Source: Polyangiaceae bacterium
GTDB taxonomy: Bacteria > Myxococcota_A > Polyangia > Polyangiales > Polyangiaceae
Reading direction: 5' to 3'
Assembly: GCA_019637295.1 (NCBI GenBank)
Contig: JAHBVX010000007.1
Location: forward strand, 372,001-436,000
Length of the DNA stretch: 64,000 nt
The translations under genes and the position numbers were made by a program. Positions 1 through 64,000 of this stretch are shown piece after piece. How positions within the stretch are numbered: the stretch's first letter is position 1; each line of letters opens with the position of its first letter. Under the pieces are notes generated by a model. That model was not told the origin of the DNA. It saw only the letters and a list, made by a program, of their open reading frames with translations, and made no database searches.

Positions 1-2
1 CT

Positions 3-599
3 CGCGCGAACTACCTCGGGCTCGAGAGCGAGGAGCGCCTGAAGAACCGCGGTGTGAGCGCCTGCGCGGTGTGCGATGGAGCGCTCTTCCGCGGACAAGA
101 CGTGGTCGTGGTGGGTGGCGGGGACACGGCGATGGAGGAGGCGAGCTACCTGGCTGGGCTGTGCCGCCACGTCACGCTCATCCATCGTCGAGACGAGTTC
201 CGCGCTAGCCAGGTGATGCAGCGGCGTGTGCGGAACAATCCCAAGATCACGGTGCTCACGAGTCACGTGGTCAGCGAGGTGCTCGGCGTCGAGCGCGAGG
301 AGGTGACCGGCGTTCGCGTACGAGACCTGGCGACCGGCGCCGAGCGCGACCTCGCCTGCTCCGCCATGTTCGTGGCGATTGGGCACACGCCGCTCACGGA
401 TCTGTTCAAAGGGCAGCTCGACGTACACGACAACGGCTATCTCCGAGTGACACCGGGCACGACGAGCACCAGCGTGCCGGGAGTGTTTGCCGCGGGGGAC
501 GTCGCGGACTTCGTGTATCGGCAGGCCGTGACGGCGGCGGGCACGGGCTGCATGGCAGCCCTCGAGGCCGAGCGGTTCCTGCAGGCTCACGGGCACTGA
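3..599 (+). CDS. trxB: Thioredoxin-disulfide reductase, C-terminal part (5' end outside window)
   Basis: The reading frame is already open at the window start, so the FAD-binding N-terminus is missing and about 198 residues are visible. The redox-active CxxC lies in CAVCDG near visible residue 21. It is followed by the second Rossmann motif (VVVGGGDTAMEEA) that binds NADPH, and then by the C-terminal FAD motif GVFAAGDV. The protein ends TAAGTGCMAALEAERFL, as is typical of bacterial TrxB. The enzyme passes electrons from NADPH to thioredoxin in the cytoplasm. The stop lies one base before the next gene's ATG, so the two are probably cotranscribed. The family is clear; a thioredoxin reductase-like paralogue with another partner cannot be excluded. 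Confidence 0.93.
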   Translation, partial: RANYLGLESEERLKNRGVSACAVCDGALFRGQDVVVVGGGDTAMEEASYLAGLCRHVTLIHRRDEFRASQVMQRRVRNNPKITVLTSHVVSEVLGVEREEVTGVRVRDLATGAERDLACSAMFVAIGHTPLTDLFKGQLDVHDNGYLRVTPGTTSTSVPGVFAAGDVADFVYRQAVTAAGTGCMAALEAERFLQAHGH

Positions 600-600
600 C

Positions 601-1407
601 ATGGCGGCGCCGGCCGACGACCCAAGCCGCGAGCTGTTGCAGCTCGCGCGCGCGCTGTCCGTCCAGCTCGACCGCCTGCAGGCCAGCGGCGCCACCGGCC
701 TGCCGCCCGCTGTCCGCGAGCGCGGCGCCGCGGTGTCGACGCCCGCCGCGTCGGTCGCGCCGCAACCGGCGCCGCTCACCCCCACGCCCAACTCGGCGGG
801 AGGGCCGCCGCCCCTGAGCCCCGAGGAGCGGCTGTCGTCGCTCAGCGTCATCGCAGCCGAGGTGAGCGAGTGTGTCGCGTGTCGACTGCACCAGCGGCGC
901 ACGCAGACCGTGTTCGCCCGCGGCAACGGGTCCAGCGGCCTGTGCTTCGTCGGCGAGGGCCCGGGGGCGGAAGAAGACGCGCAGGGCCTGCCGTTCGTGG
1001 GCAAGGCCGGCCAGCTGCTCGACAAGATGATCGAGGCGATGGGCTTCTCCCCCGCGGACGTGTACGTCGCCAACATCGTGAAGTGTCGGCCGCCGGACAA
1101 CCGCAAGCCCGAGCCTGACGAGATGAAGACCTGCGTGGGCTATCTCGAGCGTCAGCTCGAGCTCGTGCGCCCGCAGGTGATCGTAGCCTTGGGCGCGACC
1201 GCCGCGACGGGACTGCTCGGCACCACCGTCGGGATCACGCGGCTGCGTGGGCAGTGGAAGCTCTACCGCGGGCGCGTGCCCGTCATGCCCACCTTCCACC
1301 CGGCTTATCTCCTGCGTCAGCCGGCGGCCAAGCGCGACGTGTGGAGCGATTTGCGCGCGGTGGTGGAGCAGATGGGGCGTAGGCTGCCTGAGCCGAAGTC
1401 GCGATGA
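601..1407 (+). CDS. Family 4 uracil-DNA glycosylase (iron-sulfur type)
   Basis: This 268-residue protein removes uracil from DNA to start base excision repair. The first 80 residues or so are an Ala/Pro-rich linker. The catalytic domain shows GEGPG followed by GLPFVGKAGQLLD, and the late motif HPAYLL. Four cysteines fit the family 4 [4Fe-4S] site: C91 and C94 (CVAC), C162 (VKCRPP) and C178 (KTCVGY), with the last pair spaced as usual. The ATG follows the trxB stop by one base. The stop overlaps the next ATG as ATGA. The N-terminal extension is longer than in compact archaeal members. Confidence 0.9.
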   Translation: MAAPADDPSRELLQLARALSVQLDRLQASGATGLPPAVRERGAAVSTPAASVAPQPAPLTPTPNSAGGPPPLSPEERLSSLSVIAAEVSECVACRLHQRRTQTVFARGNGSSGLCFVGEGPGAEEDAQGLPFVGKAGQLLDKMIEAMGFSPADVYVANIVKCRPPDNRKPEPDEMKTCVGYLERQLELVRPQVIVALGATAATGLLGTTVGITRLRGQWKLYRGRVPVMPTFHPAYLLRQPAAKRDVWSDLRAVVEQMGRRLPEPKSR

Positions 1408-1901
1408 CCGACGGTGCCCTGCCCGCAGCCGGCGGCGCGCTCGCGCGCTTTCGCGAGGGTCCGTGGCCGGGACGGCTAGTGCGCGCACTGCTCCTGGTGG
1501 TCGGGGTCTCGCCGCTGCTGCCGGGGCTGCTCGGCGTCATCGGCCTCTTGCCGCTGGCGAGTCCTCTCGATTGGTGGTTCGAGTTTCAGTGCCACCGCGA
1601 GAGCGCGCGCTCGCTGTCCCTCGCGGGACACGTGCTGCCCGTATGCTCGCGCTGCTTCGGGATCTACGCGGGCCTTGGCCTCGGCGCGCTGGTGCTGAAG
1701 CCGAGGCTCGACGTCTGGCCGCTCAGGATCTGGGTAGGCCTGGCGGCCCTGGTCATGATCCTGGACGTGGCCACCGAGCTGCTCGGCATGCGCCCCGAGT
1801 GGGCCCCGCTGCGGGTGGCGACGGGGATCTTCCTCTCGTACCCGGTGGGGGTGTCGCTCGTGTGGGCCGCTCGGCCCGCCGAACCCGCCCCGGCTCCCTG
1901 A
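1404..1901 (+). CDS. DUF2085 family membrane protein
   Basis: A 165-residue integral membrane protein with roughly three hydrophobic segments (around residues 28-50, 75-98 and 108-125). The central motif CHRESARSLSLAGHVLPVC, followed by SRCFGIYAG, matches the conserved Cys/His core of DUF2085, where the cysteines probably bind a metal or a cofactor. No function is established for the family. It starts inside the stop codon of the uracil-DNA glycosylase gene (ATGA), which indicates translational coupling. Confidence 0.8.
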   Translation: MTDGALPAAGGALARFREGPWPGRLVRALLLVVGVSPLLPGLLGVIGLLPLASPLDWWFEFQCHRESARSLSLAGHVLPVCSRCFGIYAGLGLGALVLKPRLDVWPLRIWVGLAALVMILDVATELLGMRPEWAPLRVATGIFLSYPVGVSLVWAARPAEPAPAP

Positions 1902-1955
1902 GCTGCGAAGCAGTTCACTTTCTCGCGGAACGCTGCCTAAGATGCGGCGAGGGCC

Positions 1956-2342
1956 ATGGAAATATTCACGATCGTCATGATTGCCGGGAGCGTCCTGGTC
2001 ACGCTGCTGGTCACCGCCGTGTCGCTCTTCTTCGCCTACAAGGTGTTCACGGGCTTCTCGAAGTCCATGCAGGACAGCGCCCAGCTCATGCAGACGGGTA
2101 TGCCCGCGCACGCGCGCGTGCTGTCGGTGCGGGACCTCGGCGGCAGCATCCAGATCATGGGCCAGATGCCGCAGCATCGCTTGCAGATCGATCTGGAGAT
2201 CACGCCGCAGGGGGCGGCGCCCTATCGCGCGTCGCCGACGCAGCTGGTCAGCATGTTGCACATCGCTCGCATCCAGCCGGGGGCGGCGGTCGAGGTGCGC
2301 TACGATCCGCAGAACCCGATGCGGGTCGCCGTCGTGCTCTGA
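1956..2342 (+). CDS. Small single-pass membrane protein of unknown function
   Basis: 128 residues. A hydrophobic segment at about residues 5-28 is followed by a soluble domain of alternating beta-strand character ending YDPQNPMRVAVVL. This DP-x-NP-x-V ending is typical of DUF3592-like beta domains, but I do not recognise the family with certainty. A GAGGG sequence lies a few bases before the ATG. It is the last gene of the plus-strand run that begins with trxB and converges on the next minus-strand gene. Confidence 0.65.
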   Translation: MEIFTIVMIAGSVLVTLLVTAVSLFFAYKVFTGFSKSMQDSAQLMQTGMPAHARVLSVRDLGGSIQIMGQMPQHRLQIDLEITPQGAAPYRASPTQLVSMLHIARIQPGAAVEVRYDPQNPMRVAVVL

Positions 2343-2418
2343 CTCGAGTCGCCCGCGCTCCGCTCCCGCGTCGGACCGGCAAGGCAAGGCGCGAAGCGCT
2401 AGCGAAGCGGGGTCGTGC

Positions 2419-4116
2419 TCAGAGGCCGAACACGTAGCCGAGGCTCGGCTCGATGACTTGGCCCGAGGTGGGCAGCATGAACATCACGTTCAAGTTGAGC
2501 TGGATGCCGCCGTTGGCGCTGAGGGCGTATAGCGCGCCACCACCGACGGCCACGAAGCCCTGGCCGAGCTTCTTGTAGGCGTCGAGCTCGAGGGGATCCC
2601 CCTGAGAATTGCCGATCTTGCAGCCATCGGGAGACGGCGCCGTGGCGCAGTCCCGGATCGTCACCGGGAGCTTGGCGTCCACCTGGGCCACGCCGCCGCC
2701 GACGTGCACGTAGGGCCGCAGCCCGGGCTTGCTGAAGGGCTGGTTGCCGAGCCAGTAGCTGCCGCGGAGCTCGCCGTGGAAGGGCAGGAACTTCACGTCC
2801 TTCTGCGGCCCCGCCGCTGGCCCACCGCCGAAGGCGAAGCCCGCGCGCGCGCCGAGCATGATGTTCGGGGTGAGCACGCGATCGAAGGACAGCAGCACGC
2901 GGGTGGTGGCGCTGGCGATGCCCGTGCTGATCTTGTTGGCGACGCCGGGCTGGGGGTCGAAGAAGTACTGATCTTCGGTGCCCTTGTAGTAGCAGGCGAA
3001 GCCCTCCTTGTCCTGGCTGGCCTGCGAACACACGTCCGTGCCGCCCACGATGGCGAGATCGTGGGCCACGTGGAAGCCTAGCCAGTTCTGCTTCCAGGGA
3101 CCGCTCGCGCCGCCCCCGCGATCACACTTGCCGGACACGCACTTGGTGCCGCTCGGGCAGTCGGCGTCGATGTCGCAGGACTGCGCCGTCTCGCAGGTAC
3201 CGTTGATACAGGACAGACCCGACTCGCACTCGCTGCTGGCGCCGCAGCTCGCGCCCCAGGGCTTGGTTCCTCCGCCGGCCTTGCAGCCCGGGAAATCCGG
3301 CGGGCACTCGACCGCTTCGGCGCAGCGCTGGGGCGGATCCTTGTCGGGGAACGCGGGGGGTTCTTCGTCCGTGCTCGAGACGATGCTCACCTCGACGGGC
3401 TTGCTGCGACTGCCGTAGCTGTCCACCACGTCCCCGGCGGCGTCCTGGGCGCGCACGAAGTAGCGCAGGGCGCCAGCCAGGCCCGTGGCGGCGCAGGGGA
3501 TCTCGCCCTGGAAGACGTCGCCCCGCTTGGTCATCTTGATGGTCTTCCAGTTGTCCCCGCCGAACTCGCGGTAGCGGATCTCCGCGCGCACCGCCTCCTC
3601 CTCAGTCGTGCAGGAGATGGGGATGGACCGCCGGGTCTCCACTTCCTTGGGGCGGGGCTGGCAGTCCATGTCGCCTGCCACGTCCTCCGAGGGCGGTGGC
3701 TTGCCGGGCTTGGGGGGCTTCGTGGTTGCACCGGAGCCGCCGACGATGTCGTCGAAGGCCTTCTTGGTCTCTGCCGTCGCGAGCGCGTCGTCCAGCTTGA
3801 CGCCCGGGTCGGCGGCTGCGGCCTGACGGAAGGCGTCCGCGGCGCCCGCCTGGTCACCCTTGCCGCTGCCGCGGACGATGCCCACGTACATCCAGGCCTT
3901 GGCGATCACCGCTGGGCTGCACTTGTCGCCACAGGCGGTGATGGTGCCTGTGAGCACCGATTCCGCCTTGTCGAAGTCCGTCGCCAGGTAGTGGACGTTG
4001 ATGGCTTCGTCGATCTTCTTGTTCGCGGCGGCGTCTCGCGGGGCCGCCGCGGCGTTCGCTCCGAGGACCAAGAACAGCGCGAGGCTCAGAACCAAGGACA
4101 GGCAGCGACGGTGCAC
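2419..4116 (-). CDS. Cys-rich exported outer-membrane protein with TPR-like N-terminus
   Basis: About 565 residues. A signal peptide (LVLSLALFLVLGANAAAA) leads into a helical TPR-like region (to about 130). Next comes a Pro/Gly linker, an Ig-like segment, and a Cys-rich stretch of C-x(n)-C repeats like those in myxobacterial surface proteins (about 270-340). The last 200 residues have alternating Gly-rich strands ending LGYVFGL and suggest an outer-membrane beta-barrel. I chose the GTG at 4116 because GGAG lies nine bases upstream. A TTG at 4131 would add five residues. The gene follows the OmpA gene by 55 bases in the same direction. Function is unknown. Confidence 0.75.
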   Translation of the reverse strand: MHRRCLSLVLSLALFLVLGANAAAAPRDAAANKKIDEAINVHYLATDFDKAESVLTGTITACGDKCSPAVIAKAWMYVGIVRGSGKGDQAGAADAFRQAAAADPGVKLDDALATAETKKAFDDIVGGSGATTKPPKPGKPPPSEDVAGDMDCQPRPKEVETRRSIPISCTTEEEAVRAEIRYREFGGDNWKTIKMTKRGDVFQGEIPCAATGLAGALRYFVRAQDAAGDVVDSYGSRSKPVEVSIVSSTDEEPPAFPDKDPPQRCAEAVECPPDFPGCKAGGGTKPWGASCGASSECESGLSCINGTCETAQSCDIDADCPSGTKCVSGKCDRGGGASGPWKQNWLGFHVAHDLAIVGGTDVCSQASQDKEGFACYYKGTEDQYFFDPQPGVANKISTGIASATTRVLLSFDRVLTPNIMLGARAGFAFGGGPAAGPQKDVKFLPFHGELRGSYWLGNQPFSKPGLRPYVHVGGGVAQVDAKLPVTIRDCATAPSPDGCKIGNSQGDPLELDAYKKLGQGFVAVGGGALYALSANGGIQLNLNVMFMLPTSGQVIEPSLGYVFGL

Positions 4117-4171
4117 GTATGGTTTCTCCAAGGCGAAAGTCAGCGGGTCGGCCGAGGCCAGGTTGGGAAGG

Positions 4172-5314
4172 TCAACCCCCGGTCTTGGGGCAGCCAGGCT
4201 TGGTGCCTTCGGTGCGTACGAACTGTACGCGCCGGTTCAGCGCCATGTTCTGGGGCGAGGTGTTGGGGACGAGCGGCCGCTCGAAGCCGTACCCGTTCGA
4301 GGTCAGCCGGCTAGCGGCGATGCCTCGCGCGACCAGATACTTCATGACCGAGCCGGCGCGGGAGTTGGACAATTTCTTGTTGTAGGCCGCGCTGCCCTGG
4401 CTGTCGGTATGCCCCTGCACTTCGATCTTGATGTCCGGCAGCCGCTGCAGCACCTCGACCACGGCGTCGAGCACCGGGTGGCTCTCTTTGCGGATGGTCG
4501 CCTTGTTGTACTCGAAGTGGATCTGCTGAGTGATCTTCACTTCGCAGTCGGTCACGACGACCAAGGACGGCTTGACCGGGCAGCCGAGCGGCTCCTGCGT
4601 CGTCGAGCCGGGCTCGTTCGGACACATGTCCTTGAGGTCCGGCACGCCGTCCTTGTCGTTGTCGAGATCCGGGCAGCCGTCCTCGTCCTCGTAACCGTCC
4701 GGGTCTTCGGCATCGAGCGGGCACTTGTCCGCCGAGTCCGGGATGCCGTCGAGATCGTTGTCGGGATCCGGGCAACCGTCCTCGTCGAGGTAGCCGTCTT
4801 TGTCTTCCGGCTCGAGCACGCAGGCGTCGAGCGAGTCCGGGATGCCGTCGCCGTCCGTGTCCGGATCGTCGGGACAGCCGTCGTCGTCTTTGTAGGAGTT
4901 GAAATTCTCCGGCTCGTCCGGGCACGCATCCTCCGGATCGAGGAAGCCGTCGCCGTCTCGATCACCGGGGGCGGGCTTGGGCTTGGCGCGGGGCAGCTCC
5001 ACGAAGCCGCGCTCGGCGCAGTACTGCGGCGGCGACAAGAACAAGGCCGCGCGTGCGTTCGGCTCGGCGCGCCACAGGTGGCTCTTGGCCTTGGACACGA
5101 AGCCCTGGTCGAGCTCGATGCGCGCGAAGTGCAGGTGACTCTCGGCCAGGGCGAGCTCACGCGGCGCGCAGCGCACGGCGCCGTTGGACTTGGCTTGCTC
5201 GGCGATCTGCTGCAGGCCCTCGAGGTCCCCCCGAAGCTTGGGGGCTTGGCCGCAGCCGCCGAACGAGAGCGCCGTCGCGCCCACGACCCAGCCGATGAGA
5301 CGAATGCGCTTCAT
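4172..5314 (-). CDS. OmpA-family lipoprotein with TSP3-like calcium repeats
   Basis: About 380 residues. A signal peptide ends in a lipobox (LSFGGC). Next is a helical region resembling DUF4398 (ELALAESHLHFARIELDQG), then at least four acidic thrombospondin type 3-like repeats of the form DxDxDGxxDxxDxCP (about residues 110-235). The OmpA C-terminal peptidoglycan-binding domain follows, with the signature GHTDSQGSAAYNKKLSNSRA and an ending like NRRVQFV. It probably links outer membrane to cell wall, with a calcium-stiffened spacer. The ATG overlaps the upstream stop (ATGA). Confidence 0.9.
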   Translation of the reverse strand: MKRIRLIGWVVGATALSFGGCGQAPKLRGDLEGLQQIAEQAKSNGAVRCAPRELALAESHLHFARIELDQGFVSKAKSHLWRAEPNARAALFLSPPQYCAERGFVELPRAKPKPAPGDRDGDGFLDPEDACPDEPENFNSYKDDDGCPDDPDTDGDGIPDSLDACVLEPEDKDGYLDEDGCPDPDNDLDGIPDSADKCPLDAEDPDGYEDEDGCPDLDNDKDGVPDLKDMCPNEPGSTTQEPLGCPVKPSLVVVTDCEVKITQQIHFEYNKATIRKESHPVLDAVVEVLQRLPDIKIEVQGHTDSQGSAAYNKKLSNSRAGSVMKYLVARGIAASRLTSNGYGFERPLVPNTSPQNMALNRRVQFVRTEGTKPGCPKTGG

Positions 5315-5631
5315 CGCCCAGCTCCCTTGTGAGCTGCACGCGCGAGCTCGATGGCCTCTTGGGCTTTCTCTTCGGCTATGGACGCGAGCTGCGTCGCGTC
5401 CCCGTAGTCGGCTTCGGCTGCTTCGGACTGCGCCTTCTCCAAGTGTGCCTTGGCGAGATAGTACTCGTACGCTGCGTACTGCGCGGCGCCGAGTGCTTCG
5501 GCCTCTTCGAGCCGGCTGGCTGCCGCGTTCGCCTGGATGGCGTAGAGCGTGTTGCCGCAACCGAGGCACGCCACCCCGACCGCCATGGCGGCGGCGAGCC
5601 GAAGCGGACCGCGCGTCCAATTGCGCGACAT
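5311..5631 (-). CDS. DUF4398-like lipoprotein
   Basis: About 106 residues. A signal peptide with lipobox VACLGC is followed by one long Ala/Glu-rich helix pair (EAEALGAAQYAAYEYYLAKA and following), the pattern of DUF4398 proteins. The ATG at 5631 gives MSRNWTRGPLRLAAAMAVG; an ATG at 5661 would add ten residues and neither has a strong ribosome site. It is the first gene of the OmpA operon and overlaps it by four bases. The OmpA protein carries a similar helical region, so the two may assemble together (inference). Confidence 0.75.
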   Translation of the reverse strand: MSRNWTRGPLRLAAAMAVGVACLGCGNTLYAIQANAAASRLEEAEALGAAQYAAYEYYLAKAHLEKAQSEAAEADYGDATQLASIAEEKAQEAIELARAAHKGAGR

Positions 5632-5853
5632 GGTTCGTGGTTCGACGATTCGTTCCGGCATGCGCTCCGCCCGTGGCACGAGGCTCTCTCGGCCTCGTCG
5701 GGACGCTACCAACGGGCCCGAGAGCCCGTCAATCCCGCGACCTCGCGAAATCGCTCGCTCCGGCGCTTCTGGGGGCCGGAGCAGGCGCGACGACCCGCCC
5801 GGCGCGCCGCGCCCGGACCCACCCCCCGCGCAGCGCACCGGCCTCACTGGCGC

Positions 5854-6486
5854 TCAGATCTGGCGGAAGACCCCGATCACCTTGCCGAGCAGCATGGTGG
5901 AGCGGAAGTCCGACGCGCGCACGAGGATGGGCGCCATCTGGGAGTTGGCTGGCTGGAAGCGGACGTAGTCGCGCTCCGGGTAGTAGTACTTGACCGTCGC
6001 CTCGTCCCCGATCAGCGCCACCACGATGTCCCCGCGCTCGGCGGCTGCTTGCTTGCGGACGAAGATGTAGTCCCCACTGAAGATGCCCGCGTCGACCATC
6101 GAGTCCCCCGTCACGCGCAGCCCGAACACGTCGCGTCCGCCGCGCACCATCATGCGGTCGACCCGGACCGTGTCCACGACCTGCTCCTCCGCGAGCAGCG
6201 GCAGCCCGGCTGCGACCCGCCCGAGCACCTTGATCTCGACCAGCTCGTCGTCGCCGGCGGGCGCGGGCGACGAGTCTTCCACGAGCTTCAGCGCGCGGCT
6301 CTTCATGTCCTCGCGTCGCAGATAACCCTTGCGCTCGAGGGCGCGGAGGTGATCGTTGACGCCATTGGTCGACTTGATGCCCATCGACTCGCCGATCTCC
6401 CGCAGCGTCGGGGGGTAGCCCCGCTCCTGAATGGACCGGCGAATGAACGTGAGCGTCTGTTCCTGGCGCTTGGTGAGACCCTGCAT
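5854..6486 (-). CDS. lexA: LexA SOS-response repressor
   Basis: 210 residues. The N-terminal winged helix begins MQGLTKRQ, with recognition region [18 protein letters not shown]. The S24 peptidase domain has the self-cleavage site A93-G94 (VAAGLPLL), catalytic Ser129 (GDSM) and Lys166 (EATVKYYY), with Ser-to-Lys spacing as in Escherichia coli LexA. It represses DNA-damage genes and cleaves itself when RecA is activated. A candidate promoter and operator lie directly upstream, so it is likely autoregulated. No recA or other SOS gene is next to it. Confidence 0.96.
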
Positions 6487-6495
6487 GGCCGTGCA

Positions 6496-6524
6496 AGGGT
6501 ACTGAACGGGTGTAGGCTAGTCAA
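6496..6524 (-). promoter_or_regulatory. Candidate lexA promoter with LexA operator in the spacer
   Basis: Read on the minus strand, TTGACT (6524-6519) and TACCCT (6501-6496) are 17 bases apart, like a sigma-70 promoter with a good -35 and a weak -10. The spacer contains TACACCCGTTCAG, which matches the right part of the Myxococcus xanthus LexA motif as I remember it (CTRHAMRYBYGTTCAGS). Transcription would begin only a few bases before the ATG. The site was found by eye. Confidence 0.5.
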
Positions 6525-6645
6525 ATTCTGTGGGCAAGTTGTGCATTACGGCCCGAAAAACCCTGGGAAATGGCGCCACGCGGGGGCCAGGGCCGGACGG
6601 CGCAGGTGTTCCGGCTGATAACAAACACCCGGGGCGCCCGTGCAG

Positions 6646-7110
6646 TCAGAACTTGCCGCTCACCGACAGGAACGTGAGCTTGTCGTTCGTCTCCCGCAGC
6701 CGGGACACGAGCAGACGGACGAAGCTCCAGAGCACCTCGTAGGCCAGGTCCTTGTGCAGAAAGAGCAGGTCATCGAAGGAGTCTTTCGAAATCGCGAGCA
6801 GGCGGCAGCGCTCGTGGACTCGGGCGTCGGCGGAGCGCGGGGACTCATCGAGCAGGGCCATCTCGCCGAAGAGGTCACCGGGACCGAGGATCGCGAGGGC
6901 CTCCTCGCCCATGCCGGCGACCTCCCGGCTGATGCGGACCCGCCCGTCCAGGATCAGGTACAGCTTGTCCCCGGCGTCTCCGTGCTGGAAGATCTTGGTC
7001 CCGGAGGCGTGGGACTCCTCGCTGGCGATGCGCGCGATGAGCTCGATGGCGTCGGGCTTCAGCCCCTGAAACAGGGCGATCTTCTGCAGCTGCTCGGCCC
7101 GCTCGCTCAT
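6646..7110 (-). CDS. Cyclic nucleotide-binding domain protein (no DNA-binding domain)
   Basis: 154 residues, almost entirely one CRP-like cyclic nucleotide-binding domain. Visible are the Gly-rich turn GDAGDKLYLILDGRVRI and the phosphate-binding cassette GDLFGEMALLDESPRSADAR, which retains the key Glu and Arg. No helix-turn-helix follows, so it is not a CRP-type transcription factor. It lies 60 bases downstream of the TonB-like gene and may be cotranscribed with exbB-exbD-tonB. A link between cyclic nucleotide signalling and that energy-transducing system is inferred from position only. Confidence 0.88.
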   Translation of the reverse strand: MSERAEQLQKIALFQGLKPDAIELIARIASEESHASGTKIFQHGDAGDKLYLILDGRVRISREVAGMGEEALAILGPGDLFGEMALLDESPRSADARVHERCRLLAISKDSFDDLLFLHKDLAYEVLWSFVRLLVSRLRETNDKLTFLSVSGKF

Positions 7111-7170
7111 CGTCCCACGGCACTCTATCCGAGCCTTGCCCGCTGCCCAAGGGAAGTGCGGGGGCCGCCG

Positions 7171-8124
7171 TCAGCGGGTGAAGCGCACCCGGATCGGAGG
7201 GGTGGTCCGGGTGGTCGGGTTGCCCGCCTTGTCGAGGCCAGGGTTGAAGCGCTTGCGCATGGCGCAGCCGCGAGCGTGTCGGCCGAAGCCGTGCCCCGGA
7301 TCGCTCAGGATCGCGACGCTCTGGGCCTTGCCGTCGCTGCCGACGGTGACCGTGAGGGTCACGATGCCGAAATCGACCTGGTCCATCTCGGCTTCGGCGG
7401 GAAATCCACAGTCGTTCCAGCTGCCGCCCCCGAGCAGGGTGGGCGCCTTGGACAAGTCCTGAGCGGGAGGGGGCGGGGCCGAACTCGGCTTGCCGGTCCC
7501 CGTGCCGCCGGGCGCGACGCCGCCCTTGGCGGTGGTGCTCCGCACCGCCGACTTGGCGGTGCCGTCCGCCGCCGTGGTGCCGCCCGCGAAGCGATCGCCG
7601 CTGCCGCTGATGAAGCCTTGGTCCGTCATGTCCACGGGCTCGCTCGGGTCCGGCTCGGCGGTGAGGACCCTGCCCGCCTCCGCCGCGGCTGGCGGCGGCT
7701 CGTCGTAGGGGTTGTCGCTCTTGCGCTGCTCGGCGGGCTCCGTCGGCGCAGCCACGGGCTGGGGCGTCTTCTCGGGAGGAGGCGGCTCCGGCTCGGGCTC
7801 GGGCACCTCCGCCTCGGGGGGCGGGGTGAAGTCCACGTCGTAGCTGGCGCGCAATCGCTCGGCGACCGCGCGCTCGACGATGGCCGAGAAGCGCGCCAGC
7901 TGCACCAGCGTGGAGAGCCCCTTGCCCGCTGCGGCTCCGTGTACGAACAGCGCCCCGGCGAGCCCCACGGCGATGCCGACCCGCACCTGATGACGGCCGA
8001 GCGCCAGCACGGGGCCGAGGGGGTTCGGCCGGGCGCCGGGGACGGCAGAGCCGGCCCCCGCCTCGACCGCGCGCAGCGACGGTGGCTCCGGGTCCGGCTC
8101 GAGCTTCCGTGCGGCGGCGGTCAT
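7171..8124 (-). CDS. TonB-like energy transducer
   Basis: 317 residues. One membrane segment at about 48-68 (GIAVGLAGALFVHGAAAG) is followed by a Pro/Glu-rich spacer (EPEPEPPPPEKTPQP) and a long Ala/Thr/Gly linker. The C-terminal TonB-like domain contains FGIVTLTVTVGSDGKAQSV. The N-terminus before the membrane segment is about 45 residues, longer than in classical TonB. It overlaps exbD by four bases, which supports its role in carrying proton-motive-force energy across the periplasm to outer-membrane receptors. Confidence 0.82.
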   Translation of the reverse strand: MTAAARKLEPDPEPPSLRAVEAGAGSAVPGARPNPLGPVLALGRHQVRVGIAVGLAGALFVHGAAAGKGLSTLVQLARFSAIVERAVAERLRASYDVDFTPPPEAEVPEPEPEPPPPEKTPQPVAAPTEPAEQRKSDNPYDEPPPAAAEAGRVLTAEPDPSEPVDMTDQGFISGSGDRFAGGTTAADGTAKSAVRSTTAKGGVAPGGTGTGKPSSAPPPPAQDLSKAPTLLGGGSWNDCGFPAEAEMDQVDFGIVTLTVTVGSDGKAQSVAILSDPGHGFGRHARGCAMRKRFNPGLDKAGNPTTRTTPPIRVRFTR

Positions 8125-8561
8125 TTCTTCTCGGTGTCTACGGGCACGGTGTCGGCGACGGGTGAGACTGCGAAGGCAATCTTGGCGACGCCAGCCCGCT
8201 TCAGCAAGTCGAGCACGTGGATGACGCGCCCGTGCTCGACCTTGCGATCCGCGCGGATGACCGCCCGAAGGTCCTTGTTCTTGGCCTTCGCGGCGCGGGC
8301 CAGGTCGCTGATCTTCTCGTCGCTCGAGACCGCCTCCGAGTCCACCACGGTGCGACCCTCCGCCGTCAGCTCGACGCTGAATATCTGTTGGATCTCCTCG
8401 CCGCTGGCGGCCTTGGGCAGATCCATGGGCATGCCCTGCGAGACGATGATCTTGGCGGTGACCATGAAGATGATCAACAGCACGAGCACGACGTCCACCA
8501 GGGGGGTGACGTTGATCCCGCTGATCAGGCCTTCGTCGTCGTCGCTGGCGCCACCGGCCAT
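8121..8561 (-). CDS. exbD: ExbD/TolR biopolymer transport protein
   Basis: 146 residues. After a short acidic N-terminus, one membrane helix contains the conserved proton-pathway Asp (PLVDVVLVLLIIFMVTA). A periplasmic domain follows (IRADRKVEHGRVIHVLDLLK). It works with ExbB as a proton-driven motor. ExbD and TolR cannot be told apart by sequence alone; the adjacent TonB-like gene and the absence of tolA, tolB or pal favour ExbD. It starts three bases after the upstream exbB stop and overlaps the tonB-like gene by four bases. Confidence 0.9.
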   Translation of the reverse strand: MAGGASDDDEGLISGINVTPLVDVVLVLLIIFMVTAKIIVSQGMPMDLPKAASGEEIQQIFSVELTAEGRTVVDSEAVSSDEKISDLARAAKAKNKDLRAVIRADRKVEHGRVIHVLDLLKRAGVAKIAFAVSPVADTVPVDTEKK

Positions 8562-8564
8562 GGC

Positions 8565-9320
8565 TCAGCCCTCGTCCTCGTCGTCCTGGTCGTCCGTCGC
8601 GCCGGGCGGGGCGGCCTCGGCGCGGGCGGCGCGGGCTGGCCGCGGCGCAGGAGCGTGCCCGGTATCGACCGCGACCAGGTGCGCGAGCAGCACGCGCGAG
8701 AGCGCCTCGGTGTTGGCCAGGACCGCCTTGGCTTGCCGGTTGAAGAGGTTGTACATGGCGACCGCCGGGATGGCGACGGCGATGCCCACCGCGGTGGCCA
8801 CCAGCGCTTCGGCGATCGCGTACATCACTTCCTGCGGCGCCATCTGACTGGCGGCGCCCGCGGCGGCCGCCGTCGCGTCCTGTCGTCCGAGCGCCTCGAA
8901 GGCCTGGACTACGCCGATCACGGTGCCGAATAGCCCGATGAAGGGCGCGTTGTTACCCAGCGTGCCGAGGAAGGCCAGGCGCTTCTCGAGCTTCATCCGC
9001 TGCAGGGCGGCTGCGCCTTTCATCGCTTCGTCCGCGGACTTGGCGCCGCGATCCGCCTCCAGCAAGCCCGCCATCACGACGGCAGCCTCCGCGCTGGGCG
9101 ACTTCTCGAGGCGCTTGCGAGCGCCGTCGATGTCGTTGCTGCGCAGGAAGTCGCGCAGCTGCGACGCGAGAGTGCCCAGGTCGTCGCGCAGGGACCAGTA
9201 GAACCAGCCACGCTCCAGCATGATGGCGACGGACAGCACGCTCAGCACGATCAGCAGCCACATGACCCAACCCGCACCGAAGTTGGTCATCAGGCGCTGC
9301 AGCCACTCGACGAGATTCAT
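8565..9320 (-). CDS. exbB: ExbB/TolQ proton channel protein
   Basis: 251 residues with three membrane segments: near residues 15-38, near 120-140 (NAPFIGLFGTVIGVVQAF) and near 165-192 (ALVATAVGIAVAIPAVAMYN). This is the MotA/TolQ/ExbB fold. With ExbD it forms the inner-membrane proton channel that energises TonB. A GAGGTAA ribosome site lies eight bases before the ATG. The C-terminal tail is Ala/Pro-rich then acidic (DDQDDEDEG). It is first in the exbB-exbD-tonB operon. Confidence 0.92.
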   Translation of the reverse strand: MNLVEWLQRLMTNFGAGWVMWLLIVLSVLSVAIMLERGWFYWSLRDDLGTLASQLRDFLRSNDIDGARKRLEKSPSAEAAVVMAGLLEADRGAKSADEAMKGAAALQRMKLEKRLAFLGTLGNNAPFIGLFGTVIGVVQAFEALGRQDATAAAAGAASQMAPQEVMYAIAEALVATAVGIAVAIPAVAMYNLFNRQAKAVLANTEALSRVLLAHLVAVDTGHAPAPRPARAARAEAAPPGATDDQDDEDEG

Positions 9321-9539
9321 GGGCGATTACCTCAAGCATGGCCCCGCAGGGCGCCGCTAGCGTGTATGGGGCACGGCGCGCCATCCGCAACGGGGCCATC
9401 CGCGTAGCACAGCTTGGGTCGGTGGGCCTACCCCGGACCCGGCTCCGCCGCCCGATCCCGTGGGGTTCGGACGGGTGAGGTTGGCCCGCGGACGGCCGGC
9501 GAGGGTTTGCCCGCGGAGCCCTCGGGGCGGGACCGCCCG

Positions 9540-11036
9540 CTACAGCTCGTGGGCCATCAGGTCGTGCGGAGAGCGGAAGAACTGCGCTGGCGAGTAGCCG
9601 GCCAGACACGAGACGCGACGCGTGTAGATGTCCGCGTAGATGTTGACCTGCAGGCCGAACATGCTCATTTCGTGCTCCTCCTTGAGCAGGCTGCCCCAGT
9701 ACGGGTGAAAGGTGGTGTCCACGCGCTCCACCAGCGCGCCGTGCTCGGCGTCCAATCGACGCATCTCGGAGCGCACGCGCTCGATGGCTCGCTTGACCCG
9801 GACGCGCTCCGCCTGTGCGTCGGCGGCGTGGCCGTTGCTGGCGCGGCCCAGATCCTTGAAGCGTGCTTGGTAGAAGCGCAGCTCGTCCTCCAGCTTGTCA
9901 CGCACCTCGTACAGCTCGCGCAGGCGCGTCATCGGGTGGGCGCACAGCTCGAGGGCACGTGCTTCCGCGTCCATCTCCTGAATGATCAAGGCGGTGCGCC
10001 AGGACGACTCCTTCTTGGAGCGCAAGATGTCGCCGTAAATGTGGTCACCCACGTACAAGACGGCCGAGCCGACGACGCCGGTCAAGCGCTCGAAGTCCGC
10101 CAGATTCCCGCCCTCGTACACGCGCCCGCGATCGAGCGACTTGATGTGCCGGAGCACGTCGCCGTCTCGCTCGACGAAGGGACGCCCGTCCTGAAACCAC
10201 GCCGGCTTCTGCGCCGAGCAGATCACGATATCGAAGAAGTTCTGCCAGCTCGGGTACTCGGGCATCGAGTCACCGAGCAGGTACTCGAGCATCCGGTTGG
10301 TGTAGTCCCACGGCGAGTTGGTGAGCAGGAACAGCTTCTTGCCGGAGGAGCGCAGTTTGTGCAGGGCGCGAGCCAGCTCTGCGTCCTTGTCCACGAAGGC
10401 GCCGAGCTCCGCGGTGACCCGGGCGTACACCGAGCCATTGCGATGTGCCTCGTCGATGGCGGCGCGGACGTCGTCGAAGATCTTGTCGTAGTCGAGCACC
10501 TCTCCACGGGCTTCGAGGGCCTGCACCAGCGCGGCGAAGGCGGTGACCTCCGACAGCGCGAACAGCGTGTCGATCCAGTGATACCGCGGCGTGTGTGGGC
10601 GAATTCGCTTCTTGTGATACAGCTCGAGCAGCTCTTCCCGGGGCAGACGGCGCGTGCCGTGGTAGCCCTTGGTCACCACCTTGTGCCGGTCCATCTTCAG
10701 CACGTGGCCCAGCCGCTTGTCGATGAGCAGTCCGCGGATCGGAAAGCGCGTGTCGTACTCGATCTCCCGCAGATAGCTGGGGTAGCCTTTGCGGATCATG
10801 CCCTCCAAGGTCAGGGCGATGCTGAGCGAGTCCATGGCCTGCTGACGATAGATGGCCAGCGTGTAGTCCATGTCGAAGCCCACCCACTCGATCGCGTTCA
10901 TCCGCAGGTTGCGGTTGACGAACACGCGATCTTCCCGAGCGATGCGCGCCTTGGCGTCCTTGTCGCTGGCGACACCGGGAAGCGGGAGGTAGAGCTGACG
11001 TTCCGAGGGAGGGGGGACCGGCACGATCGACGTCAA
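9540..11036 (-). CDS. HAD-superfamily 5'-nucleotidase (cN-II-like, HAD-IG)
   Basis: 498 residues. HAD motif I is FDMDYTLA near residue 54, with the Asp nucleophile and Asp acid/base. Motif II is LLTNSPWDYTNRMLEYLLG and the late motif is VLYVGDHIYGDILRSKK. This is the layout of cytosolic purine 5'-nucleotidases, which dephosphorylate IMP and GMP. Bacterial members are mostly uncharacterised, so the substrate is inferred. The start is TTG at 11036, just after an in-frame stop; a GTG four codons later is an alternative. It follows the dipeptide epimerase by 56 bases. Confidence 0.88.
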   Translation of the reverse strand: MTSIVPVPPPSERQLYLPLPGVASDKDAKARIAREDRVFVNRNLRMNAIEWVGFDMDYTLAIYRQQAMDSLSIALTLEGMIRKGYPSYLREIEYDTRFPIRGLLIDKRLGHVLKMDRHKVVTKGYHGTRRLPREELLELYHKKRIRPHTPRYHWIDTLFALSEVTAFAALVQALEARGEVLDYDKIFDDVRAAIDEAHRNGSVYARVTAELGAFVDKDAELARALHKLRSSGKKLFLLTNSPWDYTNRMLEYLLGDSMPEYPSWQNFFDIVICSAQKPAWFQDGRPFVERDGDVLRHIKSLDRGRVYEGGNLADFERLTGVVGSAVLYVGDHIYGDILRSKKESSWRTALIIQEMDAEARALELCAHPMTRLRELYEVRDKLEDELRFYQARFKDLGRASNGHAADAQAERVRVKRAIERVRSEMRRLDAEHGALVERVDTTFHPYWGSLLKEEHEMSMFGLQVNIYADIYTRRVSCLAGYSPAQFFRSPHDLMAHEL

Positions 11037-11092
11037 TCATCCCACACGCCCGCCGTCGGCGCATCTTTCGAGCCTTTCGCGCGCCCTGGCGC

Positions 11093-12178
11093 TCAGCTCC
11101 AGCGCGGCGTGGCGCCGTGCCCCGCGTCGATGGCGCAGAGCTCGAGCTCGGGGCCGCGCTGGGTGAATCCTCCGCTCACGGGCTCGTCCAGCAGGAACAG
11201 CGGCGTGTCGAGATCGACGAACGAGAAGCCGCCTTGGCCCGCGGCCAGGCAGGCAGACACGCTCATGCACAGCCGGGTCTCCACCATGCCGCCGATCATC
11301 AGCTGCAGGCCAAGCGCTCGCGCCGCGGCGATCATGTCCAGTGACTCGAGCAGGCCCGACTTGGTCAGCTTCACGTTGACCACGTCCGCTGCCCGTGCGC
11401 GGTGCAGCCGACCGACGTCCCGGGCCGAGCGGGCGCTCTCGTCGGCGGCGACCGGGACCGTCGTGCGCTCGCGTACCGAGCGCAGCCCGTCGAGGTCATC
11501 GGCGGGAACCGGCTGCTCGACCAACACCAGACGCGAGCGGTCGGCGCCCAGGGCGTCCACCAGCGCGACCGTCTCGTCGGCGCTGAGCGCCTCGTTGCCG
11601 TCGAGGATGAGGCAGGCCTCGGGCGCCGCCGCGAGCACGGCCCGCGCCCGGGCGACGTCTGCGTCGAAGCTCACGCCGCCCACCTTGAGTTTGAGCGTGG
11701 TGAAGCCATCGCTCGCCGCCTGACGGGCTGCCTCACCGGCAGCGGCCAGGGTCCCCGTCGTGATCGTGATGTCGGTTCGGAGCGAGCTCGTCGCGCCGCC
11801 GAAGTAGGCCCACAGCGGCAGCCGCGCGTGCCGACCGAGGGCGTCGAGGACGGCACACTCGAGCGCGGCGCGTGCGCTCGGCGCCGCGCGGGTCGGCTCC
11901 TCGATTCGAGCGCCGAGGGCGCGCAGCCGCCTGGCGTCCGAGCCGAGGACCTCCGGACGCGCGAGCTCGAGCGCGGACAGCGCGTGCTCGCGGGTCTCGC
12001 CGTTGACGGCTGGGAAGGGCGCCGCCTCGCCGTAACCGAGGCTGCCGTCCCGCAGCCGAACGCGGACGAAGACGTTGCGGGCGACATCCTGTCGTCCGCC
12101 CGCGATGCCGAAGGGCGCCGACAGCTCGATGTCCACGCCGAGGACGTCGAGGCCGACGACGGTCGTGGAGGTCGTCAA
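11093..12178 (-). CDS. Dipeptide epimerase (enolase superfamily)
   Basis: 361 residues of the muconate-lactonising/epimerase subgroup. Visible catalytic elements are the KxK pair in TLKLKVG, metal ligands in LDGNEA, VEQPVP and ADES, the opposite Lys in NVKLTKSG, and the DLDTPLFL segment common in L-Ala-D/L-Glu epimerases. It probably epimerises dipeptides from murein recycling, but the exact substrate is uncertain and o-succinylbenzoate synthase is a more distant alternative. The start is TTG, seven bases after the upstream acyl-CoA dehydrogenase stop. Confidence 0.85.
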   Translation of the reverse strand: MTTSTTVVGLDVLGVDIELSAPFGIAGGRQDVARNVFVRVRLRDGSLGYGEAAPFPAVNGETREHALSALELARPEVLGSDARRLRALGARIEEPTRAAPSARAALECAVLDALGRHARLPLWAYFGGATSSLRTDITITTGTLAAAGEAARQAASDGFTTLKLKVGGVSFDADVARARAVLAAAPEACLILDGNEALSADETVALVDALGADRSRLVLVEQPVPADDLDGLRSVRERTTVPVAADESARSARDVGRLHRARAADVVNVKLTKSGLLESLDMIAAARALGLQLMIGGMVETRLCMSVSACLAAGQGGFSFVDLDTPLFLLDEPVSGGFTQRGPELELCAIDAGHGATPRWS

Positions 12179-12185
12179 GTCACCG

Positions 12186-13337
12186 TCACGCGACGTTGCG
12201 AGTGAAGCTCGGCAGCGACGCGAAGCGTCGGGTGTGGAAGTGCGCGTCGCCGAACAGCGTGGACAGCACGTGCATGCGCTTGAAGTAGAGACCCACGTCG
12301 TGCTCGTCCGTCACGCCGATGCCGCCGTGCAGCTGCGTGCCTTGGCGCACGACGAAGCCGCCGCTCTCGGCCAGCTGCGCTTTGGCGATGCTGATGGAGC
12401 GCTGCCGCACCGCCGCGTCTTCCGCTTCGACGTCGAGCATGGCCAGGATCGCCGTGCTCTTGGCCAGCTCGGTCTCCACGAACATGTCTACCGCGCGGTG
12501 CTGCAGCGCCTGAAAGCTGCCGATGGGCACGCCGAACTGGCGGCGCTCGGTGAGGTAGTTGCGCGTCATCATCAGGACCGTCTGCATCACGCCCGCGCCC
12601 TCGGTGCAGGTAGCCGCGGCGCCGTAGTCCAGCGCGAGCTCGAGCGCCGGCAGCGCCGCCCCCGGCTCGCCGAGCAGTCGCTCCGCGCCGACCTCGACCC
12701 CCTCGAGCTCGAGCATCGCGGACTTCTTGCCGTCCATCTGCTTCACGGTGGTCCTGCGCAGGCCGGGCTGCCCCGCGTCGAGCAGGAACAGGCTGACGCC
12801 GTCGCTGTCGCCCGGACCTCCCGAGGTGCGCGCCGAAACCACGAGGTGGTCTGCGGCGTGGCCGTTCTGCACCCAGCGCTTGCTGCCGGACAGACGGTAC
12901 CCGCTCGCGGTCTTCTCGGCGCGCGTGGCGATCTGACGTGCGTCGAAACGCCCATCGCGCTCCAGGTAAGCCAGCGCGAGGGAGGTGTCCCCGCCGAGCG
13001 CCGGGCTCAGGTAGCGCTCGTGCTGCTCGGCGTTGCCGAGCTTCCACAACGGCACGCCGGCCGTCACCAGCGCGGTGATGGGCTCGGGCACGAGGGTGGT
13101 CCCGAGTTGCTCGATGATGAGGCCCACCTCGACGAAGCTCAGCTGCGAGCCACCGACGCTCTCGGGGAAGAGTACGCCCAGCCAACCGAGCTCGGCCATC
13201 TGCTTCCAGGTCGACTTCTCCCAGCCGACTTCGTGGTCGCGCAGCCTGCGCATGCGCTCGATGGGGCTGTCCTTCTTGACGAAGGATTGCACCGAGTCGA
13301 CGAGCAGCCGCTGATCTTCTGATAGCTCGAAATCCAT
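12186..13337 (-). CDS. Acyl-CoA dehydrogenase
   Basis: 383 residues. The N-terminal helical domain (MDFELSEDQRLLVDSVQSF), middle beta-domain and C-terminal helical domain (TERRQFGVPIGSFQALQHRAVDM) are all present. The flavoenzyme oxidises an acyl-CoA to the enoyl-CoA. It follows another acyl-CoA dehydrogenase of the same orientation by 12 bases, and AAGGA precedes its ATG. Paired divergent dehydrogenases often form heteromers in steroid or branched-chain degradation, so a two-subunit enzyme is possible. The substrate cannot be read from sequence. Confidence 0.92.
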   Translation of the reverse strand: MDFELSEDQRLLVDSVQSFVKKDSPIERMRRLRDHEVGWEKSTWKQMAELGWLGVLFPESVGGSQLSFVEVGLIIEQLGTTLVPEPITALVTAGVPLWKLGNAEQHERYLSPALGGDTSLALAYLERDGRFDARQIATRAEKTASGYRLSGSKRWVQNGHAADHLVVSARTSGGPGDSDGVSLFLLDAGQPGLRRTTVKQMDGKKSAMLELEGVEVGAERLLGEPGAALPALELALDYGAAATCTEGAGVMQTVLMMTRNYLTERRQFGVPIGSFQALQHRAVDMFVETELAKSTAILAMLDVEAEDAAVRQRSISIAKAQLAESGGFVVRQGTQLHGGIGVTDEHDVGLYFKRMHVLSTLFGDAHFHTRRFASLPSFTRNVA

Positions 13338-13349
13338 GGTGTACGTCCT

Positions 13350-14534
13350 TCAGGCGCTCGGAAGTCCGAGGATGAGCTTGGCGATGATGTTCTTCTGGAT
13401 CTCGTTGGAGCCAGCGTAGATGGTGGCAGCGCGCATGTAGTTGAACGCGCTCGGGACCCAGTGTTCCCGATCCGGCACGGTGCCTGGCTCGTTGAACCAG
13501 GTGAGCGAGTTCATGCCCATGAGCTTCATGCACAGGTCGAAGCAAGCTTGTTGGATCTCCGTGCCCCGCAGCTTCAAGATGCTGGACTCCGGGCCCGGCG
13601 CGTGCCCGAGCTGTGCGCCGGCGATGGCGCGAAAGTTCGCCATCTTCAGCGACTCGAGCCGCAGCTCGAGGGCGGCGATCTCCTGGCGGATCACCGGGTC
13701 GTCCAGCAGCCGCCGGCCGTCGGACATCGTGTCACGGGCGATGCGCTTGGCGCGCAGCAGGGCGCGGCTGCTGATGCCGATACCGGCGACGAGCGTGCGC
13801 TCGTGCCCGAGCAGCGCCTTGGCCATGGTCCAACCTTGATTCAACTCGCCGACGAGGTGCTCCTTCGGAACCTTCACGTTCTCGAACCACGTCTCGCAGA
13901 AAGCGTGGGTGCCGCCGGTGGTCAGGAAGGGCTTGACGGTAAGGCCCTCGCTCGACATGTCGCACAGGATGAAGCTGATGCCCTCTTGCTTCTTCTTCGC
14001 CTCGCCGTTGGTGCGCGCGAGCACGAAGATGAAGTCGGCATACTGCGCGTAGGTGGTCCAGGTTTTCTGGCCGTTGAGCAGAAAGTGGTCGCCGCGATCT
14101 TCGGCGCGGAGCTGAAGGCTGGCCAGATCGCTGCCCGCGTTCGGCTCCGAGTAGCCCTGACACCAGACCTCTTCGCCCGCCAAGATCTTCGGCAGAAAGC
14201 GCTGCTTCTGGTAGTCGCTGCCGAACTGGATGATCAGCGGGCCCACCATGGCGAGCCCGAAGGGCGACAGCCGCGGGGCGCCGGACAGCTCGATCTCTTC
14301 GCTGAAGATGAAGCGACGCGCGGCGTCCCAGCCAGGGCCGCCGTGCTGCTTCGGCCAGTGTGGCGCGGCCCAGCCCTTCTGGGCCAGGATGCGGTGCCAG
14401 CTCATCACCTCCGCGTGCTCGAACTCCGCGTCGGCCTCGGCCTTGCGCGCCAGCTCCGGCGGCAGAGCGCCCGTGATGTAGTCGCGAACTTCCTGGCGGA
14501 AGGCCTCGTGCTCGGCGGAGAAGCTGATATCCAT
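13350..14534 (-). CDS. Acyl-CoA dehydrogenase
   Basis: 394 residues, beginning MDISFSAEHEAFRQEVRDYI. Family signatures include the flavin/substrate region CQGYSEPNAGSDLASL, the segment LNGQKTWTTYAQYADFIFV and the C-terminal ATIYAGSNEIQKNIIAKLIL. It is first of the acyl-CoA dehydrogenase pair and the two gene products differ clearly, so they are not a recent duplication. Much longer open frames upstream of this ATG are low-quality translation and are not part of the gene. Confidence 0.93.
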   Translation of the reverse strand: MDISFSAEHEAFRQEVRDYITGALPPELARKAEADAEFEHAEVMSWHRILAQKGWAAPHWPKQHGGPGWDAARRFIFSEEIELSGAPRLSPFGLAMVGPLIIQFGSDYQKQRFLPKILAGEEVWCQGYSEPNAGSDLASLQLRAEDRGDHFLLNGQKTWTTYAQYADFIFVLARTNGEAKKKQEGISFILCDMSSEGLTVKPFLTTGGTHAFCETWFENVKVPKEHLVGELNQGWTMAKALLGHERTLVAGIGISSRALLRAKRIARDTMSDGRRLLDDPVIRQEIAALELRLESLKMANFRAIAGAQLGHAPGPESSILKLRGTEIQQACFDLCMKLMGMNSLTWFNEPGTVPDREHWVPSAFNYMRAATIYAGSNEIQKNIIAKLILGLPSA

Positions 14535-14593
14535 GGCTAGCCGCTTGTTGGACCGAACGCGGTCCGGCGGCAAGTCCCGACCAGCGGGGGCCG

Positions 14594-15220
14594 TCAGCGC
14601 AGCGAGCCGAGCAGCGGGGTGCTCGCTCCGGAGCGGAGGACCCGCTCGGCCGCGGCCGCCGGACGCCCGAGCGCCCGACGGAGCAACAGTTCGAATGCAC
14701 GAAACACCAGGTCGTCCGTGGTCAGCTGCTCGCTGCCCGACGTGGGTGTGGAGCGACCCACTGGGCGCAGCACCGGTCGACCGTCGTCGCCCGGAGTCAC
14801 CCGGCAGCCCGGGAAGCTCACCAGTCGGCGGTGGCGTCCGACCTGCACGCCGCCGCCCTTGGCGTTCATCAGGAAGTGGATCACCGGCAGGTTGCCGCTG
14901 TGCAGGTAGCCGTAGATCACGACCTCGTGGACGCGATCCCTGAGCGAGAGCCCGAGCACGCGCGCGCAGCCGTCCCTGGAATCGACGCTGGTGGGCGCAG
15001 AGCGCGTGACGGAGACGGCGACGCCGGTCATTCGGGCGAGCTCGTCGGCCCGGGCGCGGCAGGCGACCTCCAAGGAGTCCATGACCGCCGGGGCCGCGGA
15101 CCGACTCCAGGCCTCGAGCTCCTGCGCCGCGCGGAGGGCGGCTCGGCTGCGTCGGTCGGCCTCCAGGCGCCCGGCCTCCTGAGCCGTCACCTCGACGAAG
15201 AGTTGTCTCCAGCGGTCCAC
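14594..15220 (-). CDS. Uncharacterised cytoplasmic protein
   Basis: About 208 residues if it starts at the GTG at 15220 (VDRWRQLFVEVTAQEAGRL). An ATG at 15331 is in frame, but that would overlap the divergent ychF start. The sequence is helical at the N-terminus, then mixed alpha/beta with LRDRVHEVVIYGYLHSGNLP and a Gly-rich turn NAKGGG. It has no signal peptide or membrane segment. I do not recognise the family. Codon bias supports it as real, but the start is weak. Confidence 0.5.
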   Translation of the reverse strand: MDRWRQLFVEVTAQEAGRLEADRRSRAALRAAQELEAWSRSAAPAVMDSLEVACRARADELARMTGVAVSVTRSAPTSVDSRDGCARVLGLSLRDRVHEVVIYGYLHSGNLPVIHFLMNAKGGGVQVGRHRRLVSFPGCRVTPGDDGRPVLRPVGRSTPTSGSEQLTTDDLVFRAFELLLRRALGRPAAAAERVLRSGASTPLLGSLR

Positions 15221-15304
15221 GATCGATTCGTACGCGCCCCTGGTTGCGGTACTTCCCGTCGCGGCCGCTGCGCGACGGCGGCCAGGCCCCTCGACATGAC
15301 GGAG

Positions 15305-15329
15305 GAGGTGCGCTACTCCCGCGCACCTC
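15305..15329 (+). promoter_or_regulatory. Stem-loop covering the ychF ribosome-binding site
   Basis: A perfect 9-base-pair stem (GAGGTGCGC at 15305-15313 with GCGCACCTC at 15321-15329) encloses a 7-base loop. It ends exactly at the ychF ATG. The only Shine-Dalgarno-like sequence (GGAGG, 15304-15308) lies in its 5' arm, about 21 bases from the ATG. The hairpin could hide the site or shorten the distance to the start codon. Confidence 0.55.
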
Positions 15330-16433
15330 ATGGGCTTTTCGTGTGGAATCGTCGGCCTGCCGAACGTGGGCAAGAGCACGCTGTTCAACTCGCTCTCGAG
15401 CGCCAAAGCCGAGGCAGCGAACTTCCCGTTCTGCACCATCGAGCCCAACGTGGGCGTGGTGCTCGTGCCGGATCCCCGGCTCGACGCCCTGGCCCGGATC
15501 TACGAGCCGGAGAAGGTCACGCCCACCACCATCCAGTTCGTGGACATCGCGGGTCTGGTCCGCGGCGCCTCCAAGGGCGAGGGCCTGGGCAATCAGTTCC
15601 TGTCCCACATCCGCGAGGTGGACGCGGTCGCGCACGTGGTTCGCTGCTTCGCCGACGACAACGTGGTGCACGTGGATGGCCGAGTCGACCCGCTCGCCGA
15701 CATCGCGACCATAGAGACGGAGCTGTGCCTGAAGGATCTGGACACGGTGAGCAAGCGGCTGGAGCGCGCCCGCAAGCAGAGCAAGGGCGGGGACCCGACC
15801 GAGCGGCTGGCCGCGGATTTGTGCGAGAAGCTCGCGGCCCACCTCGATCAAGGCAAGCCCGCACGCTCCTTCGCCGTGGACGGCGAGAAGGAGCGCACGA
15901 TCCTGCGCGACATGCAGCTGCTCACCGCCAAGCCGGTGTTCTACGTCGCGAACGTGGATGAGGCGTCCCTCGCCAATCTCGAGGGGAGCTCCCACTATCA
16001 GGCGCTCCTTGGCCTCGCGCGGGACGAGGGCGCGCCGGTAGTGCCCATCTGCGCCGCGCTCGAGGAGCAGATCGCCGAGCTCGAGCCCGCGGACCGGCCG
16101 GAGTTCCTACAGAGCGCGGGCCTCAGCGAGCCGGGTCTCAACCAGGTGATCCGCACCGGGTACGAGCTGCTCGGCCTGATCACCTACCTGACGGCTGGTA
16201 AGAAGGAGTGTCGCGCGTGGACGATTCGACGTGGCTGGACCGCGCCCCAAGCCGCTGGCGTGATTCACACCGATTTCGAGCGCGGCTTCATCAAGGCCGA
16301 GGTCATCTGGTGGGAGGATCTGGTGGCGCTCGGCAGCGAGGCGAAGTGTCGCGAAGCCGGGAAGCTGGCGATTGAAGGCAAGGAGTACGTCGTGCGGGAC
16401 GGCGACGTGATTCACTTCCGCTTCAACGTGTGA
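15330..16433 (+). CDS. ychF: YchF/OLA1 family ribosome-associated ATPase
   Basis: 367 residues, the usual length. It starts [17 protein letters not shown], containing the P-loop. Switch motif [20 protein letters not shown] and the altered G4 motif (NVDE in place of NKxD) explain why this family prefers ATP over GTP. The C-terminal TGS domain ends [13 protein letters not shown]. It binds ribosomes and is linked to stress responses. The start is fixed by homology. A terminator-like hairpin follows the stop. Confidence 0.96.
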
Positions 16434-16473
16434 CTCGACTTGGGCAGTTCTCGGCACGGCGAACGATCGACGC

Positions 16474-16495
16474 CCCACCGAAGTGGGTCGTTCTT
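16474..16495 (+). terminator. Candidate intrinsic terminator after ychF
   Basis: CCCAC (16474-16478), tetraloop CGAA, GTGGG (16483-16487), followed by TCGTTCTTT. The stem is short and the T-rich tract is interrupted, so this is a moderate call. It sits 40 bases after the ychF stop, before the convergent DUF2752 gene ends. Confidence 0.5.
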
Positions 16496-16504
16496 TACCG
16501 CTCC

Positions 16505-16957
16505 TCAGCGCGCGGACCACCACCCGCCGACCGTCTCGACCGGCACCGGTCCACCGAAGGCGCCAAGGAAACGCGCGATCCAGACGCCGAACAGCAGCGC
16601 GAACAGGATGATGGCGAGGGCGGTCACAGCCACGTCCATCCGCCTCGATGGCGCGCCCGAGCTCGAGCCGCGGATGTAGCTCAGACCCAGGCCGCCCATC
16701 ACCGCCAGGTACACGGGCCCGACGACGAACACCAGCGGGTGGTAGGCCATGGCCTGGGAGAACTGGCCGCTGAAGGCCGTCAACGTCGCGCGGGTGAGTC
16801 CGCAGCCCGGGCAGGGGATACCGAACAGCCCCGCGGTCGGACACAGCGGGAAGTCCGCAGACACGGCCAACACGACAGGGAGCACCAACAGTCCAACCAC
16901 GAGCACGCGTCGGGCTCGCCCGCTCACCAGCTCGCGGGGCTCTGCTTGCTCGCTCAT
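16505..16957 (-). CDS. DUF2752 family membrane protein
   Basis: About 150 residues from the ATG at 16957. In-frame ATGs at 16984 and 17038 would add up to 27 hydrophilic residues, and none has a clear ribosome site. Three hydrophobic segments are visible. The motif CPTAGLFGIPCPGCGLTRA is the DUF2752 signature, whose cysteines may bind metal. It lies just downstream of the zinc-ribbon repeat protein in the same direction, so the two may be coexpressed. No function is known. Confidence 0.78.
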   Translation of the reverse strand: MSEQAEPRELVSGRARRVLVVGLLVLPVVLAVSADFPLCPTAGLFGIPCPGCGLTRATLTAFSGQFSQAMAYHPLVFVVGPVYLAVMGGLGLSYIRGSSSGAPSRRMDVAVTALAIILFALLFGVWIARFLGAFGGPVPVETVGGWWSAR

Positions 16958-17050
16958 CGGGCGGCTGACCGTACTCGCGGGCATTGGCTCGTGCAAATGC
17001 AGCGCGCCCGGCCGAGCAGACCGGGCGCGCTGGGTCATTGGGCACCCGGA

Positions 17051-18211
17051 TCAGTAACCAGGCTGTCCGCCGCCGCCTCCGCCGCCCGCTGCCTGCCAGA
17101 TCTCGTTGAGATCGTTGGTGAGGAAGAAAGGCCACAGGAAGAAGTACAGGATGGGGCTCTGGACGTTGGCGTTGACCACGCCGGCCATCTGCTTGGCCTC
17201 GAGCACCTTCGGCGGAAGGTTCCAAATCTGGATGATGTTGAGGATCGGAACGAAGAACAGGATGGGGTTCAGATCGTCCTTCTGACGAAACGCCTTCAGC
17301 TCGTTCACCTCTACCCAGATCAGGTACAGGAAGTAGAAGCCGCACACGAAGCCGATCAGCAGCTGCACGATCGCGTTGCGGGTCTGCCCGATGGGCCCGA
17401 AGCCGCCGGGGGCTCCGCCGTACTGCATCGGCGCGCCGCCGGACGGCACCATGGCGCCCGGAGGTGGTCCGTACCCAGGTGCTCCGCCGGGCGGTGGGCC
17501 GTAGGGGCTCCCGCTCCCCATGGGGTCGCCGGGCGGCGGTCCTCCCATCGGGCCGCCGGGCGGAGGTCCCCCCATCGGGCCGCCGGGCGGCGGTCCACCC
17601 ATCGGACCGCCGGGCGGAGGTCCCCCCATCGGGCCGCCGGGCGGAGGTCCACCCATCGGGCCGCCGGGCGGAGGTCCACCCATCGGGCCGCCCGGAGGAG
17701 GTCCACCCATGGGGCCGCCGGGCGGAGGCCCACCCATCGGCGGTCCACCCATGGGTCCACCCGGGGGAGGTCCACCCATCGGCGGTCCGCCGGGCGCAGG
17801 GCCGCCCATCGGTCCGGGCGGGGGTGCGCCGGGAAACCCACCCGGAGCGGCGAGGGTGCCACCGAGCGGGTCGGCCGCACCACCAAAGGCGGGCGCGGGG
17901 GCCGGACCCGGACCCGGCCCCGGCCCTGGGGCTGGGGGGGCCGCAACGGGCGCGGGAGCGGGCGGCGCCGGGGCCGCACCCGGTGAAGGCGGCGCTACGC
18001 CAAGCATCGTGCCCTTCAGCGCGGGCTTGGGCGCCACCGGGGGTGCCGGCGCAGCCGGAGCGTCACCCGGGCGCGGGGCGGCAGGCGGCGCGTTCATCAT
18101 GAGCATGGTGCCCTTGAACTTGGGCGCCGCCGCACCCTTCAGGTTGAACCCGCACTTCGTGCAGGTTGTCGCGGAGTCCTCGTTCTGCGTCCCACAGTTC
18201 GGGCAAAACAC
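17051..18211 (-). CDS. Zinc-ribbon protein with Pro-Gly repeats and C-terminal membrane domain
   Basis: 386 residues. An N-terminal zinc ribbon (C3, C6, C17, C20) is followed by two KGTML motifs (residues 33-37 and 66-70) in Ala/Pro-rich sequence. Then come about eight PPPGGPMGG repeats and a C-terminal domain with two or three membrane segments (LIGFVCGFYFLYLIWVEV, PILFFVPILNIIQIW, PILYFFLWPFFL) resembling DUF4234. The start is GTG with a very strong GGGAGGTGA site. Function is unknown; the repetitive linker suggests a cytoplasmic binding scaffold tethered to the membrane (inference). Confidence 0.8.
   Translation of the reverse strand: MFCPNCGTQNEDSATTCTKCGFNLKGAAAPKFKGTMLMMNAPPAAPRPGDAPAAPAPPVAPKPALKGTMLGVAPPSPGAAPAPPAPAPVAAPPAPGPGPGPGPAPAPAFGGAADPLGGTLAAPGGFPGAPPPGPMGGPAPGGPPMGGPPPGGPMGGPPMGGPPPGGPMGGPPPGGPMGGPPPGGPMGGPPPGGPMGGPPPGGPMGGPPPGGPMGGPPPGGPMGGPPPGDPMGSGSPYGPPPGGAPGYGPPPGAMVPSGGAPMQYGGAPGGFGPIGQTRNAIVQLLIGFVCGFYFLYLIWVEVNELKAFRQKDDLNPILFFVPILNIIQIWNLPPKVLEAKQMAGVVNANVQSPILYFFLWPFFLTNDLNEIWQAAGGGGGGGQPGY
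17521..17815 (-). repeat. 27-bp tandem repeat encoding PPPGGPMGG
   Basis: Approximately eight copies of a 27-base unit, interrupted by shorter PPMGG-coding units, all in frame inside the zinc-ribbon gene. Copies differ mostly at third positions (for example gga/ggc and ccc/cca), so the protein sequence is being preserved while the DNA drifts. Exact ends are approximate. Confidence 0.85.
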
Positions 18212-18457
18212 AAATCACCTCCCGATCGTTTCGATCGACCAGCGCGCAGAGCCTACACATGGTCTCGTCGGATTCTCAAGAGATTCGAACACCTTTTCGT
18301 CCAGGGCGTCCCCCGGGCGCGCCCCGTCCAGTGCAGTCTTGACACGCTGGAAGGCCGCTCACTACGGTGCGCTCGCCCGGGGTCCCGGGCGGCCAGAGCG
18401 CCGGGCAGCAGCCCCGCTCGGCACCCACTGCGTCTGTCACGAGAAGACAAACCGGCC

Positions 18458-18940
18458 ATGGCTTTTTCCCTGACTGGGGAGCAAGAGCGAGAGTTCGAGA
18501 AGATCCTCGCGCGGTATCCCAACAAGATGGCGGCATGCATCCCGGTGCTGCACCTCTGCCAAGGAGCCAACGGCAACTGGGTGAGCGACGAGGTCATCAC
18601 CTTCGTCGCCGACCGGCTCGGCCTCAGCACCGCGCATGTCGCTGGGGTCACCACGTTCTACACCCTCTTCAATCGACACAAGCCTGGCGAGCACCAGGTG
18701 TGGGTGTGTCGCACGCTGTCCTGCGCGCTGCGAGGCAGCGACAAGGTCCTGGCGCACTGCAAGAAGCGACTGAAGATCGAGGAGGGGGAGACCACGAAGG
18801 ACGGAAAGATCACGCTCCGCACGGCAGAGTGTCTGGCGTCCTGCGGCAGCGCGCCGATGATGCAGGTCGACAAGTCCTACCACGAAGATCTGACCATCGA
18901 GCGGGTGGACGAAATCCTCAATCGGCTGCTCGAGAGTTGA
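18458..18940 (+). CDS. nuoE: NADH-quinone oxidoreductase subunit E
   Basis: 160 residues. The thioredoxin-like [2Fe-2S] domain has its four ligands at C84 and C89 (CRTLSC), and C125 and C129 (CLASC). The N-terminal helical part contains GVTTFYTLF, as in other NuoE proteins. It forms part of the NADH-oxidising module with NuoF and NuoG. It is the first gene of a seven-gene operon and follows a 246-base divergent region shared with the zinc-ribbon gene. Confidence 0.95.
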   Translation: MAFSLTGEQEREFEKILARYPNKMAACIPVLHLCQGANGNWVSDEVITFVADRLGLSTAHVAGVTTFYTLFNRHKPGEHQVWVCRTLSCALRGSDKVLAHCKKRLKIEEGETTKDGKITLRTAECLASCGSAPMMQVDKSYHEDLTIERVDEILNRLLES

Positions 18941-18950
18941 GAAGCGAGCC

Positions 18951-20315
18951 ATGCTGAAGCGAACCACGTACTTGTCTCACGGCTACGACGACCCCTCCGG
19001 TCACACCCTGGCCGCCTACGAGAAGGTGGGAGGCTACCAGGGGGCCCGCAAGGCGCTCGCGCTGAGCCGCGAGGCGGTCGTGGACGAGGTCAAGAAGGCA
19101 CACATCCGCGGCCGCGGCGGGGCGGGCTTCGACTGCGGCACGAAGTGGAGCTTCATGCCCAAGCAGGGCCAGAAGCCCCACTACTTGGTGATCAACGCGG
19201 ACGAGGGTGAGCCCGGCACCTTCAAGGATCGCACCATCATGGAGCGCAACCCGCACTCCCTGATCGAGGGCTGCATCATCGGCGCTTACGGGATCGGCGC
19301 ACACGTCGCGTACATCTACGTGCGCGACGAGCTCCACCTCGCCAAGGAGCGCCTGTGGGGCGCCATCGAGGAGGCGAAGGCCAAGGGCTATCTCGGCGCT
19401 CGGCCCCTCGGCAAGGACCACCCGGTCGAGGTGGTCGTGCACACCGGGGCTGGCGCCTACATCTGCGGTGAAGAGACGGCGCTCTTGAACTCGCTCGAGG
19501 GCAAGCGCGGCGAGCCACGACTCAAGCCGCCGTTCCCGGCGCAGTTCGGCGCCTTCGGCTGTCCGAGCACGGTGAACAACGTCGAGACCATCGCGGTCGT
19601 GCCGACCGTGTTTCAGGTCGGCGGGGACACCTTCAGCCGGGTCTCGGCGCTGCACGAGTTCAATGACGGCGGCGCGCGGCTGTTCGGTGTCAGCGGGCAT
19701 GTGGCGCGGCCGGGGGTGTACGAGTGCGCCGTGGGCCTCACGCTGCGGGAGTTGATCTACGACTTGGGCGGCGGGCTCTCGACCGGCAAGGAGATCCTGG
19801 GGGTGATCCCCGGCGGCTCGAGCTGCCCGGTGCATCGCCCGGACGAGATCGTCGACGTGCCCAACGACCCCCGCTTCGAGCCCTACAACGGCAAGAGCAT
19901 CCTCGATCTGCCGCTCGGGGTGGACACGTTCCGGGCGGCTGGGGGCATGCTCGGGACCTGCTGCGCCATCGTCTTGTCCGACGAAGCGGACCCGGTCCTG
20001 GCCTTCCACAACCTGATGCGCTTCTACCGCCACGAGTCGTGCGGTCAGTGCACGCCCTGCCGCGAGGGCTGCGGCTGGATGGAGCGCATCGCAGACAAGC
20101 TCTTGGCCGGGACGGCGACGATGGACGAGCTGGATCAGATCAGCGAGATCGCCTCGGACATCACCGGCAACACCATCTGCGCGTTCGGCGACGGCGCAGC
20201 GCAGCCGGCGCTGTCCTTCGTGCGCAAGTATCGCTCGCACTTCGAGGACTACATCCACACGGGCGGTAAGGGCCAGACCCGGCGGCTCGTGTCCGCCGCC
20301 GAGGTGAGCACATGA
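18951..20315 (+). CDS. nuoF: NADH-quinone oxidoreductase subunit F
   Basis: 454 residues. The FMN/NADH site shows GRGGAGFDCGTKW and NADEGEPGTFKDR. The [4Fe-4S] N3 ligands are C364, C367 and C370 (SCGQCTPC), with C410 (NTICAFGDGA). It oxidises NADH and passes electrons to the iron-sulfur chain. It begins ten bases after nuoE. Its stop overlaps nuoJ (ATGA), so nuoG, nuoH and nuoI are absent from their usual place. Confidence 0.97.
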   Translation: MLKRTTYLSHGYDDPSGHTLAAYEKVGGYQGARKALALSREAVVDEVKKAHIRGRGGAGFDCGTKWSFMPKQGQKPHYLVINADEGEPGTFKDRTIMERNPHSLIEGCIIGAYGIGAHVAYIYVRDELHLAKERLWGAIEEAKAKGYLGARPLGKDHPVEVVVHTGAGAYICGEETALLNSLEGKRGEPRLKPPFPAQFGAFGCPSTVNNVETIAVVPTVFQVGGDTFSRVSALHEFNDGGARLFGVSGHVARPGVYECAVGLTLRELIYDLGGGLSTGKEILGVIPGGSSCPVHRPDEIVDVPNDPRFEPYNGKSILDLPLGVDTFRAAGGMLGTCCAIVLSDEADPVLAFHNLMRFYRHESCGQCTPCREGCGWMERIADKLLAGTATMDELDQISEIASDITGNTICAFGDGAAQPALSFVRKYRSHFEDYIHTGGKGQTRRLVSAAEVST

Positions 20316-20929
20316 ACGCCGGCAACGCACTCTTCATCGTCGGCGCATTGCTCTGCCTCGTGGGCGCCTTGTCGACGGTGATCGCGCGCAGCCCGATCCG
20401 CGCCGCCATGGGCCTGCTGATCACCATCATCGGGATTGCGTCGCTGTTCCTCAAGCTGTCCGCGCAGTTCCTGGCGGCGATTCAGATCATCGTGTACGCC
20501 GGCGCGGTCGTGGTGCTGTTCGTGTTCGTGATCATGCTCATCGGCGCGGACACCAGCGCTGGACCGCCCAAGTCGGGGGGCTCGGTCGGGTCACGGATCG
20601 TCGCCGGCGGCGGCATGGCGGTGCTCTCGGGCCTGGGCCTGCTGCTCCTGGCGCGTTTCGACGGGCAGCCCGTGCGCTTCGGACCGGCCGCGGTCGGCCA
20701 CGGCGACGTGGAGGCCGTCGGCGGGCTGCTGTTCCGCGAGGCCATCATCCCCTTCGAGTTGGCGACGGCGCTGCTGATCGTGGCGGTGATTGGAGCCATC
20801 GCCGTGGCGCGCAGCAAGGCGCGCCCGCGGCCCGCGCCGCCGGAGAGCCACGAGTCCAAGCGGCTGTTCCACGGTCCGCTGCACCCGCGGGACGCCCAGC
20901 GCCCCCTCAGCAAGGAGCCCGCCGAATGA
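20312..20929 (+). CDS. nuoJ: NADH-quinone oxidoreductase subunit J
   Basis: 205 residues with five membrane segments. The conserved stretch AIQIIVYAGAVVVLFVFVIM is the hallmark of NuoJ helix 3, which includes the pi-bulge region important for proton transfer. The C-terminal tail after the last helix is a Pro/Arg-rich cytoplasmic extension of about 35 residues. It overlaps both neighbours by four bases, consistent with tight translational coupling. Confidence 0.94.
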   Translation: MNAGNALFIVGALLCLVGALSTVIARSPIRAAMGLLITIIGIASLFLKLSAQFLAAIQIIVYAGAVVVLFVFVIMLIGADTSAGPPKSGGSVGSRIVAGGGMAVLSGLGLLLLARFDGQPVRFGPAAVGHGDVEAVGGLLFREAIIPFELATALLIVAVIGAIAVARSKARPRPAPPESHESKRLFHGPLHPRDAQRPLSKEPAE

Positions 20930-21243
20930 GCGCCCTGGGCTACGTGCTCGAGCACTATGTGGTGCTCTCCGCTCTGCTCTTCACCATCGGGGCGATCGGC
21001 TTCCTGGTTCGCCGCAACGTGCTCATCCAGCTGATGAGCATCGAGCTGATGCTCAACGCCATCAACCTGCTGCTGGTGGCCTACAACCGGCAACACGGCG
21101 GTCCGATGACGGGCCAACTGTTCGCCTTCTTCATCATCGCCGTCGCGGCAGCCGAGGCCGCCGTTGGGCTGGCGATCATCTTGTCCTACTACCGGCTCAA
21201 AGCTTCGGTCCACAGCGACGAAGCGGATGCCCTGAAGCACTGA
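20926..21243 (+). CDS. nuoK: NADH-quinone oxidoreductase subunit K
   Basis: 105 residues with three membrane helices, the normal length. Conserved glutamates lie in the helices within LMSIELMLNAINLLLVAY and AAAEAAVGLAIILSYY, and these are part of the proton pathway. The start overlaps the nuoJ stop and nuoL begins ten bases after the stop. Confidence 0.96.
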   Translation: MSALGYVLEHYVVLSALLFTIGAIGFLVRRNVLIQLMSIELMLNAINLLLVAYNRQHGGPMTGQLFAFFIIAVAAAEAAVGLAIILSYYRLKASVHSDEADALKH

Positions 21244-21253
21244 AGGGTACCCC

Positions 21254-23848
21254 GTGGAAGCTCTGGTCAAGGTCTTTCCAGCCAACGATTTCTCGCTCCT
21301 GGCGGTGATCCTGTGTCTGCCGCTGATCGGCGCGTTCATCAACGGCGTGTTCGGCAAACGACTCGGGCGCGAGGGTGTCACGCTCATGGCGCTCGCGGCG
21401 GTGGGCGGCTCGTTCCTCGCAGCGGTCGTGTCGTTCCTGGTCCTCCGCCAGGCGCAGGCGGGCTCGGAGCAGGCCGCGCGCCTGACGTACGTCGCCTGGG
21501 ACTGGCTCAGCGTGAGTGGTCGCCACGACCTCGGGTCGATCCCCATCAAGGTGGCGTTCTCGCTCGATGCGCTGAACGCGACCATGTGCCTGGTGGTCAC
21601 TGGGGTAGGCTTTCTGATCCACCTGTACTCGACCAAGTACATGGAGAAGGACCCGGGCTATCACCGGTTCTTCGCCTACTTGAACCTGTTCATCTTCTCG
21701 ATGCTGGTGCTGATCCTGGGGGACAGCCTGCCCATCTTGTTCGTGGGCTGGGAGGGCGTGGGGTTGTGCAGCTACCTGCTCATCGGCTTTTGGTTCACGG
21801 ACGAGAAGAACGCCCAAGCCGGCAAGAAGGCCTTCATCGTCAATCGCATCGGCGACTTCGGGCTGCTCGTCGCGATGGCGCTGTTCGTCTACCACGTGGG
21901 GGCGCTCGACTGGATTGGCATCGAGGGTGGCCGCAGCCGCTTGCTCGAGCCGGTCAAGCTGTGGCCGATCGGGAACGTCGTGCCGCTCAGTAGCGCGCTA
22001 CCCGAGAGCGCCGCGGCATGGCTCAACACGCCGCGCTACGTCACCGCGGCGTCGCTGGTCGGCCTGGCCTTGTTCCTGGGTTGCGCCGGCAAGAGCGCGC
22101 AGATCCCGCTGTACGTCTGGCTGCCGGACGCCATGGCGGGTCCTACGCCGGTCAGCGCGCTGATCCACGCCGCCACGATGGTGACCGCAGGTGTGTACCT
22201 GGTCTGTCGCCTGTCATCGGTGTTCGTGCTCGCGCCCGCCGTGATGTTCACCATCGCGCTGGTCGGTGCACTCACCGCGCTACTCGCCGCGAGCATCGCC
22301 TTCGCGCAGAACGACATCAAGAAGGTGCTCGCCTACTCCACGGTGAGTCAGCTCGGCTACATGTTCCTGGGCGTAGGGGTGGGCGCGTTCAGCGCAGGGT
22401 TCTTCCACGTCGTGACCCACGCCTTCTTCAAGGCCTGTCTGTTCCTCGGCGCCGGCAGCGTGATCTACGCGATGCACAAGCGTATCCACGACACGGACAC
22501 GTCGCAGGACATGCGCAAGATGGGCGGGATGAAGAAGTACATGCCGGTCACCTTCGCCACCTTCGTGGGGGCGTGGGTGGCCATCATCGGCTTCCCGGGG
22601 ACCAGCGGCTTCTTCTCCAAGGACGAGATCCTGCTCAAGGCCCTGACCAGCCAGATCCAGAGCCCGCTGCCCGGCGGCAAGATCACCCAGATGACCCGCG
22701 CGGGGGAGCAGACGGTGCTCGAGCTGTGGCAGTGGCCGAGCTGGGGCAATCAGGTGCTGTTCGCCATGGGCGTCGTGGGCGCCGTGATGACGGCGTTCTA
22801 CATGTCCCGCTTGGTGTTCGGGATCTTCTGGGGTGACTTCAAGGGCTGGACCATCAAGAGGAAGTGGAAGGCGCCCGCGCACCACGACCACGACGATCAC
22901 GACCACCCTCATCACCACCATGACCCCGACGAGCCGCTCGAGGGCCCCGCGCCCGTCGAGAGCCCCTGGCAGATGTGGCTGCCGCTGGCGGTGCTCGCGG
23001 CGTTGTCGCTCGGCGGCGGCTTCCTCAACGCCCACCTCTTGCACCTGCACCCGATGGACGACTGGCTCGGTCCGGTGTTCGCGACCGCGGCCCAGAACGT
23101 GACCGCGGCGGAGGGCGGGCTGTCCCTGGTGCTCGCCTTCGGCATCGGCGCTTTCGCCCTCGGGCTCGGCGCCGCCTACTGGGTCTACCGGCTGCAGGGC
23201 GGGGAGCCGGCGCGCGCCTTCGTCGAGCGGATGCCCGGGCTGCACCGCTGGGCGCAGGACAAGTTCTACGTGGACGAGGCGTACGACGAGGCGGTGGTGG
23301 AGTCCGCCGCCGCGCTGGCGGACACGGCCGCCGCAGCCGACAAGTACGTCGTCGACGGCATCGTCGCCAAGCTGACCTCCGGCGTCGTGCAACTGGCGGG
23401 AGCTGGGCTGAGGTTCGTTCAGACCGGCAAGGTGCACACCTACGCGGCTGTGATGGTGGTCGGTACGGCCGCGGTCGGCTGGTTCTTGATCGCGCCGCAC
23501 GCTCAGGCCCGGACGGTGCATCAGAGCGCCGGTCAGTACGGCGTCGTGGCCGCGCCGGGTTTTGGCTACCAGTACCGCTGGGACACGGACGGGGACGGGC
23601 AGTGGGACTCGGAGGAGTTCTCCAGTCAAATGCAGCAGGACGTCACGCTGGGCTTTGGTGAGAACAAGACGCTGCGCTTGCAGGTGAAGAACGCCTTTGG
23701 ACGCACCGCCGAGCGCAGCATCACCGTCTCCCGCCCGAAGCTCGACCCCACGCGCGGGCCGGCCACGGTGATTCAGATCGAGCAGCAACCCGACGGGACC
23801 GTGCGGGGAGTCCTGCCCGGGCAGCAGCCGACCGGAGGTGTCCAGTGA
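21254..23848 (+). CDS. nuoL: NADH-quinone oxidoreductase subunit L with extra C-terminal domain
   Basis: 864 residues, about 250 more than E. coli NuoL. The antiporter-like core is intact, with GWEGVGLCSYLLIGFW, the discontinuous-helix region KSAQIPLYVWLPDAM and AQNDIKKVLAYSTVSQLGYM. A His/Asp-rich loop occupies about residues 540-564 (HHDHDDHDHPHHHHD). After the last helix (about 731-750) a soluble region includes YRWDTDGDGQWDSEEF and a beta-rich stretch ending ERSITVSR, like a PKD fold with an acidic calcium-type loop. The start is GTG. Confidence 0.94.
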   Translation: MEALVKVFPANDFSLLAVILCLPLIGAFINGVFGKRLGREGVTLMALAAVGGSFLAAVVSFLVLRQAQAGSEQAARLTYVAWDWLSVSGRHDLGSIPIKVAFSLDALNATMCLVVTGVGFLIHLYSTKYMEKDPGYHRFFAYLNLFIFSMLVLILGDSLPILFVGWEGVGLCSYLLIGFWFTDEKNAQAGKKAFIVNRIGDFGLLVAMALFVYHVGALDWIGIEGGRSRLLEPVKLWPIGNVVPLSSALPESAAAWLNTPRYVTAASLVGLALFLGCAGKSAQIPLYVWLPDAMAGPTPVSALIHAATMVTAGVYLVCRLSSVFVLAPAVMFTIALVGALTALLAASIAFAQNDIKKVLAYSTVSQLGYMFLGVGVGAFSAGFFHVVTHAFFKACLFLGAGSVIYAMHKRIHDTDTSQDMRKMGGMKKYMPVTFATFVGAWVAIIGFPGTSGFFSKDEILLKALTSQIQSPLPGGKITQMTRAGEQTVLELWQWPSWGNQVLFAMGVVGAVMTAFYMSRLVFGIFWGDFKGWTIKRKWKAPAHHDHDDHDHPHHHHDPDEPLEGPAPVESPWQMWLPLAVLAALSLGGGFLNAHLLHLHPMDDWLGPVFATAAQNVTAAEGGLSLVLAFGIGAFALGLGAAYWVYRLQGGEPARAFVERMPGLHRWAQDKFYVDEAYDEAVVESAAALADTAAAADKYVVDGIVAKLTSGVVQLAGAGLRFVQTGKVHTYAAVMVVGTAAVGWFLIAPHAQARTVHQSAGQYGVVAAPGFGYQYRWDTDGDGQWDSEEFSSQMQQDVTLGFGENKTLRLQVKNAFGRTAERSITVSRPKLDPTRGPATVIQIEQQPDGTVRGVLPGQQPTGGVQ

Positions 23849-25716
23849 GCCCTGCCACGAAGGCCGTGTTCGAGCTGGTGCCCTACCTGCTCGCTTTTGG
23901 CGTCGGCGCGCTGATACCGCGGCGTCAAGGCACCCTCGAGCGCGTCGCGATCGGCGTGGTGGCAGCGCTGTCGCTCGCGCTCGTCCGCGGCCTGTGGCCC
24001 GCAGCAGCAGACGCTGCCACCCCGGCGGTGGCCCCTCCGGAGGAGTGGCCGCACCTGCTGAACGTGATCGTGTTCGTGCCCATCCTGGGCGCCCTGTTCG
24101 TGCTGTTCCTTCCGCGCCAGACGCCCGCGCTGCTGCGGCGCGTGACCATGGGTGTGCTGGGGCTCGACTTGTTGGCGTCCCTGATGCTGCTGCGCGTGCC
24201 GATGAGCCGCGGGTGGCACTTCCAGTACGTCGTCGATTGGCTGCCGAGCTTTGGCATCCGCTACCACGTCGCCATCGACGGCGTGAGCCTGTGGATGGTG
24301 CTGCTGTCGACGGTCACCACCCCCATCGCGGCCTACGTGTCCTTCGGCAGCATCAAGAAGCGCACCAAGGAGCTGTGCTTCTCGATCTTGCTCCTGCACG
24401 GCGCCATGCTGGGGGCCTTCGTCTCGCTCGATCTCTTCCTGTTCTACGTGTTCTGGGAGCTGATGCTCGTGCCGATGATCATCCTGATCGGCGTGTGGGG
24501 CGGCGTGGAGAAGATCAAGGCGGCGTACAAGTTCTTCCTCTACACCATGGCGGGCAGCGTGCTCATGCTCGCGGCCATCTTGTACCTGGTGTGGACCCAC
24601 AAGAGCCTCGCTGGCTACGCGACCTTCGACTACCTGGCGCTGGCCAACGTGGTACTGCCGCGCACCGCCGCCTGGCTGTGCTTTGGCGCCTTTGCGCTCG
24701 CGTTCGTGATCAAAGTGCCGATGTTCCCGCTGCACACCTGGTTGCCGGATGCGCACGTGCAGGCGCCGACCGGGGGTTCCATCATCTTGGCAGCCGTCCT
24801 GCTCAAGCTTGGCACTTATGGCTACATCCGCTTCTGCATGGGCCTGTTTGGCGGCCCGGCCTGGAGCGCCGCGGCGAACCTCGCTGGGCTCGCCGTAGGC
24901 GGCGGCATCCTGTACGGCGCGCTGGTCGCCTGGCGGCAGGATGACATCAAGCGCCTGGTGGCCTACTCCTCGGTCGCGCACATGGGCTTCGTGATGCTGG
25001 GGCTGTTCAGCGGTACGCGGCCCGGCGTCGAGGGCGCCATCCTGCAGATGGTCAATCACGGCATCTCCACGGGCGCGCTCTTCTTGCTCGTGGGCGTGAT
25101 CTACGACCGCCGTCACACCCGCGAGGTGCGCGAGTTCGGAGGCCTGGCCAAGGTGATGCCCGTGTACGCGGCCGTGTTCGTGCTCGTCACCATGTCGAGC
25201 ATCGGCGTTCCCGGCACCAACGGCTTCGTCGGCGAGTTCATGATCATCATGGGCACGTTCGTCTCGCTGCCCCTCGGCTCCCACGGCGGGCTGCAGGCCG
25301 TGCTGGCGGCGTTCGGTGTGATCCTGGCGGCGGTCTACATGCTCGCGGTCGTGCAGAAGATGTTCTTCGGCCCGCTGACGAACCCGAAGAACGCGCAGCT
25401 CTCCGATCTGAACGTGAGGGAGACTATCGCGCTGGCGCCGCTGGTGGCCCTCATCTTCATCATCGGCCTGTTCCCCTCGCTGTTCCTCGAGCGAACGCGA
25501 GACTCGGTCCAGGTGGTGCTCGAGCGCTACACCGAGGGGCGCAAGTCGTTCCAAGAGATGGATCCGAGCTCCACCGTCGCGCGCTTGCTGCCCCGGCGCG
25601 GTGGGGCGCTCGAGACTGGCTACCCGGAGCCGCCGGGTCAGGTTGACGCCAAGCCCCCCGACCCCAGCACTCCCGAAGCGGAAGCCGCGCTCGACCCGCA
25701 GCAGGGGCAACCATGA
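23845..25716 (+). CDS. nuoM: NADH-quinone oxidoreductase subunit M
   Basis: 623 residues. The proton-channel core includes the Glu-bearing helix VFWELMLVPMIILIGVWGG, FALAFVIKVPMFPLHTWLPD and DIKRLVAYSSVAHMGFVMLG. It starts at a GTG overlapping the nuoL stop. Compared with E. coli NuoM (about 510 residues) it has extra length at both ends, notably a hydrophilic Pro-rich C-terminal tail of about 60 residues. It pumps protons as one of three antiporter-like subunits. Confidence 0.95.
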   Translation: MSPATKAVFELVPYLLAFGVGALIPRRQGTLERVAIGVVAALSLALVRGLWPAAADAATPAVAPPEEWPHLLNVIVFVPILGALFVLFLPRQTPALLRRVTMGVLGLDLLASLMLLRVPMSRGWHFQYVVDWLPSFGIRYHVAIDGVSLWMVLLSTVTTPIAAYVSFGSIKKRTKELCFSILLLHGAMLGAFVSLDLFLFYVFWELMLVPMIILIGVWGGVEKIKAAYKFFLYTMAGSVLMLAAILYLVWTHKSLAGYATFDYLALANVVLPRTAAWLCFGAFALAFVIKVPMFPLHTWLPDAHVQAPTGGSIILAAVLLKLGTYGYIRFCMGLFGGPAWSAAANLAGLAVGGGILYGALVAWRQDDIKRLVAYSSVAHMGFVMLGLFSGTRPGVEGAILQMVNHGISTGALFLLVGVIYDRRHTREVREFGGLAKVMPVYAAVFVLVTMSSIGVPGTNGFVGEFMIIMGTFVSLPLGSHGGLQAVLAAFGVILAAVYMLAVVQKMFFGPLTNPKNAQLSDLNVRETIALAPLVALIFIIGLFPSLFLERTRDSVQVVLERYTEGRKSFQEMDPSSTVARLLPRRGGALETGYPEPPGQVDAKPPDPSTPEAEAALDPQQGQP

Positions 25717-27254
25717 CCTTCGACGTCGTCTACGGCCTCTCCCCGCTCTTGGTGGTGGCGCTCGGAGCGCTGCTGCTCATGCTGGCGGAGGCGTTCGGAA
25801 AGCCGAATCCCCAGGGGCTCGCGCCGACCGGCGAGGTGAGCGATGCGGGCGCCGGCCGCGCCGGCGAGCTGGGCATGGGCGCCGCGGTGGTGCTGTTCGT
25901 GGGCGCCGCCCTGAGTCTGGGCGTGTGGCTCGCGGGACCGGACAACCTCGTCGGCCTGGAGCTGACGCGTCCGTACCTGATCTGGGACCGCTTCACGGTC
26001 TTCGTCTGCTTCACGCTGTGTCTCGGCGGCGGCCTGTCGTGCCTGCTCGCCGGCGGCTACTTGACGGAGCACGAGATCGATCGCGCCGAGTTCTTTCCGT
26101 TGGTGCTCTTCTCGACGGTGGGGGCCATGGCGCTCGCCGCCGCCGGAGAGCTACTCACGCTGTTCGTCGCGCTCGAGACCATGTCCCTGGGCGTGTACGC
26201 CCTGGTCGGCCTCCGGCGCACGCCGCGCTCGAGCGAAGCCGCGCTGAAGTACTTCTTGCTCGGCTCCTTCGCGGCAGCGCTCATGCTCTTCGGGGCGGCG
26301 CTGCTGTATGGGGCGACGGGGCGCACGGATCTGGCGGGCATCGGCCAGGCCATCGCAGCCATTGGGCAGGGGGAGGGGCCGGGCGCGGCGCAGGTGTTGA
26401 TCGCGCTGGTGCTCGTCGTGGTGGGCCTGGCGTTCAAGGTCAGCGCCGTGCCGTTCCACATGTGGACGCCAGACGCGTACGAGGGCGCTCCCACGCCCGC
26501 GACCAGCTACATGGCCGTGGCCGTCAAGACCGCCGCGTTCGCCGTGATGGTGCGCGTGCTGCTGATCGCCTTCGGAGACGAGCGCCTCACGAGCTGGGCG
26601 AGCGGCTGGCCCCCGGTGCTGGCGACGCTCGCGGTGGCCAGCATGACGGTGGCGAACCTCGTCGCCGGCCGGCAGAGCTCGGTCAAGCGTATGCTCGCGT
26701 ACTCCTCCATCGCGCACGCGGGCTATGCCTTGGTGGCGGTGGTCGCGACCATCCGCAGCCCGGCCGCGGAGGGCAGCATCCTCTTTTACCTGCTGACCTA
26801 CACGGTCTCCACCGCGGGCGCCTTTGGCGCGCTCATTCTGTGTGGCAGCCGTGGCAAGGAGGCCGTCAGCTACGAGGATTTGGCGGGTATCGCCAAGCGT
26901 CACCCCGCCGCGGCGATGGCCTTCAGCCTGTTCTTGCTGTCGCTGGCGGGTGTCCCGCCCACAGCGGGTTTCTTCGGCAAGTTGTACGTCTTCCAGGCCG
27001 CGATCGACGCCGAGCTGTACGTGCTGACGGTGGTCGGTCTGCTCAACAGCCTGGTGGGCGCCTACTACTACCTGCGCGTCATCGTGTTCATGTACATGCG
27101 CGAGCCCGCCCCCGGCGCAACCCTCGCAGTACCGATGCGCTCGGGCTACGTCGCCTCGGCGCTGGTGATCGCTGCGGTGCTCGTGATCGCGCTGGGCGTG
27201 CTGCCGAACGTGACTCTCGAGTGGGCCGCCATCGCGACCGTCGGCAGGAGCTGA
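25713..27254 (+). CDS. nuoN: NADH-quinone oxidoreductase subunit N
   Basis: 513 residues. The third antiporter-like subunit, with FVALETMSLGVYALVGL, VGLAFKVSAVPFHMWTPDAY and SSVKRMLAYSSIAHAGYALV. A hydrophilic loop (GKPNPQGLAPTGEVSDAGAG) lies after the first helix. It overlaps nuoM by four bases and ends the operon at a strong bidirectional hairpin. Confidence 0.95.
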   Translation: MTFDVVYGLSPLLVVALGALLLMLAEAFGKPNPQGLAPTGEVSDAGAGRAGELGMGAAVVLFVGAALSLGVWLAGPDNLVGLELTRPYLIWDRFTVFVCFTLCLGGGLSCLLAGGYLTEHEIDRAEFFPLVLFSTVGAMALAAAGELLTLFVALETMSLGVYALVGLRRTPRSSEAALKYFLLGSFAAALMLFGAALLYGATGRTDLAGIGQAIAAIGQGEGPGAAQVLIALVLVVVGLAFKVSAVPFHMWTPDAYEGAPTPATSYMAVAVKTAAFAVMVRVLLIAFGDERLTSWASGWPPVLATLAVASMTVANLVAGRQSSVKRMLAYSSIAHAGYALVAVVATIRSPAAEGSILFYLLTYTVSTAGAFGALILCGSRGKEAVSYEDLAGIAKRHPAAAMAFSLFLLSLAGVPPTAGFFGKLYVFQAAIDAELYVLTVVGLLNSLVGAYYYLRVIVFMYMREPAPGATLAVPMRSGYVASALVIAAVLVIALGVLPNVTLEWAAIATVGRS

Positions 27255-27271
27255 GCAACCCACAAAACGCA

Positions 27272-27299
27272 ACGAGGGCGCTCTCTCGAACGCCCTCGT
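27272..27299. terminator. Bidirectional terminator between nuoN and a convergent lipoprotein gene
   Basis: A perfect 9-base-pair stem, ACGAGGGCG (27272-27280) with CGCCCTCGT (27291-27299), and a ten-base loop. On the minus strand it is followed by TGCGTTTTG, on the plus strand by GTGTTG. It sits 18 bases after nuoN and 20 bases after the convergent gene, so it serves both. Confidence 0.8.
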
Positions 27300-27318
27300 G
27301 TGTTGCCGAAGCTTGGTC

Positions 27319-27876
27319 TCAGCGACCGAGATCGAACTTCAGATCCTGCTTCAGCGTCCCCACGATGAACGGGTTGTAGCTCATCTTGAGCCCGCTGGAC
27401 TTCTGCGGAACCTCGAAGGTGATCCAGCCCTTGGCCTTCTCGCCCTTGTTCAGGCGGACGCTCTTCAGATCCGGCTCGCAGCCGCCGAAGGTGCTGGTGT
27501 AGGAGTAACCGTCGCCGTCGGTGACCTTGGCGTAGAACGGGTTGACGGGCACGTCCTTGTCCGCAGTCCCCTCCAGGGAGACCTCGACGCCGAGCTTGAT
27601 GTTCCCCTTCTTCGGCTTGAAGTAGTACTTGGTCTTGCACTCCTTCACGTTCTCGATGGTCATCGTGTAGTCCGGAGCCATCGCCTTCTCGCCGACGTTC
27701 CAGGTCTTGTTGGTGACCACCGGGGGCGGGGGCTCCGGAGGCGGTGTGTCGACCGGCGACTCCCCCGTGGGCTGCTCTCCGGTGGTGCTCGGCGCGCTCT
27801 TCTTGCAGGCGAAGAGCGCGGCCGCCAGGATGATTGCACCGGCGACGGCAGTCGATGAGGTCGAGCGAGTATGCAT
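27319..27876 (-). CDS. DUF4352-like lipoprotein
   Basis: 185 residues. A signal peptide with lipobox LFAC is followed by a Thr/Pro-rich linker (EPPPPVVTNK). The remainder is a single beta-sandwich domain of the DUF4352 type: an early NVGEKAMAPDYTMTIENV, a central strand GNIKLGVEVSLEG and a late KGWITFEVP. Such domains are found on extracytoplasmic proteins of unknown function. An AAAGG site precedes the ATG. It is divergent from the following plus-strand lipoprotein. Confidence 0.75.
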   Translation of the reverse strand: MHTRSTSSTAVAGAIILAAALFACKKSAPSTTGEQPTGESPVDTPPPEPPPPVVTNKTWNVGEKAMAPDYTMTIENVKECKTKYYFKPKKGNIKLGVEVSLEGTADKDVPVNPFYAKVTDGDGYSYTSTFGGCEPDLKSVRLNKGEKAKGWITFEVPQKSSGLKMSYNPFIVGTLKQDLKFDLGR

Positions 27877-28052
27877 CAGCGGCTTACCTTTCTTCAGGTC
27901 CAGAGTCCTAGCGGCGGAGACCTTACACAGGTCGGGGCCTGGTTGGAAAGTAGGACCGTGTTCGGTCCGGCCCAGAGGTTGCTCTCCATCGCCGCGCGCC
28001 GTATTACGCCGGCTGAACGCTCCACCTTCCCCCTCGCGCTCGACGAATCAAG

Positions 28053-28967
28053 ATGCTGAAAATACAAGAACAATTGGGCTGGCAGGGAGGCCTCGGGGCT
28101 GCCACCTGGGTTGCGCTCGCCATCAGCGGAGTTGGCTGCTCTCGCTCGGAGTCAGCCGCAGGCGCCCCGTCCGCACCTGCCTCGGCCCCGGCCAGCGCCA
28201 CCCCGGTGTCGACGGGCATCCGCCCCGAGGTGGTGCAGAACGCCGTCAATCCGAAGGGCCGACCGCCCTACGCTGGCCCGACCGGGACGGTGCGCGGCGT
28301 GGTGCGGGTGAGCGGCGACACGGCACCGATCCGGGACGAGGTGTTGGCCCAGATCGGCGACGCATGCGCGGGCTCGCGAGCGTTCTACGGGCCTGCGTTC
28401 CGCGAGGGTCCGGGCCGCGCGCTCGCGGACGCGCTCGTTGCCGTCACCGGCTACGAGGGGTACGTCCCGCCGCGCGGGGAGTCCGTCCGCGTCGAGATCG
28501 ACGCCTGCGCCTACAAGCGCCGCACGTACGGCGTCATGTTTGGGCAGCGGCTCGACGTGTTCAATCTCGATAGCCAGCCCTACATGCCGCGACTGCTGCG
28601 CACCAAGACCGCGGCCGTGATGGTAGCCCTACCACGCGGCGAGGCCATCCCGCTGCTGCCCCCCAAGCCAGGTCGCTACGCGTTGGTGGACGAGATGCGG
28701 TCGGGCCCTCACGCCGACGTGTTCGTGGTGCAGTACCCCACCTTCGACATCACGGAGCTCGACGGTCGCTTCGAGATCACTGGCGTTCCGGTGGGGGAGG
28801 TGGACGTCAGCGCGCTGCTCCCGCTCACCATGGCGGCGGTGAAGGAGCGCGTTACGGTCAAGGCCGGCGAGGCCAGCGAGGTGACCCTCACCATCGCGTA
28901 CGAGCGCCCGAAGGCCGAGCCAGCGGCGAAGCCAGGGGCTTCGGCGCCGGGTCCGGTCGTGCACTGA
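28053..28967 (+). CDS. Lipoprotein with carboxypeptidase-regulatory-like domain
   Basis: 304 residues. A long N-region precedes the hydrophobic segment and lipobox SGVGC. After an Ala/Pro/Ser linker, the beta-rich body includes VRGVVRVSG, a middle region with an Asn/Asp-rich turn DVFNLDSQPYMPR, and a final domain DGRFEITGVPVGEVDVSALLP that resembles a carboxypeptidase-regulatory-like (transthyretin-like) fold. The C-terminal 25 residues are Ala/Pro-rich. Function is unknown. Its 3' end overlaps the convergent TPR lipoprotein gene by 80 bases. Confidence 0.7.
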   Translation: MLKIQEQLGWQGGLGAATWVALAISGVGCSRSESAAGAPSAPASAPASATPVSTGIRPEVVQNAVNPKGRPPYAGPTGTVRGVVRVSGDTAPIRDEVLAQIGDACAGSRAFYGPAFREGPGRALADALVAVTGYEGYVPPRGESVRVEIDACAYKRRTYGVMFGQRLDVFNLDSQPYMPRLLRTKTAAVMVALPRGEAIPLLPPKPGRYALVDEMRSGPHADVFVVQYPTFDITELDGRFEITGVPVGEVDVSALLPLTMAAVKERVTVKAGEASEVTLTIAYERPKAEPAAKPGASAPGPVVH

Positions 28968-30069
28968 CCGCGGCTCCGCGGGTCTCGGACGTCGCGGCCC
29001 GCGACTCCACGGCTTGCTCGAGGGCGTCGGCCGCTGGCGGGAGCGGTCCGGCCGCGTCCAGCCAAGCTCGCGACGCGGCCGCGCCCGCGTGGCGGGCGAG
29101 CAGCTCCGCGAGCAGCCGCGCGCCGAGGGGGCTGGGCTCGCCGTCGCCGGGGGGCTGAGCATCGAGCAGAGGCTTGCCCAGCAGATCCCGGGCGACCCAC
29201 GCCGCGATCTGTGCGTCCGGGTTGGCGGGCTCGGCGCCGAGCACGTGGAGCGCCTGCGCCTCGGCCACCCGAGCGCTGCCCAGGGCAGCCGCGCGCAGCC
29301 CCAGCTCGCCGGGGCGCACGCGACAGCGCGCGCCGAGCTGCCTGGCCTCGTCGATGCGCCCGGCGAGCAGCGCCTCGTCGAGCCGCTCGCGTACGGCGGC
29401 GTCGCAGAAACCGGGGCCGCCGCCGGCGTCGCGCAGCCGCTCCGCGAGCAGCGCCGCGCGTCTCTGCGCATGGAGCGCTTCCGCGTCGCGCCTGGCCCGA
29501 CGCGCGAGCCGCTCGACGCGCTGCCACTTGGCGACCGTCTCCGGGCGTGAGAGACAGGCTTCGGTCGACCACGCGAGCGCCTCGTCCACCCGTCCGGCCG
29601 CTTCGAGTGCGTCCATCAACAGCGAGCTCGCGCGCTCGTTCTGGGGATCGCTGGCTACCGCCCGTCGCGCGTCGGGTAGCGCGTCGAGCGCCTGGCCGCG
29701 AGCGAGCGCACACTGGGCACGCTCCAGGCGGGCGCTGGCGAGCTCTGGATCGAGCTCGAGGGCTTGGGCGAAGGCCTGGTCGGCGCTGCCGAGCTCGCGT
29801 GCGCAGCGCACCGCTCCGACCCGCGCCCAGAGCTCGGCGCTGCGAGGGTCCTGCGCGAGCGCCGTGAGGTAGGCCGCCTCGGCGGCCTGGTGCTGGCCGG
29901 TAGCCTCGAGCAACACGCCGCGGGTGAACTCCGCGTACGCAGTGGCGCCAATGGCGCGTCCCTCGATCACGCGCCCATCGACGATGCGGGTGACGGTGCT
30001 GGGTCCGAAGATGCAGCCCGCCGACAGGGCAGCGGCGAGCAGCACGGCGCCGCCGTGGTGGAGTCTCAT
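28888..30069 (-). CDS. TPR-repeat lipoprotein
   Basis: About 393 residues from an ATG that overlaps the hisC stop (ATGA). Signal peptide with lipobox LSAGC. Tetratricopeptide repeats start around residue 45 (AYAEFTRGVLLEATGQHQAA) and continue for several copies (LDPELASARLERAQCALARG, SDPQNERASSLLMDALEAAG), with an Arg/Ala-rich middle. It is probably an envelope protein-interaction scaffold. It is the last gene of the mevalonate-hisC operon; no functional link is evident. The 3' end overlaps the convergent lipoprotein gene. Confidence 0.75.
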   Translation of the reverse strand: MRLHHGGAVLLAAALSAGCIFGPSTVTRIVDGRVIEGRAIGATAYAEFTRGVLLEATGQHQAAEAAYLTALAQDPRSAELWARVGAVRCARELGSADQAFAQALELDPELASARLERAQCALARGQALDALPDARRAVASDPQNERASSLLMDALEAAGRVDEALAWSTEACLSRPETVAKWQRVERLARRARRDAEALHAQRRAALLAERLRDAGGGPGFCDAAVRERLDEALLAGRIDEARQLGARCRVRPGELGLRAAALGSARVAEAQALHVLGAEPANPDAQIAAWVARDLLGKPLLDAQPPGDGEPSPLGARLLAELLARHAGAAASRAWLDAAGPLPPAADALEQAVESRAATSETRGAAVSARPDPAPKPLASPLARPSGARTRW

Positions 30070-31154
30070 GCCACGATCTCGCGCAACGCGCCGACCAAGG
30101 CGTCGTTCTGAGCCTGCGTACCCACGGTGATGCGGAGCTGACGCGCGAGCCGTCCGCCTCGCGCGTGAAAGCTGCGCACCAGCACGCCGCGCTCTTTGAG
30201 CGCCTCGAACACCTCGCTCGCGGGGCGAGTCGTGCGCACCCACAGGAAGTTCGCGGCGCTCGGCGAGACCGTCAGTCCGGGCAGCGACGCGAGCACCGCC
30301 GACAACCGCTCGCGCTCGTCGATCACGCGCGCGACGAGCGCGCTCACCTCGGGCCAGAGTTCGCCGAGCACGGCCTCGCCCAGGGCTTGGGATACCGCAG
30401 GCACGTTGTAGGGCGAGCGCACCTTGTCCACCTCGCTCAGCAGGTTTCGCGGCCCGATCAGGAATCCGACCCGCAGCGACGCGAACCCGATCTTGCTCAG
30501 CGTGCGCAGCAACACGACATTGTCGCGCTCGAGTAGATCCAGGAGCGACGCCGCCGCGTAGTCCACGTAGGCCTCGTCCAGGACGACCAGCGAGTCCCGC
30601 GCGAGGTCGAGCAGCCGCTCGAGGCGATCCCGGCTGGGCAGAGTCCCGGTGGGATTGTTGGGCGACGCGACGAACACGATGTTCGGCGCGCACAGCTCGA
30701 GGGCGCGCTCGAGGCTCGCGATGGGCAGGTCCCAGTCCTCGTCGAGCGGCACCTCCACCACGCGCTGGCCTCGCACCTTCGCGCTGAGGCGATACATCAC
30801 GAACGTCGGTGAGGTGGTCAGGATCGTTGGTGCGTCGCCGCTCGTGCGAGGGTTGGCCAGGGCGGTGAGCAACAGGTTGATCAGTTCGTCGCTGCCCGCG
30901 CCGACGAGGACTTGCTCGGGGGTGACCCCCACGCGGCTAGCGAAGGCCTGGCGGATCCCAGCGGCTTGCGCGTCGGGGTAGCGCTCCCATGCGGTTTGGG
31001 CGACGAGCTCAGCGATGCGCGCGCGGGTCGCGTCGCCCAGCAGCGCAGGGGCCTCGTTGGCGTCCAGCCGCACCGGGTAGCGACCCGGATCCGGCACGTA
31101 GCTCTGGACGTCGGCGAGCTCGGGGCGCAGCAGGGAGGCGAGGCGGAAGCTCAT
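30066..31154 (-). CDS. hisC: Histidinol-phosphate aminotransferase
   Basis: 362 residues, PLP-dependent fold type I. Visible are VGAGSDELINLLL, the substrate-binding SPNNPTGT, and LRTLSKIGFASLRVGFLIG with the PLP-binding Lys. It transfers an amino group from glutamate to imidazole acetol-phosphate in histidine biosynthesis. No other his gene is nearby, so a related aminotransferase role is possible. It is in the mevalonate operon, 57 bases after mvaA, and overlaps the TPR lipoprotein by four bases. Confidence 0.87.
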   Translation of the reverse strand: MSFRLASLLRPELADVQSYVPDPGRYPVRLDANEAPALLGDATRARIAELVAQTAWERYPDAQAAGIRQAFASRVGVTPEQVLVGAGSDELINLLLTALANPRTSGDAPTILTTSPTFVMYRLSAKVRGQRVVEVPLDEDWDLPIASLERALELCAPNIVFVASPNNPTGTLPSRDRLERLLDLARDSLVVLDEAYVDYAAASLLDLLERDNVVLLRTLSKIGFASLRVGFLIGPRNLLSEVDKVRSPYNVPAVSQALGEAVLGELWPEVSALVARVIDERERLSAVLASLPGLTVSPSAANFLWVRTTRPASEVFEALKERGVLVRSFHARGGRLARQLRITVGTQAQNDALVGALREIVA

Positions 31155-31211
31155 GGGTTGCTGGTCATGTTGGCCAAGTCGGCGCCGCGCACCAAGCTCG
31201 AAGCGTCGCGC

Positions 31212-32525
31212 TCAGCGAGCGCGCAGGCGCCCGAGGTACTCACGGGCGGCCTCCAGCGTCACCGTCTGCGCGTCGGCGAGGCCTGCGGCGACCGCCTCGA
31301 CCTCCGCTCCGACCGCTCCGGCGGCGGCGGCTACCGAGCGGGCGTGCAGGGACATGTGCCCTCGCTGGATGCCCTCGGTGGCAAGCGCCCGAAGGGCGGC
31401 CAGGTTGCTGGCGAGGCCGGCGGCGGCAGCCACGTGGCACAGCTCCGCGGCGCTCTGCACGCCCATCAGCTCGAGCGCGAGGCGGGCCGCAGGGTGCACC
31501 CGCAGGGTGCCCCCGACGGTCCCGAGGGCCAGCGGCATCTCGAGCTCGCCGACCAAGTCCGCGCCGTCCCGGCGCCACACCCCGAGCGGCGCGTAGCGAC
31601 CCGAGCGCGCCGCGAACGCGTGCGCGCCCGCCTCGACCGCGCGCCAGTCGTTGCCCGTCGCCATGACCACTGCGTCCACGCCGTTGAGGATGCCCTTGTT
31701 GTGAGTCGCGGCGCGGTACGGATCCAACTCCGCGAACCGCGAGGCCTCCACCACCCGATCGAGCACGTCGCTGCCCTCCACGCGCAGCTCACCACGCCCG
31801 ATGGCGAGATCAGCGGCGTGGGCGCGACAGGTCACGCGCACGCGCCGCCGATCGCAGAGATTGGTCAAGATGCGTAGGCCCAGCCTGCCGCCGCTGAGCT
31901 CCGCGGCGCGTGGGCCGATGGCTTCCGCCACCGAGTTGACGAGGTTGGCGCCCATGGCGTCGCAACAGTCCACGTGAACGTGTACCACCAGGAAGCCCTG
32001 ACCGAGATCGCGCACGTCGATCTCGCGCGGGCCACCGCTGCGCTCGAGCAAACCCGGCACTGCGGCCGCGGCGAGGCGCAACAGCTCCTCGACGTGCGCC
32101 TCGAGCTCGCGGACGGCGCGCGCTGGATCGGGAACGCTGGCGAGCTGAACCTGGGTCGTCATCAGGGACTCGACCATCTCCGCGTGGAAGCCGCCGGCCG
32201 AGCGCACCATCTTGGCGGCGTTCGACGCCGCCGCGATCACGCTCGGCTCCTCGACGACCATGGGCACCAAGCGGTCGACGTGGTTGACGCGCACGTTGAG
32301 CGCCACGCCGAAGGGCAGGGCGTACAAGCCGAGCACGTTCTCGACGACCTTGTCGGCCGTCTCCGGGTCGAGCCCGCCGGAAGCGAGGGCGGCGGCGATG
32401 CGCGCCACGTCGTGGTCCGTGCGCGCCGCGATGGCGGCGCGGCGCTGGGGGATCGAGAGCTTGTAGAAGCCGGGGATGCGGGAGCCCGCGTCCTTCTCGG
32501 GGTCGAAGTCGGCCGGTGGGTTCAT
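31212..32525 (-). CDS. mvaA: Hydroxymethylglutaryl-CoA reductase (class II-like)
   Basis: 437 residues. Key motifs are ENVLG near residue 62, VEEPSVIAAAS (catalytic Glu), DAMGANLVNSVAE (catalytic Asp region), THNKGILNG (catalytic Lys) and GHMSLHAR (late His). No membrane anchor is present, as in soluble bacterial enzymes. It makes mevalonate from HMG-CoA, although class II enzymes can also run in the degradative direction. Its place directly after three mevalonate-using enzymes favours biosynthesis. Confidence 0.95.
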   Translation of the reverse strand: MNPPADFDPEKDAGSRIPGFYKLSIPQRRAAIAARTDHDVARIAAALASGGLDPETADKVVENVLGLYALPFGVALNVRVNHVDRLVPMVVEEPSVIAAASNAAKMVRSAGGFHAEMVESLMTTQVQLASVPDPARAVRELEAHVEELLRLAAAAVPGLLERSGGPREIDVRDLGQGFLVVHVHVDCCDAMGANLVNSVAEAIGPRAAELSGGRLGLRILTNLCDRRRVRVTCRAHAADLAIGRGELRVEGSDVLDRVVEASRFAELDPYRAATHNKGILNGVDAVVMATGNDWRAVEAGAHAFAARSGRYAPLGVWRRDGADLVGELEMPLALGTVGGTLRVHPAARLALELMGVQSAAELCHVAAAAGLASNLAALRALATEGIQRGHMSLHARSVAAAAGAVGAEVEAVAAGLADAQTVTLEAAREYLGRLRAR

Positions 32526-32541
32526 GCTCGGAGCGCGGACC

Positions 32542-33462
32542 CTAGGCCGACTCGTCGGCCCGGGCCAGCGCGTGCACGCCGCGGGCGCCGAGAGTCAGTT
32601 CGAGCCGCGCGTGGCCGAGGCGCGTCGCCCGCTCGGCGAAGGCCGCGGTGGACGGGTCTGGGCCGAAAAAGAGCACCACGTCGCCCCCACCGGCGCCGGC
32701 CGGCAGCACGACCGCCGCGCTGGCCTGGGCCAACTCGTGCAGCTCCCCCGCCTCGGGTGTGACGATGGGGGCCGAGGCTGCCTCGCCCAGCGCGCGCAGC
32801 GCCTCGTGCTGGCTGGACAGCGCGCTGACCAGCCCGAGCGCGTCGCCCGCGTCGAGCGCCGCGGCGGCGGCCTCGGCTGCCGCGCTCTGTCGCGTCATGG
32901 CCTCCGCGAAGCGAGCGGGTGCCGCCTGCGCGAGCTGGCGCACGCGGGCTAGCAGCTCCGGAGTCGACGCCGCGGCGCTGCTCACCCAGGCCTCCACTCG
33001 CAGCGCCTTGGGCCAACGGCAGCGCTGTGGCTGGAGCTCGTCGAGGTGGCGCCGCACCACGTGGTGCCCCCCGAGGGTGGAGGCCACGACGTCGACGCCG
33101 CTGCCTCCGCCCTGCGCGGAGCGATGGGCCTCGAGCGCGGGCTGCAGCACGCGACTCGCGAGCACGTCGTCTGGCAGCGAGTCCCCTTCGCGCGCGAGCT
33201 CGAGAGCTGCCAGCGACGCGACGACGATCGCGGCGCTCGAGCCGAGCCCGAGCTTGCGGCCGTCGCCGCGCAGCGCGGTGGCGTCGAACCACGGTGCGCG
33301 CTCAGCACCGATGGCGGCGCGCACTTCGTCCGTGACCAACTCCGCCGGGCGTCCTGCGTCGGCCAGGACGTAGCGATCCACGGCCGCTACGATGGCGGGC
33401 GCGCCGTGCAGTACGGCGTACGCCCCAGAGAGCACCAGCTTACCCGGCGCGCGGGCTCTCAC
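32542..33462 (-). CDS. Phosphomevalonate kinase (GHMP family)
   Basis: 306 residues. The N-terminal RARAPGKLVLSGAYAVL is typical of phosphomevalonate kinases. The ATP-binding motif is LGLGSSAAIVVASLAAL and the late GHMP motif is LPAGAGGGDVVLFFG. It phosphorylates mevalonate 5-phosphate to the diphosphate. The start is GTG, overlapping the mvaD stop (GTGA). Another GHMP kinase is possible in principle, but a gene between mvaD and mvaA with this start motif makes phosphomevalonate kinase strongly likely. Confidence 0.88.
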   Translation of the reverse strand: MRARAPGKLVLSGAYAVLHGAPAIVAAVDRYVLADAGRPAELVTDEVRAAIGAERAPWFDATALRGDGRKLGLGSSAAIVVASLAALELAREGDSLPDDVLASRVLQPALEAHRSAQGGGSGVDVVASTLGGHHVVRRHLDELQPQRCRWPKALRVEAWVSSAAASTPELLARVRQLAQAAPARFAEAMTRQSAAAEAAAAALDAGDALGLVSALSSQHEALRALGEAASAPIVTPEAGELHELAQASAAVVLPAGAGGGDVVLFFGPDPSTAAFAERATRLGHARLELTLGARGVHALARADESA

Positions 33463-34463
33463 GGCGCACCGGGCGTGAGCGACAGGTCGGCCTCGTCGTC
33501 GTCGATCAGGCGTGCGTCCGGGCCGGGTGCAGCTTGCAGGCTACCCGTCACGCCCTCGACCTGGCGCACCCGGGCCTCGACCGCGTCCGCGTCGGCGGCG
33601 GGCACGAGCACCTTCACGTGCGGGCCGGCGTCCATGGTCGGGAAGGCGCGCACGCCCTGCTCGCGCAGCTCCGCGATGGCCTGCAGTACTCCGAGGGTTG
33701 CGGGGCGGAAGTAGATGAGCGGCGGGCGCGCCGCCCACATGCAAGCGTGCATCATCAACGCGCTCTGGGCGGCCGCCTCACCCAGGGCGTCGAGGTCGCC
33801 CCCAGTCAGCGCGACTTCGACCTGCCGGAACAGCTCCGGCGCATGAGCAATCCACGCTGCGTAGTAGGGGCTCGTCGTCGCCGTGTGCTGCATGCCTTCG
33901 GTCGAGCCTACGCTCTTGGGTCCGGGATGGGTGACGGCGACGACCATGCGCACGTCCAGCGCCTCCGGCGGGGCGACGCGCCGGGCCGACTCGGCGCCGT
34001 GATCCAGGGCGACCCAGCCGCCGAACAGCGAGCGCGCCGCGGATGCGGAGGACTGGCGGGCCATCGCGCTGACGTCGCTGAGCGGCAAGGTCAGGCCCGC
34101 GGCTCGGGTGGCGGCGAGCGCGAGCGCGGCGAACCCCGACGCGCTCGACGCCAAACCCGACGCCGTCGGGAAGTTGTTGTGGGTCTCCACCCGCGCGTAG
34201 CGCCGCTCAGAACCCAGGGCGCGCGCGCGATCGAGCAACTCGCTGGCGCGCGCCTTGGCTCGCCCCGTCTGCGCGACCCCCGAAATCTCGAGCACGTCTT
34301 CGGACAAGGTCGCATCGAAGGACACTCGCGTGACGGTGTACAGGTCCGCCAGGGTGAGCGACAGGCTGGGTACCGCCGGGAGGTTGCGCAGGACGTCGTC
34401 CTTGCCCCAGTACTTCGCGAGCGCGATGTTGGCGGAGGCCCTGGCGCACGCACGACCGGTCAT
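33459..34463 (-). CDS. mvaD: Diphosphomevalonate decarboxylase
   Basis: 334 residues. Motifs are ANIALAKYWGK near the start, NFPTASGLASSASGFAALA (ATP-binding) and FPTMDAGPHVKVLV (late GHMP loop). It converts mevalonate diphosphate to isopentenyl diphosphate using ATP. It overlaps the mevalonate kinase gene and the phosphomevalonate kinase gene by four bases each, so the three are likely translated together. Confidence 0.95.
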   Translation of the reverse strand: MTGRACARASANIALAKYWGKDDVLRNLPAVPSLSLTLADLYTVTRVSFDATLSEDVLEISGVAQTGRAKARASELLDRARALGSERRYARVETHNNFPTASGLASSASGFAALALAATRAAGLTLPLSDVSAMARQSSASAARSLFGGWVALDHGAESARRVAPPEALDVRMVVAVTHPGPKSVGSTEGMQHTATTSPYYAAWIAHAPELFRQVEVALTGGDLDALGEAAAQSALMMHACMWAARPPLIYFRPATLGVLQAIAELREQGVRAFPTMDAGPHVKVLVPAADADAVEARVRQVEGVTGSLQAAPGPDARLIDDDEADLSLTPGAP

Positions 34464-35368
34464 GCCGCGGGCTCCTCACCGGACACGCGCGCTGGAAACC
34501 CAGAAATGCCCCGCGCCCCCCAGGCCGCGAGCACGGGCGCTGCGTCACCGCTGCACAGCGCGATCACCGCGCCGCCACCGCCGGCGCCAGTGAGTTTCGC
34601 GCCGAGCGCGCCGGCGTCCCGCGCGACGGCGCAGGCGAGTTCGATGTCCTCGCTCGAGACGTGCAGCCCGGCCAGCAGCATTTGGTTCAGGTCCAGCAGC
34701 TTGCCCAGCCCCACGTGGTCACCCGCCTCGATGCACAGACGTGCGTTCTCCACCAGCGCCGCGATGCCGTCGAGCGCCTTCTGCACCAGCTCCGGCTTGC
34801 GCTCCTTCAAGCGCGCCACACTCTCGACCATCTCGCGGGTGGGGGCGGGTGGACCCGCGAGGCCGATCGCGAAGACCAGGGGCGTCGGCACGGCGACGCT
34901 GACTGGCGGCTGACCGCGACGGAAGTAGATGCAGCCGCCGCGCGCCGCCGCAGCCGTGTCGATGCCCGACGGGTTGCCGTGAAACACGGACTCCCAGGCC
35001 AGCGCTGCGCGCTCGACCAAGGCGTCACGGTCCCTCGGCTCGACGGGCGGTCCCGCGTCGAGCAGCGCGCGCGCCACGGCTACGCCAATGGCCGCGCTCG
35101 CGCCGAGCCCCGCCCCGGCAGGGAGCTTCAGGGTGACGGTGACGTCGCACGGTGGCGTGGGTAAGGCGCCCGCGAGCTGTCGGAAGGCCCTGCCGAGTTC
35201 GCTGTCATCGCTCGGGCGCACGACGCGATCGCCGAGCCTCAGCACGGAGTGTTCGCTCGGCGTCGCCTGCGCGTGCGCGCCGCGAGCGATGCCCCCGGCG
35301 ATGGCGGCCACTCCGTAGACCACGGCGTGCTCGCCGCACACAATCACCTTGCCCGAAGACGACGCCAT
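34460..35368 (-). CDS. Mevalonate kinase
   Basis: 302 residues. Motifs are GKVIVCGEHAVVYG at the start, PAGAGLGASAAIGVAVA (ATP-binding), GNPSGIDTAAAARGG (catalytic Asp region), and LTGAGGGGAVIAL near the end, all standard for mevalonate kinase. It phosphorylates mevalonate. It starts five bases after the prenyltransferase stop and overlaps mvaD. Confidence 0.95.
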   Translation of the reverse strand: MASSSGKVIVCGEHAVVYGVAAIAGGIARGAHAQATPSEHSVLRLGDRVVRPSDDSELGRAFRQLAGALPTPPCDVTVTLKLPAGAGLGASAAIGVAVARALLDAGPPVEPRDRDALVERAALAWESVFHGNPSGIDTAAAARGGCIYFRRGQPPVSVAVPTPLVFAIGLAGPPAPTREMVESVARLKERKPELVQKALDGIAALVENARLCIEAGDHVGLGKLLDLNQMLLAGLHVSSEDIELACAVARDAGALGAKLTGAGGGGAVIALCSGDAAPVLAAWGARGISGFPARVSGEEPAA

Positions 35369-35373
35369 GTTCG

Positions 35374-36501
35374 TCAGGTCACGCGCGCGGCCATCGCCCG
35401 AGCTGCGCTCCCGAGCAGCTCGCGGGCGTCCGCGCTCAAGCTCGCCGAGCCGAGCTGCGCGAGCGCCGAGCCGAGCAGTTGCTCGATGCGCTTCTCGACC
35501 GCCTCGCGCGCACCCGACCGCTCGAGCACGTCGATGGCCTTCTGCAAGTCGCTCGGACGGGCCTTGGCGTTGCCCACCACCGCCTCGAGCAGCCGGTGAT
35601 CCTTGCCCCGCGCCCGCCGCAGCCCCAGCTGCAAGAGCGGTGTCTTCTTGCCGGACTTGAGGTCGCTTCCCAGGGGCTTGCCGGTCTGTGCCGGATCGCC
35701 GAAGGCGCTGAGCAGATCGTCGCGCAGCTGAAACGCGATGCCCGCCGGGGTCGCGAAGCGGTCGAGCGTCTCGAGCAGCTTGGGTGATCCACCCGCCAGC
35801 AGCGCGCCGAGGCGCAGGGGACCGCGCACCGTGTAGCTGGCGGTCTTCAGCTCGTACACCTTCTCGATGTTCGTGCCCTTGCCCACGACGTCGAGCTGCT
35901 GCCCGAGCACGGCGGCCTCTTGCATCTCCGCAAACGCGGCCAGCGCGGCCGGTAGCCGGGTGCGCGGGACGTCGACTCGAGCGAGCGCGTGTTGGGCATA
36001 GGCAACGGCCAAATCCCCCGCCAGTACTCCTGCGCGCTCACCCAGGCGGCGCGAGCGCAGCCGCGAGGCGAGCCAGGCATGCACCGCCGGTCCGCCGCGG
36101 CGGATGGTGTCCTCGTCCATCCAGTCGTCGTGGATGAGGAAGTAGACGTGCAGCAGCTCGAGCGCGACCCCGGCGTCGAGGGCCGGCTCGAGCGGGGCGC
36201 TGCGGCTCGCCGCACGGTAGCCCGCCACCAGGAGCGCTGCCCGGGTGCGTTTGCCGCCGCGCAGGCACAGATCTCGGATCGCCGTCACCAGATCAGTGAC
36301 CTCTCGCCCCAGCGGCTTGACCGCCGCGACGCGACCCGACAGGAGGCTGCCGAGGCGCCCGTCCACGTCCTTGCGCACTGCGCCGGCCAGGCCCGCGAAG
36401 GTGTTGCGTTCGATGGCCTTCGCCTTGGCCCGGGTTGGCGGCGTGGGCGGCCGCGCGGTGCGCTTCTGGCGCTGCCTGGGAGGGCCCGATCGACTCGCCA
36501 T
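35374..36501 (-). CDS. Polyprenyl synthetase (isoprenyl diphosphate synthase)
   Basis: 375 residues. A basic Arg/Lys/Pro-rich N-terminus of about 40 residues is followed by the prenyltransferase fold: RGGKRTRAAL, first Asp-rich motif HDDWMDEDTIRRGG and second QLRDDLLSAFGD, with the late KTPLLQL. It condenses isopentenyl diphosphate onto allylic diphosphates. Chain length cannot be called; the first motif (DDxxD) fits farnesyl/geranylgeranyl or longer types. It is the first gene of the mevalonate operon. Confidence 0.9.
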   Translation of the reverse strand: MASRSGPPRQRQKRTARPPTPPTRAKAKAIERNTFAGLAGAVRKDVDGRLGSLLSGRVAAVKPLGREVTDLVTAIRDLCLRGGKRTRAALLVAGYRAASRSAPLEPALDAGVALELLHVYFLIHDDWMDEDTIRRGGPAVHAWLASRLRSRRLGERAGVLAGDLAVAYAQHALARVDVPRTRLPAALAAFAEMQEAAVLGQQLDVVGKGTNIEKVYELKTASYTVRGPLRLGALLAGGSPKLLETLDRFATPAGIAFQLRDDLLSAFGDPAQTGKPLGSDLKSGKKTPLLQLGLRRARGKDHRLLEAVVGNAKARPSDLQKAIDVLERSGAREAVEKRIEQLLGSALAQLGSASLSADARELLGSAARAMAARVT

Positions 36502-36560
36502 GGTCCGCGCAGACGCTAGGGCCCAGCCCCGGCGCTGTCAACGACGCGGGCCTCGGCGCT

Positions 36561-37550
36561 TCACAGCGCGTCGAGGCAGGGCACGGGTTTCCAGGGCGCG
36601 GCCAGGTTGTTGCACGCGCCGACGTGCCCCATGCCGTTGCCGAGTGCCGTGGCCTGCCCGGTCAAGCCGTCGATGGAGTAGAGCACCGCGTCGTTGGTGC
36701 ACGCGTACAGCACGCCGCTGCTCGGGTGCAGCTCGACACCCACCGTGCCGAAGGTGACGCCGCTGATGGCGACGAGCGCGGTGGCGGCCCCGGAGGAGGG
36801 GTTGAGTGTGTAGAGCTGATTCGTCGCGCCGTTGATGGCGTACAGGCCACCCTGGCCGATGTTCAGCGCGTCGCTCCAGGTGGCGCCGCCCGTGGTGAAG
36901 TCCACGCCCAGCAGGCCGACCTGCGTGCCGGCGCCGGTGGCGGGGTTCAGGTCGATCAAGATGTCGCTCACCGTCTCGATGCCGAACAGACCCTCGGTCT
37001 TGTTGGCCGTGATCCCCGGGATGCTCTGGTAGCCCGTCGGTCCCACCGGAGTGACGCTGCAGGAGCAGGGGTCGATGCGGTCGAGGCGAGAATCCTCGTG
37101 GTTGGAGGCGAACAGCAGACCGTTGCGCGTGAAGGTGGTGGAAGGGTAGTTGACGGCGTCCACGCCGCTCGGAAGCGTACACGCGATCTTGCCCGCGCCG
37201 CTCTGCACGTCGATCTTGAGCAGCAGCGAGGGACTGGCGTCGTGGTCGATGCTGACGACGTAGAGCGGCGCGCTCGTGCCGCCGGAGCCCCCGGACCCGC
37301 TGCTGCCACCCGCGCCCCCGCCACCCCCAACGCCACCCGAGCCGCCGGAGCCCGAGCTGCCGCCGCTCCCGGCCGCGCCGCCGCTCGCCGCGCTGCCGGC
37401 CGCGCCGCCGCTCGGCGAGCCCGATGCTCCACCGCTGCCGCTCGCTGCCGCCGCGCCGCCCTGTCCACCGGCCGCCGGCGCATCCGCGTCCGAGCCGCAG
37501 CCCAGCGCCCCCAGCGCCAACAATCCCAGCCACTTCGAGCGTTCACCCAT
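36561..37550 (-). CDS. Lipoprotein with Gly/Ser linker and beta-propeller-like domain
   Basis: 329 residues. A short signal peptide with lipobox LGALGC is followed by about 70 residues of Gly/Ala/Ser-rich linker, and then repeated segments such as LLFASNHEDSRLDRIDP, GLYAINGATNQLYTLNP and VLYACTNDAVLYSIDGLTG, a pattern of beta-propeller blades. A cell-surface binding or sensing role is inferred. Function is unknown. Confidence 0.7.
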   Translation of the reverse strand: MGERSKWLGLLALGALGCGSDADAPAAGGQGGAAAASGSGGASGSPSGGAAGSAASGGAAGSGGSSGSGGSGGVGGGGGAGGSSGSGGSGGTSAPLYVVSIDHDASPSLLLKIDVQSGAGKIACTLPSGVDAVNYPSTTFTRNGLLFASNHEDSRLDRIDPCSCSVTPVGPTGYQSIPGITANKTEGLFGIETVSDILIDLNPATGAGTQVGLLGVDFTTGGATWSDALNIGQGGLYAINGATNQLYTLNPSSGAATALVAISGVTFGTVGVELHPSSGVLYACTNDAVLYSIDGLTGQATALGNGMGHVGACNNLAAPWKPVPCLDAL

Positions 37551-37600
37551 GGTCCGCAGAGCCTACCGCGGGCGCTGCCGGCGACCCAGCCAGAAGCGGC

Positions 37601-37984
37601 TCACGGCATCGGGAGCTTGATGGACTTGCCGCTCTTGCCCGTCACGGTGGTGGTGCCGCCGCTCTTGGTGACCGAGCCGGAGCCCTGCTGGTTCTGGAGC
37701 TTGACGTCCGACCCGCTCGCCTCGACCCGCTTCTCGCCCTTGGCGACGACGGTCGCCGGGGTCGCGGGGCTTGGCGCCGCGCCGCTCTTGTCACCCTCGT
37801 CCTCGGCGCTGCCCTTGGGGGTGTCGGTCGCTCCGGTCGCCTCGTCAGGCGGAGCCTCGGCCGTCTCGGTGGCCGCCGCCGCGCTCGGGGCGGGCTCGGC
37901 GGTCACGTCCTTCTTGCCCTGATCGCAGCCCAGCACCGTTCCGGCTCCGAGCACCACGGCTAGCCACCAATACACACTCTTCAT
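37601..37984 (-). CDS. Small lipoprotein
   Basis: 127 residues from the ATG at 37984, preceded by GGAGG at suitable spacing. A signal peptide with lipobox TVLGC is followed by an Ala/Pro/Glu-rich disordered stretch and a short Gly/Ser/Thr-rich C-terminus (SGGTTTVTGKSGKSIKLPMP). Nothing identifies a function. It is divergent from fni. Confidence 0.6.
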   Translation of the reverse strand: MKSVYWWLAVVLGAGTVLGCDQGKKDVTAEPAPSAAAATETAEAPPDEATGATDTPKGSAEDEGDKSGAAPSPATPATVVAKGEKRVEASGSDVKLQNQQGSGSVTKSGGTTTVTGKSGKSIKLPMP

Positions 37985-38082
37985 GGTTCCTCCGAGCGCG
38001 AGCATAGCCGCACTTCGCCCGGTAGACGAGGCTTCGGGGCTACCAACCCGGGGAGCTTCCGGCTTATGACCTGCGAACGGGC

Positions 38083-39132
<1,050 letters not shown>

Positions 39133-39142
39133 GCCGGGGCTC

Positions 39143-39175
39143 GAGAGCTGTCGAACAATCGACAGCTCTCTCATT
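39143..39175 (+). terminator. Intrinsic terminator of fni
   Basis: A perfect 11-base-pair stem, GAGAGCTGTCG (39143-39153) with CGACAGCTCTC (39160-39170), loop AACAAT, followed by TCATTCTTT. It lies 11 bases after the fni stop. Confidence 0.85.
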
Positions 39176-39183
39176 CTTTCACC

Positions 39184-39260
39184 GGGGAGGCACGCGCCTC
39201 CCCGCCCCGCCGAAGTGAATTCGTCGGGGCGGAGCCCCACGCGGGCCGGCTCCGCCGGCG
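39184..39260. other. Cluster of GC-rich inverted repeats between fni and a sugar dehydrogenase gene
   Basis: Three inverted repeats follow the fni terminator: GGGGAGG/CCTCCCC (39184-39203); CCGCCCCG with CGGGGCGG around an inner CGAA/TTCG stem (39202-39232); and GCCGG/CCGGC near 39247-39260. The first two share two bases, so the hairpins are alternatives to each other. They could form the terminator of the convergent minus-strand gene or be a small intergenic repeat element. Confidence 0.45.
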
Positions 39261-39287
39261 CGAGCTGGGTCAATTCCTGACAGCCCT

Positions 39288-40694
39288 TCACTTGGCCTCG
39301 ACGCGGTACACGTTGCCATTGAAGGCGGTGACGTAGACCTCGCCGTCTTGATCTTGGCCGAAGGAGGAGATGCTCTTGAGCGCCGCGTTGGGGTTGATGT
39401 TGCTGGTGATCTCGCTCGCGTCGGTGGCTGCGGTGCCGCTCCAGCGGAAGGTCCAGAAGCGACCGCTGCAGTAGTCCGCGTACAGGTAGTAGCCGCGCAG
39501 GCCGGGCAGCGAGGCGCCGCGATACACGTAGCCGCCGGTCACCGCGCAGCCCATGGTGTTGGTCGGATAGTCCACGGCGGGCAAGGTCTTGCCGCTGGTG
39601 TCGCAGCCGGTGCTCGGGCTGTAGCAGAGCGTGCCCTCCATCACCTTCCAGCCCCAGTTGGTGCCGCTGCCCGTGGACGCGTTCTCCACGTTGACCTCCT
39701 CGCGGGTGCCCTGACCGACGTCGCCGATGTACTGGTCCCCAGTGCAGGGATCGAAGGACGTACGGTACGGGTTGCGCAGGCCGTAGCTCCAGATCTCCGG
39801 TGCGGCGCCGCCGGTGGTCATGTTCCCGGACGGGATGGCGTACTGCTTGCCGCTCGCCGGCGCGGAGTCCACGTCGATGCGCAGCATCTTGCCGAGCAGG
39901 GACGACAGCGTCTGAGCGTAGTTCTGCGGGTCTCCGCCGCTGCCGCCGTCGCCGAGAGCGATGTACAGCATGCCGTCGGCGCGGAAGTCGATGCTCCCGC
40001 CGTTGTGATTGCCATAGGGCTGCGCCAACGTGAAGATGACCTTCTCCGTGCTCTCGGCCGCAGCGGCCGCGGACGCTGAGGCGGCGGTGAACTCGCTGAC
40101 GACGGTGTGTCCGGCCGGAGCGGTGTCGCCGTCCGCCGTGTAGTGCACGAAGAAGCGGCCGTTGCTCTGGAAGTTGGGGTGGAACGCGATGCCGAGCAGG
40201 CCACGCTCGTTGTTGCCCGAGCCCTCGTAGGTGTGAACCCGGTCGACGATATCGAGATAGGGGGTAGTGACGCTCTGCCCGTTCTGGATGATGCGGATGC
40301 GGCCACGTTGCTCGGCGACGAAGAGGCGCGTGTCTCCCGCCGGCTGCACCACCGCGAGGGGCCGGGTGTAGCCCGAGGCGATGCTGGTGAGCTTGAGCTC
40401 GGGGAAGGAGCCCGTGGCCGCCGCGCAGTCGAAGTTGCCTGGGGTCCCGGCGCTGCCGCCGGTTCCCGCGCCGCCGCCCATGCCCCCGCTCGCGCCGCCG
40501 GTGCCCCCGGAGCCGCCACCGACCCCGCCCGCGCCGCCGCTGACCCCGCCGCCGGAGCCGCCGGTCGCACCCCCTGAGCCGCTGCTCCCGCCGGAACCGG
40601 GCTTCCCGCCGCCCCCGTCGTCATCCCCACCGCAGCCGAAGGCAAGCAGAACCGTGATCGCGGCGCCCAGAGCGCCGGCCTTTCGTCGTCCCAT
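39288..40694 (-). CDS. PQQ-dependent sugar dehydrogenase-like lipoprotein
   Basis: 468 residues. A signal peptide with lipobox LLAFGC leads to a Gly/Ser-rich linker of about 65 residues. The beta-propeller domain follows, with LFVAEQRGRIRI, ERGLLGIAFHPNF, NHNGGSIDFRADGMLYIALG and NPYRTSFDP, all signatures of the glucose/sorbosone dehydrogenase family. It may oxidise extracellular sugars with PQQ, but many members are not shown to bind PQQ. The linker resembles that of the lipoprotein at 36.6-37.5 kb. Confidence 0.85.
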   Translation of the reverse strand: MGRRKAGALGAAITVLLAFGCGGDDDGGGGKPGSGGSSGSGGATGGSGGGVSGGAGGVGGGSGGTGGASGGMGGGAGTGGSAGTPGNFDCAAATGSFPELKLTSIASGYTRPLAVVQPAGDTRLFVAEQRGRIRIIQNGQSVTTPYLDIVDRVHTYEGSGNNERGLLGIAFHPNFQSNGRFFVHYTADGDTAPAGHTVVSEFTAASASAAAAAESTEKVIFTLAQPYGNHNGGSIDFRADGMLYIALGDGGSGGDPQNYAQTLSSLLGKMLRIDVDSAPASGKQYAIPSGNMTTGGAAPEIWSYGLRNPYRTSFDPCTGDQYIGDVGQGTREEVNVENASTGSGTNWGWKVMEGTLCYSPSTGCDTSGKTLPAVDYPTNTMGCAVTGGYVYRGASLPGLRGYYLYADYCSGRFWTFRWSGTAATDASEITSNINPNAALKSISSFGQDQDGEVYVTAFNGNVYRVEAK

Positions 40695-40773
40695 GGCGTG
40701 AGCCTAGCGCGCCCCTGGCCGGTCGTCACGACCCTTGACCCTCTCTCCCTCGCGTGGAATGTCTCGCCCCCTC

Positions 40774-42051
40774 ATGCAGGTCACCGTTCAGAAGCTCAGC
40801 CCCGTGCTCGTGGAGTTCGACGTGGAGGTGGCGGCGGATCGCGTCCAGAGCGAGCTCGACCGCGCCTTTCTCTCCCTGTCCAAGAACGCCCGCATCCGAG
40901 GCTTCCGTCCGGGCAAGGCGCCCCGCAAGGTGCTCAAGACGATGTTCGGCGCGCGGGTGGCAGCGGACGTGGCCCAGCGCCTCGTGGACGAGACCTTCCC
41001 CAAGGCGATCAGCGAGCAGAAGCTGCAGATGGTCAGCACCCCGGCGTTCGAGCCCCAGGGCGTGGTCGAGAACAAGCCCTTCGTCTACAAGGCCCGCTTC
41101 GAGGTCGTGCCCGAGATCGAGAGCGTGAGCTACGACGGCCTGCCGGCCACGCGCCCGAAGGTGAGCGTGACCGACGAGCAGGTCGACGAGCAGCTGCAGG
41201 TGCTACGTCGGGAGCACTCCACCCTCGAGGCGCTGAAGGTGGAGCGCGGCGCCCAAGAGGGGGACGTAGTGACCATCGACTTCGACGTCTTGGTCGATGG
41301 CGTGGTGGTGGCGGACGCTGGCGCCAAGGATTTCCAGGTCGAGCTCGGCGGCGGCACGCTGCTCGAGGCCATCGACGCCGCGCTGCGCGGCAAGAAGCCC
41401 GGGGATACGGCGGACGCTGGGGTGGACATGCCCGCGTCCCACCCGCACCCGCGGCTCAAAGGCAAGACGGCCCGCTTCGCCCTCAGCCTCAAGGAGCTGA
41501 AGGAGCGCGTGCTACCGGAGCTCGATGACGAGCTGGCCAAGGACGTGGGCGAGTTCGAGACCTTGGCGGCCCTGAAGGACGACATCCGCGCTCAGCTCGA
41601 GAAGCAGGCCAAGGAGGCCTCCGAGAACAACGTCGCCGAGCAGTTGGTCGTCGAGCTGGTCAAGAAGAACCCCATCCCGGTCCCGCCCACCCTGGTGGAG
41701 CGCCAGATGCGCATCACCGAGCAGGAGGTCGTGGCCCAGGCGCGTCGCCAGGGGCAGCAGGTGAGCAACGTCGGCGACGAGCTGCGCGAGAAGATCCGTC
41801 AGGACAGCGAGGTCAAGGTCCGCGCGGGGCTGCTCATGGCCGAGATCGCCAAGAAAGAGGCGATCAAGATCGGTGAGCCGGAGATCGAAGCGGGCCTGAA
41901 GGAGTTGGCCGAGCAGAGCGGCAAGAACGTCGCCAAGCTGCGCGCCGAGTACAGCGACCCCAAGCGCCGAGAAATGCTGATCGGTATGATTTTGGAGAAC
42001 AAGGTGCTCGACATCATCGAGTCGAAGGCCAAGATCGAGGACGCCGCCTGA
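40774..42051 (+). CDS. tig: Trigger factor (ribosome-associated chaperone)
   Basis: About 425 residues. The ribosome-binding signature [12 protein letters not shown] is present near residue 45, the middle FKBP-like domain starts around 145 ([15 protein letters not shown]), and the C-terminal helical chaperone arms follow. The ATG at 40774 ([10 protein letters not shown]) is chosen because family members begin this way; upstream ATGs at 40759 and 40735 are less likely. It leads the tig-clpP-clpX-lon cluster, 23 bases before clpP. Confidence 0.95.
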
Positions 42052-42074
42052 CCCGCCGCCGAGGGAACCCGACC

Positions 42075-42743
<669 letters not shown>

Positions 42744-42771
42744 CCCCGGCCGAGCTAGGCTCTTGCCACCC

Positions 42772-42794
42772 GAGGGAGAGCCCTCCATATTTTT
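42772..42794 (+). terminator. Candidate terminator or attenuator between clpP and clpX
   Basis: GAGGG (42772-42776), loop AGAG, CCCTC (42781-42785), then CATATTTTT. The stem is only five base pairs but GC-rich and followed by a T-run in an otherwise GC-rich stretch. It is 29 bases after the clpP stop and 82 bases before the clpX start. It may reduce read-through into clpX and lon. Confidence 0.6.
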
Positions 42795-42875
42795 CGGGAC
42801 TTTCCCTGATTCTCCGGTAGACAAGCGACTGTGGACGAAGCGGCCTCTGCGGGGGCCTGACACCTTGGGTAAATC

Positions 42876-44135
42876 GTGGAGCGACGCCGAGACGACTCGA
42901 ACGGAAACCTCTGCTGCTCCTTCTGCGGCAAGTCGCAGAAGGAGGTCAAGAAGCTGATCGCTGGACCCACGGTCTACATCTGCGACGAGTGCATTGCGCT
43001 GTGCAACGACATCATCGCGGAAGAGGTCGAGAAGGACGAGCCCGCCGGTGGCTCGGACCCCATCCCCAAGCCGTCGGAGATCAAGACCATCCTCGACGAG
43101 TACGTGGTCGGCCAGGAGCGCGCCAAGAAGGTGCTCGCGGTAGCCGTTCACAACCACTACAAGCGCATCGACTCGAAGGTCGCCAACGAGGACGTGGAGC
43201 TGGCCAAGAGCAACATCCTGCTGCTCGGACCCACGGGTAGCGGCAAGACGCTGCTCGCTCAAACGCTAGCCAAGATCTTGAAGGTCCCCTTCGCCATCGC
43301 GGACGCCACCACCCTGACCGAAGCGGGCTACGTGGGTGAGGACGTCGAGAACATCATCGTGCAGCTGCTCCAGAACGCGGATCACGACGTGGAGCGCGCA
43401 CAGCGGGGCATCGTCTACATCGACGAGATCGACAAGATCAGCCGAAAGAGCGACAACCCGTCGATCACCCGTGACGTGTCCGGCGAGGGCGTTCAGCAAG
43501 CGCTGCTCAAGATCATCGAGGGCACGGTGGCGAACGTCCCGCCCAAGGGTGGTCGCAAGCACCCGCAGCAGGATTTTCTCCAGGTGGACACGACGAACAT
43601 CCTGTTCATCTGCGGCGGAGCCTTCGTGGGTCTCGACCAGATCATCCAGCGCCGGCTGGGGCAGACGCGCCTCGGCTTCGGCGCGGACATCGTGAGCAAG
43701 AGCGAGTTTCGCCTCGGCGAGCTGCTCGGCAAGGTGCAGCCCGAAGACCTGCTCAAGTTCGGCCTCATCCCCGAGTTCATTGGTCGATTGCCCGTGCTGG
43801 CCACCCTCAACGAGCTGACCGAAGAGGCTCTGATCGACATCCTGACCAAGCCCAAGAACAGCCTGGTCAAGCAGTTCCAGAAGCTGTTCGAGATGGACGG
43901 CGTGAAGCTCAAGTTCACCAAGGGTTCGCTGCACGCGGTCGCCCGGCGGGCGCTCGAGCGTGAGAGCGGGGCGCGCGGACTACGCGCGATCCTCGAAGAG
44001 GCGATGCTCGACATCATGTACGACGTGCCCGGCAAGAACGGGATCAAAGAGGTCGTGGTGAACGAGGACGTCATCTCCAAGGGCGAAACGCCGCTGATCG
44101 TCTACCAGAAGGACGAGAAGGCCGGCGTGGGCTGA
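42876..44135 (+). CDS. clpX: ATP-dependent Clp protease ATP-binding subunit ClpX
   Basis: 419 residues. The zinc-binding domain uses C14, C17, C36 and C39. The AAA+ module has Walker A GPTGSGKT (about residues 119-126) and Walker [11 protein letters not shown]. ClpX unfolds substrates and feeds them to ClpP. It starts at a GTG ([18 protein letters not shown]). The region upstream is 132 bases and holds a terminator-like hairpin, so clpX may have its own promoter. Lon starts four bases after its stop. Confidence 0.97.
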
Positions 44136-44139
44136 GACC

Positions 44140-46629
<2,490 letters not shown>

Positions 46630-46662
46630 GGCGAAACCTCGGCGCGGGCTGAGCGCGGCTTC

Positions 46663-47907
46663 ATGGATAACGTGACGCACGCCTTGGCCGGGATGGTCCT
46701 GGCGGAGACCTGGCTGGTGTGGCGTGGCCGCAAGGGCAGAGCGCCGCCTCGCGGGCTCGGACCTGCGGCTTACCTGGCCGCCGCCGTCGGCAACAACCTG
46801 CCAGACATCGACTTCGCGTACACGTTCATCACCGGTGGCAAGCTCGGCTATCTGCTGCACCATCGCGGCCACACGCACACGCTGGCGCTCGGGCCGCTGT
46901 TGGGCCTCGTCGCGTGGCTCGGACTGTGGCGCTTCTGGTGGCGACGCTACGGCTTCGAGCGGGCGGAGCGAGTGGGGCTCGCGGCGCTCCTCATCACTGG
47001 TCCGCTGCTGCACGTGGCCATGGACGGTTCGAACGTGTATGGCGTGCACCCGCTCTGGCCGCTGTACAACGGCTGGGTATACGGCGATCGCGTGTTCGTG
47101 CTCGAGCCCTGGTTCTGGGTAGCCACCGTGCCGCCGCTCCTGTTCGCGGTGCGTGCGCGCGCGGGCAAGGTGCTGCTCGGGCTGGTCGCGCTGGCTGGGG
47201 CGGGCTTGCCCTTTCTCACCGATATCGTGCCGTCCTGGCTCGAGGCCTGGATCGCCGGCGGCATGGTGATCGCGCTGCTCGTGTGCGCGCGCTGCTCGCC
47301 GGCGTTGCGCGTGGCGTGGGGCGCCCTCGGCTCGCTGCTGGTGCTCGCCGTCTTCCTGGTCAGCGGCAGTCGCGCGGAGGCCACCGCACGGGCCGTGCGC
47401 GCCGAGCGCTTCCCTGCGGAGCGCTGGCTCGACGTGGCCCTCTCGCCGATGCCGGGCAACCCCGTGTGCTGGAGCGCGGTGATCGTGGCGCACGCCCCGG
47501 GGGACGTCGTGCTGCTCCGGCGCGGTATGTTCTCGGTCGCGCCCGAGCGGCTGGGAGCCGAGCGTTGTCCGAGCTACCGCCTCGCGGGCACGGCGCAGCT
47601 GGTCGACGTGCCCGCGGCGGACGAGCCCCGGGTGAGCTGGGGTGGTCAGTGGTCGGCACCTCGACGCGCGCTGCTCGAGCTGGCGGAGAGCTGCGACGGC
47701 GCCGCGTTGCTTCGCTTCGCGCGCGCGCCCTACGTGCAGCCGTCGGGCAACGGACGCATCGCCGGCGATCTGCGCTTCGATCGCTCTCCGGCCCTCGATT
47801 TCGCGGAGATGGAGCTGCCCGTCCTGCCCGGGCGCTGCCCCCGGTTCGTGCCGCCCTGGACGCCGCCGCGCCGGGATCTGCTCGACATGCCAACCCCGGT
47901 GGACTAA
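46663..47907 (+). CDS. Membrane-bound metal-dependent hydrolase (DUF457/YdjM-like)
   Basis: 414 residues. The N-terminal MDNVTHALAGMVLAE and the motifs GNNLPDIDFAY and HHRGHTHTLA supply His and Asp metal ligands, as in the YdjM/DUF457 family. About six membrane segments follow through residue 235. The C-terminal 170 residues are soluble and contain no motif I recognise. Many members are implicated in lipid or DNA-damage-related metabolism, but no reaction is established. Confidence 0.85.
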   Translation: MDNVTHALAGMVLAETWLVWRGRKGRAPPRGLGPAAYLAAAVGNNLPDIDFAYTFITGGKLGYLLHHRGHTHTLALGPLLGLVAWLGLWRFWWRRYGFERAERVGLAALLITGPLLHVAMDGSNVYGVHPLWPLYNGWVYGDRVFVLEPWFWVATVPPLLFAVRARAGKVLLGLVALAGAGLPFLTDIVPSWLEAWIAGGMVIALLVCARCSPALRVAWGALGSLLVLAVFLVSGSRAEATARAVRAERFPAERWLDVALSPMPGNPVCWSAVIVAHAPGDVVLLRRGMFSVAPERLGAERCPSYRLAGTAQLVDVPAADEPRVSWGGQWSAPRRALLELAESCDGAALLRFARAPYVQPSGNGRIAGDLRFDRSPALDFAEMELPVLPGRCPRFVPPWTPPRRDLLDMPTPVD

Positions 47908-47916
47908 TTGAGCCGC

Positions 47917-47988
47917 GGGCGGATAGCTCAGCGGTAGAGCGCTGGCCTTACAAGCCGGATGTCGCAGGTTCGAACCCTGTTCCGCCCA
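47917..47988 (+). tRNA. tRNA-Val (anticodon TAC)
   Basis: A full cloverleaf: acceptor GGGCGGA/TCCGCCC, short D-loop, anticodon stem CTGGC/GCCGG around loop CTTACAA (anticodon TAC, codon GUA), variable loop ATGTC, T-arm GCAGG-TTCGAAC-CCTGT. CCA is not encoded. It lies between the hydrolase stop and the convergent glycosyltransferase gene. Confidence 0.95.
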
Positions 47989-47999
47989 CTCCACTCGGC

Positions 48000-49349
48000 T
48001 CAACGCACATCGCGATACCAGCGCGCGAGGGTGTCGCTGTCGACGCCCAGGCGATGGAGCAGCGGGAAGGTGTTCACCAGCAGCGTGTCGCGCAGCGGGT
48101 GGGCCAAGAAGCGACGGCCGCTGACGCGCACCGAGCGCGGCGCGGTGACGATGCGCCCCCGGCGTGCGAGGCGCGTGCACAGCTCGATGTCCTCCATCAG
48201 CGGCTGGTCAGGGAATCCCCCGATGGCGAAGAACTCGCGGGCGCGCAGGAACAGCGCCTGATCGCCGTAGGGGCGACGGGTCACTCGCGAGCGCACATCG
48301 GCCAGGTGCAGCCAGGGTGCGCGGCGCGCCGCGCGGTCATCCACCGTCCACGTGCGGAACGCGCCGGCGACGACGCCGGGCTCTGCCAACACCCGCTCCA
48401 CCCAGGCGGTGGCGTCCTGGGGGAGGGACACGTCGGCGTGCAGGAACAGCAGCGTGCGTCCCCGCGCCGCTCGCGCTCCGGCGTTGAGCTGACGACCGCG
48501 TCCTCGCGCGGAGTCGACGAGGTGAAGCAGCCCGCGCGCGCTCGTCGGATGTCCCAGGCAGATCTCCCGAGTCCCGTCTCGGCTGCCGCCATCGACCACG
48601 ATGACCTCGCCCACCCCTGGCAGGCGAGCGAGCTCGTCGAGGCGCTGGCCGACGCGCGCGGCCTCGTCGAGCACCGGCATCACGACGCTCAGCGCGAGCG
48701 CCGCCGGGGCGATGCCGAGCACGCGGGCGGTGTCGGGCGCGCGCAGCCTGCCGCTCGCGAGCCCGCGGCCGAGCTGCTCGAGGCTCGGCCGATCGTCTAC
48801 GTCGAACGTCGGCGCGAGGCGACGGACAGAGAGCCCTCGTTGTCTCAGCCGCTGCTCGGTCGCCGAAGCCGTGTGCGGGACGCTCCAGGGAAGGTCCGCG
48901 AGCAGTCCGGCGGGGCAGGTCCGAAGCCCCAGCAGCGCGAAGCCGCCGTCGGCCGCGGGCACCAGCGCGGCGTCCGCGCCCAGCCGCAGCGCGGCCGCGG
49001 CCTCCCGGATGCGCTCAGCGGGCAGGTGAGGGCAGTCGGTCCCGATCACGAGGGCGAAGGGGTGGGCTGCCAACGCCCGGCCGAGGGCGCGCTCGAGGCG
49101 CGCGCCGAGATCACCCTCGCCCTGGGACCACACGGCCGGCCCCGGCCACAGCACGAGGCCGTGCGAGGGGCCCTCGAGCGCCAGGGCGACGTCCAGCTCG
49201 GGCACCGAGCAGGCGAGCGTCCAGGTGTCGCGCAGGAACGCGTGCGCCAGCGCCGTGGCCCGGGCCTCGCCGATGTCCCGACCGAGCCGGGTCTTGACCC
49301 GACCCGCGACGGGCGCCTTGGCCATCACGCACAGGGCGCCGCGAAGCAT
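48000..49349 (-). CDS. Fused DUF2064 (TIGR04282-type) and family 2 (TIGR04283-type) glycosyltransferase
   Basis: 449 residues made of two enzyme modules. Residues 1-210 are DUF2064-like: the start VMAKAPVAGRVKTRLG and the motif LVIGTDCPHLPAERI resemble nucleotidyltransferase-type glycosyltransferase A folds. Residues 218-449 are a family 2 glycosyltransferase: ALSVVMPVLDEAARVGQRL, VIVVDGGSRDGT, LLFLHADVSLPQDA, and QPLMEDIELCTRLARRG. The two usually occur as adjacent separate genes, and here they are joined. Substrates are unknown. It follows the beta-CASP gene by 12 bases in the same direction. Confidence 0.85.
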   Translation of the reverse strand: MLRGALCVMAKAPVAGRVKTRLGRDIGEARATALAHAFLRDTWTLACSVPELDVALALEGPSHGLVLWPGPAVWSQGEGDLGARLERALGRALAAHPFALVIGTDCPHLPAERIREAAAALRLGADAALVPAADGGFALLGLRTCPAGLLADLPWSVPHTASATEQRLRQRGLSVRRLAPTFDVDDRPSLEQLGRGLASGRLRAPDTARVLGIAPAALALSVVMPVLDEAARVGQRLDELARLPGVGEVIVVDGGSRDGTREICLGHPTSARGLLHLVDSARGRGRQLNAGARAARGRTLLFLHADVSLPQDATAWVERVLAEPGVVAGAFRTWTVDDRAARRAPWLHLADVRSRVTRRPYGDQALFLRAREFFAIGGFPDQPLMEDIELCTRLARRGRIVTAPRSVRVSGRRFLAHPLRDTLLVNTFPLLHRLGVDSDTLARWYRDVR

Positions 49350-49361
49350 GACCCGTGCTGG

Positions 49362-50768
49362 TCAGTCGATGGCGAGTCGGTCGCCGGCGGCGGGCGCCGC
49401 CACCTTGTCGAAGCCGCGATCTCGGAGCAGGCCGGAGAGGACCTGCTGCGGCTTCGGATCGCCGTGCACGAGCACGACTCGCTCGAGCTTGCCGCGCTCC
49501 TTCGTCGCCTCGGTGTACTCGAGCAGATCCGTCTGATCCGCGTGCGCGGAGAAGCCGTTGAGCACCACGACCTCGGCGCGGCGGGGCACCTCTACGCCGA
49601 AGATCTTGACCGCGCTGCGACCCTCCACCAAGCGCCGCCCGAGGGTGTGCGGCGCTTGGTAGCCCACGATCAACACGGCGTTCTTGGGATCGCTCACCGT
49701 GGCCCGCAGGTGATGCAGGATCCGTCCCGCCTCGCACATGCCGCTGGCGCTGATGACGATGGCCGGCTCCGACGACGCGCTGATGGCCTTCGAGTCTTCC
49801 CGGTGCGCGATGTAGCGCAGCTCGTCGAACTCGAAGGGTGAGTCGCGACCCTGCAGCAGCTCACGGGCCTCTTCGTCCATGACCTCCGGGTGCAGCTTGA
49901 ACACGTCCGTGATCTTCACGGTCAACGGCGAGTCCACGTACACTGGCACCTTGGGCAGCCGGCCCGCGTTCTTCAGCGCCTTGAGCGCGTACACGAGCTC
50001 TTGCGCTCGCTCGAGCGCGAAGCTCGGGATGATCACCTTGCCGCCGCGGCCGGTCACTCGTGCGATCACCCCCGCCAGCTCGTCGTCCATCTCTTCGATG
50101 GGTTTGTGGGTGCGATCGCCGTAGGTGCTCTCGGTGATCAGCACCGAGGCGTCGTCGCACACCTCGGGATCGTTGAGGATGGGCATGCGTCGGCGCCCGA
50201 GGTCGCCGGTGAACACCAAGCGCTGGTGCTTGCCGTGCTCTTCGACGTCCAGCACGGTGATGGCGCTGCCGAGGACGTGACCGGCGTCCAGGAACGAGAG
50301 TCGGACCCCCGGCGCGATGGGCAGCGCGCGCCGATAGGGAATGCTGATCATGCGCTCGAGCACGGCGAGCACGTCCTTCTCGGTGTACAGCGGCTCCACG
50401 CGCTCCATGTCGCTCTCGCCCCGCTCGATCAGCTGATTGATGTAGCGGGCGTCGGCCTGCTGGATCATGGCGGCGTCGGCGAGCATCGCCGCGCACAGAT
50501 CCCGCGTCGCGCTGGTGCAGTAGATGGGGCCGTCGAAGCCGTGCTTGACCAGGATGGGCAGCGCGCCCGAGTGATCGATGTGTGCGTGCGAGAGCACGAC
50601 CACGTCGACCTTGCGGGGATTGAGCCCGAGGTCCTGGTTCTTCTGGATGCTCTCCCTGCGGTGGCCCTGGAACAACCCGCAGTCGAGCAGCACGGTGGCG
50701 TGCGCGGTGCGCACCAGATGTTTCGATCCCGTGACGGTCTGCGCGGCACCGACGAACTCGAGCTCCAT
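49362..50768 (-). CDS. MBL-fold beta-CASP RNA-processing exonuclease-like protein
   Basis: 468 residues from the ATG at 50768 (MELEFVGAAQTVTGSKHLV), the typical family start; an ATG at 50777 adds three residues. The metallo-beta-lactamase motif HAHIDHSG and a later FLDAGHVLGSA carry metal ligands. The beta-CASP region has ISASGMCEAGRILHHL and the C-terminal GFSAHADQTDLL. Family members cleave RNA in maturation and decay, as in archaeal CPSF homologues and bacterial YsH1-like proteins. An RNA role is inferred. Confidence 0.9.
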   Translation of the reverse strand: MELEFVGAAQTVTGSKHLVRTAHATVLLDCGLFQGHRRESIQKNQDLGLNPRKVDVVVLSHAHIDHSGALPILVKHGFDGPIYCTSATRDLCAAMLADAAMIQQADARYINQLIERGESDMERVEPLYTEKDVLAVLERMISIPYRRALPIAPGVRLSFLDAGHVLGSAITVLDVEEHGKHQRLVFTGDLGRRRMPILNDPEVCDDASVLITESTYGDRTHKPIEEMDDELAGVIARVTGRGGKVIIPSFALERAQELVYALKALKNAGRLPKVPVYVDSPLTVKITDVFKLHPEVMDEEARELLQGRDSPFEFDELRYIAHREDSKAISASSEPAIVISASGMCEAGRILHHLRATVSDPKNAVLIVGYQAPHTLGRRLVEGRSAVKIFGVEVPRRAEVVVLNGFSAHADQTDLLEYTEATKERGKLERVVLVHGDPKPQQVLSGLLRDRGFDKVAAPAAGDRLAID

Positions 50769-50900
50769 GGCCTGCACGCTACTACGGCGCCCCCGTCCGC
50801 GGTGTGCCGTTCTGTGCCGACGCGGCTACCTCGCTCCCTCACGGATTGCTCGGCCAATTGCAGGTGCGACGCGGGCACGGTGGTTGCACAGGGCCGCCCC

Positions 50901-51680
50901 ATGATCCGTCGCAAGCCCGCGCGTGCCCCGTTCGTCGTCACCATCGCCCTGGCCGCCTCCGCGGCGGCAGCCGGCTGCGGCGGCAGCGTAGCCGGGGACG
51001 GCGGTAACCCCTCCGCGTGCCCGGCCGCGCTGCCCTCGGCCGGCTCCGCGTGCGGCGCTAGCCCGCTGGCTTGCGAGTACTCGAACGGCACGAGCTGTGG
51101 CATGGCCAACGTCAGCACCGCGTCCTGCGTCGGCGGCGCTTGGGACGTCGCTCATTACGGCAGCACCTGCAATCCGCCCCCGCCGTCCCTCTGTCCCTCC
51201 TCGCCGCCACCGCAGGGTGGCTTCTGCTCCCAGGCAGGCCAGCAGTGCGTGTTCGAGGGCGCGGTCGACGAGTGTGGTCAAACGAGTCAGATCACCGCCG
51301 AGTGCAGCACCAGCTACCAGTGGGAGGTGAGCACCGCCGCCGTGAGCTGCAACCCTCCACCGCCAGGTTGCCCCGCCACGGAGCCGACCATCGGCAGCGC
51401 GTGCGCCGACGGGCCGAGCACATTCTGCGACTACCCGAGCCTCGGCTGTTGTCCCGCGACCTACTCGTGCCAAGGCGGGACCTGGCAGCACCTGCCGTCG
51501 AGCTGCAATCCTCCGCCGCTGGTGTGCCCGTCGGCTCCTCCGGCTACGGGCGATGCGTGCTCTCCCTGCGCGCTCGGCAGCTGTGAGTGGGATCTGTGCG
51601 ACACGGGTGGCGGCCTACTGCAGGGTCAGTGCTCGCCGGTGGGCGCGTGGACGGTTCAGGCCGGTCCGTGTCCCGGCTGA
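50901..51680 (+). CDS. Cys-rich secreted lipoprotein with CNPPP repeats
   Basis: 259 residues. A signal peptide with lipobox AAAGC is followed by three related modules, each with several cysteines and ending CNPPPP or CNPPP (near residues 93, 152 and 207). The cysteines are probably disulfide-bonded. This pattern occurs in myxobacterial surface proteins of unknown function. It is divergent from the beta-CASP gene, and a tRNA-Asp gene follows. Confidence 0.7.
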   Translation: MIRRKPARAPFVVTIALAASAAAAGCGGSVAGDGGNPSACPAALPSAGSACGASPLACEYSNGTSCGMANVSTASCVGGAWDVAHYGSTCNPPPPSLCPSSPPPQGGFCSQAGQQCVFEGAVDECGQTSQITAECSTSYQWEVSTAAVSCNPPPPGCPATEPTIGSACADGPSTFCDYPSLGCCPATYSCQGGTWQHLPSSCNPPPLVCPSAPPATGDACSPCALGSCEWDLCDTGGGLLQGQCSPVGAWTVQAGPCPG

Positions 51681-51744
51681 ACCGCGCCCTTTTCTCTTGT
51701 GGAGCCGCTCGGGCCGTGTGCTATAGACGCCCCCGTACCGCTTC

Positions 51745-51820
<76 letters not shown>

Positions 51821-51848
51821 GAAACCCGCTCCCTGCGGGGATGCATCG

Positions 51849-53344
<1,496 letters not shown>

Positions 53345-53348
<4 letters not shown>

Positions 53349-53791
53349 GGGCGATCGCGGAGCTGTCGCACGCCTCGGACCTCGCGTGGTTCGCCGCCGG
53401 GGTCTTGTCCTGCGCGGTGGCGATGCGGGTCGCCGTGGTCTCGGTACAGACGGCGGTGGCTCGCGCGGCGCCCGGCGTGGTCGCGGCGGCGGGCGGCGAG
53501 CCGGAAGTGGGCAGCGAGCCGAGCGCGCCGGACGCCGGCACCCCTGGGCTCGGGGGCGGGCCGAGCAGGGTGGCTCCGGGTGCGTCGCTCCGCATCCCGC
53601 TGGTCGTGACGGCGGGCCCGGAGCGGTCGACGGTCATCGTCAACGGCGCGGTCGTGGGCCAGTCCCCTTACCTCGGGGAGGTGAGCTGCAAGAGCGGGGA
53701 GACGGTCACGGTAGAGCTCGTTCCGGAGCGGGGGCTGCCGATGGTTCGCCATCGCCGCTGCTCACCGGGGACGCTTCGGATCGCACAGTGA
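53345..53791 (+). CDS. Small membrane protein with PEGA-like domain
   Basis: 148 residues. A hydrophobic segment near residues 14-30 and an Ala/Pro/Gly linker precede a small beta domain (TVIVNGAVVGQSPYLGEVSCKSGETVTVELV), like the PEGA domains of envelope proteins. It starts in the stop codon of the ATPase gene (ATGA), so the two are coupled and may act together. Its 3' end overlaps the convergent gene by 86 bases. Confidence 0.65.
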
Positions 53792-54803
53792 GCGGCTGGC
53801 TGGTCAGCCGCTCGAGGACGCGCGTGAGCAGGCCGAGCTCCTCGCCTGCCACGGGCACTGCGAGCAGCTCTGCGCCCGCGTCGATCAGGACGTGAACCCG
53901 GTCGGGCCCGGGGGTTCGTACCAGCCAGGCGCCCGCCAGCCCTCGGCTGGACGCGCTGTCGAGTCGTTGACTGAGCCCCAGGATCCGACGCGAGGTTTCG
54001 ACGTGGCCGCCGCGGGTGACGAGCTGCCAGCGTTCGCTGATCACGGCGGCGGTGAGCGTCACCACGACCACCAGCGTCACCGCGGGCAGCGCGTAGCTGA
54101 ACCCGGTCGTGGGCTCACCGCGTCGATGGCGCAGCCAGTGGAGCAGGCCCAAGAGCGCGGTGGTGAGGAGGGTCGAGACGACCAGGGTCGCGCCGAGCCC
54201 AACCTGGCGGGGATGGGGTCTGAACTCGGCCGTCAGCTCCGGCAGCTCATAGCTGGGGTCGCTCGGGCGCCAGGGGCTCGCCTCCGGTGGCAGTCCCCAG
54301 CCGGTGTGTACCGGCAGCGGCCAGTGGCTGAGGGCGCGCCGAAAGTCCCTGAGCACCTGCGCGGGACAAGTGGACTCGAGCAGCGGGATGCGCTGCCCTG
54401 CGCTGACTCTGAGCGCGATCTGGTAGCGCGACCCTGGCTTGTCCTCGAGATCCGTGCTGGTGACCAGCGCGTACCCCTGGGCGTCGCCGAGCGGGAGGCT
54501 GCCGAAGCGGCCGCTGACCGTGCCCGACGCCAGCGAGACGGTGACGGTCTGCGCCGCGTGGCGAGCGACCAACGCCAGGAGCGCGCCGATGGCCGCGGAG
54601 GCCAGCGCCGTCGGCACGCGATACGGGGTGGCGAGCCCCGGGAGCAGCACCGTCAGCGCCGCCATGATGAAGAACGCGCACGCCGTCAGCCAGGTCGCGC
54701 GCCATCGGCCCGACCGTCTGAAGACCAGGAGGGTGTCGTCCGCGCGCTCGAGGACCATGGTGCAGAGCGCGGTGACGTTACCGCGGATCGTGGCGGCTTC
54801 CAT
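53706..54803 (-). CDS. Uncharacterised multi-pass membrane protein
   Basis: About 365 residues from the ATG at 54803; a TTG at 54869 would add 22 residues. Four hydrophobic segments are visible: two near residues 39-85 (AFFIMAALTVLLPGLATPYR) and two near 200-260 (VVSTLLTTALLGLLHWL; LVVVVTLTAAVI). A soluble domain lies between them, with a C-terminal soluble part. I do not recognise the family. The 3' end overlaps the convergent PEGA-like gene. Confidence 0.6.
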   Translation of the reverse strand: MEAATIRGNVTALCTMVLERADDTLLVFRRSGRWRATWLTACAFFIMAALTVLLPGLATPYRVPTALASAAIGALLALVARHAAQTVTVSLASGTVSGRFGSLPLGDAQGYALVTSTDLEDKPGSRYQIALRVSAGQRIPLLESTCPAQVLRDFRRALSHWPLPVHTGWGLPPEASPWRPSDPSYELPELTAEFRPHPRQVGLGATLVVSTLLTTALLGLLHWLRHRRGEPTTGFSYALPAVTLVVVVTLTAAVISERWQLVTRGGHVETSRRILGLSQRLDSASSRGLAGAWLVRTPGPDRVHVLIDAGAELLAVPVAGEELGLLTRVLERLTSQPLTVRSEASPVSSGDGEPSAAPAPERALP

Positions 54804-54885
54804 CGCCTGGGGACGCAATTTGTCGCTCGCGGCCGCGGGCGCTGACGGGTCACCCGGTCGCGCTGCCAACTATTGGAAATGTATT

Positions 54886-54900
54886 GTGAAACTGCTTCAC
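54886..54900. promoter_or_regulatory. Inverted repeat in a divergent intergenic region
   Basis: GTGAA-ACTGC-TTCAC, a perfect five-base inverted repeat with a five-base spacer, in an AT-richer patch between the divergent membrane protein and L,D-transpeptidase genes. It could be an operator for a dimeric regulator. A short perfect palindrome like this can also occur by chance. Confidence 0.3.
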
Positions 54901-54993
54901 GAGCGCGGCCGTGCCCAGTCCTAGTCCGGGCCCCTCGGGCGTGTGCTCCGCGCCCGGCGTCGCGTTATTTGGCGTGCTGCGCCGGGGCTGGGT

Positions 54994-56604
54994 ATGACGA
55001 GCCCCATGCGTGTGTGCAGCGTCCTGGCCATCGCGGGCCTCTCGAGCGCATGCTCGCAGCAGGCGCCGCCGCCCCCGGCGTCGAAGCTGGAGCCCGCCAG
55101 CGCCGCCAGTGAGCCTCCTCGAGCCCCGGAGTTGGAGCCGGCTCCGCTGCGCTCGGCGTATCCCTCGCCCGTGACGCTGAGCGGGGAGTACCGCCCGATC
55201 CCGGTGGCGTTGGTCGATCCGAGCCGGCCTCGAGTCTACAGCCGCGGCCTGCGCACCTGGATCTTCGAGCGGCCGTCGCGCGAGTCGAGGAAGCTCGGCT
55301 ACCTGCGCGCTGGGGCGTCGTCACCCACGAGCGCCAAGCCCGCCGGACACGATCGCTGCAAGGAAGGCTGGTATCCCGTCGAGCCCGCCGGCTTCGTGTG
55401 CGTGGGCGGTCGCGCCACCCTCGACGCCAACGACCCGATCGTTCGGGCGACCGAGGAGTATCAGCCGGACCCAGCGCGGAAGCTGCCGTACATCTACGGC
55501 ACCGTGCGTCGGCCGGGTCCCGTCTACGCTCGACCGCCGAGCGCCGACGAGCTGAAGCGAGCAGAGCCCGACATCGATGAACGCATGCCACAGTGGCTCT
55601 CCGCAGAGGGCGAGGTCGGCGCCAGCTACGCCCAAGACGTGTGGCTCGGGGGCAGCGGGACCCTCATCGATCCCCAGCGGGCTTGGGCCGAGAAGCTCGG
55701 CGATCCGTTGCCGGAGTTTCTCCAGGGCGGGAAGTCCACGCCGAACATCTACAAGAAGGCGCGCACGGGCGAGTTGGTCATCGATCGCATGGGGCACCGG
55801 GTAGGCTACTCGTTTCTGCACACGTTCCTGTTCGAGGGACGTCGCTACGGGATCACCACGGATCTGCGGGTGATGCCGACGGACCGGCTGCGTCCCATCC
55901 AAGGCTCCGACTTCAAAGGCGTGGAGCTAGGCAAAGACATCGACTTTCCGTTCGCTTTCGTGCGCCGAGAGGGAGCGAAGTTCTGGCAGCGCTCGGGCGC
56001 CAGGATCGTGGACGCGGGGAGCGCGCCCTATTGGGGTGCGTTTCGCCTCACCGGCAAGCAGCAGTTCTTCGACAAGCGGCTGCACTTCGAGACGGTGGAC
56101 GGAAAATGGCTCTCGGATCGGGACGCATCGCGCCTGGATCCGGCCAAGCGCATGCCGGCCTGGGGCAAGAACGGCGAGAAGTGGATCGACGTCAACCTGA
56201 CCAAGCAGACCATCGTGCTGTACGAGGGGACCAAGCCCGTGTACGCGACGTTGATGTCCAGTGGGGAGGCTGGGCTCGAAGATCCCAAGCACACCACCGC
56301 CACCAAGCGCGGCATCTTTCGCATCCACACCAAGCACGTCACCGCGACCATGGCCTCCGCTGAGATCGGCGAGGAGTTCGAGCTGCGTGACGTGCCCTAC
56401 GTGCAGTACTTCGACAAGGAGGGGTACGCACTACACGGCGCGTACTGGCACGATCGCTTCGGGACGCCCAAGAGCCACGGCTGCTTGAACCTGACGCCGG
56501 AGGACGCGCGCCGCGTCTTCTACTGGACCGAGCCCCAGGTCCCGGTGGGCTGGCACGGCGTGCTCTTGCCGCTCAAAGGCACGGTGCTGTTCGTTCACCC
56601 GTGA
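54994..56604 (+). CDS. L,D-transpeptidase (YkuD) lipoprotein
   Basis: About 536 residues from the ATG at 54994; an ATG at 55006 is possible. Signal peptide with lipobox LSSAC. The long middle region includes a segment with GYLRAGASSP and may carry an SH3-like domain. The C-terminal YkuD domain has HGAYWHDRFG and the catalytic SHGCLNL with its Cys. It cross-links peptidoglycan or attaches lipoproteins to it in the periplasm. The catalytic residues are intact. A minus-strand lipoprotein gene ends ten bases after it. Confidence 0.9.
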   Translation: MTSPMRVCSVLAIAGLSSACSQQAPPPPASKLEPASAASEPPRAPELEPAPLRSAYPSPVTLSGEYRPIPVALVDPSRPRVYSRGLRTWIFERPSRESRKLGYLRAGASSPTSAKPAGHDRCKEGWYPVEPAGFVCVGGRATLDANDPIVRATEEYQPDPARKLPYIYGTVRRPGPVYARPPSADELKRAEPDIDERMPQWLSAEGEVGASYAQDVWLGGSGTLIDPQRAWAEKLGDPLPEFLQGGKSTPNIYKKARTGELVIDRMGHRVGYSFLHTFLFEGRRYGITTDLRVMPTDRLRPIQGSDFKGVELGKDIDFPFAFVRREGAKFWQRSGARIVDAGSAPYWGAFRLTGKQQFFDKRLHFETVDGKWLSDRDASRLDPAKRMPAWGKNGEKWIDVNLTKQTIVLYEGTKPVYATLMSSGEAGLEDPKHTTATKRGIFRIHTKHVTATMASAEIGEEFELRDVPYVQYFDKEGYALHGAYWHDRFGTPKSHGCLNLTPEDARRVFYWTEPQVPVGWHGVLLPLKGTVLFVHP

Positions 56605-56614
56605 AGAGGTCACC

Positions 56615-57274
56615 TCAGTCGGCGTCGGCGTCGCTCGCTGTGTGATCGTCCGCCGCGTCGGCAGGTGCGTCCGTTGTCGCGTCTCCCCCGTCCGGTTCCG
56701 CGTCGGCCCCAGCATCGGCGTCGGACTGCGCGTCGGCGCCCGCGTCCGAGTCGGCGTCCGCGCCGGCGTCGGCGGGTGGCGCGCTGCAGCCCAGCGCAGC
56801 GACCAGCTGGACGGTAATCTCCATGCCCACGAAGGCGTCGTCCTTGTCGACGAGGGTGCGACCTTGGTCGTCCACGAGCTCGACCCGGATGACTCGGGAG
56901 CCTAGCTCGAGGTCGGCCAGCGGCAGATCGATGGCCGGTGAGACGCCCTCGACCCGGACCGCCTCGCCGGACTCGGTCGGGTCCACGCGCACGACCACCC
57001 GACCGCAGCGCGAACCGCCGCACAGCCCGGGCGGCCGCAGCACGAAGTCCGTGAACGAGACGCTGACGACGACGGTCCCGTTCGCGTCTCGGCCCTGCTC
57101 CAAGCAGGTGCCGCTGCCGGGCGTGAGGACGGGGCCGCCGACCGGCGCGAGCTGCTGGAGGGTCAGCGTCGGGGGTGGTCGCGGGGTGACCTTGACCTCC
57201 TCGTCTCCGCTGCACGCCGCCAGCGCCGCGGAGCCCAAGGCGGCCGCGAACAGCATCTGTTTGTACTGGATCAT
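56615..57274 (-). CDS. Lipoprotein with Asp/Ala-rich C-terminus
   Basis: 219 residues. Signal peptide with lipobox ALAAC, a beta-rich domain (about 25-150) with two Cys-containing turns (LCGGSRCG), then an Asp/Ala-rich tail such as [20 protein letters not shown] of about 50 residues. It starts in the stop codon of the chemoreceptor gene (ATGA), with AAGGA upstream. The coupled position suggests a sensory or envelope partner of the receptor, which is an inference. Confidence 0.7.
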
Positions 57275-59235
57275 CCGCGCTTTCCTTCGGGGAGCGCCAG
57301 GAGCTCGGCCTCGTCGAGGCGAGCTCGATCCGGATCGATGCGGAACCCGCGCACGCTCTGCTCGAGCTCGTCCGCGAGCTCTTGTAGCTTGTCCCCTTGG
57401 GTGACGGCGCTCTCGCTCGACGCCAACACGGAGCTGGCGATGCGTTGCACCGCGTCCATGTTGCGAGCGATCTCGTCGCTGGCGATGGCTTGCTCTTGCA
57501 CGGCAGCGGCTGTGTCGTCGATCACGCTGACCAAAGTCTTGAGATCCGCGAGCGTGGTCTCGACCAGGCCCGTGCCTTCCTCGACCTCGCGCGTTCCGTC
57601 CTGCATCACGCGTACGGCCTCGCCGGTCTGGTCGCGGATGTTGGCGATCAGATCCTCGATGTCGCGCGCGCTCTGTCCGGTGCGCTTGGCCAGCGAGCTG
57701 ACCTCGTCTGCCACCACGGCGAACCCGCGCCCGTGCTCGCCCGCGTGCGCGGCCTCGATGGCCGCGTTGAGCGCGAGCATCGTCGTCTGCTCGCTGATCT
57801 GGCGGATCACGCCCACGATGTTGCCAATCCGCTTGCCGCTCTCGCCCAGCGCTTCGATGCGCGCAGCGGCGTCCTCCACCGTGCGCCGGATCTGACTCAG
57901 GCGGCTGATGGCTCGCGTCACGGCCTCGCCGCTCTGCTTGGCGGTGCGGGTGGCCTCGGCGGCGTTCTCGGCCACCTGCTGGATGCTGGAGGACAGCTCC
58001 GTGACGGCGGCGGTGGAGCTGGTGATGCGGCCTGCCTGCTCCTTGGCGCCGTCGAGCATCTGCTTGCTGATGGTGCTGACCTCGCCGCTCGAGGCGCCGA
58101 CCTGGAAGGCCGTGCGCTGCACGCCCGCAGCCAAGCTGTGGATCTTGGCGAAGACTCGGTTGAGGTTGCCCGCCAGCATCCCCAGCTCGTCCCGCGTCTC
58201 GACGTCCAGCCGCTTGGACAGATCGGCCTGCCCACGGGTCAGATCTTCGGTGGCGTCGATGTAGCGCCGCAGCGGCCGCGTGATCTGGACCGCCAGCAGG
58301 TAGCCGACGCCTAGCGCCAGGGCCAGGGCGAGGCCGAACACCAGGGCCATCCCGCCGACGGCGCCCCGGATCTTCTCGGCTTGGTGCTCGCGGGTGCGGA
58401 CCATGACCAGCGTGCCGAGCTGAGTGACGTCCGGATCTCCACCGCGATCGTAGCCGTAGACCGTCTCTTGCCACAGATCCCAGGTCTTCTCGCTGAACAC
58501 GAGGACCGGGACTCGCTCGTCGCCCTCGACGGCGAGCTGGGGATTCTTGCTCGCGCGGGCGAGGGGCTCCCACTCCTCCTTGGGCAGCGCGCTGGCGAGC
58601 ACCTTGTCCCCCGCGACGAGCGCGAACCGATGTTGCTTCTCGGGCTTGTCCGAGCCGGAGTTGGCGGCCACGTCCTTGAACCAGGTGTCGAGCTGCTGCC
58701 CGATGAGCACGGTGCCCACGATGCGGGAGTCCACCCGAATCGTGGCGCCGGAGACGCGATAGGCCTTGCCCTGCACGACGGCGAGCTTGCCCCGAACGGC
58801 CTTGCCTTCCCGGAGGTCCGAGAACAAGCGAGACGCACGGTACTCGGCGCCGGGGATGGGGCGCAGCCCGGCCCCGCTCAGGGTCGAGCCGGTGGCGTCC
58901 GAGATGGTGAGCAGGTCCGGCGCGATGGTGCCTTGCAGCGCGTCGACGATGCGCTTCGCGGCGTCGACGGCCTGGTCCGGCGCCCCGCCGTCGAGCGCGG
59001 CGGCGATCGCCGGGTCCCCTGCGATCAGCCGGGCGATGGCGTACTCGCTCGTGCCCAGGTCGGCGAGGGCGGACTTGTAGCGCAGGAAGTGCTTCTCGAG
59101 CACGGCGCCGCCTCGGCCACCGGTGCTCGTCACTGCGTCGTAGGCGGCCCACGAACCCAGGGCGAGCACGAGCATGGAGACGGCGATGATCGTGCCCATG
59201 ATCTTGCCGCGTACACTCAGTCGGGGGCGCCGCAT
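57271..59235 (-). CDS. Methyl-accepting chemotaxis protein
   Basis: 654 residues. Membrane segment 1 is near residues 13-33, a periplasmic double-Cache-like sensor spans about 40-295, and membrane segment 2 ([20 protein letters not shown]) is near 300-320. HAMP follows, then the signalling domain with its hairpin tip [31 protein letters not shown], given here as two runs: [20 protein letters not shown] and [11 protein letters not shown]. No che gene is nearby. The downstream lipoprotein is translationally coupled. The ligand is unknown. Confidence 0.93.
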
Positions 59236-59269
59236 GCGCGGGGGACGTTAGAGCGAACCCGGGCTCCTT

Positions 59270-60526
59270 TCAACCGTTCTTCCGCCGCGCGTCTCCGGCG
59301 ATGGCGCGCGAATAGGCCCGATTTTGTGCCGCCGTGGCCAACACGAGCACGACGGCTGCCGCCATCCCGAGCGCGGCTAGCAGGGTCGGATCCGATTTGA
59401 GCGCGGCCAGGGTCAGCCCGCCCACGACCGAGGCCAGCGGCAGCGCGACGCCGATGACCCAGGTTCGGCTCTGGGCGCGTCGCTCGGGTGGCAGCACTTC
59501 GTAGAGCAAGTTGGCGATGGGCGTGCGCACCGCGTTGCGCAGCTCGGACTCCACCGCGCGCGCGCCGAGCGCCAGCGCGGCCGAGGGTGGCAGCAGGGAG
59601 AGCCCCGCCTGCGCCAACAGGTAGCACGTTGCCCAGCCGAGATTCAGCACCGGCAGCGCGCCGCGCTGCAGCCAGCGGCCCACGGCGCCCAGCTGCAGCA
59701 GGACGGCGACCGTCCCCGCGAGCGCGAAGTAGAGGCCAAGCACACGAGCCAGCGCGAGCTCGTCGAAGCGTGCCTCGAGGATGGCGCCGCTCTGCGTGGT
59801 CAAGGCCAGTCGGCCGATGGCCAGCGCGACCGAACCCACCACGATGGCGGCGAGCAGTCCGCGCGCGGACGTCGCGGGTGAGCCGGAGCCCACGAGCGAG
59901 GCGGGCGCTTCGAGCTCGACGGACAGGTCTGCCTCGCTGGCGGGCCGCAGCTCGTAGCGCGCGACGCGGTGAGACCACAGCGCGCCTGCTGCCTGCGCCG
60001 CGGCGCCGAGCGCGAAGGCCACGCTCGGCCCGAGCGACCCGCCGATGGCGAGCGCGGGCCCCGCGAGGATCGCGCCGGCGCGGCCGAGCCCGTACACCAC
60101 CGGCAACGTGCGCGCAGCGCGAGAGGCGAGCGCCGCGAGGGCCAGAACGCCGAAGTGAATGACCCGCAGGCGAGTGAGCACACCCACCACGACGAACGCG
60201 AGCAGGGGACCGGAGGCCGTCGGGATCAGGAGCGCCAGGAGGGCCAGCAGTAGGGCAGAGCCGAGCTGCAGCGCGCCGACGACGGCCCACGGCGAGCGTG
60301 GGCGCGCCCAGCGATCGATGCACAGACTGGCCACGACCTCGGCCGCCGCACGCAGGGCGAGGGCGAGGGGAAGCGCGGGGGCGCCGACGCGGGACAGCAG
60401 CGCGACCAGCGCCGCACCCTCGGTCAGCACCTCCACGAACGAGGACAACGCCATCAGTCCGCCCAGCCGTCGCGTTGGCGGGCCATCGCCCGGGCTCAGG
60501 CCCAGGAGGGTAGCCGGTCGGCTCAG
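59270..60526 (-). CDS. MFS-like membrane transporter, probable CTG start
   Basis: About 418 residues with ten or more membrane segments. The ATG at 60454 would cut into the first membrane segment (RLGGLMALSSFVEVLTEGAA). The frame stays open upstream to a CTG at 60526-60524 that overlaps the upstream stop as CTGA and has GGAGG five bases before it, so I take CTG as the start (24 extra residues). A loop near the middle is acidic (EADLSVELEAPASL). It resembles MFS/POT-like transporters, but the substrate is unknown. Confidence 0.7.
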   Translation of the reverse strand: MSRPATLLGLSPGDGPPTRRLGGLMALSSFVEVLTEGAALVALLSRVGAPALPLALALRAAAEVVASLCIDRWARPRSPWAVVGALQLGSALLLALLALLIPTASGPLLAFVVVGVLTRLRVIHFGVLALAALASRAARTLPVVYGLGRAGAILAGPALAIGGSLGPSVAFALGAAAQAAGALWSHRVARYELRPASEADLSVELEAPASLVGSGSPATSARGLLAAIVVGSVALAIGRLALTTQSGAILEARFDELALARVLGLYFALAGTVAVLLQLGAVGRWLQRGALPVLNLGWATCYLLAQAGLSLLPPSAALALGARAVESELRNAVRTPIANLLYEVLPPERRAQSRTWVIGVALPLASVVGGLTLAALKSDPTLLAALGMAAAVVLVLATAAQNRAYSRAIAGDARRKNG

Positions 60527-61074
60527 CGCGACCTCCGGTCCGGGGAACAGATCCGAGCGCTGAACGGGCCACGGAGGTGGGTCGCCGGGTGGTCGCCGTC
60601 GCCGGAGGACTCGAACGCGAGCAACCCTTCGATGCCGCCGCGCGGCCCGAGCTCGACCCTCCGGAGGAGCAGCTCGCCCCCCGCGGGCAGGACGGCGCTA
60701 CCGCTCCCGCGGCGCACGGTGGGAAGCGCCAGGGCCGAGGTGGAGCGCTCGAGGCTGCCCTCGCCCGGCCAGGGGTAGCTCGCGCGGCCCAGGCTGCGTC
60801 CGTTCGGCACGATGACAGTCACGGTCACGAGCACGTGATCGTCCGTCGGCAGCGAGAGCGCACCGCAGTCTGCCGGATAGCTCGAGAGCGAGACACGCAG
60901 CTCGCGTCTGAGACCAGGAATGTCGACCAGCTCCGCCCAGGCCGCGACGGGTTGGAACACGAAGGTGTCCCTCTCGCCGGGCGCGAGCGAGACATGGATG
61001 TCTGTCGCGCGCTCCGCGCGGCACGTCGTCGCGAGCAGCAGCAACGAGCCCACCAGGATCAGCCGCGGGCGCAT
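60523..61074 (-). CDS. Secreted protein of unknown function
   Basis: 183 residues. A signal sequence (MRPRLILVGSLLLLATTCRA) is followed by a mixed beta-rich domain (TDIHVSLAPGERDTFVFQP, VLVTVTVIVPNG) with Cys near the middle and end. The segment LATTC could also be a lipobox. It is second in the operon after the kinase, three bases from it, and before the MFS-like gene. I do not recognise the family. Confidence 0.6.
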   Translation of the reverse strand: MRPRLILVGSLLLLATTCRAERATDIHVSLAPGERDTFVFQPVAAWAELVDIPGLRRELRVSLSSYPADCGALSLPTDDHVLVTVTVIVPNGRSLGRASYPWPGEGSLERSTSALALPTVRRGSGSAVLPAGGELLLRRVELGPRGGIEGLLAFESSGDGDHPATHLRGPFSARICSPDRRSR

Positions 61075-61077
61075 GGC

Positions 61078-64000
61078 TCAAGGGTGCGCGCCAGCGACGC
61101 CTGCGCTCGCGTCGAGCGGCCAGGTCAGCCGCTCCAGAACCGGGCCGAGCCGACCGAGCGCGCTTCGCAATGACCCCACGGTCGCGCGCATGCGCGGATC
61201 CCGTCTCAAACAGGCAGCCAGCAGCACCCCGAGCTCTGCTTGCGCCGGGTGAGCTGCGAACCGGGCCAGCGCCGGGGGCCAACCATCGTGCGAGACGTGG
61301 GCGGACGCGAGCGCGAGCTCGTCGTCGCCCTCGAACAGCGCGGTGGCGGTGAGCAGCTCGAAGGCTACGGCGCCGAAGGAGTACACGTCCGCCGGGGGTG
61401 GCGTGGGGAGGTGGTCCTCGGGCACGACGCCGAGCACCTCGGGCGCGCAGTACTCCACGGTGCCGCAACCGGGCCGGAGTTGGCGTCCGCTCAAGCCAAA
61501 GTCCACCAGCACGGGGATCGTGCCCTCCCGCAAGATGACGTTGGACGGCTTGACGTCCAGGTGTCCCACTCCGGCCTGGTGCAGGGCCGCGAGCCCCGCC
61601 AGGATGCCGTCCAGGTAGGCGAGCACCCGCGCCGTGTTCAGGCTCCGGCTGCGCACCAGACGATCGAGCGGGACGCCCTTGATCAGCTCCATGACCAGGA
61701 TGGGCTTGGGGCGCGCGGCCAAGTCGAAGGTGACGAAGCGTGCCAAGTTCGGGTGAGCGGGAAGCCCGAGCAGGGCCGTGGCCTCTTCCCGAAACAGCTG
61801 CATGAACTGTTGCTCGCTCAAGCTGCGGGCGGTCGTCGGATCGTACTGCGGGACCTTGAGCGCGAAGGTTTCGGCCTCCTCGTCGTGACGATCCTCCAGG
61901 CGCCGGGCCAGAAACACGCTGCTGCCGCCGCCCGCACCGAGGGCGCGCACCACGAAGAACGCGCCGATCGTCCGGCGCGGCAAGAGCCAGTCGGGTAGGG
62001 CGTCGCGCCGTCGCTCGAGCGGAATCACCTCGAGATCCGGCGGCGCCGCGATGGGCAGCGAGACGAGCCGCATGAGCACGTGGCGCGCGGCGTCGGCGAT
62101 GGGCACTGGAAGCTCGGCGACCAGCTCCTGGGTGGCCATCGACACTTGGCGTTCGTTGGGCGGAACCCCGCTGGACACGGCGCGCTCGACCAAGCTCGAC
62201 AAGTGCGCCACGTCGGTCACGACCGTGATGTTCGCCCCGGCGTCGTGGCGGAGCACGCGCCTGCGGGTGGCCGAGAGCAGCTCCCGCAGCGCGTCGGCGG
62301 AGGCCTCCACCTCGTCCACGGGTGCAGCGCCGGACGCGGCGTCCGTGACCAGCTCCTCCATACCGCGGGCAGCCGCGATGGCCTCGAGTCCACGCGCGAG
62401 CCTGAGCAGCGCTTGCCGGAGCGCTTCGGCTCGATGCGTCCCGCCCGCAGAGACGCGAGCCAGGCGGAAGACGCGGCGTGCGACGTTCACGTCGTCCTCA
62501 CGCCTCGAGGTGGAGAAGGTCACCGAGTCGGTGCCCTCGGACTCCGGGCTCCGTTGCTGGCGGATGGGGCTGAGGAAAGAGGCGTAGGTCTCGGTCACGC
62601 TCTGCACGTCCACGTGGGTGGAGGCCTCGGCGATCATCGCGACGCTGTGGCGGTCCGTCAGGTGATCCGCCGTGAGCAGCAGGATGTCCGCGGGCTCGGC
62701 CACGGCCTCCCGCACCGCGGCGTCGAGGGTGCGCGCCAGGGTGGCGCACAAGATCCGATGCACGGACGCGTCGGGGCCTGCGGCCAAGCGCGTGAACAGC
62801 ACTTGCATGCAGCGCACCAGTCGCGCGCTGACGCGTTCGCGCTCGCTCTCCCCGTCCGACGCGATGGTCTCGGTGTCGACCAGGTGCAGGAGGGCTCGCA
62901 GGCGGCGGGACGTCGCGACGGAGCCGCTCCGGCTCCAGGGTGCGGTCAGCGCCGTCTGCTCGGCGTCGAGCAGGTAGTCGCCCAGCCGATTGCGCAGCAC
63001 CTCGAGGTCGGCGACGGTGCCCTCGGCGTCGCCCGGACTGCGGCCGAGCAGCATCAGATCGAACAGCCGCGAGCGCTCCAGCACCGCGTTGTCGAGGTCG
63101 GCGAGGCTCTCCACCAGCTCCGTGAGGGTGGACTCGTCGTGGGGGTCGAAGCTGAGCGCGGTCAAGGCCGTGCCGGAGGCGACGGACAGCGCGCGCTGGG
63201 CCAAGTCGAAGGCCGCGCGAGCGCCGCCGGTCTCGTACGCATGCACGGCCGTGCGCACCCGATCCGAGAGCAAGGTCTCCGTGTCGTCCCGGTCCAGGAT
63301 CTCGAGGGCGCGCCTCGTCAGCCCCCGCAGCGCCGGGCTCTCGGTGTCGAGCTTGGACGCGAGCACGCCGCGCAGCATGCCGGCCGCGCGCTCGCCAAAG
63401 GAGGGGTGGACCATGTCCGCGAGCAGCTCGGCGAGGGCCTCGGCGACGTCCGGGCGCCGGGTGGCCGCCAGCCGGTCGAGCAGCTCCTCGGCGGCGTCGG
63501 GCTCGGCCTCCACCACCGGGCCGAGGCCCCAGATCATCGTGGCGAGGATGCCGGGATCGCGCTTCGGGACCTCGCCCTGGAGCACCGAGCCGAGGATCCG
63601 CATGGCGCCGCTGGGATCGCCGACCAGGCAGGCGACCAGCGAGACCGCGGCGCGACGCCACTCGGTCGGCGTGAGCTTCAGATCGAGCTTCTCGTGGATC
63701 TGATCGAGCAGGTGGCTGTCGACGGACGCGAGCAGCCCGCGCGCGATCGCGGCGTGTCGCCACACGAGCGGCTCCCGGTCGGCGAGCAGCGCGCGTCGCG
63801 CGGGGCGGACCAGCTCGGACGCGAGCAGATCCTTCGGCAGCATGTCACCCTGCTGCGTGCGGTACACGGCCTCGCGCGCGGCGTGCTCGACCAGCTTCGC
63901 GGCCTGTCGCCGCGCGGTCAGCGGTCCGCTGGACGGGCGGATGACCCACCGCTCGGTCAGCTCGCGCCGGGCCACCAGGCAGTAGGCGAGCGCCCCAGCG
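61078..64000 (-). CDS. Eukaryote-like Ser/Thr protein kinase with large N-terminal region (5' end outside window)
   Basis: At least 974 residues; the frame stays open to the window edge, so the true start is beyond it. The kinase domain is at the C-terminus (about residues 670-930 of the visible part): Gly loop GAGGGSSVFLARR, Lys in FALKVPQ, catalytic loop HLDVKPSNVIL, DFG and YCAPEV. The HRD Arg is replaced by Leu (HLD), a non-RD-like change. The preceding 640 residues are mainly helical with leucine-rich segments and no recognised domain; HEAT-like repeats are possible. It is first in an operon with a secreted protein and the MFS-like gene. Confidence 0.88.
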   Translation of the reverse strand, partial: AGALAYCLVARRELTERWVIRPSSGPLTARRQAAKLVEHAAREAVYRTQQGDMLPKDLLASELVRPARRALLADREPLVWRHAAIARGLLASVDSHLLDQIHEKLDLKLTPTEWRRAAVSLVACLVGDPSGAMRILGSVLQGEVPKRDPGILATMIWGLGPVVEAEPDAAEELLDRLAATRRPDVAEALAELLADMVHPSFGERAAGMLRGVLASKLDTESPALRGLTRRALEILDRDDTETLLSDRVRTAVHAYETGGARAAFDLAQRALSVASGTALTALSFDPHDESTLTELVESLADLDNAVLERSRLFDLMLLGRSPGDAEGTVADLEVLRNRLGDYLLDAEQTALTAPWSRSGSVATSRRLRALLHLVDTETIASDGESERERVSARLVRCMQVLFTRLAAGPDASVHRILCATLARTLDAAVREAVAEPADILLLTADHLTDRHSVAMIAEASTHVDVQSVTETYASFLSPIRQQRSPESEGTDSVTFSTSRREDDVNVARRVFRLARVSAGGTHRAEALRQALLRLARGLEAIAAARGMEELVTDAASGAAPVDEVEASADALRELLSATRRRVLRHDAGANITVVTDVAHLSSLVERAVSSGVPPNERQVSMATQELVAELPVPIADAARHVLMRLVSLPIAAPPDLEVIPLERRRDALPDWLLPRRTIGAFFVVRALGAGGGSSVFLARRLEDRHDEEAETFALKVPQYDPTTARSLSEQQFMQLFREEATALLGLPAHPNLARFVTFDLAARPKPILVMELIKGVPLDRLVRSRSLNTARVLAYLDGILAGLAALHQAGVGHLDVKPSNVILREGTIPVLVDFGLSGRQLRPGCGTVEYCAPEVLGVVPEDHLPTPPPADVYSFGAVAFELLTATALFEGDDELALASAHVSHDGWPPALARFAAHPAQAELGVLLAACLRRDPRMRATVGSLRSALGRLGPVLERLTWPLDASAGVAGAHP

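Follow-up and report, generated by a model that had tools for sequence, protein, structure and literature searches.

The core subunits of respiratory complex I show high conservation, and the accessory parts known so far are mostly separate subunits. The 64,000-nucleotide stretch of a Polyangiaceae genome analyzed here, referred to as the window, encodes a NuoL, the antiporter-like core subunit, with a long C-terminal extension, and this raises the question of what the extension is, how widely it is shared, on which side of the membrane it lies and what it might do for the complex. The gene (nuoL, 21254..23848, + strand) is a single open reading frame of 864 residues, compared with 613 for the E. 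coli NuoL chain; the excess, originally put at about 250 residues, was measured as 251. About 118 of these follow the last membrane helix (TM16), and the remainder consists of longer loops, longer ends and a His-rich loop. The protein scores 648.9 bits with the NCBIfam NuoL equivalog model NF005141 (cut-off 556) and 634.5 bits with TIGR01974 (cut-off 407.5), and is also matched by the Pfam antiporter models. Because a standard annotation model names the protein plain NuoL, the additional domain is easily missed. By computation, the NuoL of most sampled Polyangia proves to be a two-part protein, in which a normal antiporter-like subunit is followed by one C-terminal domain of the PKD type, with an Ig-like fold.

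The gene lies between reading frames at 20926-21243 and 23845-25716, named nuoK and nuoM on our reading, by which the gene order in the window is nuoE, F, J, K, L, M, N. In many related loci, NuoL has relatives of J, K, M and N next to it. The GTG start of nuoM (23845..25716, + strand) at 23845 overlaps the nuoL stop by 4 nt (GTGA), in agreement with the earlier proposal that the extension is in frame and that nuoM overlaps its stop. A Shine-Dalgarno-like GGAGG for nuoM is located within the last nuoL codons (23834-23838); such a motif was found in 109 of 167 loci, and an overlapping nuoM start in 111. The placement of this motif within the end of nuoL may explain the recurring GGxQ-type C-termini.

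The window NuoM starts ~65 residues before the NuoMs of other families, with an apparent extra N-terminal membrane hairpin; among the NuoM rows listed, most of the Polyangiaceae type align from residue 1-30 (L066 from 67) and the others from ~58 or later. The genes for the complex I of the window seem to form two clusters ~240 kb apart, at C23:141000-157000 (L274) and at 18458-27254 of the window. A NuoH-family gene that precedes nuoE by ~241 kb on this contig (C23:148757), its neighboring frames being identified by eye, may belong to the complex. A second complex I cluster was found on contig C21 (L275), where the NuoL frame of 607 residues was matched by the extension profile only to position 79 and thus has no extension. 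On the minus strand of the window, at 17051-18211, a predicted protein combines a zinc-ribbon-like N-terminal start (CPNCG...CTKCG) with a long run of PPPGGPMGG repeats, followed by hydrophobic stretches.

The end of the NuoL core has the order TM15, long lateral helix, TM16, as seen from alignment of the window protein to 6hum_F (430-649) and 4he8_L (435-598), and the helices predicted by AlphaFold2 agree with this order, the lateral helix at low confidence. The lateral helix and the linker to TM16 span residues 648-727 (23195..23434, +; low confidence at 671-727), and TM16 spans residues 728-746 (23435..23491, +). The extension (residues 747-864) is divided into a predicted PKD/Ig-like β-sandwich (residues 752-828; 23507..23737, +) and a variable tail (residues 829-864; 23738..23845, +) that also codes for the nuoM Shine-Dalgarno-like motif. 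An AlphaFold2 model of residues 718-864, built with 30 relatives, has one helix, TM16, followed by predicted strands at model positions 35-41, 44-49, 56-60, 77-81, 87-95 and 101-109, with pLDDT values of 94-97 in the sandwich. The full-length model agrees, placing TM16 at 728-746 and the first strand from residue 752 (pLDDT 90-94), so that the predicted linker between TM16 and the domain is only ~5 residues. The extension is thus predicted to be folded, with a conserved turn, and not disordered. A soluble domain with PKD-like strands and the motif DTDGDGQWD had been anticipated after the last membrane helix, and the predicted Ig-like sandwich, with this motif at 777-785, bears this out.

Foldseek returned PKD1 of Vibrio Epp (6aem) as the best PDB match (E 7.9e-4, TM-score by target 0.67) and PrtV PKD1 as the fourth. 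The 50 VIA-align rows listed were mainly FN3 and Ig domains (Z 7-8.5), with none titled PKD, and the structure alone therefore indicates only an Ig-like fold; it is the sequence that supplies the PKD family assignment. Pfam gave no PKD match to the window tail at E<=1, the only match being EF-hand_6 at E 0.062. Among tails of the window (short) type, 9 of 29 matched Pfam PKD weakly (best E 2.2e-4), as did 4 of 15 of the long type. Matches are frequent among the tails of Polyangia outside the order Polyangiales, 28 of 43 matching PKD and 27 of 43 PKD_4 (E<=0.1; PF00801 and PF18911). When scanned singly, the representatives of 7 of the 13 non-Polyangiales families (f13, f21, f22, f24, f26, f27 and f29) scored above the Pfam cut-off for PKD or PKD_4, with a best score of 52.7 bits (cut-off 27), while those of four (f14, f15, f23 and f31) fell below it and those of f16 and f30 gave no PKD match. 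Searched against the PDB, a profile of the 43 tails finds collagenase PKD domains at 3.8e-15, and the window-type profile yields weak matches only. It is the comparison of the two profiles with hhalign (probability 97.6, E 4.7e-12) that links the window tail to the Pfam-recognized PKD tails of other Polyangia. PKD domains typically carry a WDFGDG-type core motif, and motifs of this type read YRWDTDGDG in the window and FDFGDG or WDFDGDG in other Polyangia. Nine families (f2-f5, f7, f9-f12) have an insert within the PKD domain, so that the YxYxW motif and the NxFG turn are separated by a median of 136 residues in the long type versus 41 in the short type. The insert (~95 residues at median; L036, L039-L047, L049, L050, L052-L054) has a recurring N-x-A-x-V ... 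L-x-x-G-x(5)-G pattern and possibly forms a second small domain.

A search of 59 Polyangiales genomes yielded 56 NuoL loci, 52 of which could be aligned to the C-terminus. Two of the others are cut by contig ends (L028, L056), one has its gene in two frames (L031) and one is a C-terminal piece (L055) that does carry the extension but was not counted; no NuoL of the window type was found in three of the genomes (G010, G036 and G045). All 52 aligned proteins, which cover the 12 sampled families of the order, have the extension, refuting its absence from close relatives. Named relatives that carry it are, among others, Sorangium cellulosum, Polyangium sp. and Minicystis rosea, from which family f1 is taken to be Polyangiaceae. 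The recurrence in the order, together with the presence of the extension in records of S. cellulosum and M. rosea titled as complete genomes (L070, L077), led us to reject an assembly error.

In the class Polyangia, 116 genomes were searched and 78 gave a match, 61 of them outside Polyangiales; 53 of these 61 were read. A PKD-type tail was present in 43 of the 53 (13 of 16 families), six loci of family f18 had other tails of 60-134 residues, and four had tails of 0-46 residues. The PKD domain is missing in f17, f20, one f15 locus and one f29 locus, in addition to f18. The f18 tails (L206, L209, L212, L214-L216, L220; 60-134 residues) lack PKD similarity and have in common a stretch around LRxTLGAxP; they may represent a replacement or a decayed domain. 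When 20 of the 38 Polyangia genomes without a match were searched again, three gave no match, 16 gave weak ones (best E 1.7e-13 to 6.2e-34) and one (G072, f18) revealed a NuoL with a non-PKD tail. A search of 140 genomes across the phylum Myxococcota gave 78 with a match outside the class, and these best matches stop at profile positions 74-102, TM16 ending at ~83. None of the 25 loci read from these other classes has the extension (tails of -2 to 31 residues). Likewise, the chain stops 20-28 residues past the first residue of TM16, with no extension, in 30 loci from Phycisphaerales, Geobacterales, Gemmatimonadetes, Chloroflexota and other groups (a few labeled just ‘Deltaproteobacteria’ or ‘bacterium’; L106 and L136, with broken frames, left out), which sample the bacteria outside Myxococcota and are not a full survey. 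In the genome of the window, the PKD profile matched only NuoL, the next match having an E of 0.46. The extension is thus kept in 25 sampled families of a single class (12 + 13), and what was noticed in one gene is a class-level variant of complex I.

The origin of the fusion was explored with trees in which the PKD labels came from HMMs built on the same families, which makes them partly circular; the Pfam scans are the independent tests. When 60 NuoL cores without the extension, hand-picked from 239 with loss, truncated and long-branch rows left out, were placed on a mixture-model tree, 31 PKD-bearing NuoLs fell on one side of a branch with modest support (SH-aLRT 81). On a 179-row FastTree tree, which takes in L053, L210, L213 and L218, the PKD label forms two large blocks and needs seven changes, compared with a mean of 53.1 after shuffling; these are two main gains, one row on a long branch (L053), and non-PKD rows that lie within the blocks singly or in pairs, one of which (L028) is a contig-end artefact. 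We favor, as not proved, a single gain early in Polyangia with later loss in some families, with two gains as the alternative reading.

NuoL has 16 membrane helices and a lateral helix on the cytoplasmic face, from which it follows that TM16 runs outward and that the C-terminus is periplasmic. The charges agree with the positive-inside pattern, with five Lys/Arg in the TM13-TM14 loop of the window protein and none in the TM14-TM15 loop. Disulfides form in the periplasm, and of 145 distinct tails of >=60 residues 124 have no cysteine, while 18 of the 21 Cys-bearing tails have two or four; the three with an odd number each have a Cys within four residues of TM16. The even numbers in several lineages suggest disulfides. 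On the basis of topology, charge pattern and paired cysteines, we place the PKD domain in the periplasm with high confidence; that its side depends on NuoL topology had been foreseen. The domain had also been called adhesion-like. A lone PKD domain that begins ~5 residues past TM16 in a subunit of the inner membrane is not the architecture of an adhesin, exposure outside the outer membrane is unlikely for a domain in this position, and a role in adhesion was set aside as unsupported.

The loop rich in His and Asp, first described as ~25 residues long, is indeed dominated by these residues (nine His and six Asp) and is shorter, at 17 residues (543-559; 22880..22930, +). It lies between TM13 and TM14, outside the PKD domain, on what NuoL topology predicts to be the cytoplasmic side. 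Comparable loops are present at the same place in NuoLs of Phycisphaerales, where they hold as many as 19 His (L115), and in cyanobacterial 6hum_F. A special metal site was accordingly rejected, and the loop appears to be an ordinary NuoL feature, separate from the PKD domain.

With a linker of only ~5 residues, the domain must sit right over TM16. Passages of PMC8762328 describe solved complexes in which the lateral helix extends from the tip as far as TMH16 and adjoins ND2 and ND4L; in the E. coli and T. thermophilus enzymes, the site where TMH16, ND4L TMH1 and ND2 TMH6 meet is bound by ND6 TMH4. TM16 thus anchors the distal end of the NuoL lateral helix and has NuoN, NuoK and NuoJ as neighbors, and the PKD domain would cap it on the periplasmic face, where it would pack on these three subunits. 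Such a cap would lock the lateral helix and its anchor in place, and the locked anchor would help keep the NuoL-M-N pump module attached to the remaining membrane arm, so that the fused domain would do the job given in eukaryotes to separate accessory subunits. In excerpts of PMC3274701, E. coli NuoL cut before TM16 gave ~42% of complex I as judged by NADH-dehydrogenase activity, in a fragile form with 7% quinone reductase activity; the same source mentions that better values have been reported elsewhere for mutants of this kind. Extensions of core subunits also overlap the places that accessory subunits occupy elsewhere, as described in parts of PMC8357420 for the NuoB, NuoI and NuoF tails of E. 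coli. On the most economical reading, the PKD domain could be a covalently attached structural brace of complex I, to which we give roughly an even chance. Against this explanation, the dN/dS of the extension exceeds that of the core in 20 of 23 pairs (which share some members; one pair reaches 0.91), some Polyangia lack the domain, and NuoLs elsewhere work without it. The best explanation as a whole, a PKD fusion gained once, periplasmic and serving as a structural brace, is slightly more likely than not.

The main rival to the brace is docking, in which the domain would offer a periplasmic contact to a quinol-oxidizing complex or another respiratory partner, as a counterpart of NDUFA11. In mammals, NDUFA11 binds beside ND5 TMH16 and forms the sole contact between CI and CIII within the membrane, according to passages of PMC8762328 and PMC6926478. 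A candidate docking loop is the conserved NAFG turn of the window (residues 813-816; 23690..23701, +), which is aligned with a DPRW-type turn in Polyangia outside Polyangiales. An aromatic residue is found at this turn in 124 of 139 distinct extensions (counted by HMM column) and is absent from the two ColH PKD domains aligned, marking the turn as a candidate contact. The ~5-residue linker, however, favors contact with complex I itself, and we consider docking unlikely and the brace the favored reading. Still less likely is the specific version in which the domain is a fused respirasome connector to a particular quinol-oxidizing complex on the periplasmic side; if true, the Polyangia would have reached by domain fusion the solution that mitochondria found in NDUFA11.

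A periplasmic calcium-responsive module that stabilizes or regulates complex I is improbable. The putative calcium loop DTDGDGQWDSEE (residues 777-788; 23582..23617, +), which contains DTDGDGQWD, fits the EF-hand-type pattern D1 D3 D5 G6 D9 E12. Of 139 distinct extensions, 82 contain a loop of the form D-x-[DN]-x-[DN]-G-x-x-[DENST], compared with a mean of 0.3 when the residues are shuffled, and 17, that of the window among them, have the full 12-residue pattern. The loop is nevertheless absent from Sorangium, Polyangium, Minicystis and other members in which the PKD domain is present, so that calcium can be at most a local stabilizer and not the general purpose of the domain. The metal-binding domain that was originally proposed is thus plausible for the window protein and does not extend to the family as a whole. 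In proteins that retain the acidic loop, calcium may make the PKD domain stiffer.

Neutral decoration, a fused domain of little function kept by history, would fit the fast evolution of the extension and its losses. It is hard to reconcile with the occurrence of the domain in 25 families of one class, with a conserved fold and turn, and with an extension dN/dS below 1 in all 23 pairs (0.05-0.91), and we rate it as highly improbable. Least probable of all is an envelope tether, by which the domain would bind peptidoglycan or another envelope component and fix complex I in place: among its structural and sequence neighbors are PKD and similar domains from secreted proteins that act on polymers, but one small membrane-close domain has little reach, and no peptidoglycan-binding family was among the Pfam matches listed for the tails.

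Our search of the open-access literature found no report of a NuoL with a PKD domain. A folded extracytoplasmic domain on a proton-pumping core subunit is a natural experiment on the TM16 anchor and on the needs of the periplasmic face of the complex. The window NuoL shares its core, the TM15-lateral helix-TM16 order and its complex I gene neighbors with E. coli 3rko_L, T. thermophilus 4he8_L and cyanobacterial 6hum_F. The latter two, aligned to residues 598 of 606 and 649 of 656, end near TM16, whereas the window protein continues for ~118 residues that include the PKD domain. With the PKD domains of Vibrio Epp, PrtV and collagenases (ColH), the extension has in common the Ig-like fold and the profile and structure matches. 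It differs from the aligned ColH domains in the aromatic turn, and from secreted PKD proteins in that its lone PKD domain forms the C-terminus of a proton-pumping respiratory subunit. The C-terminal extensions of E. coli NuoB, NuoI and NuoF and the NuoG loop are likewise core-subunit extensions at accessory-subunit places, as described in parts of PMC8357420; they are on the cytoplasmic arm, and the C-terminal tails are extended chains, unlike the PKD domain. The extra helix TMH17 of Yarrowia ND5 and NDUFA11, described in passages of PMC8762328, are additions around TMH16, the same place as that of the PKD domain in Polyangia, but take the form of membrane helices or a separate subunit rather than a fused Ig-like domain.
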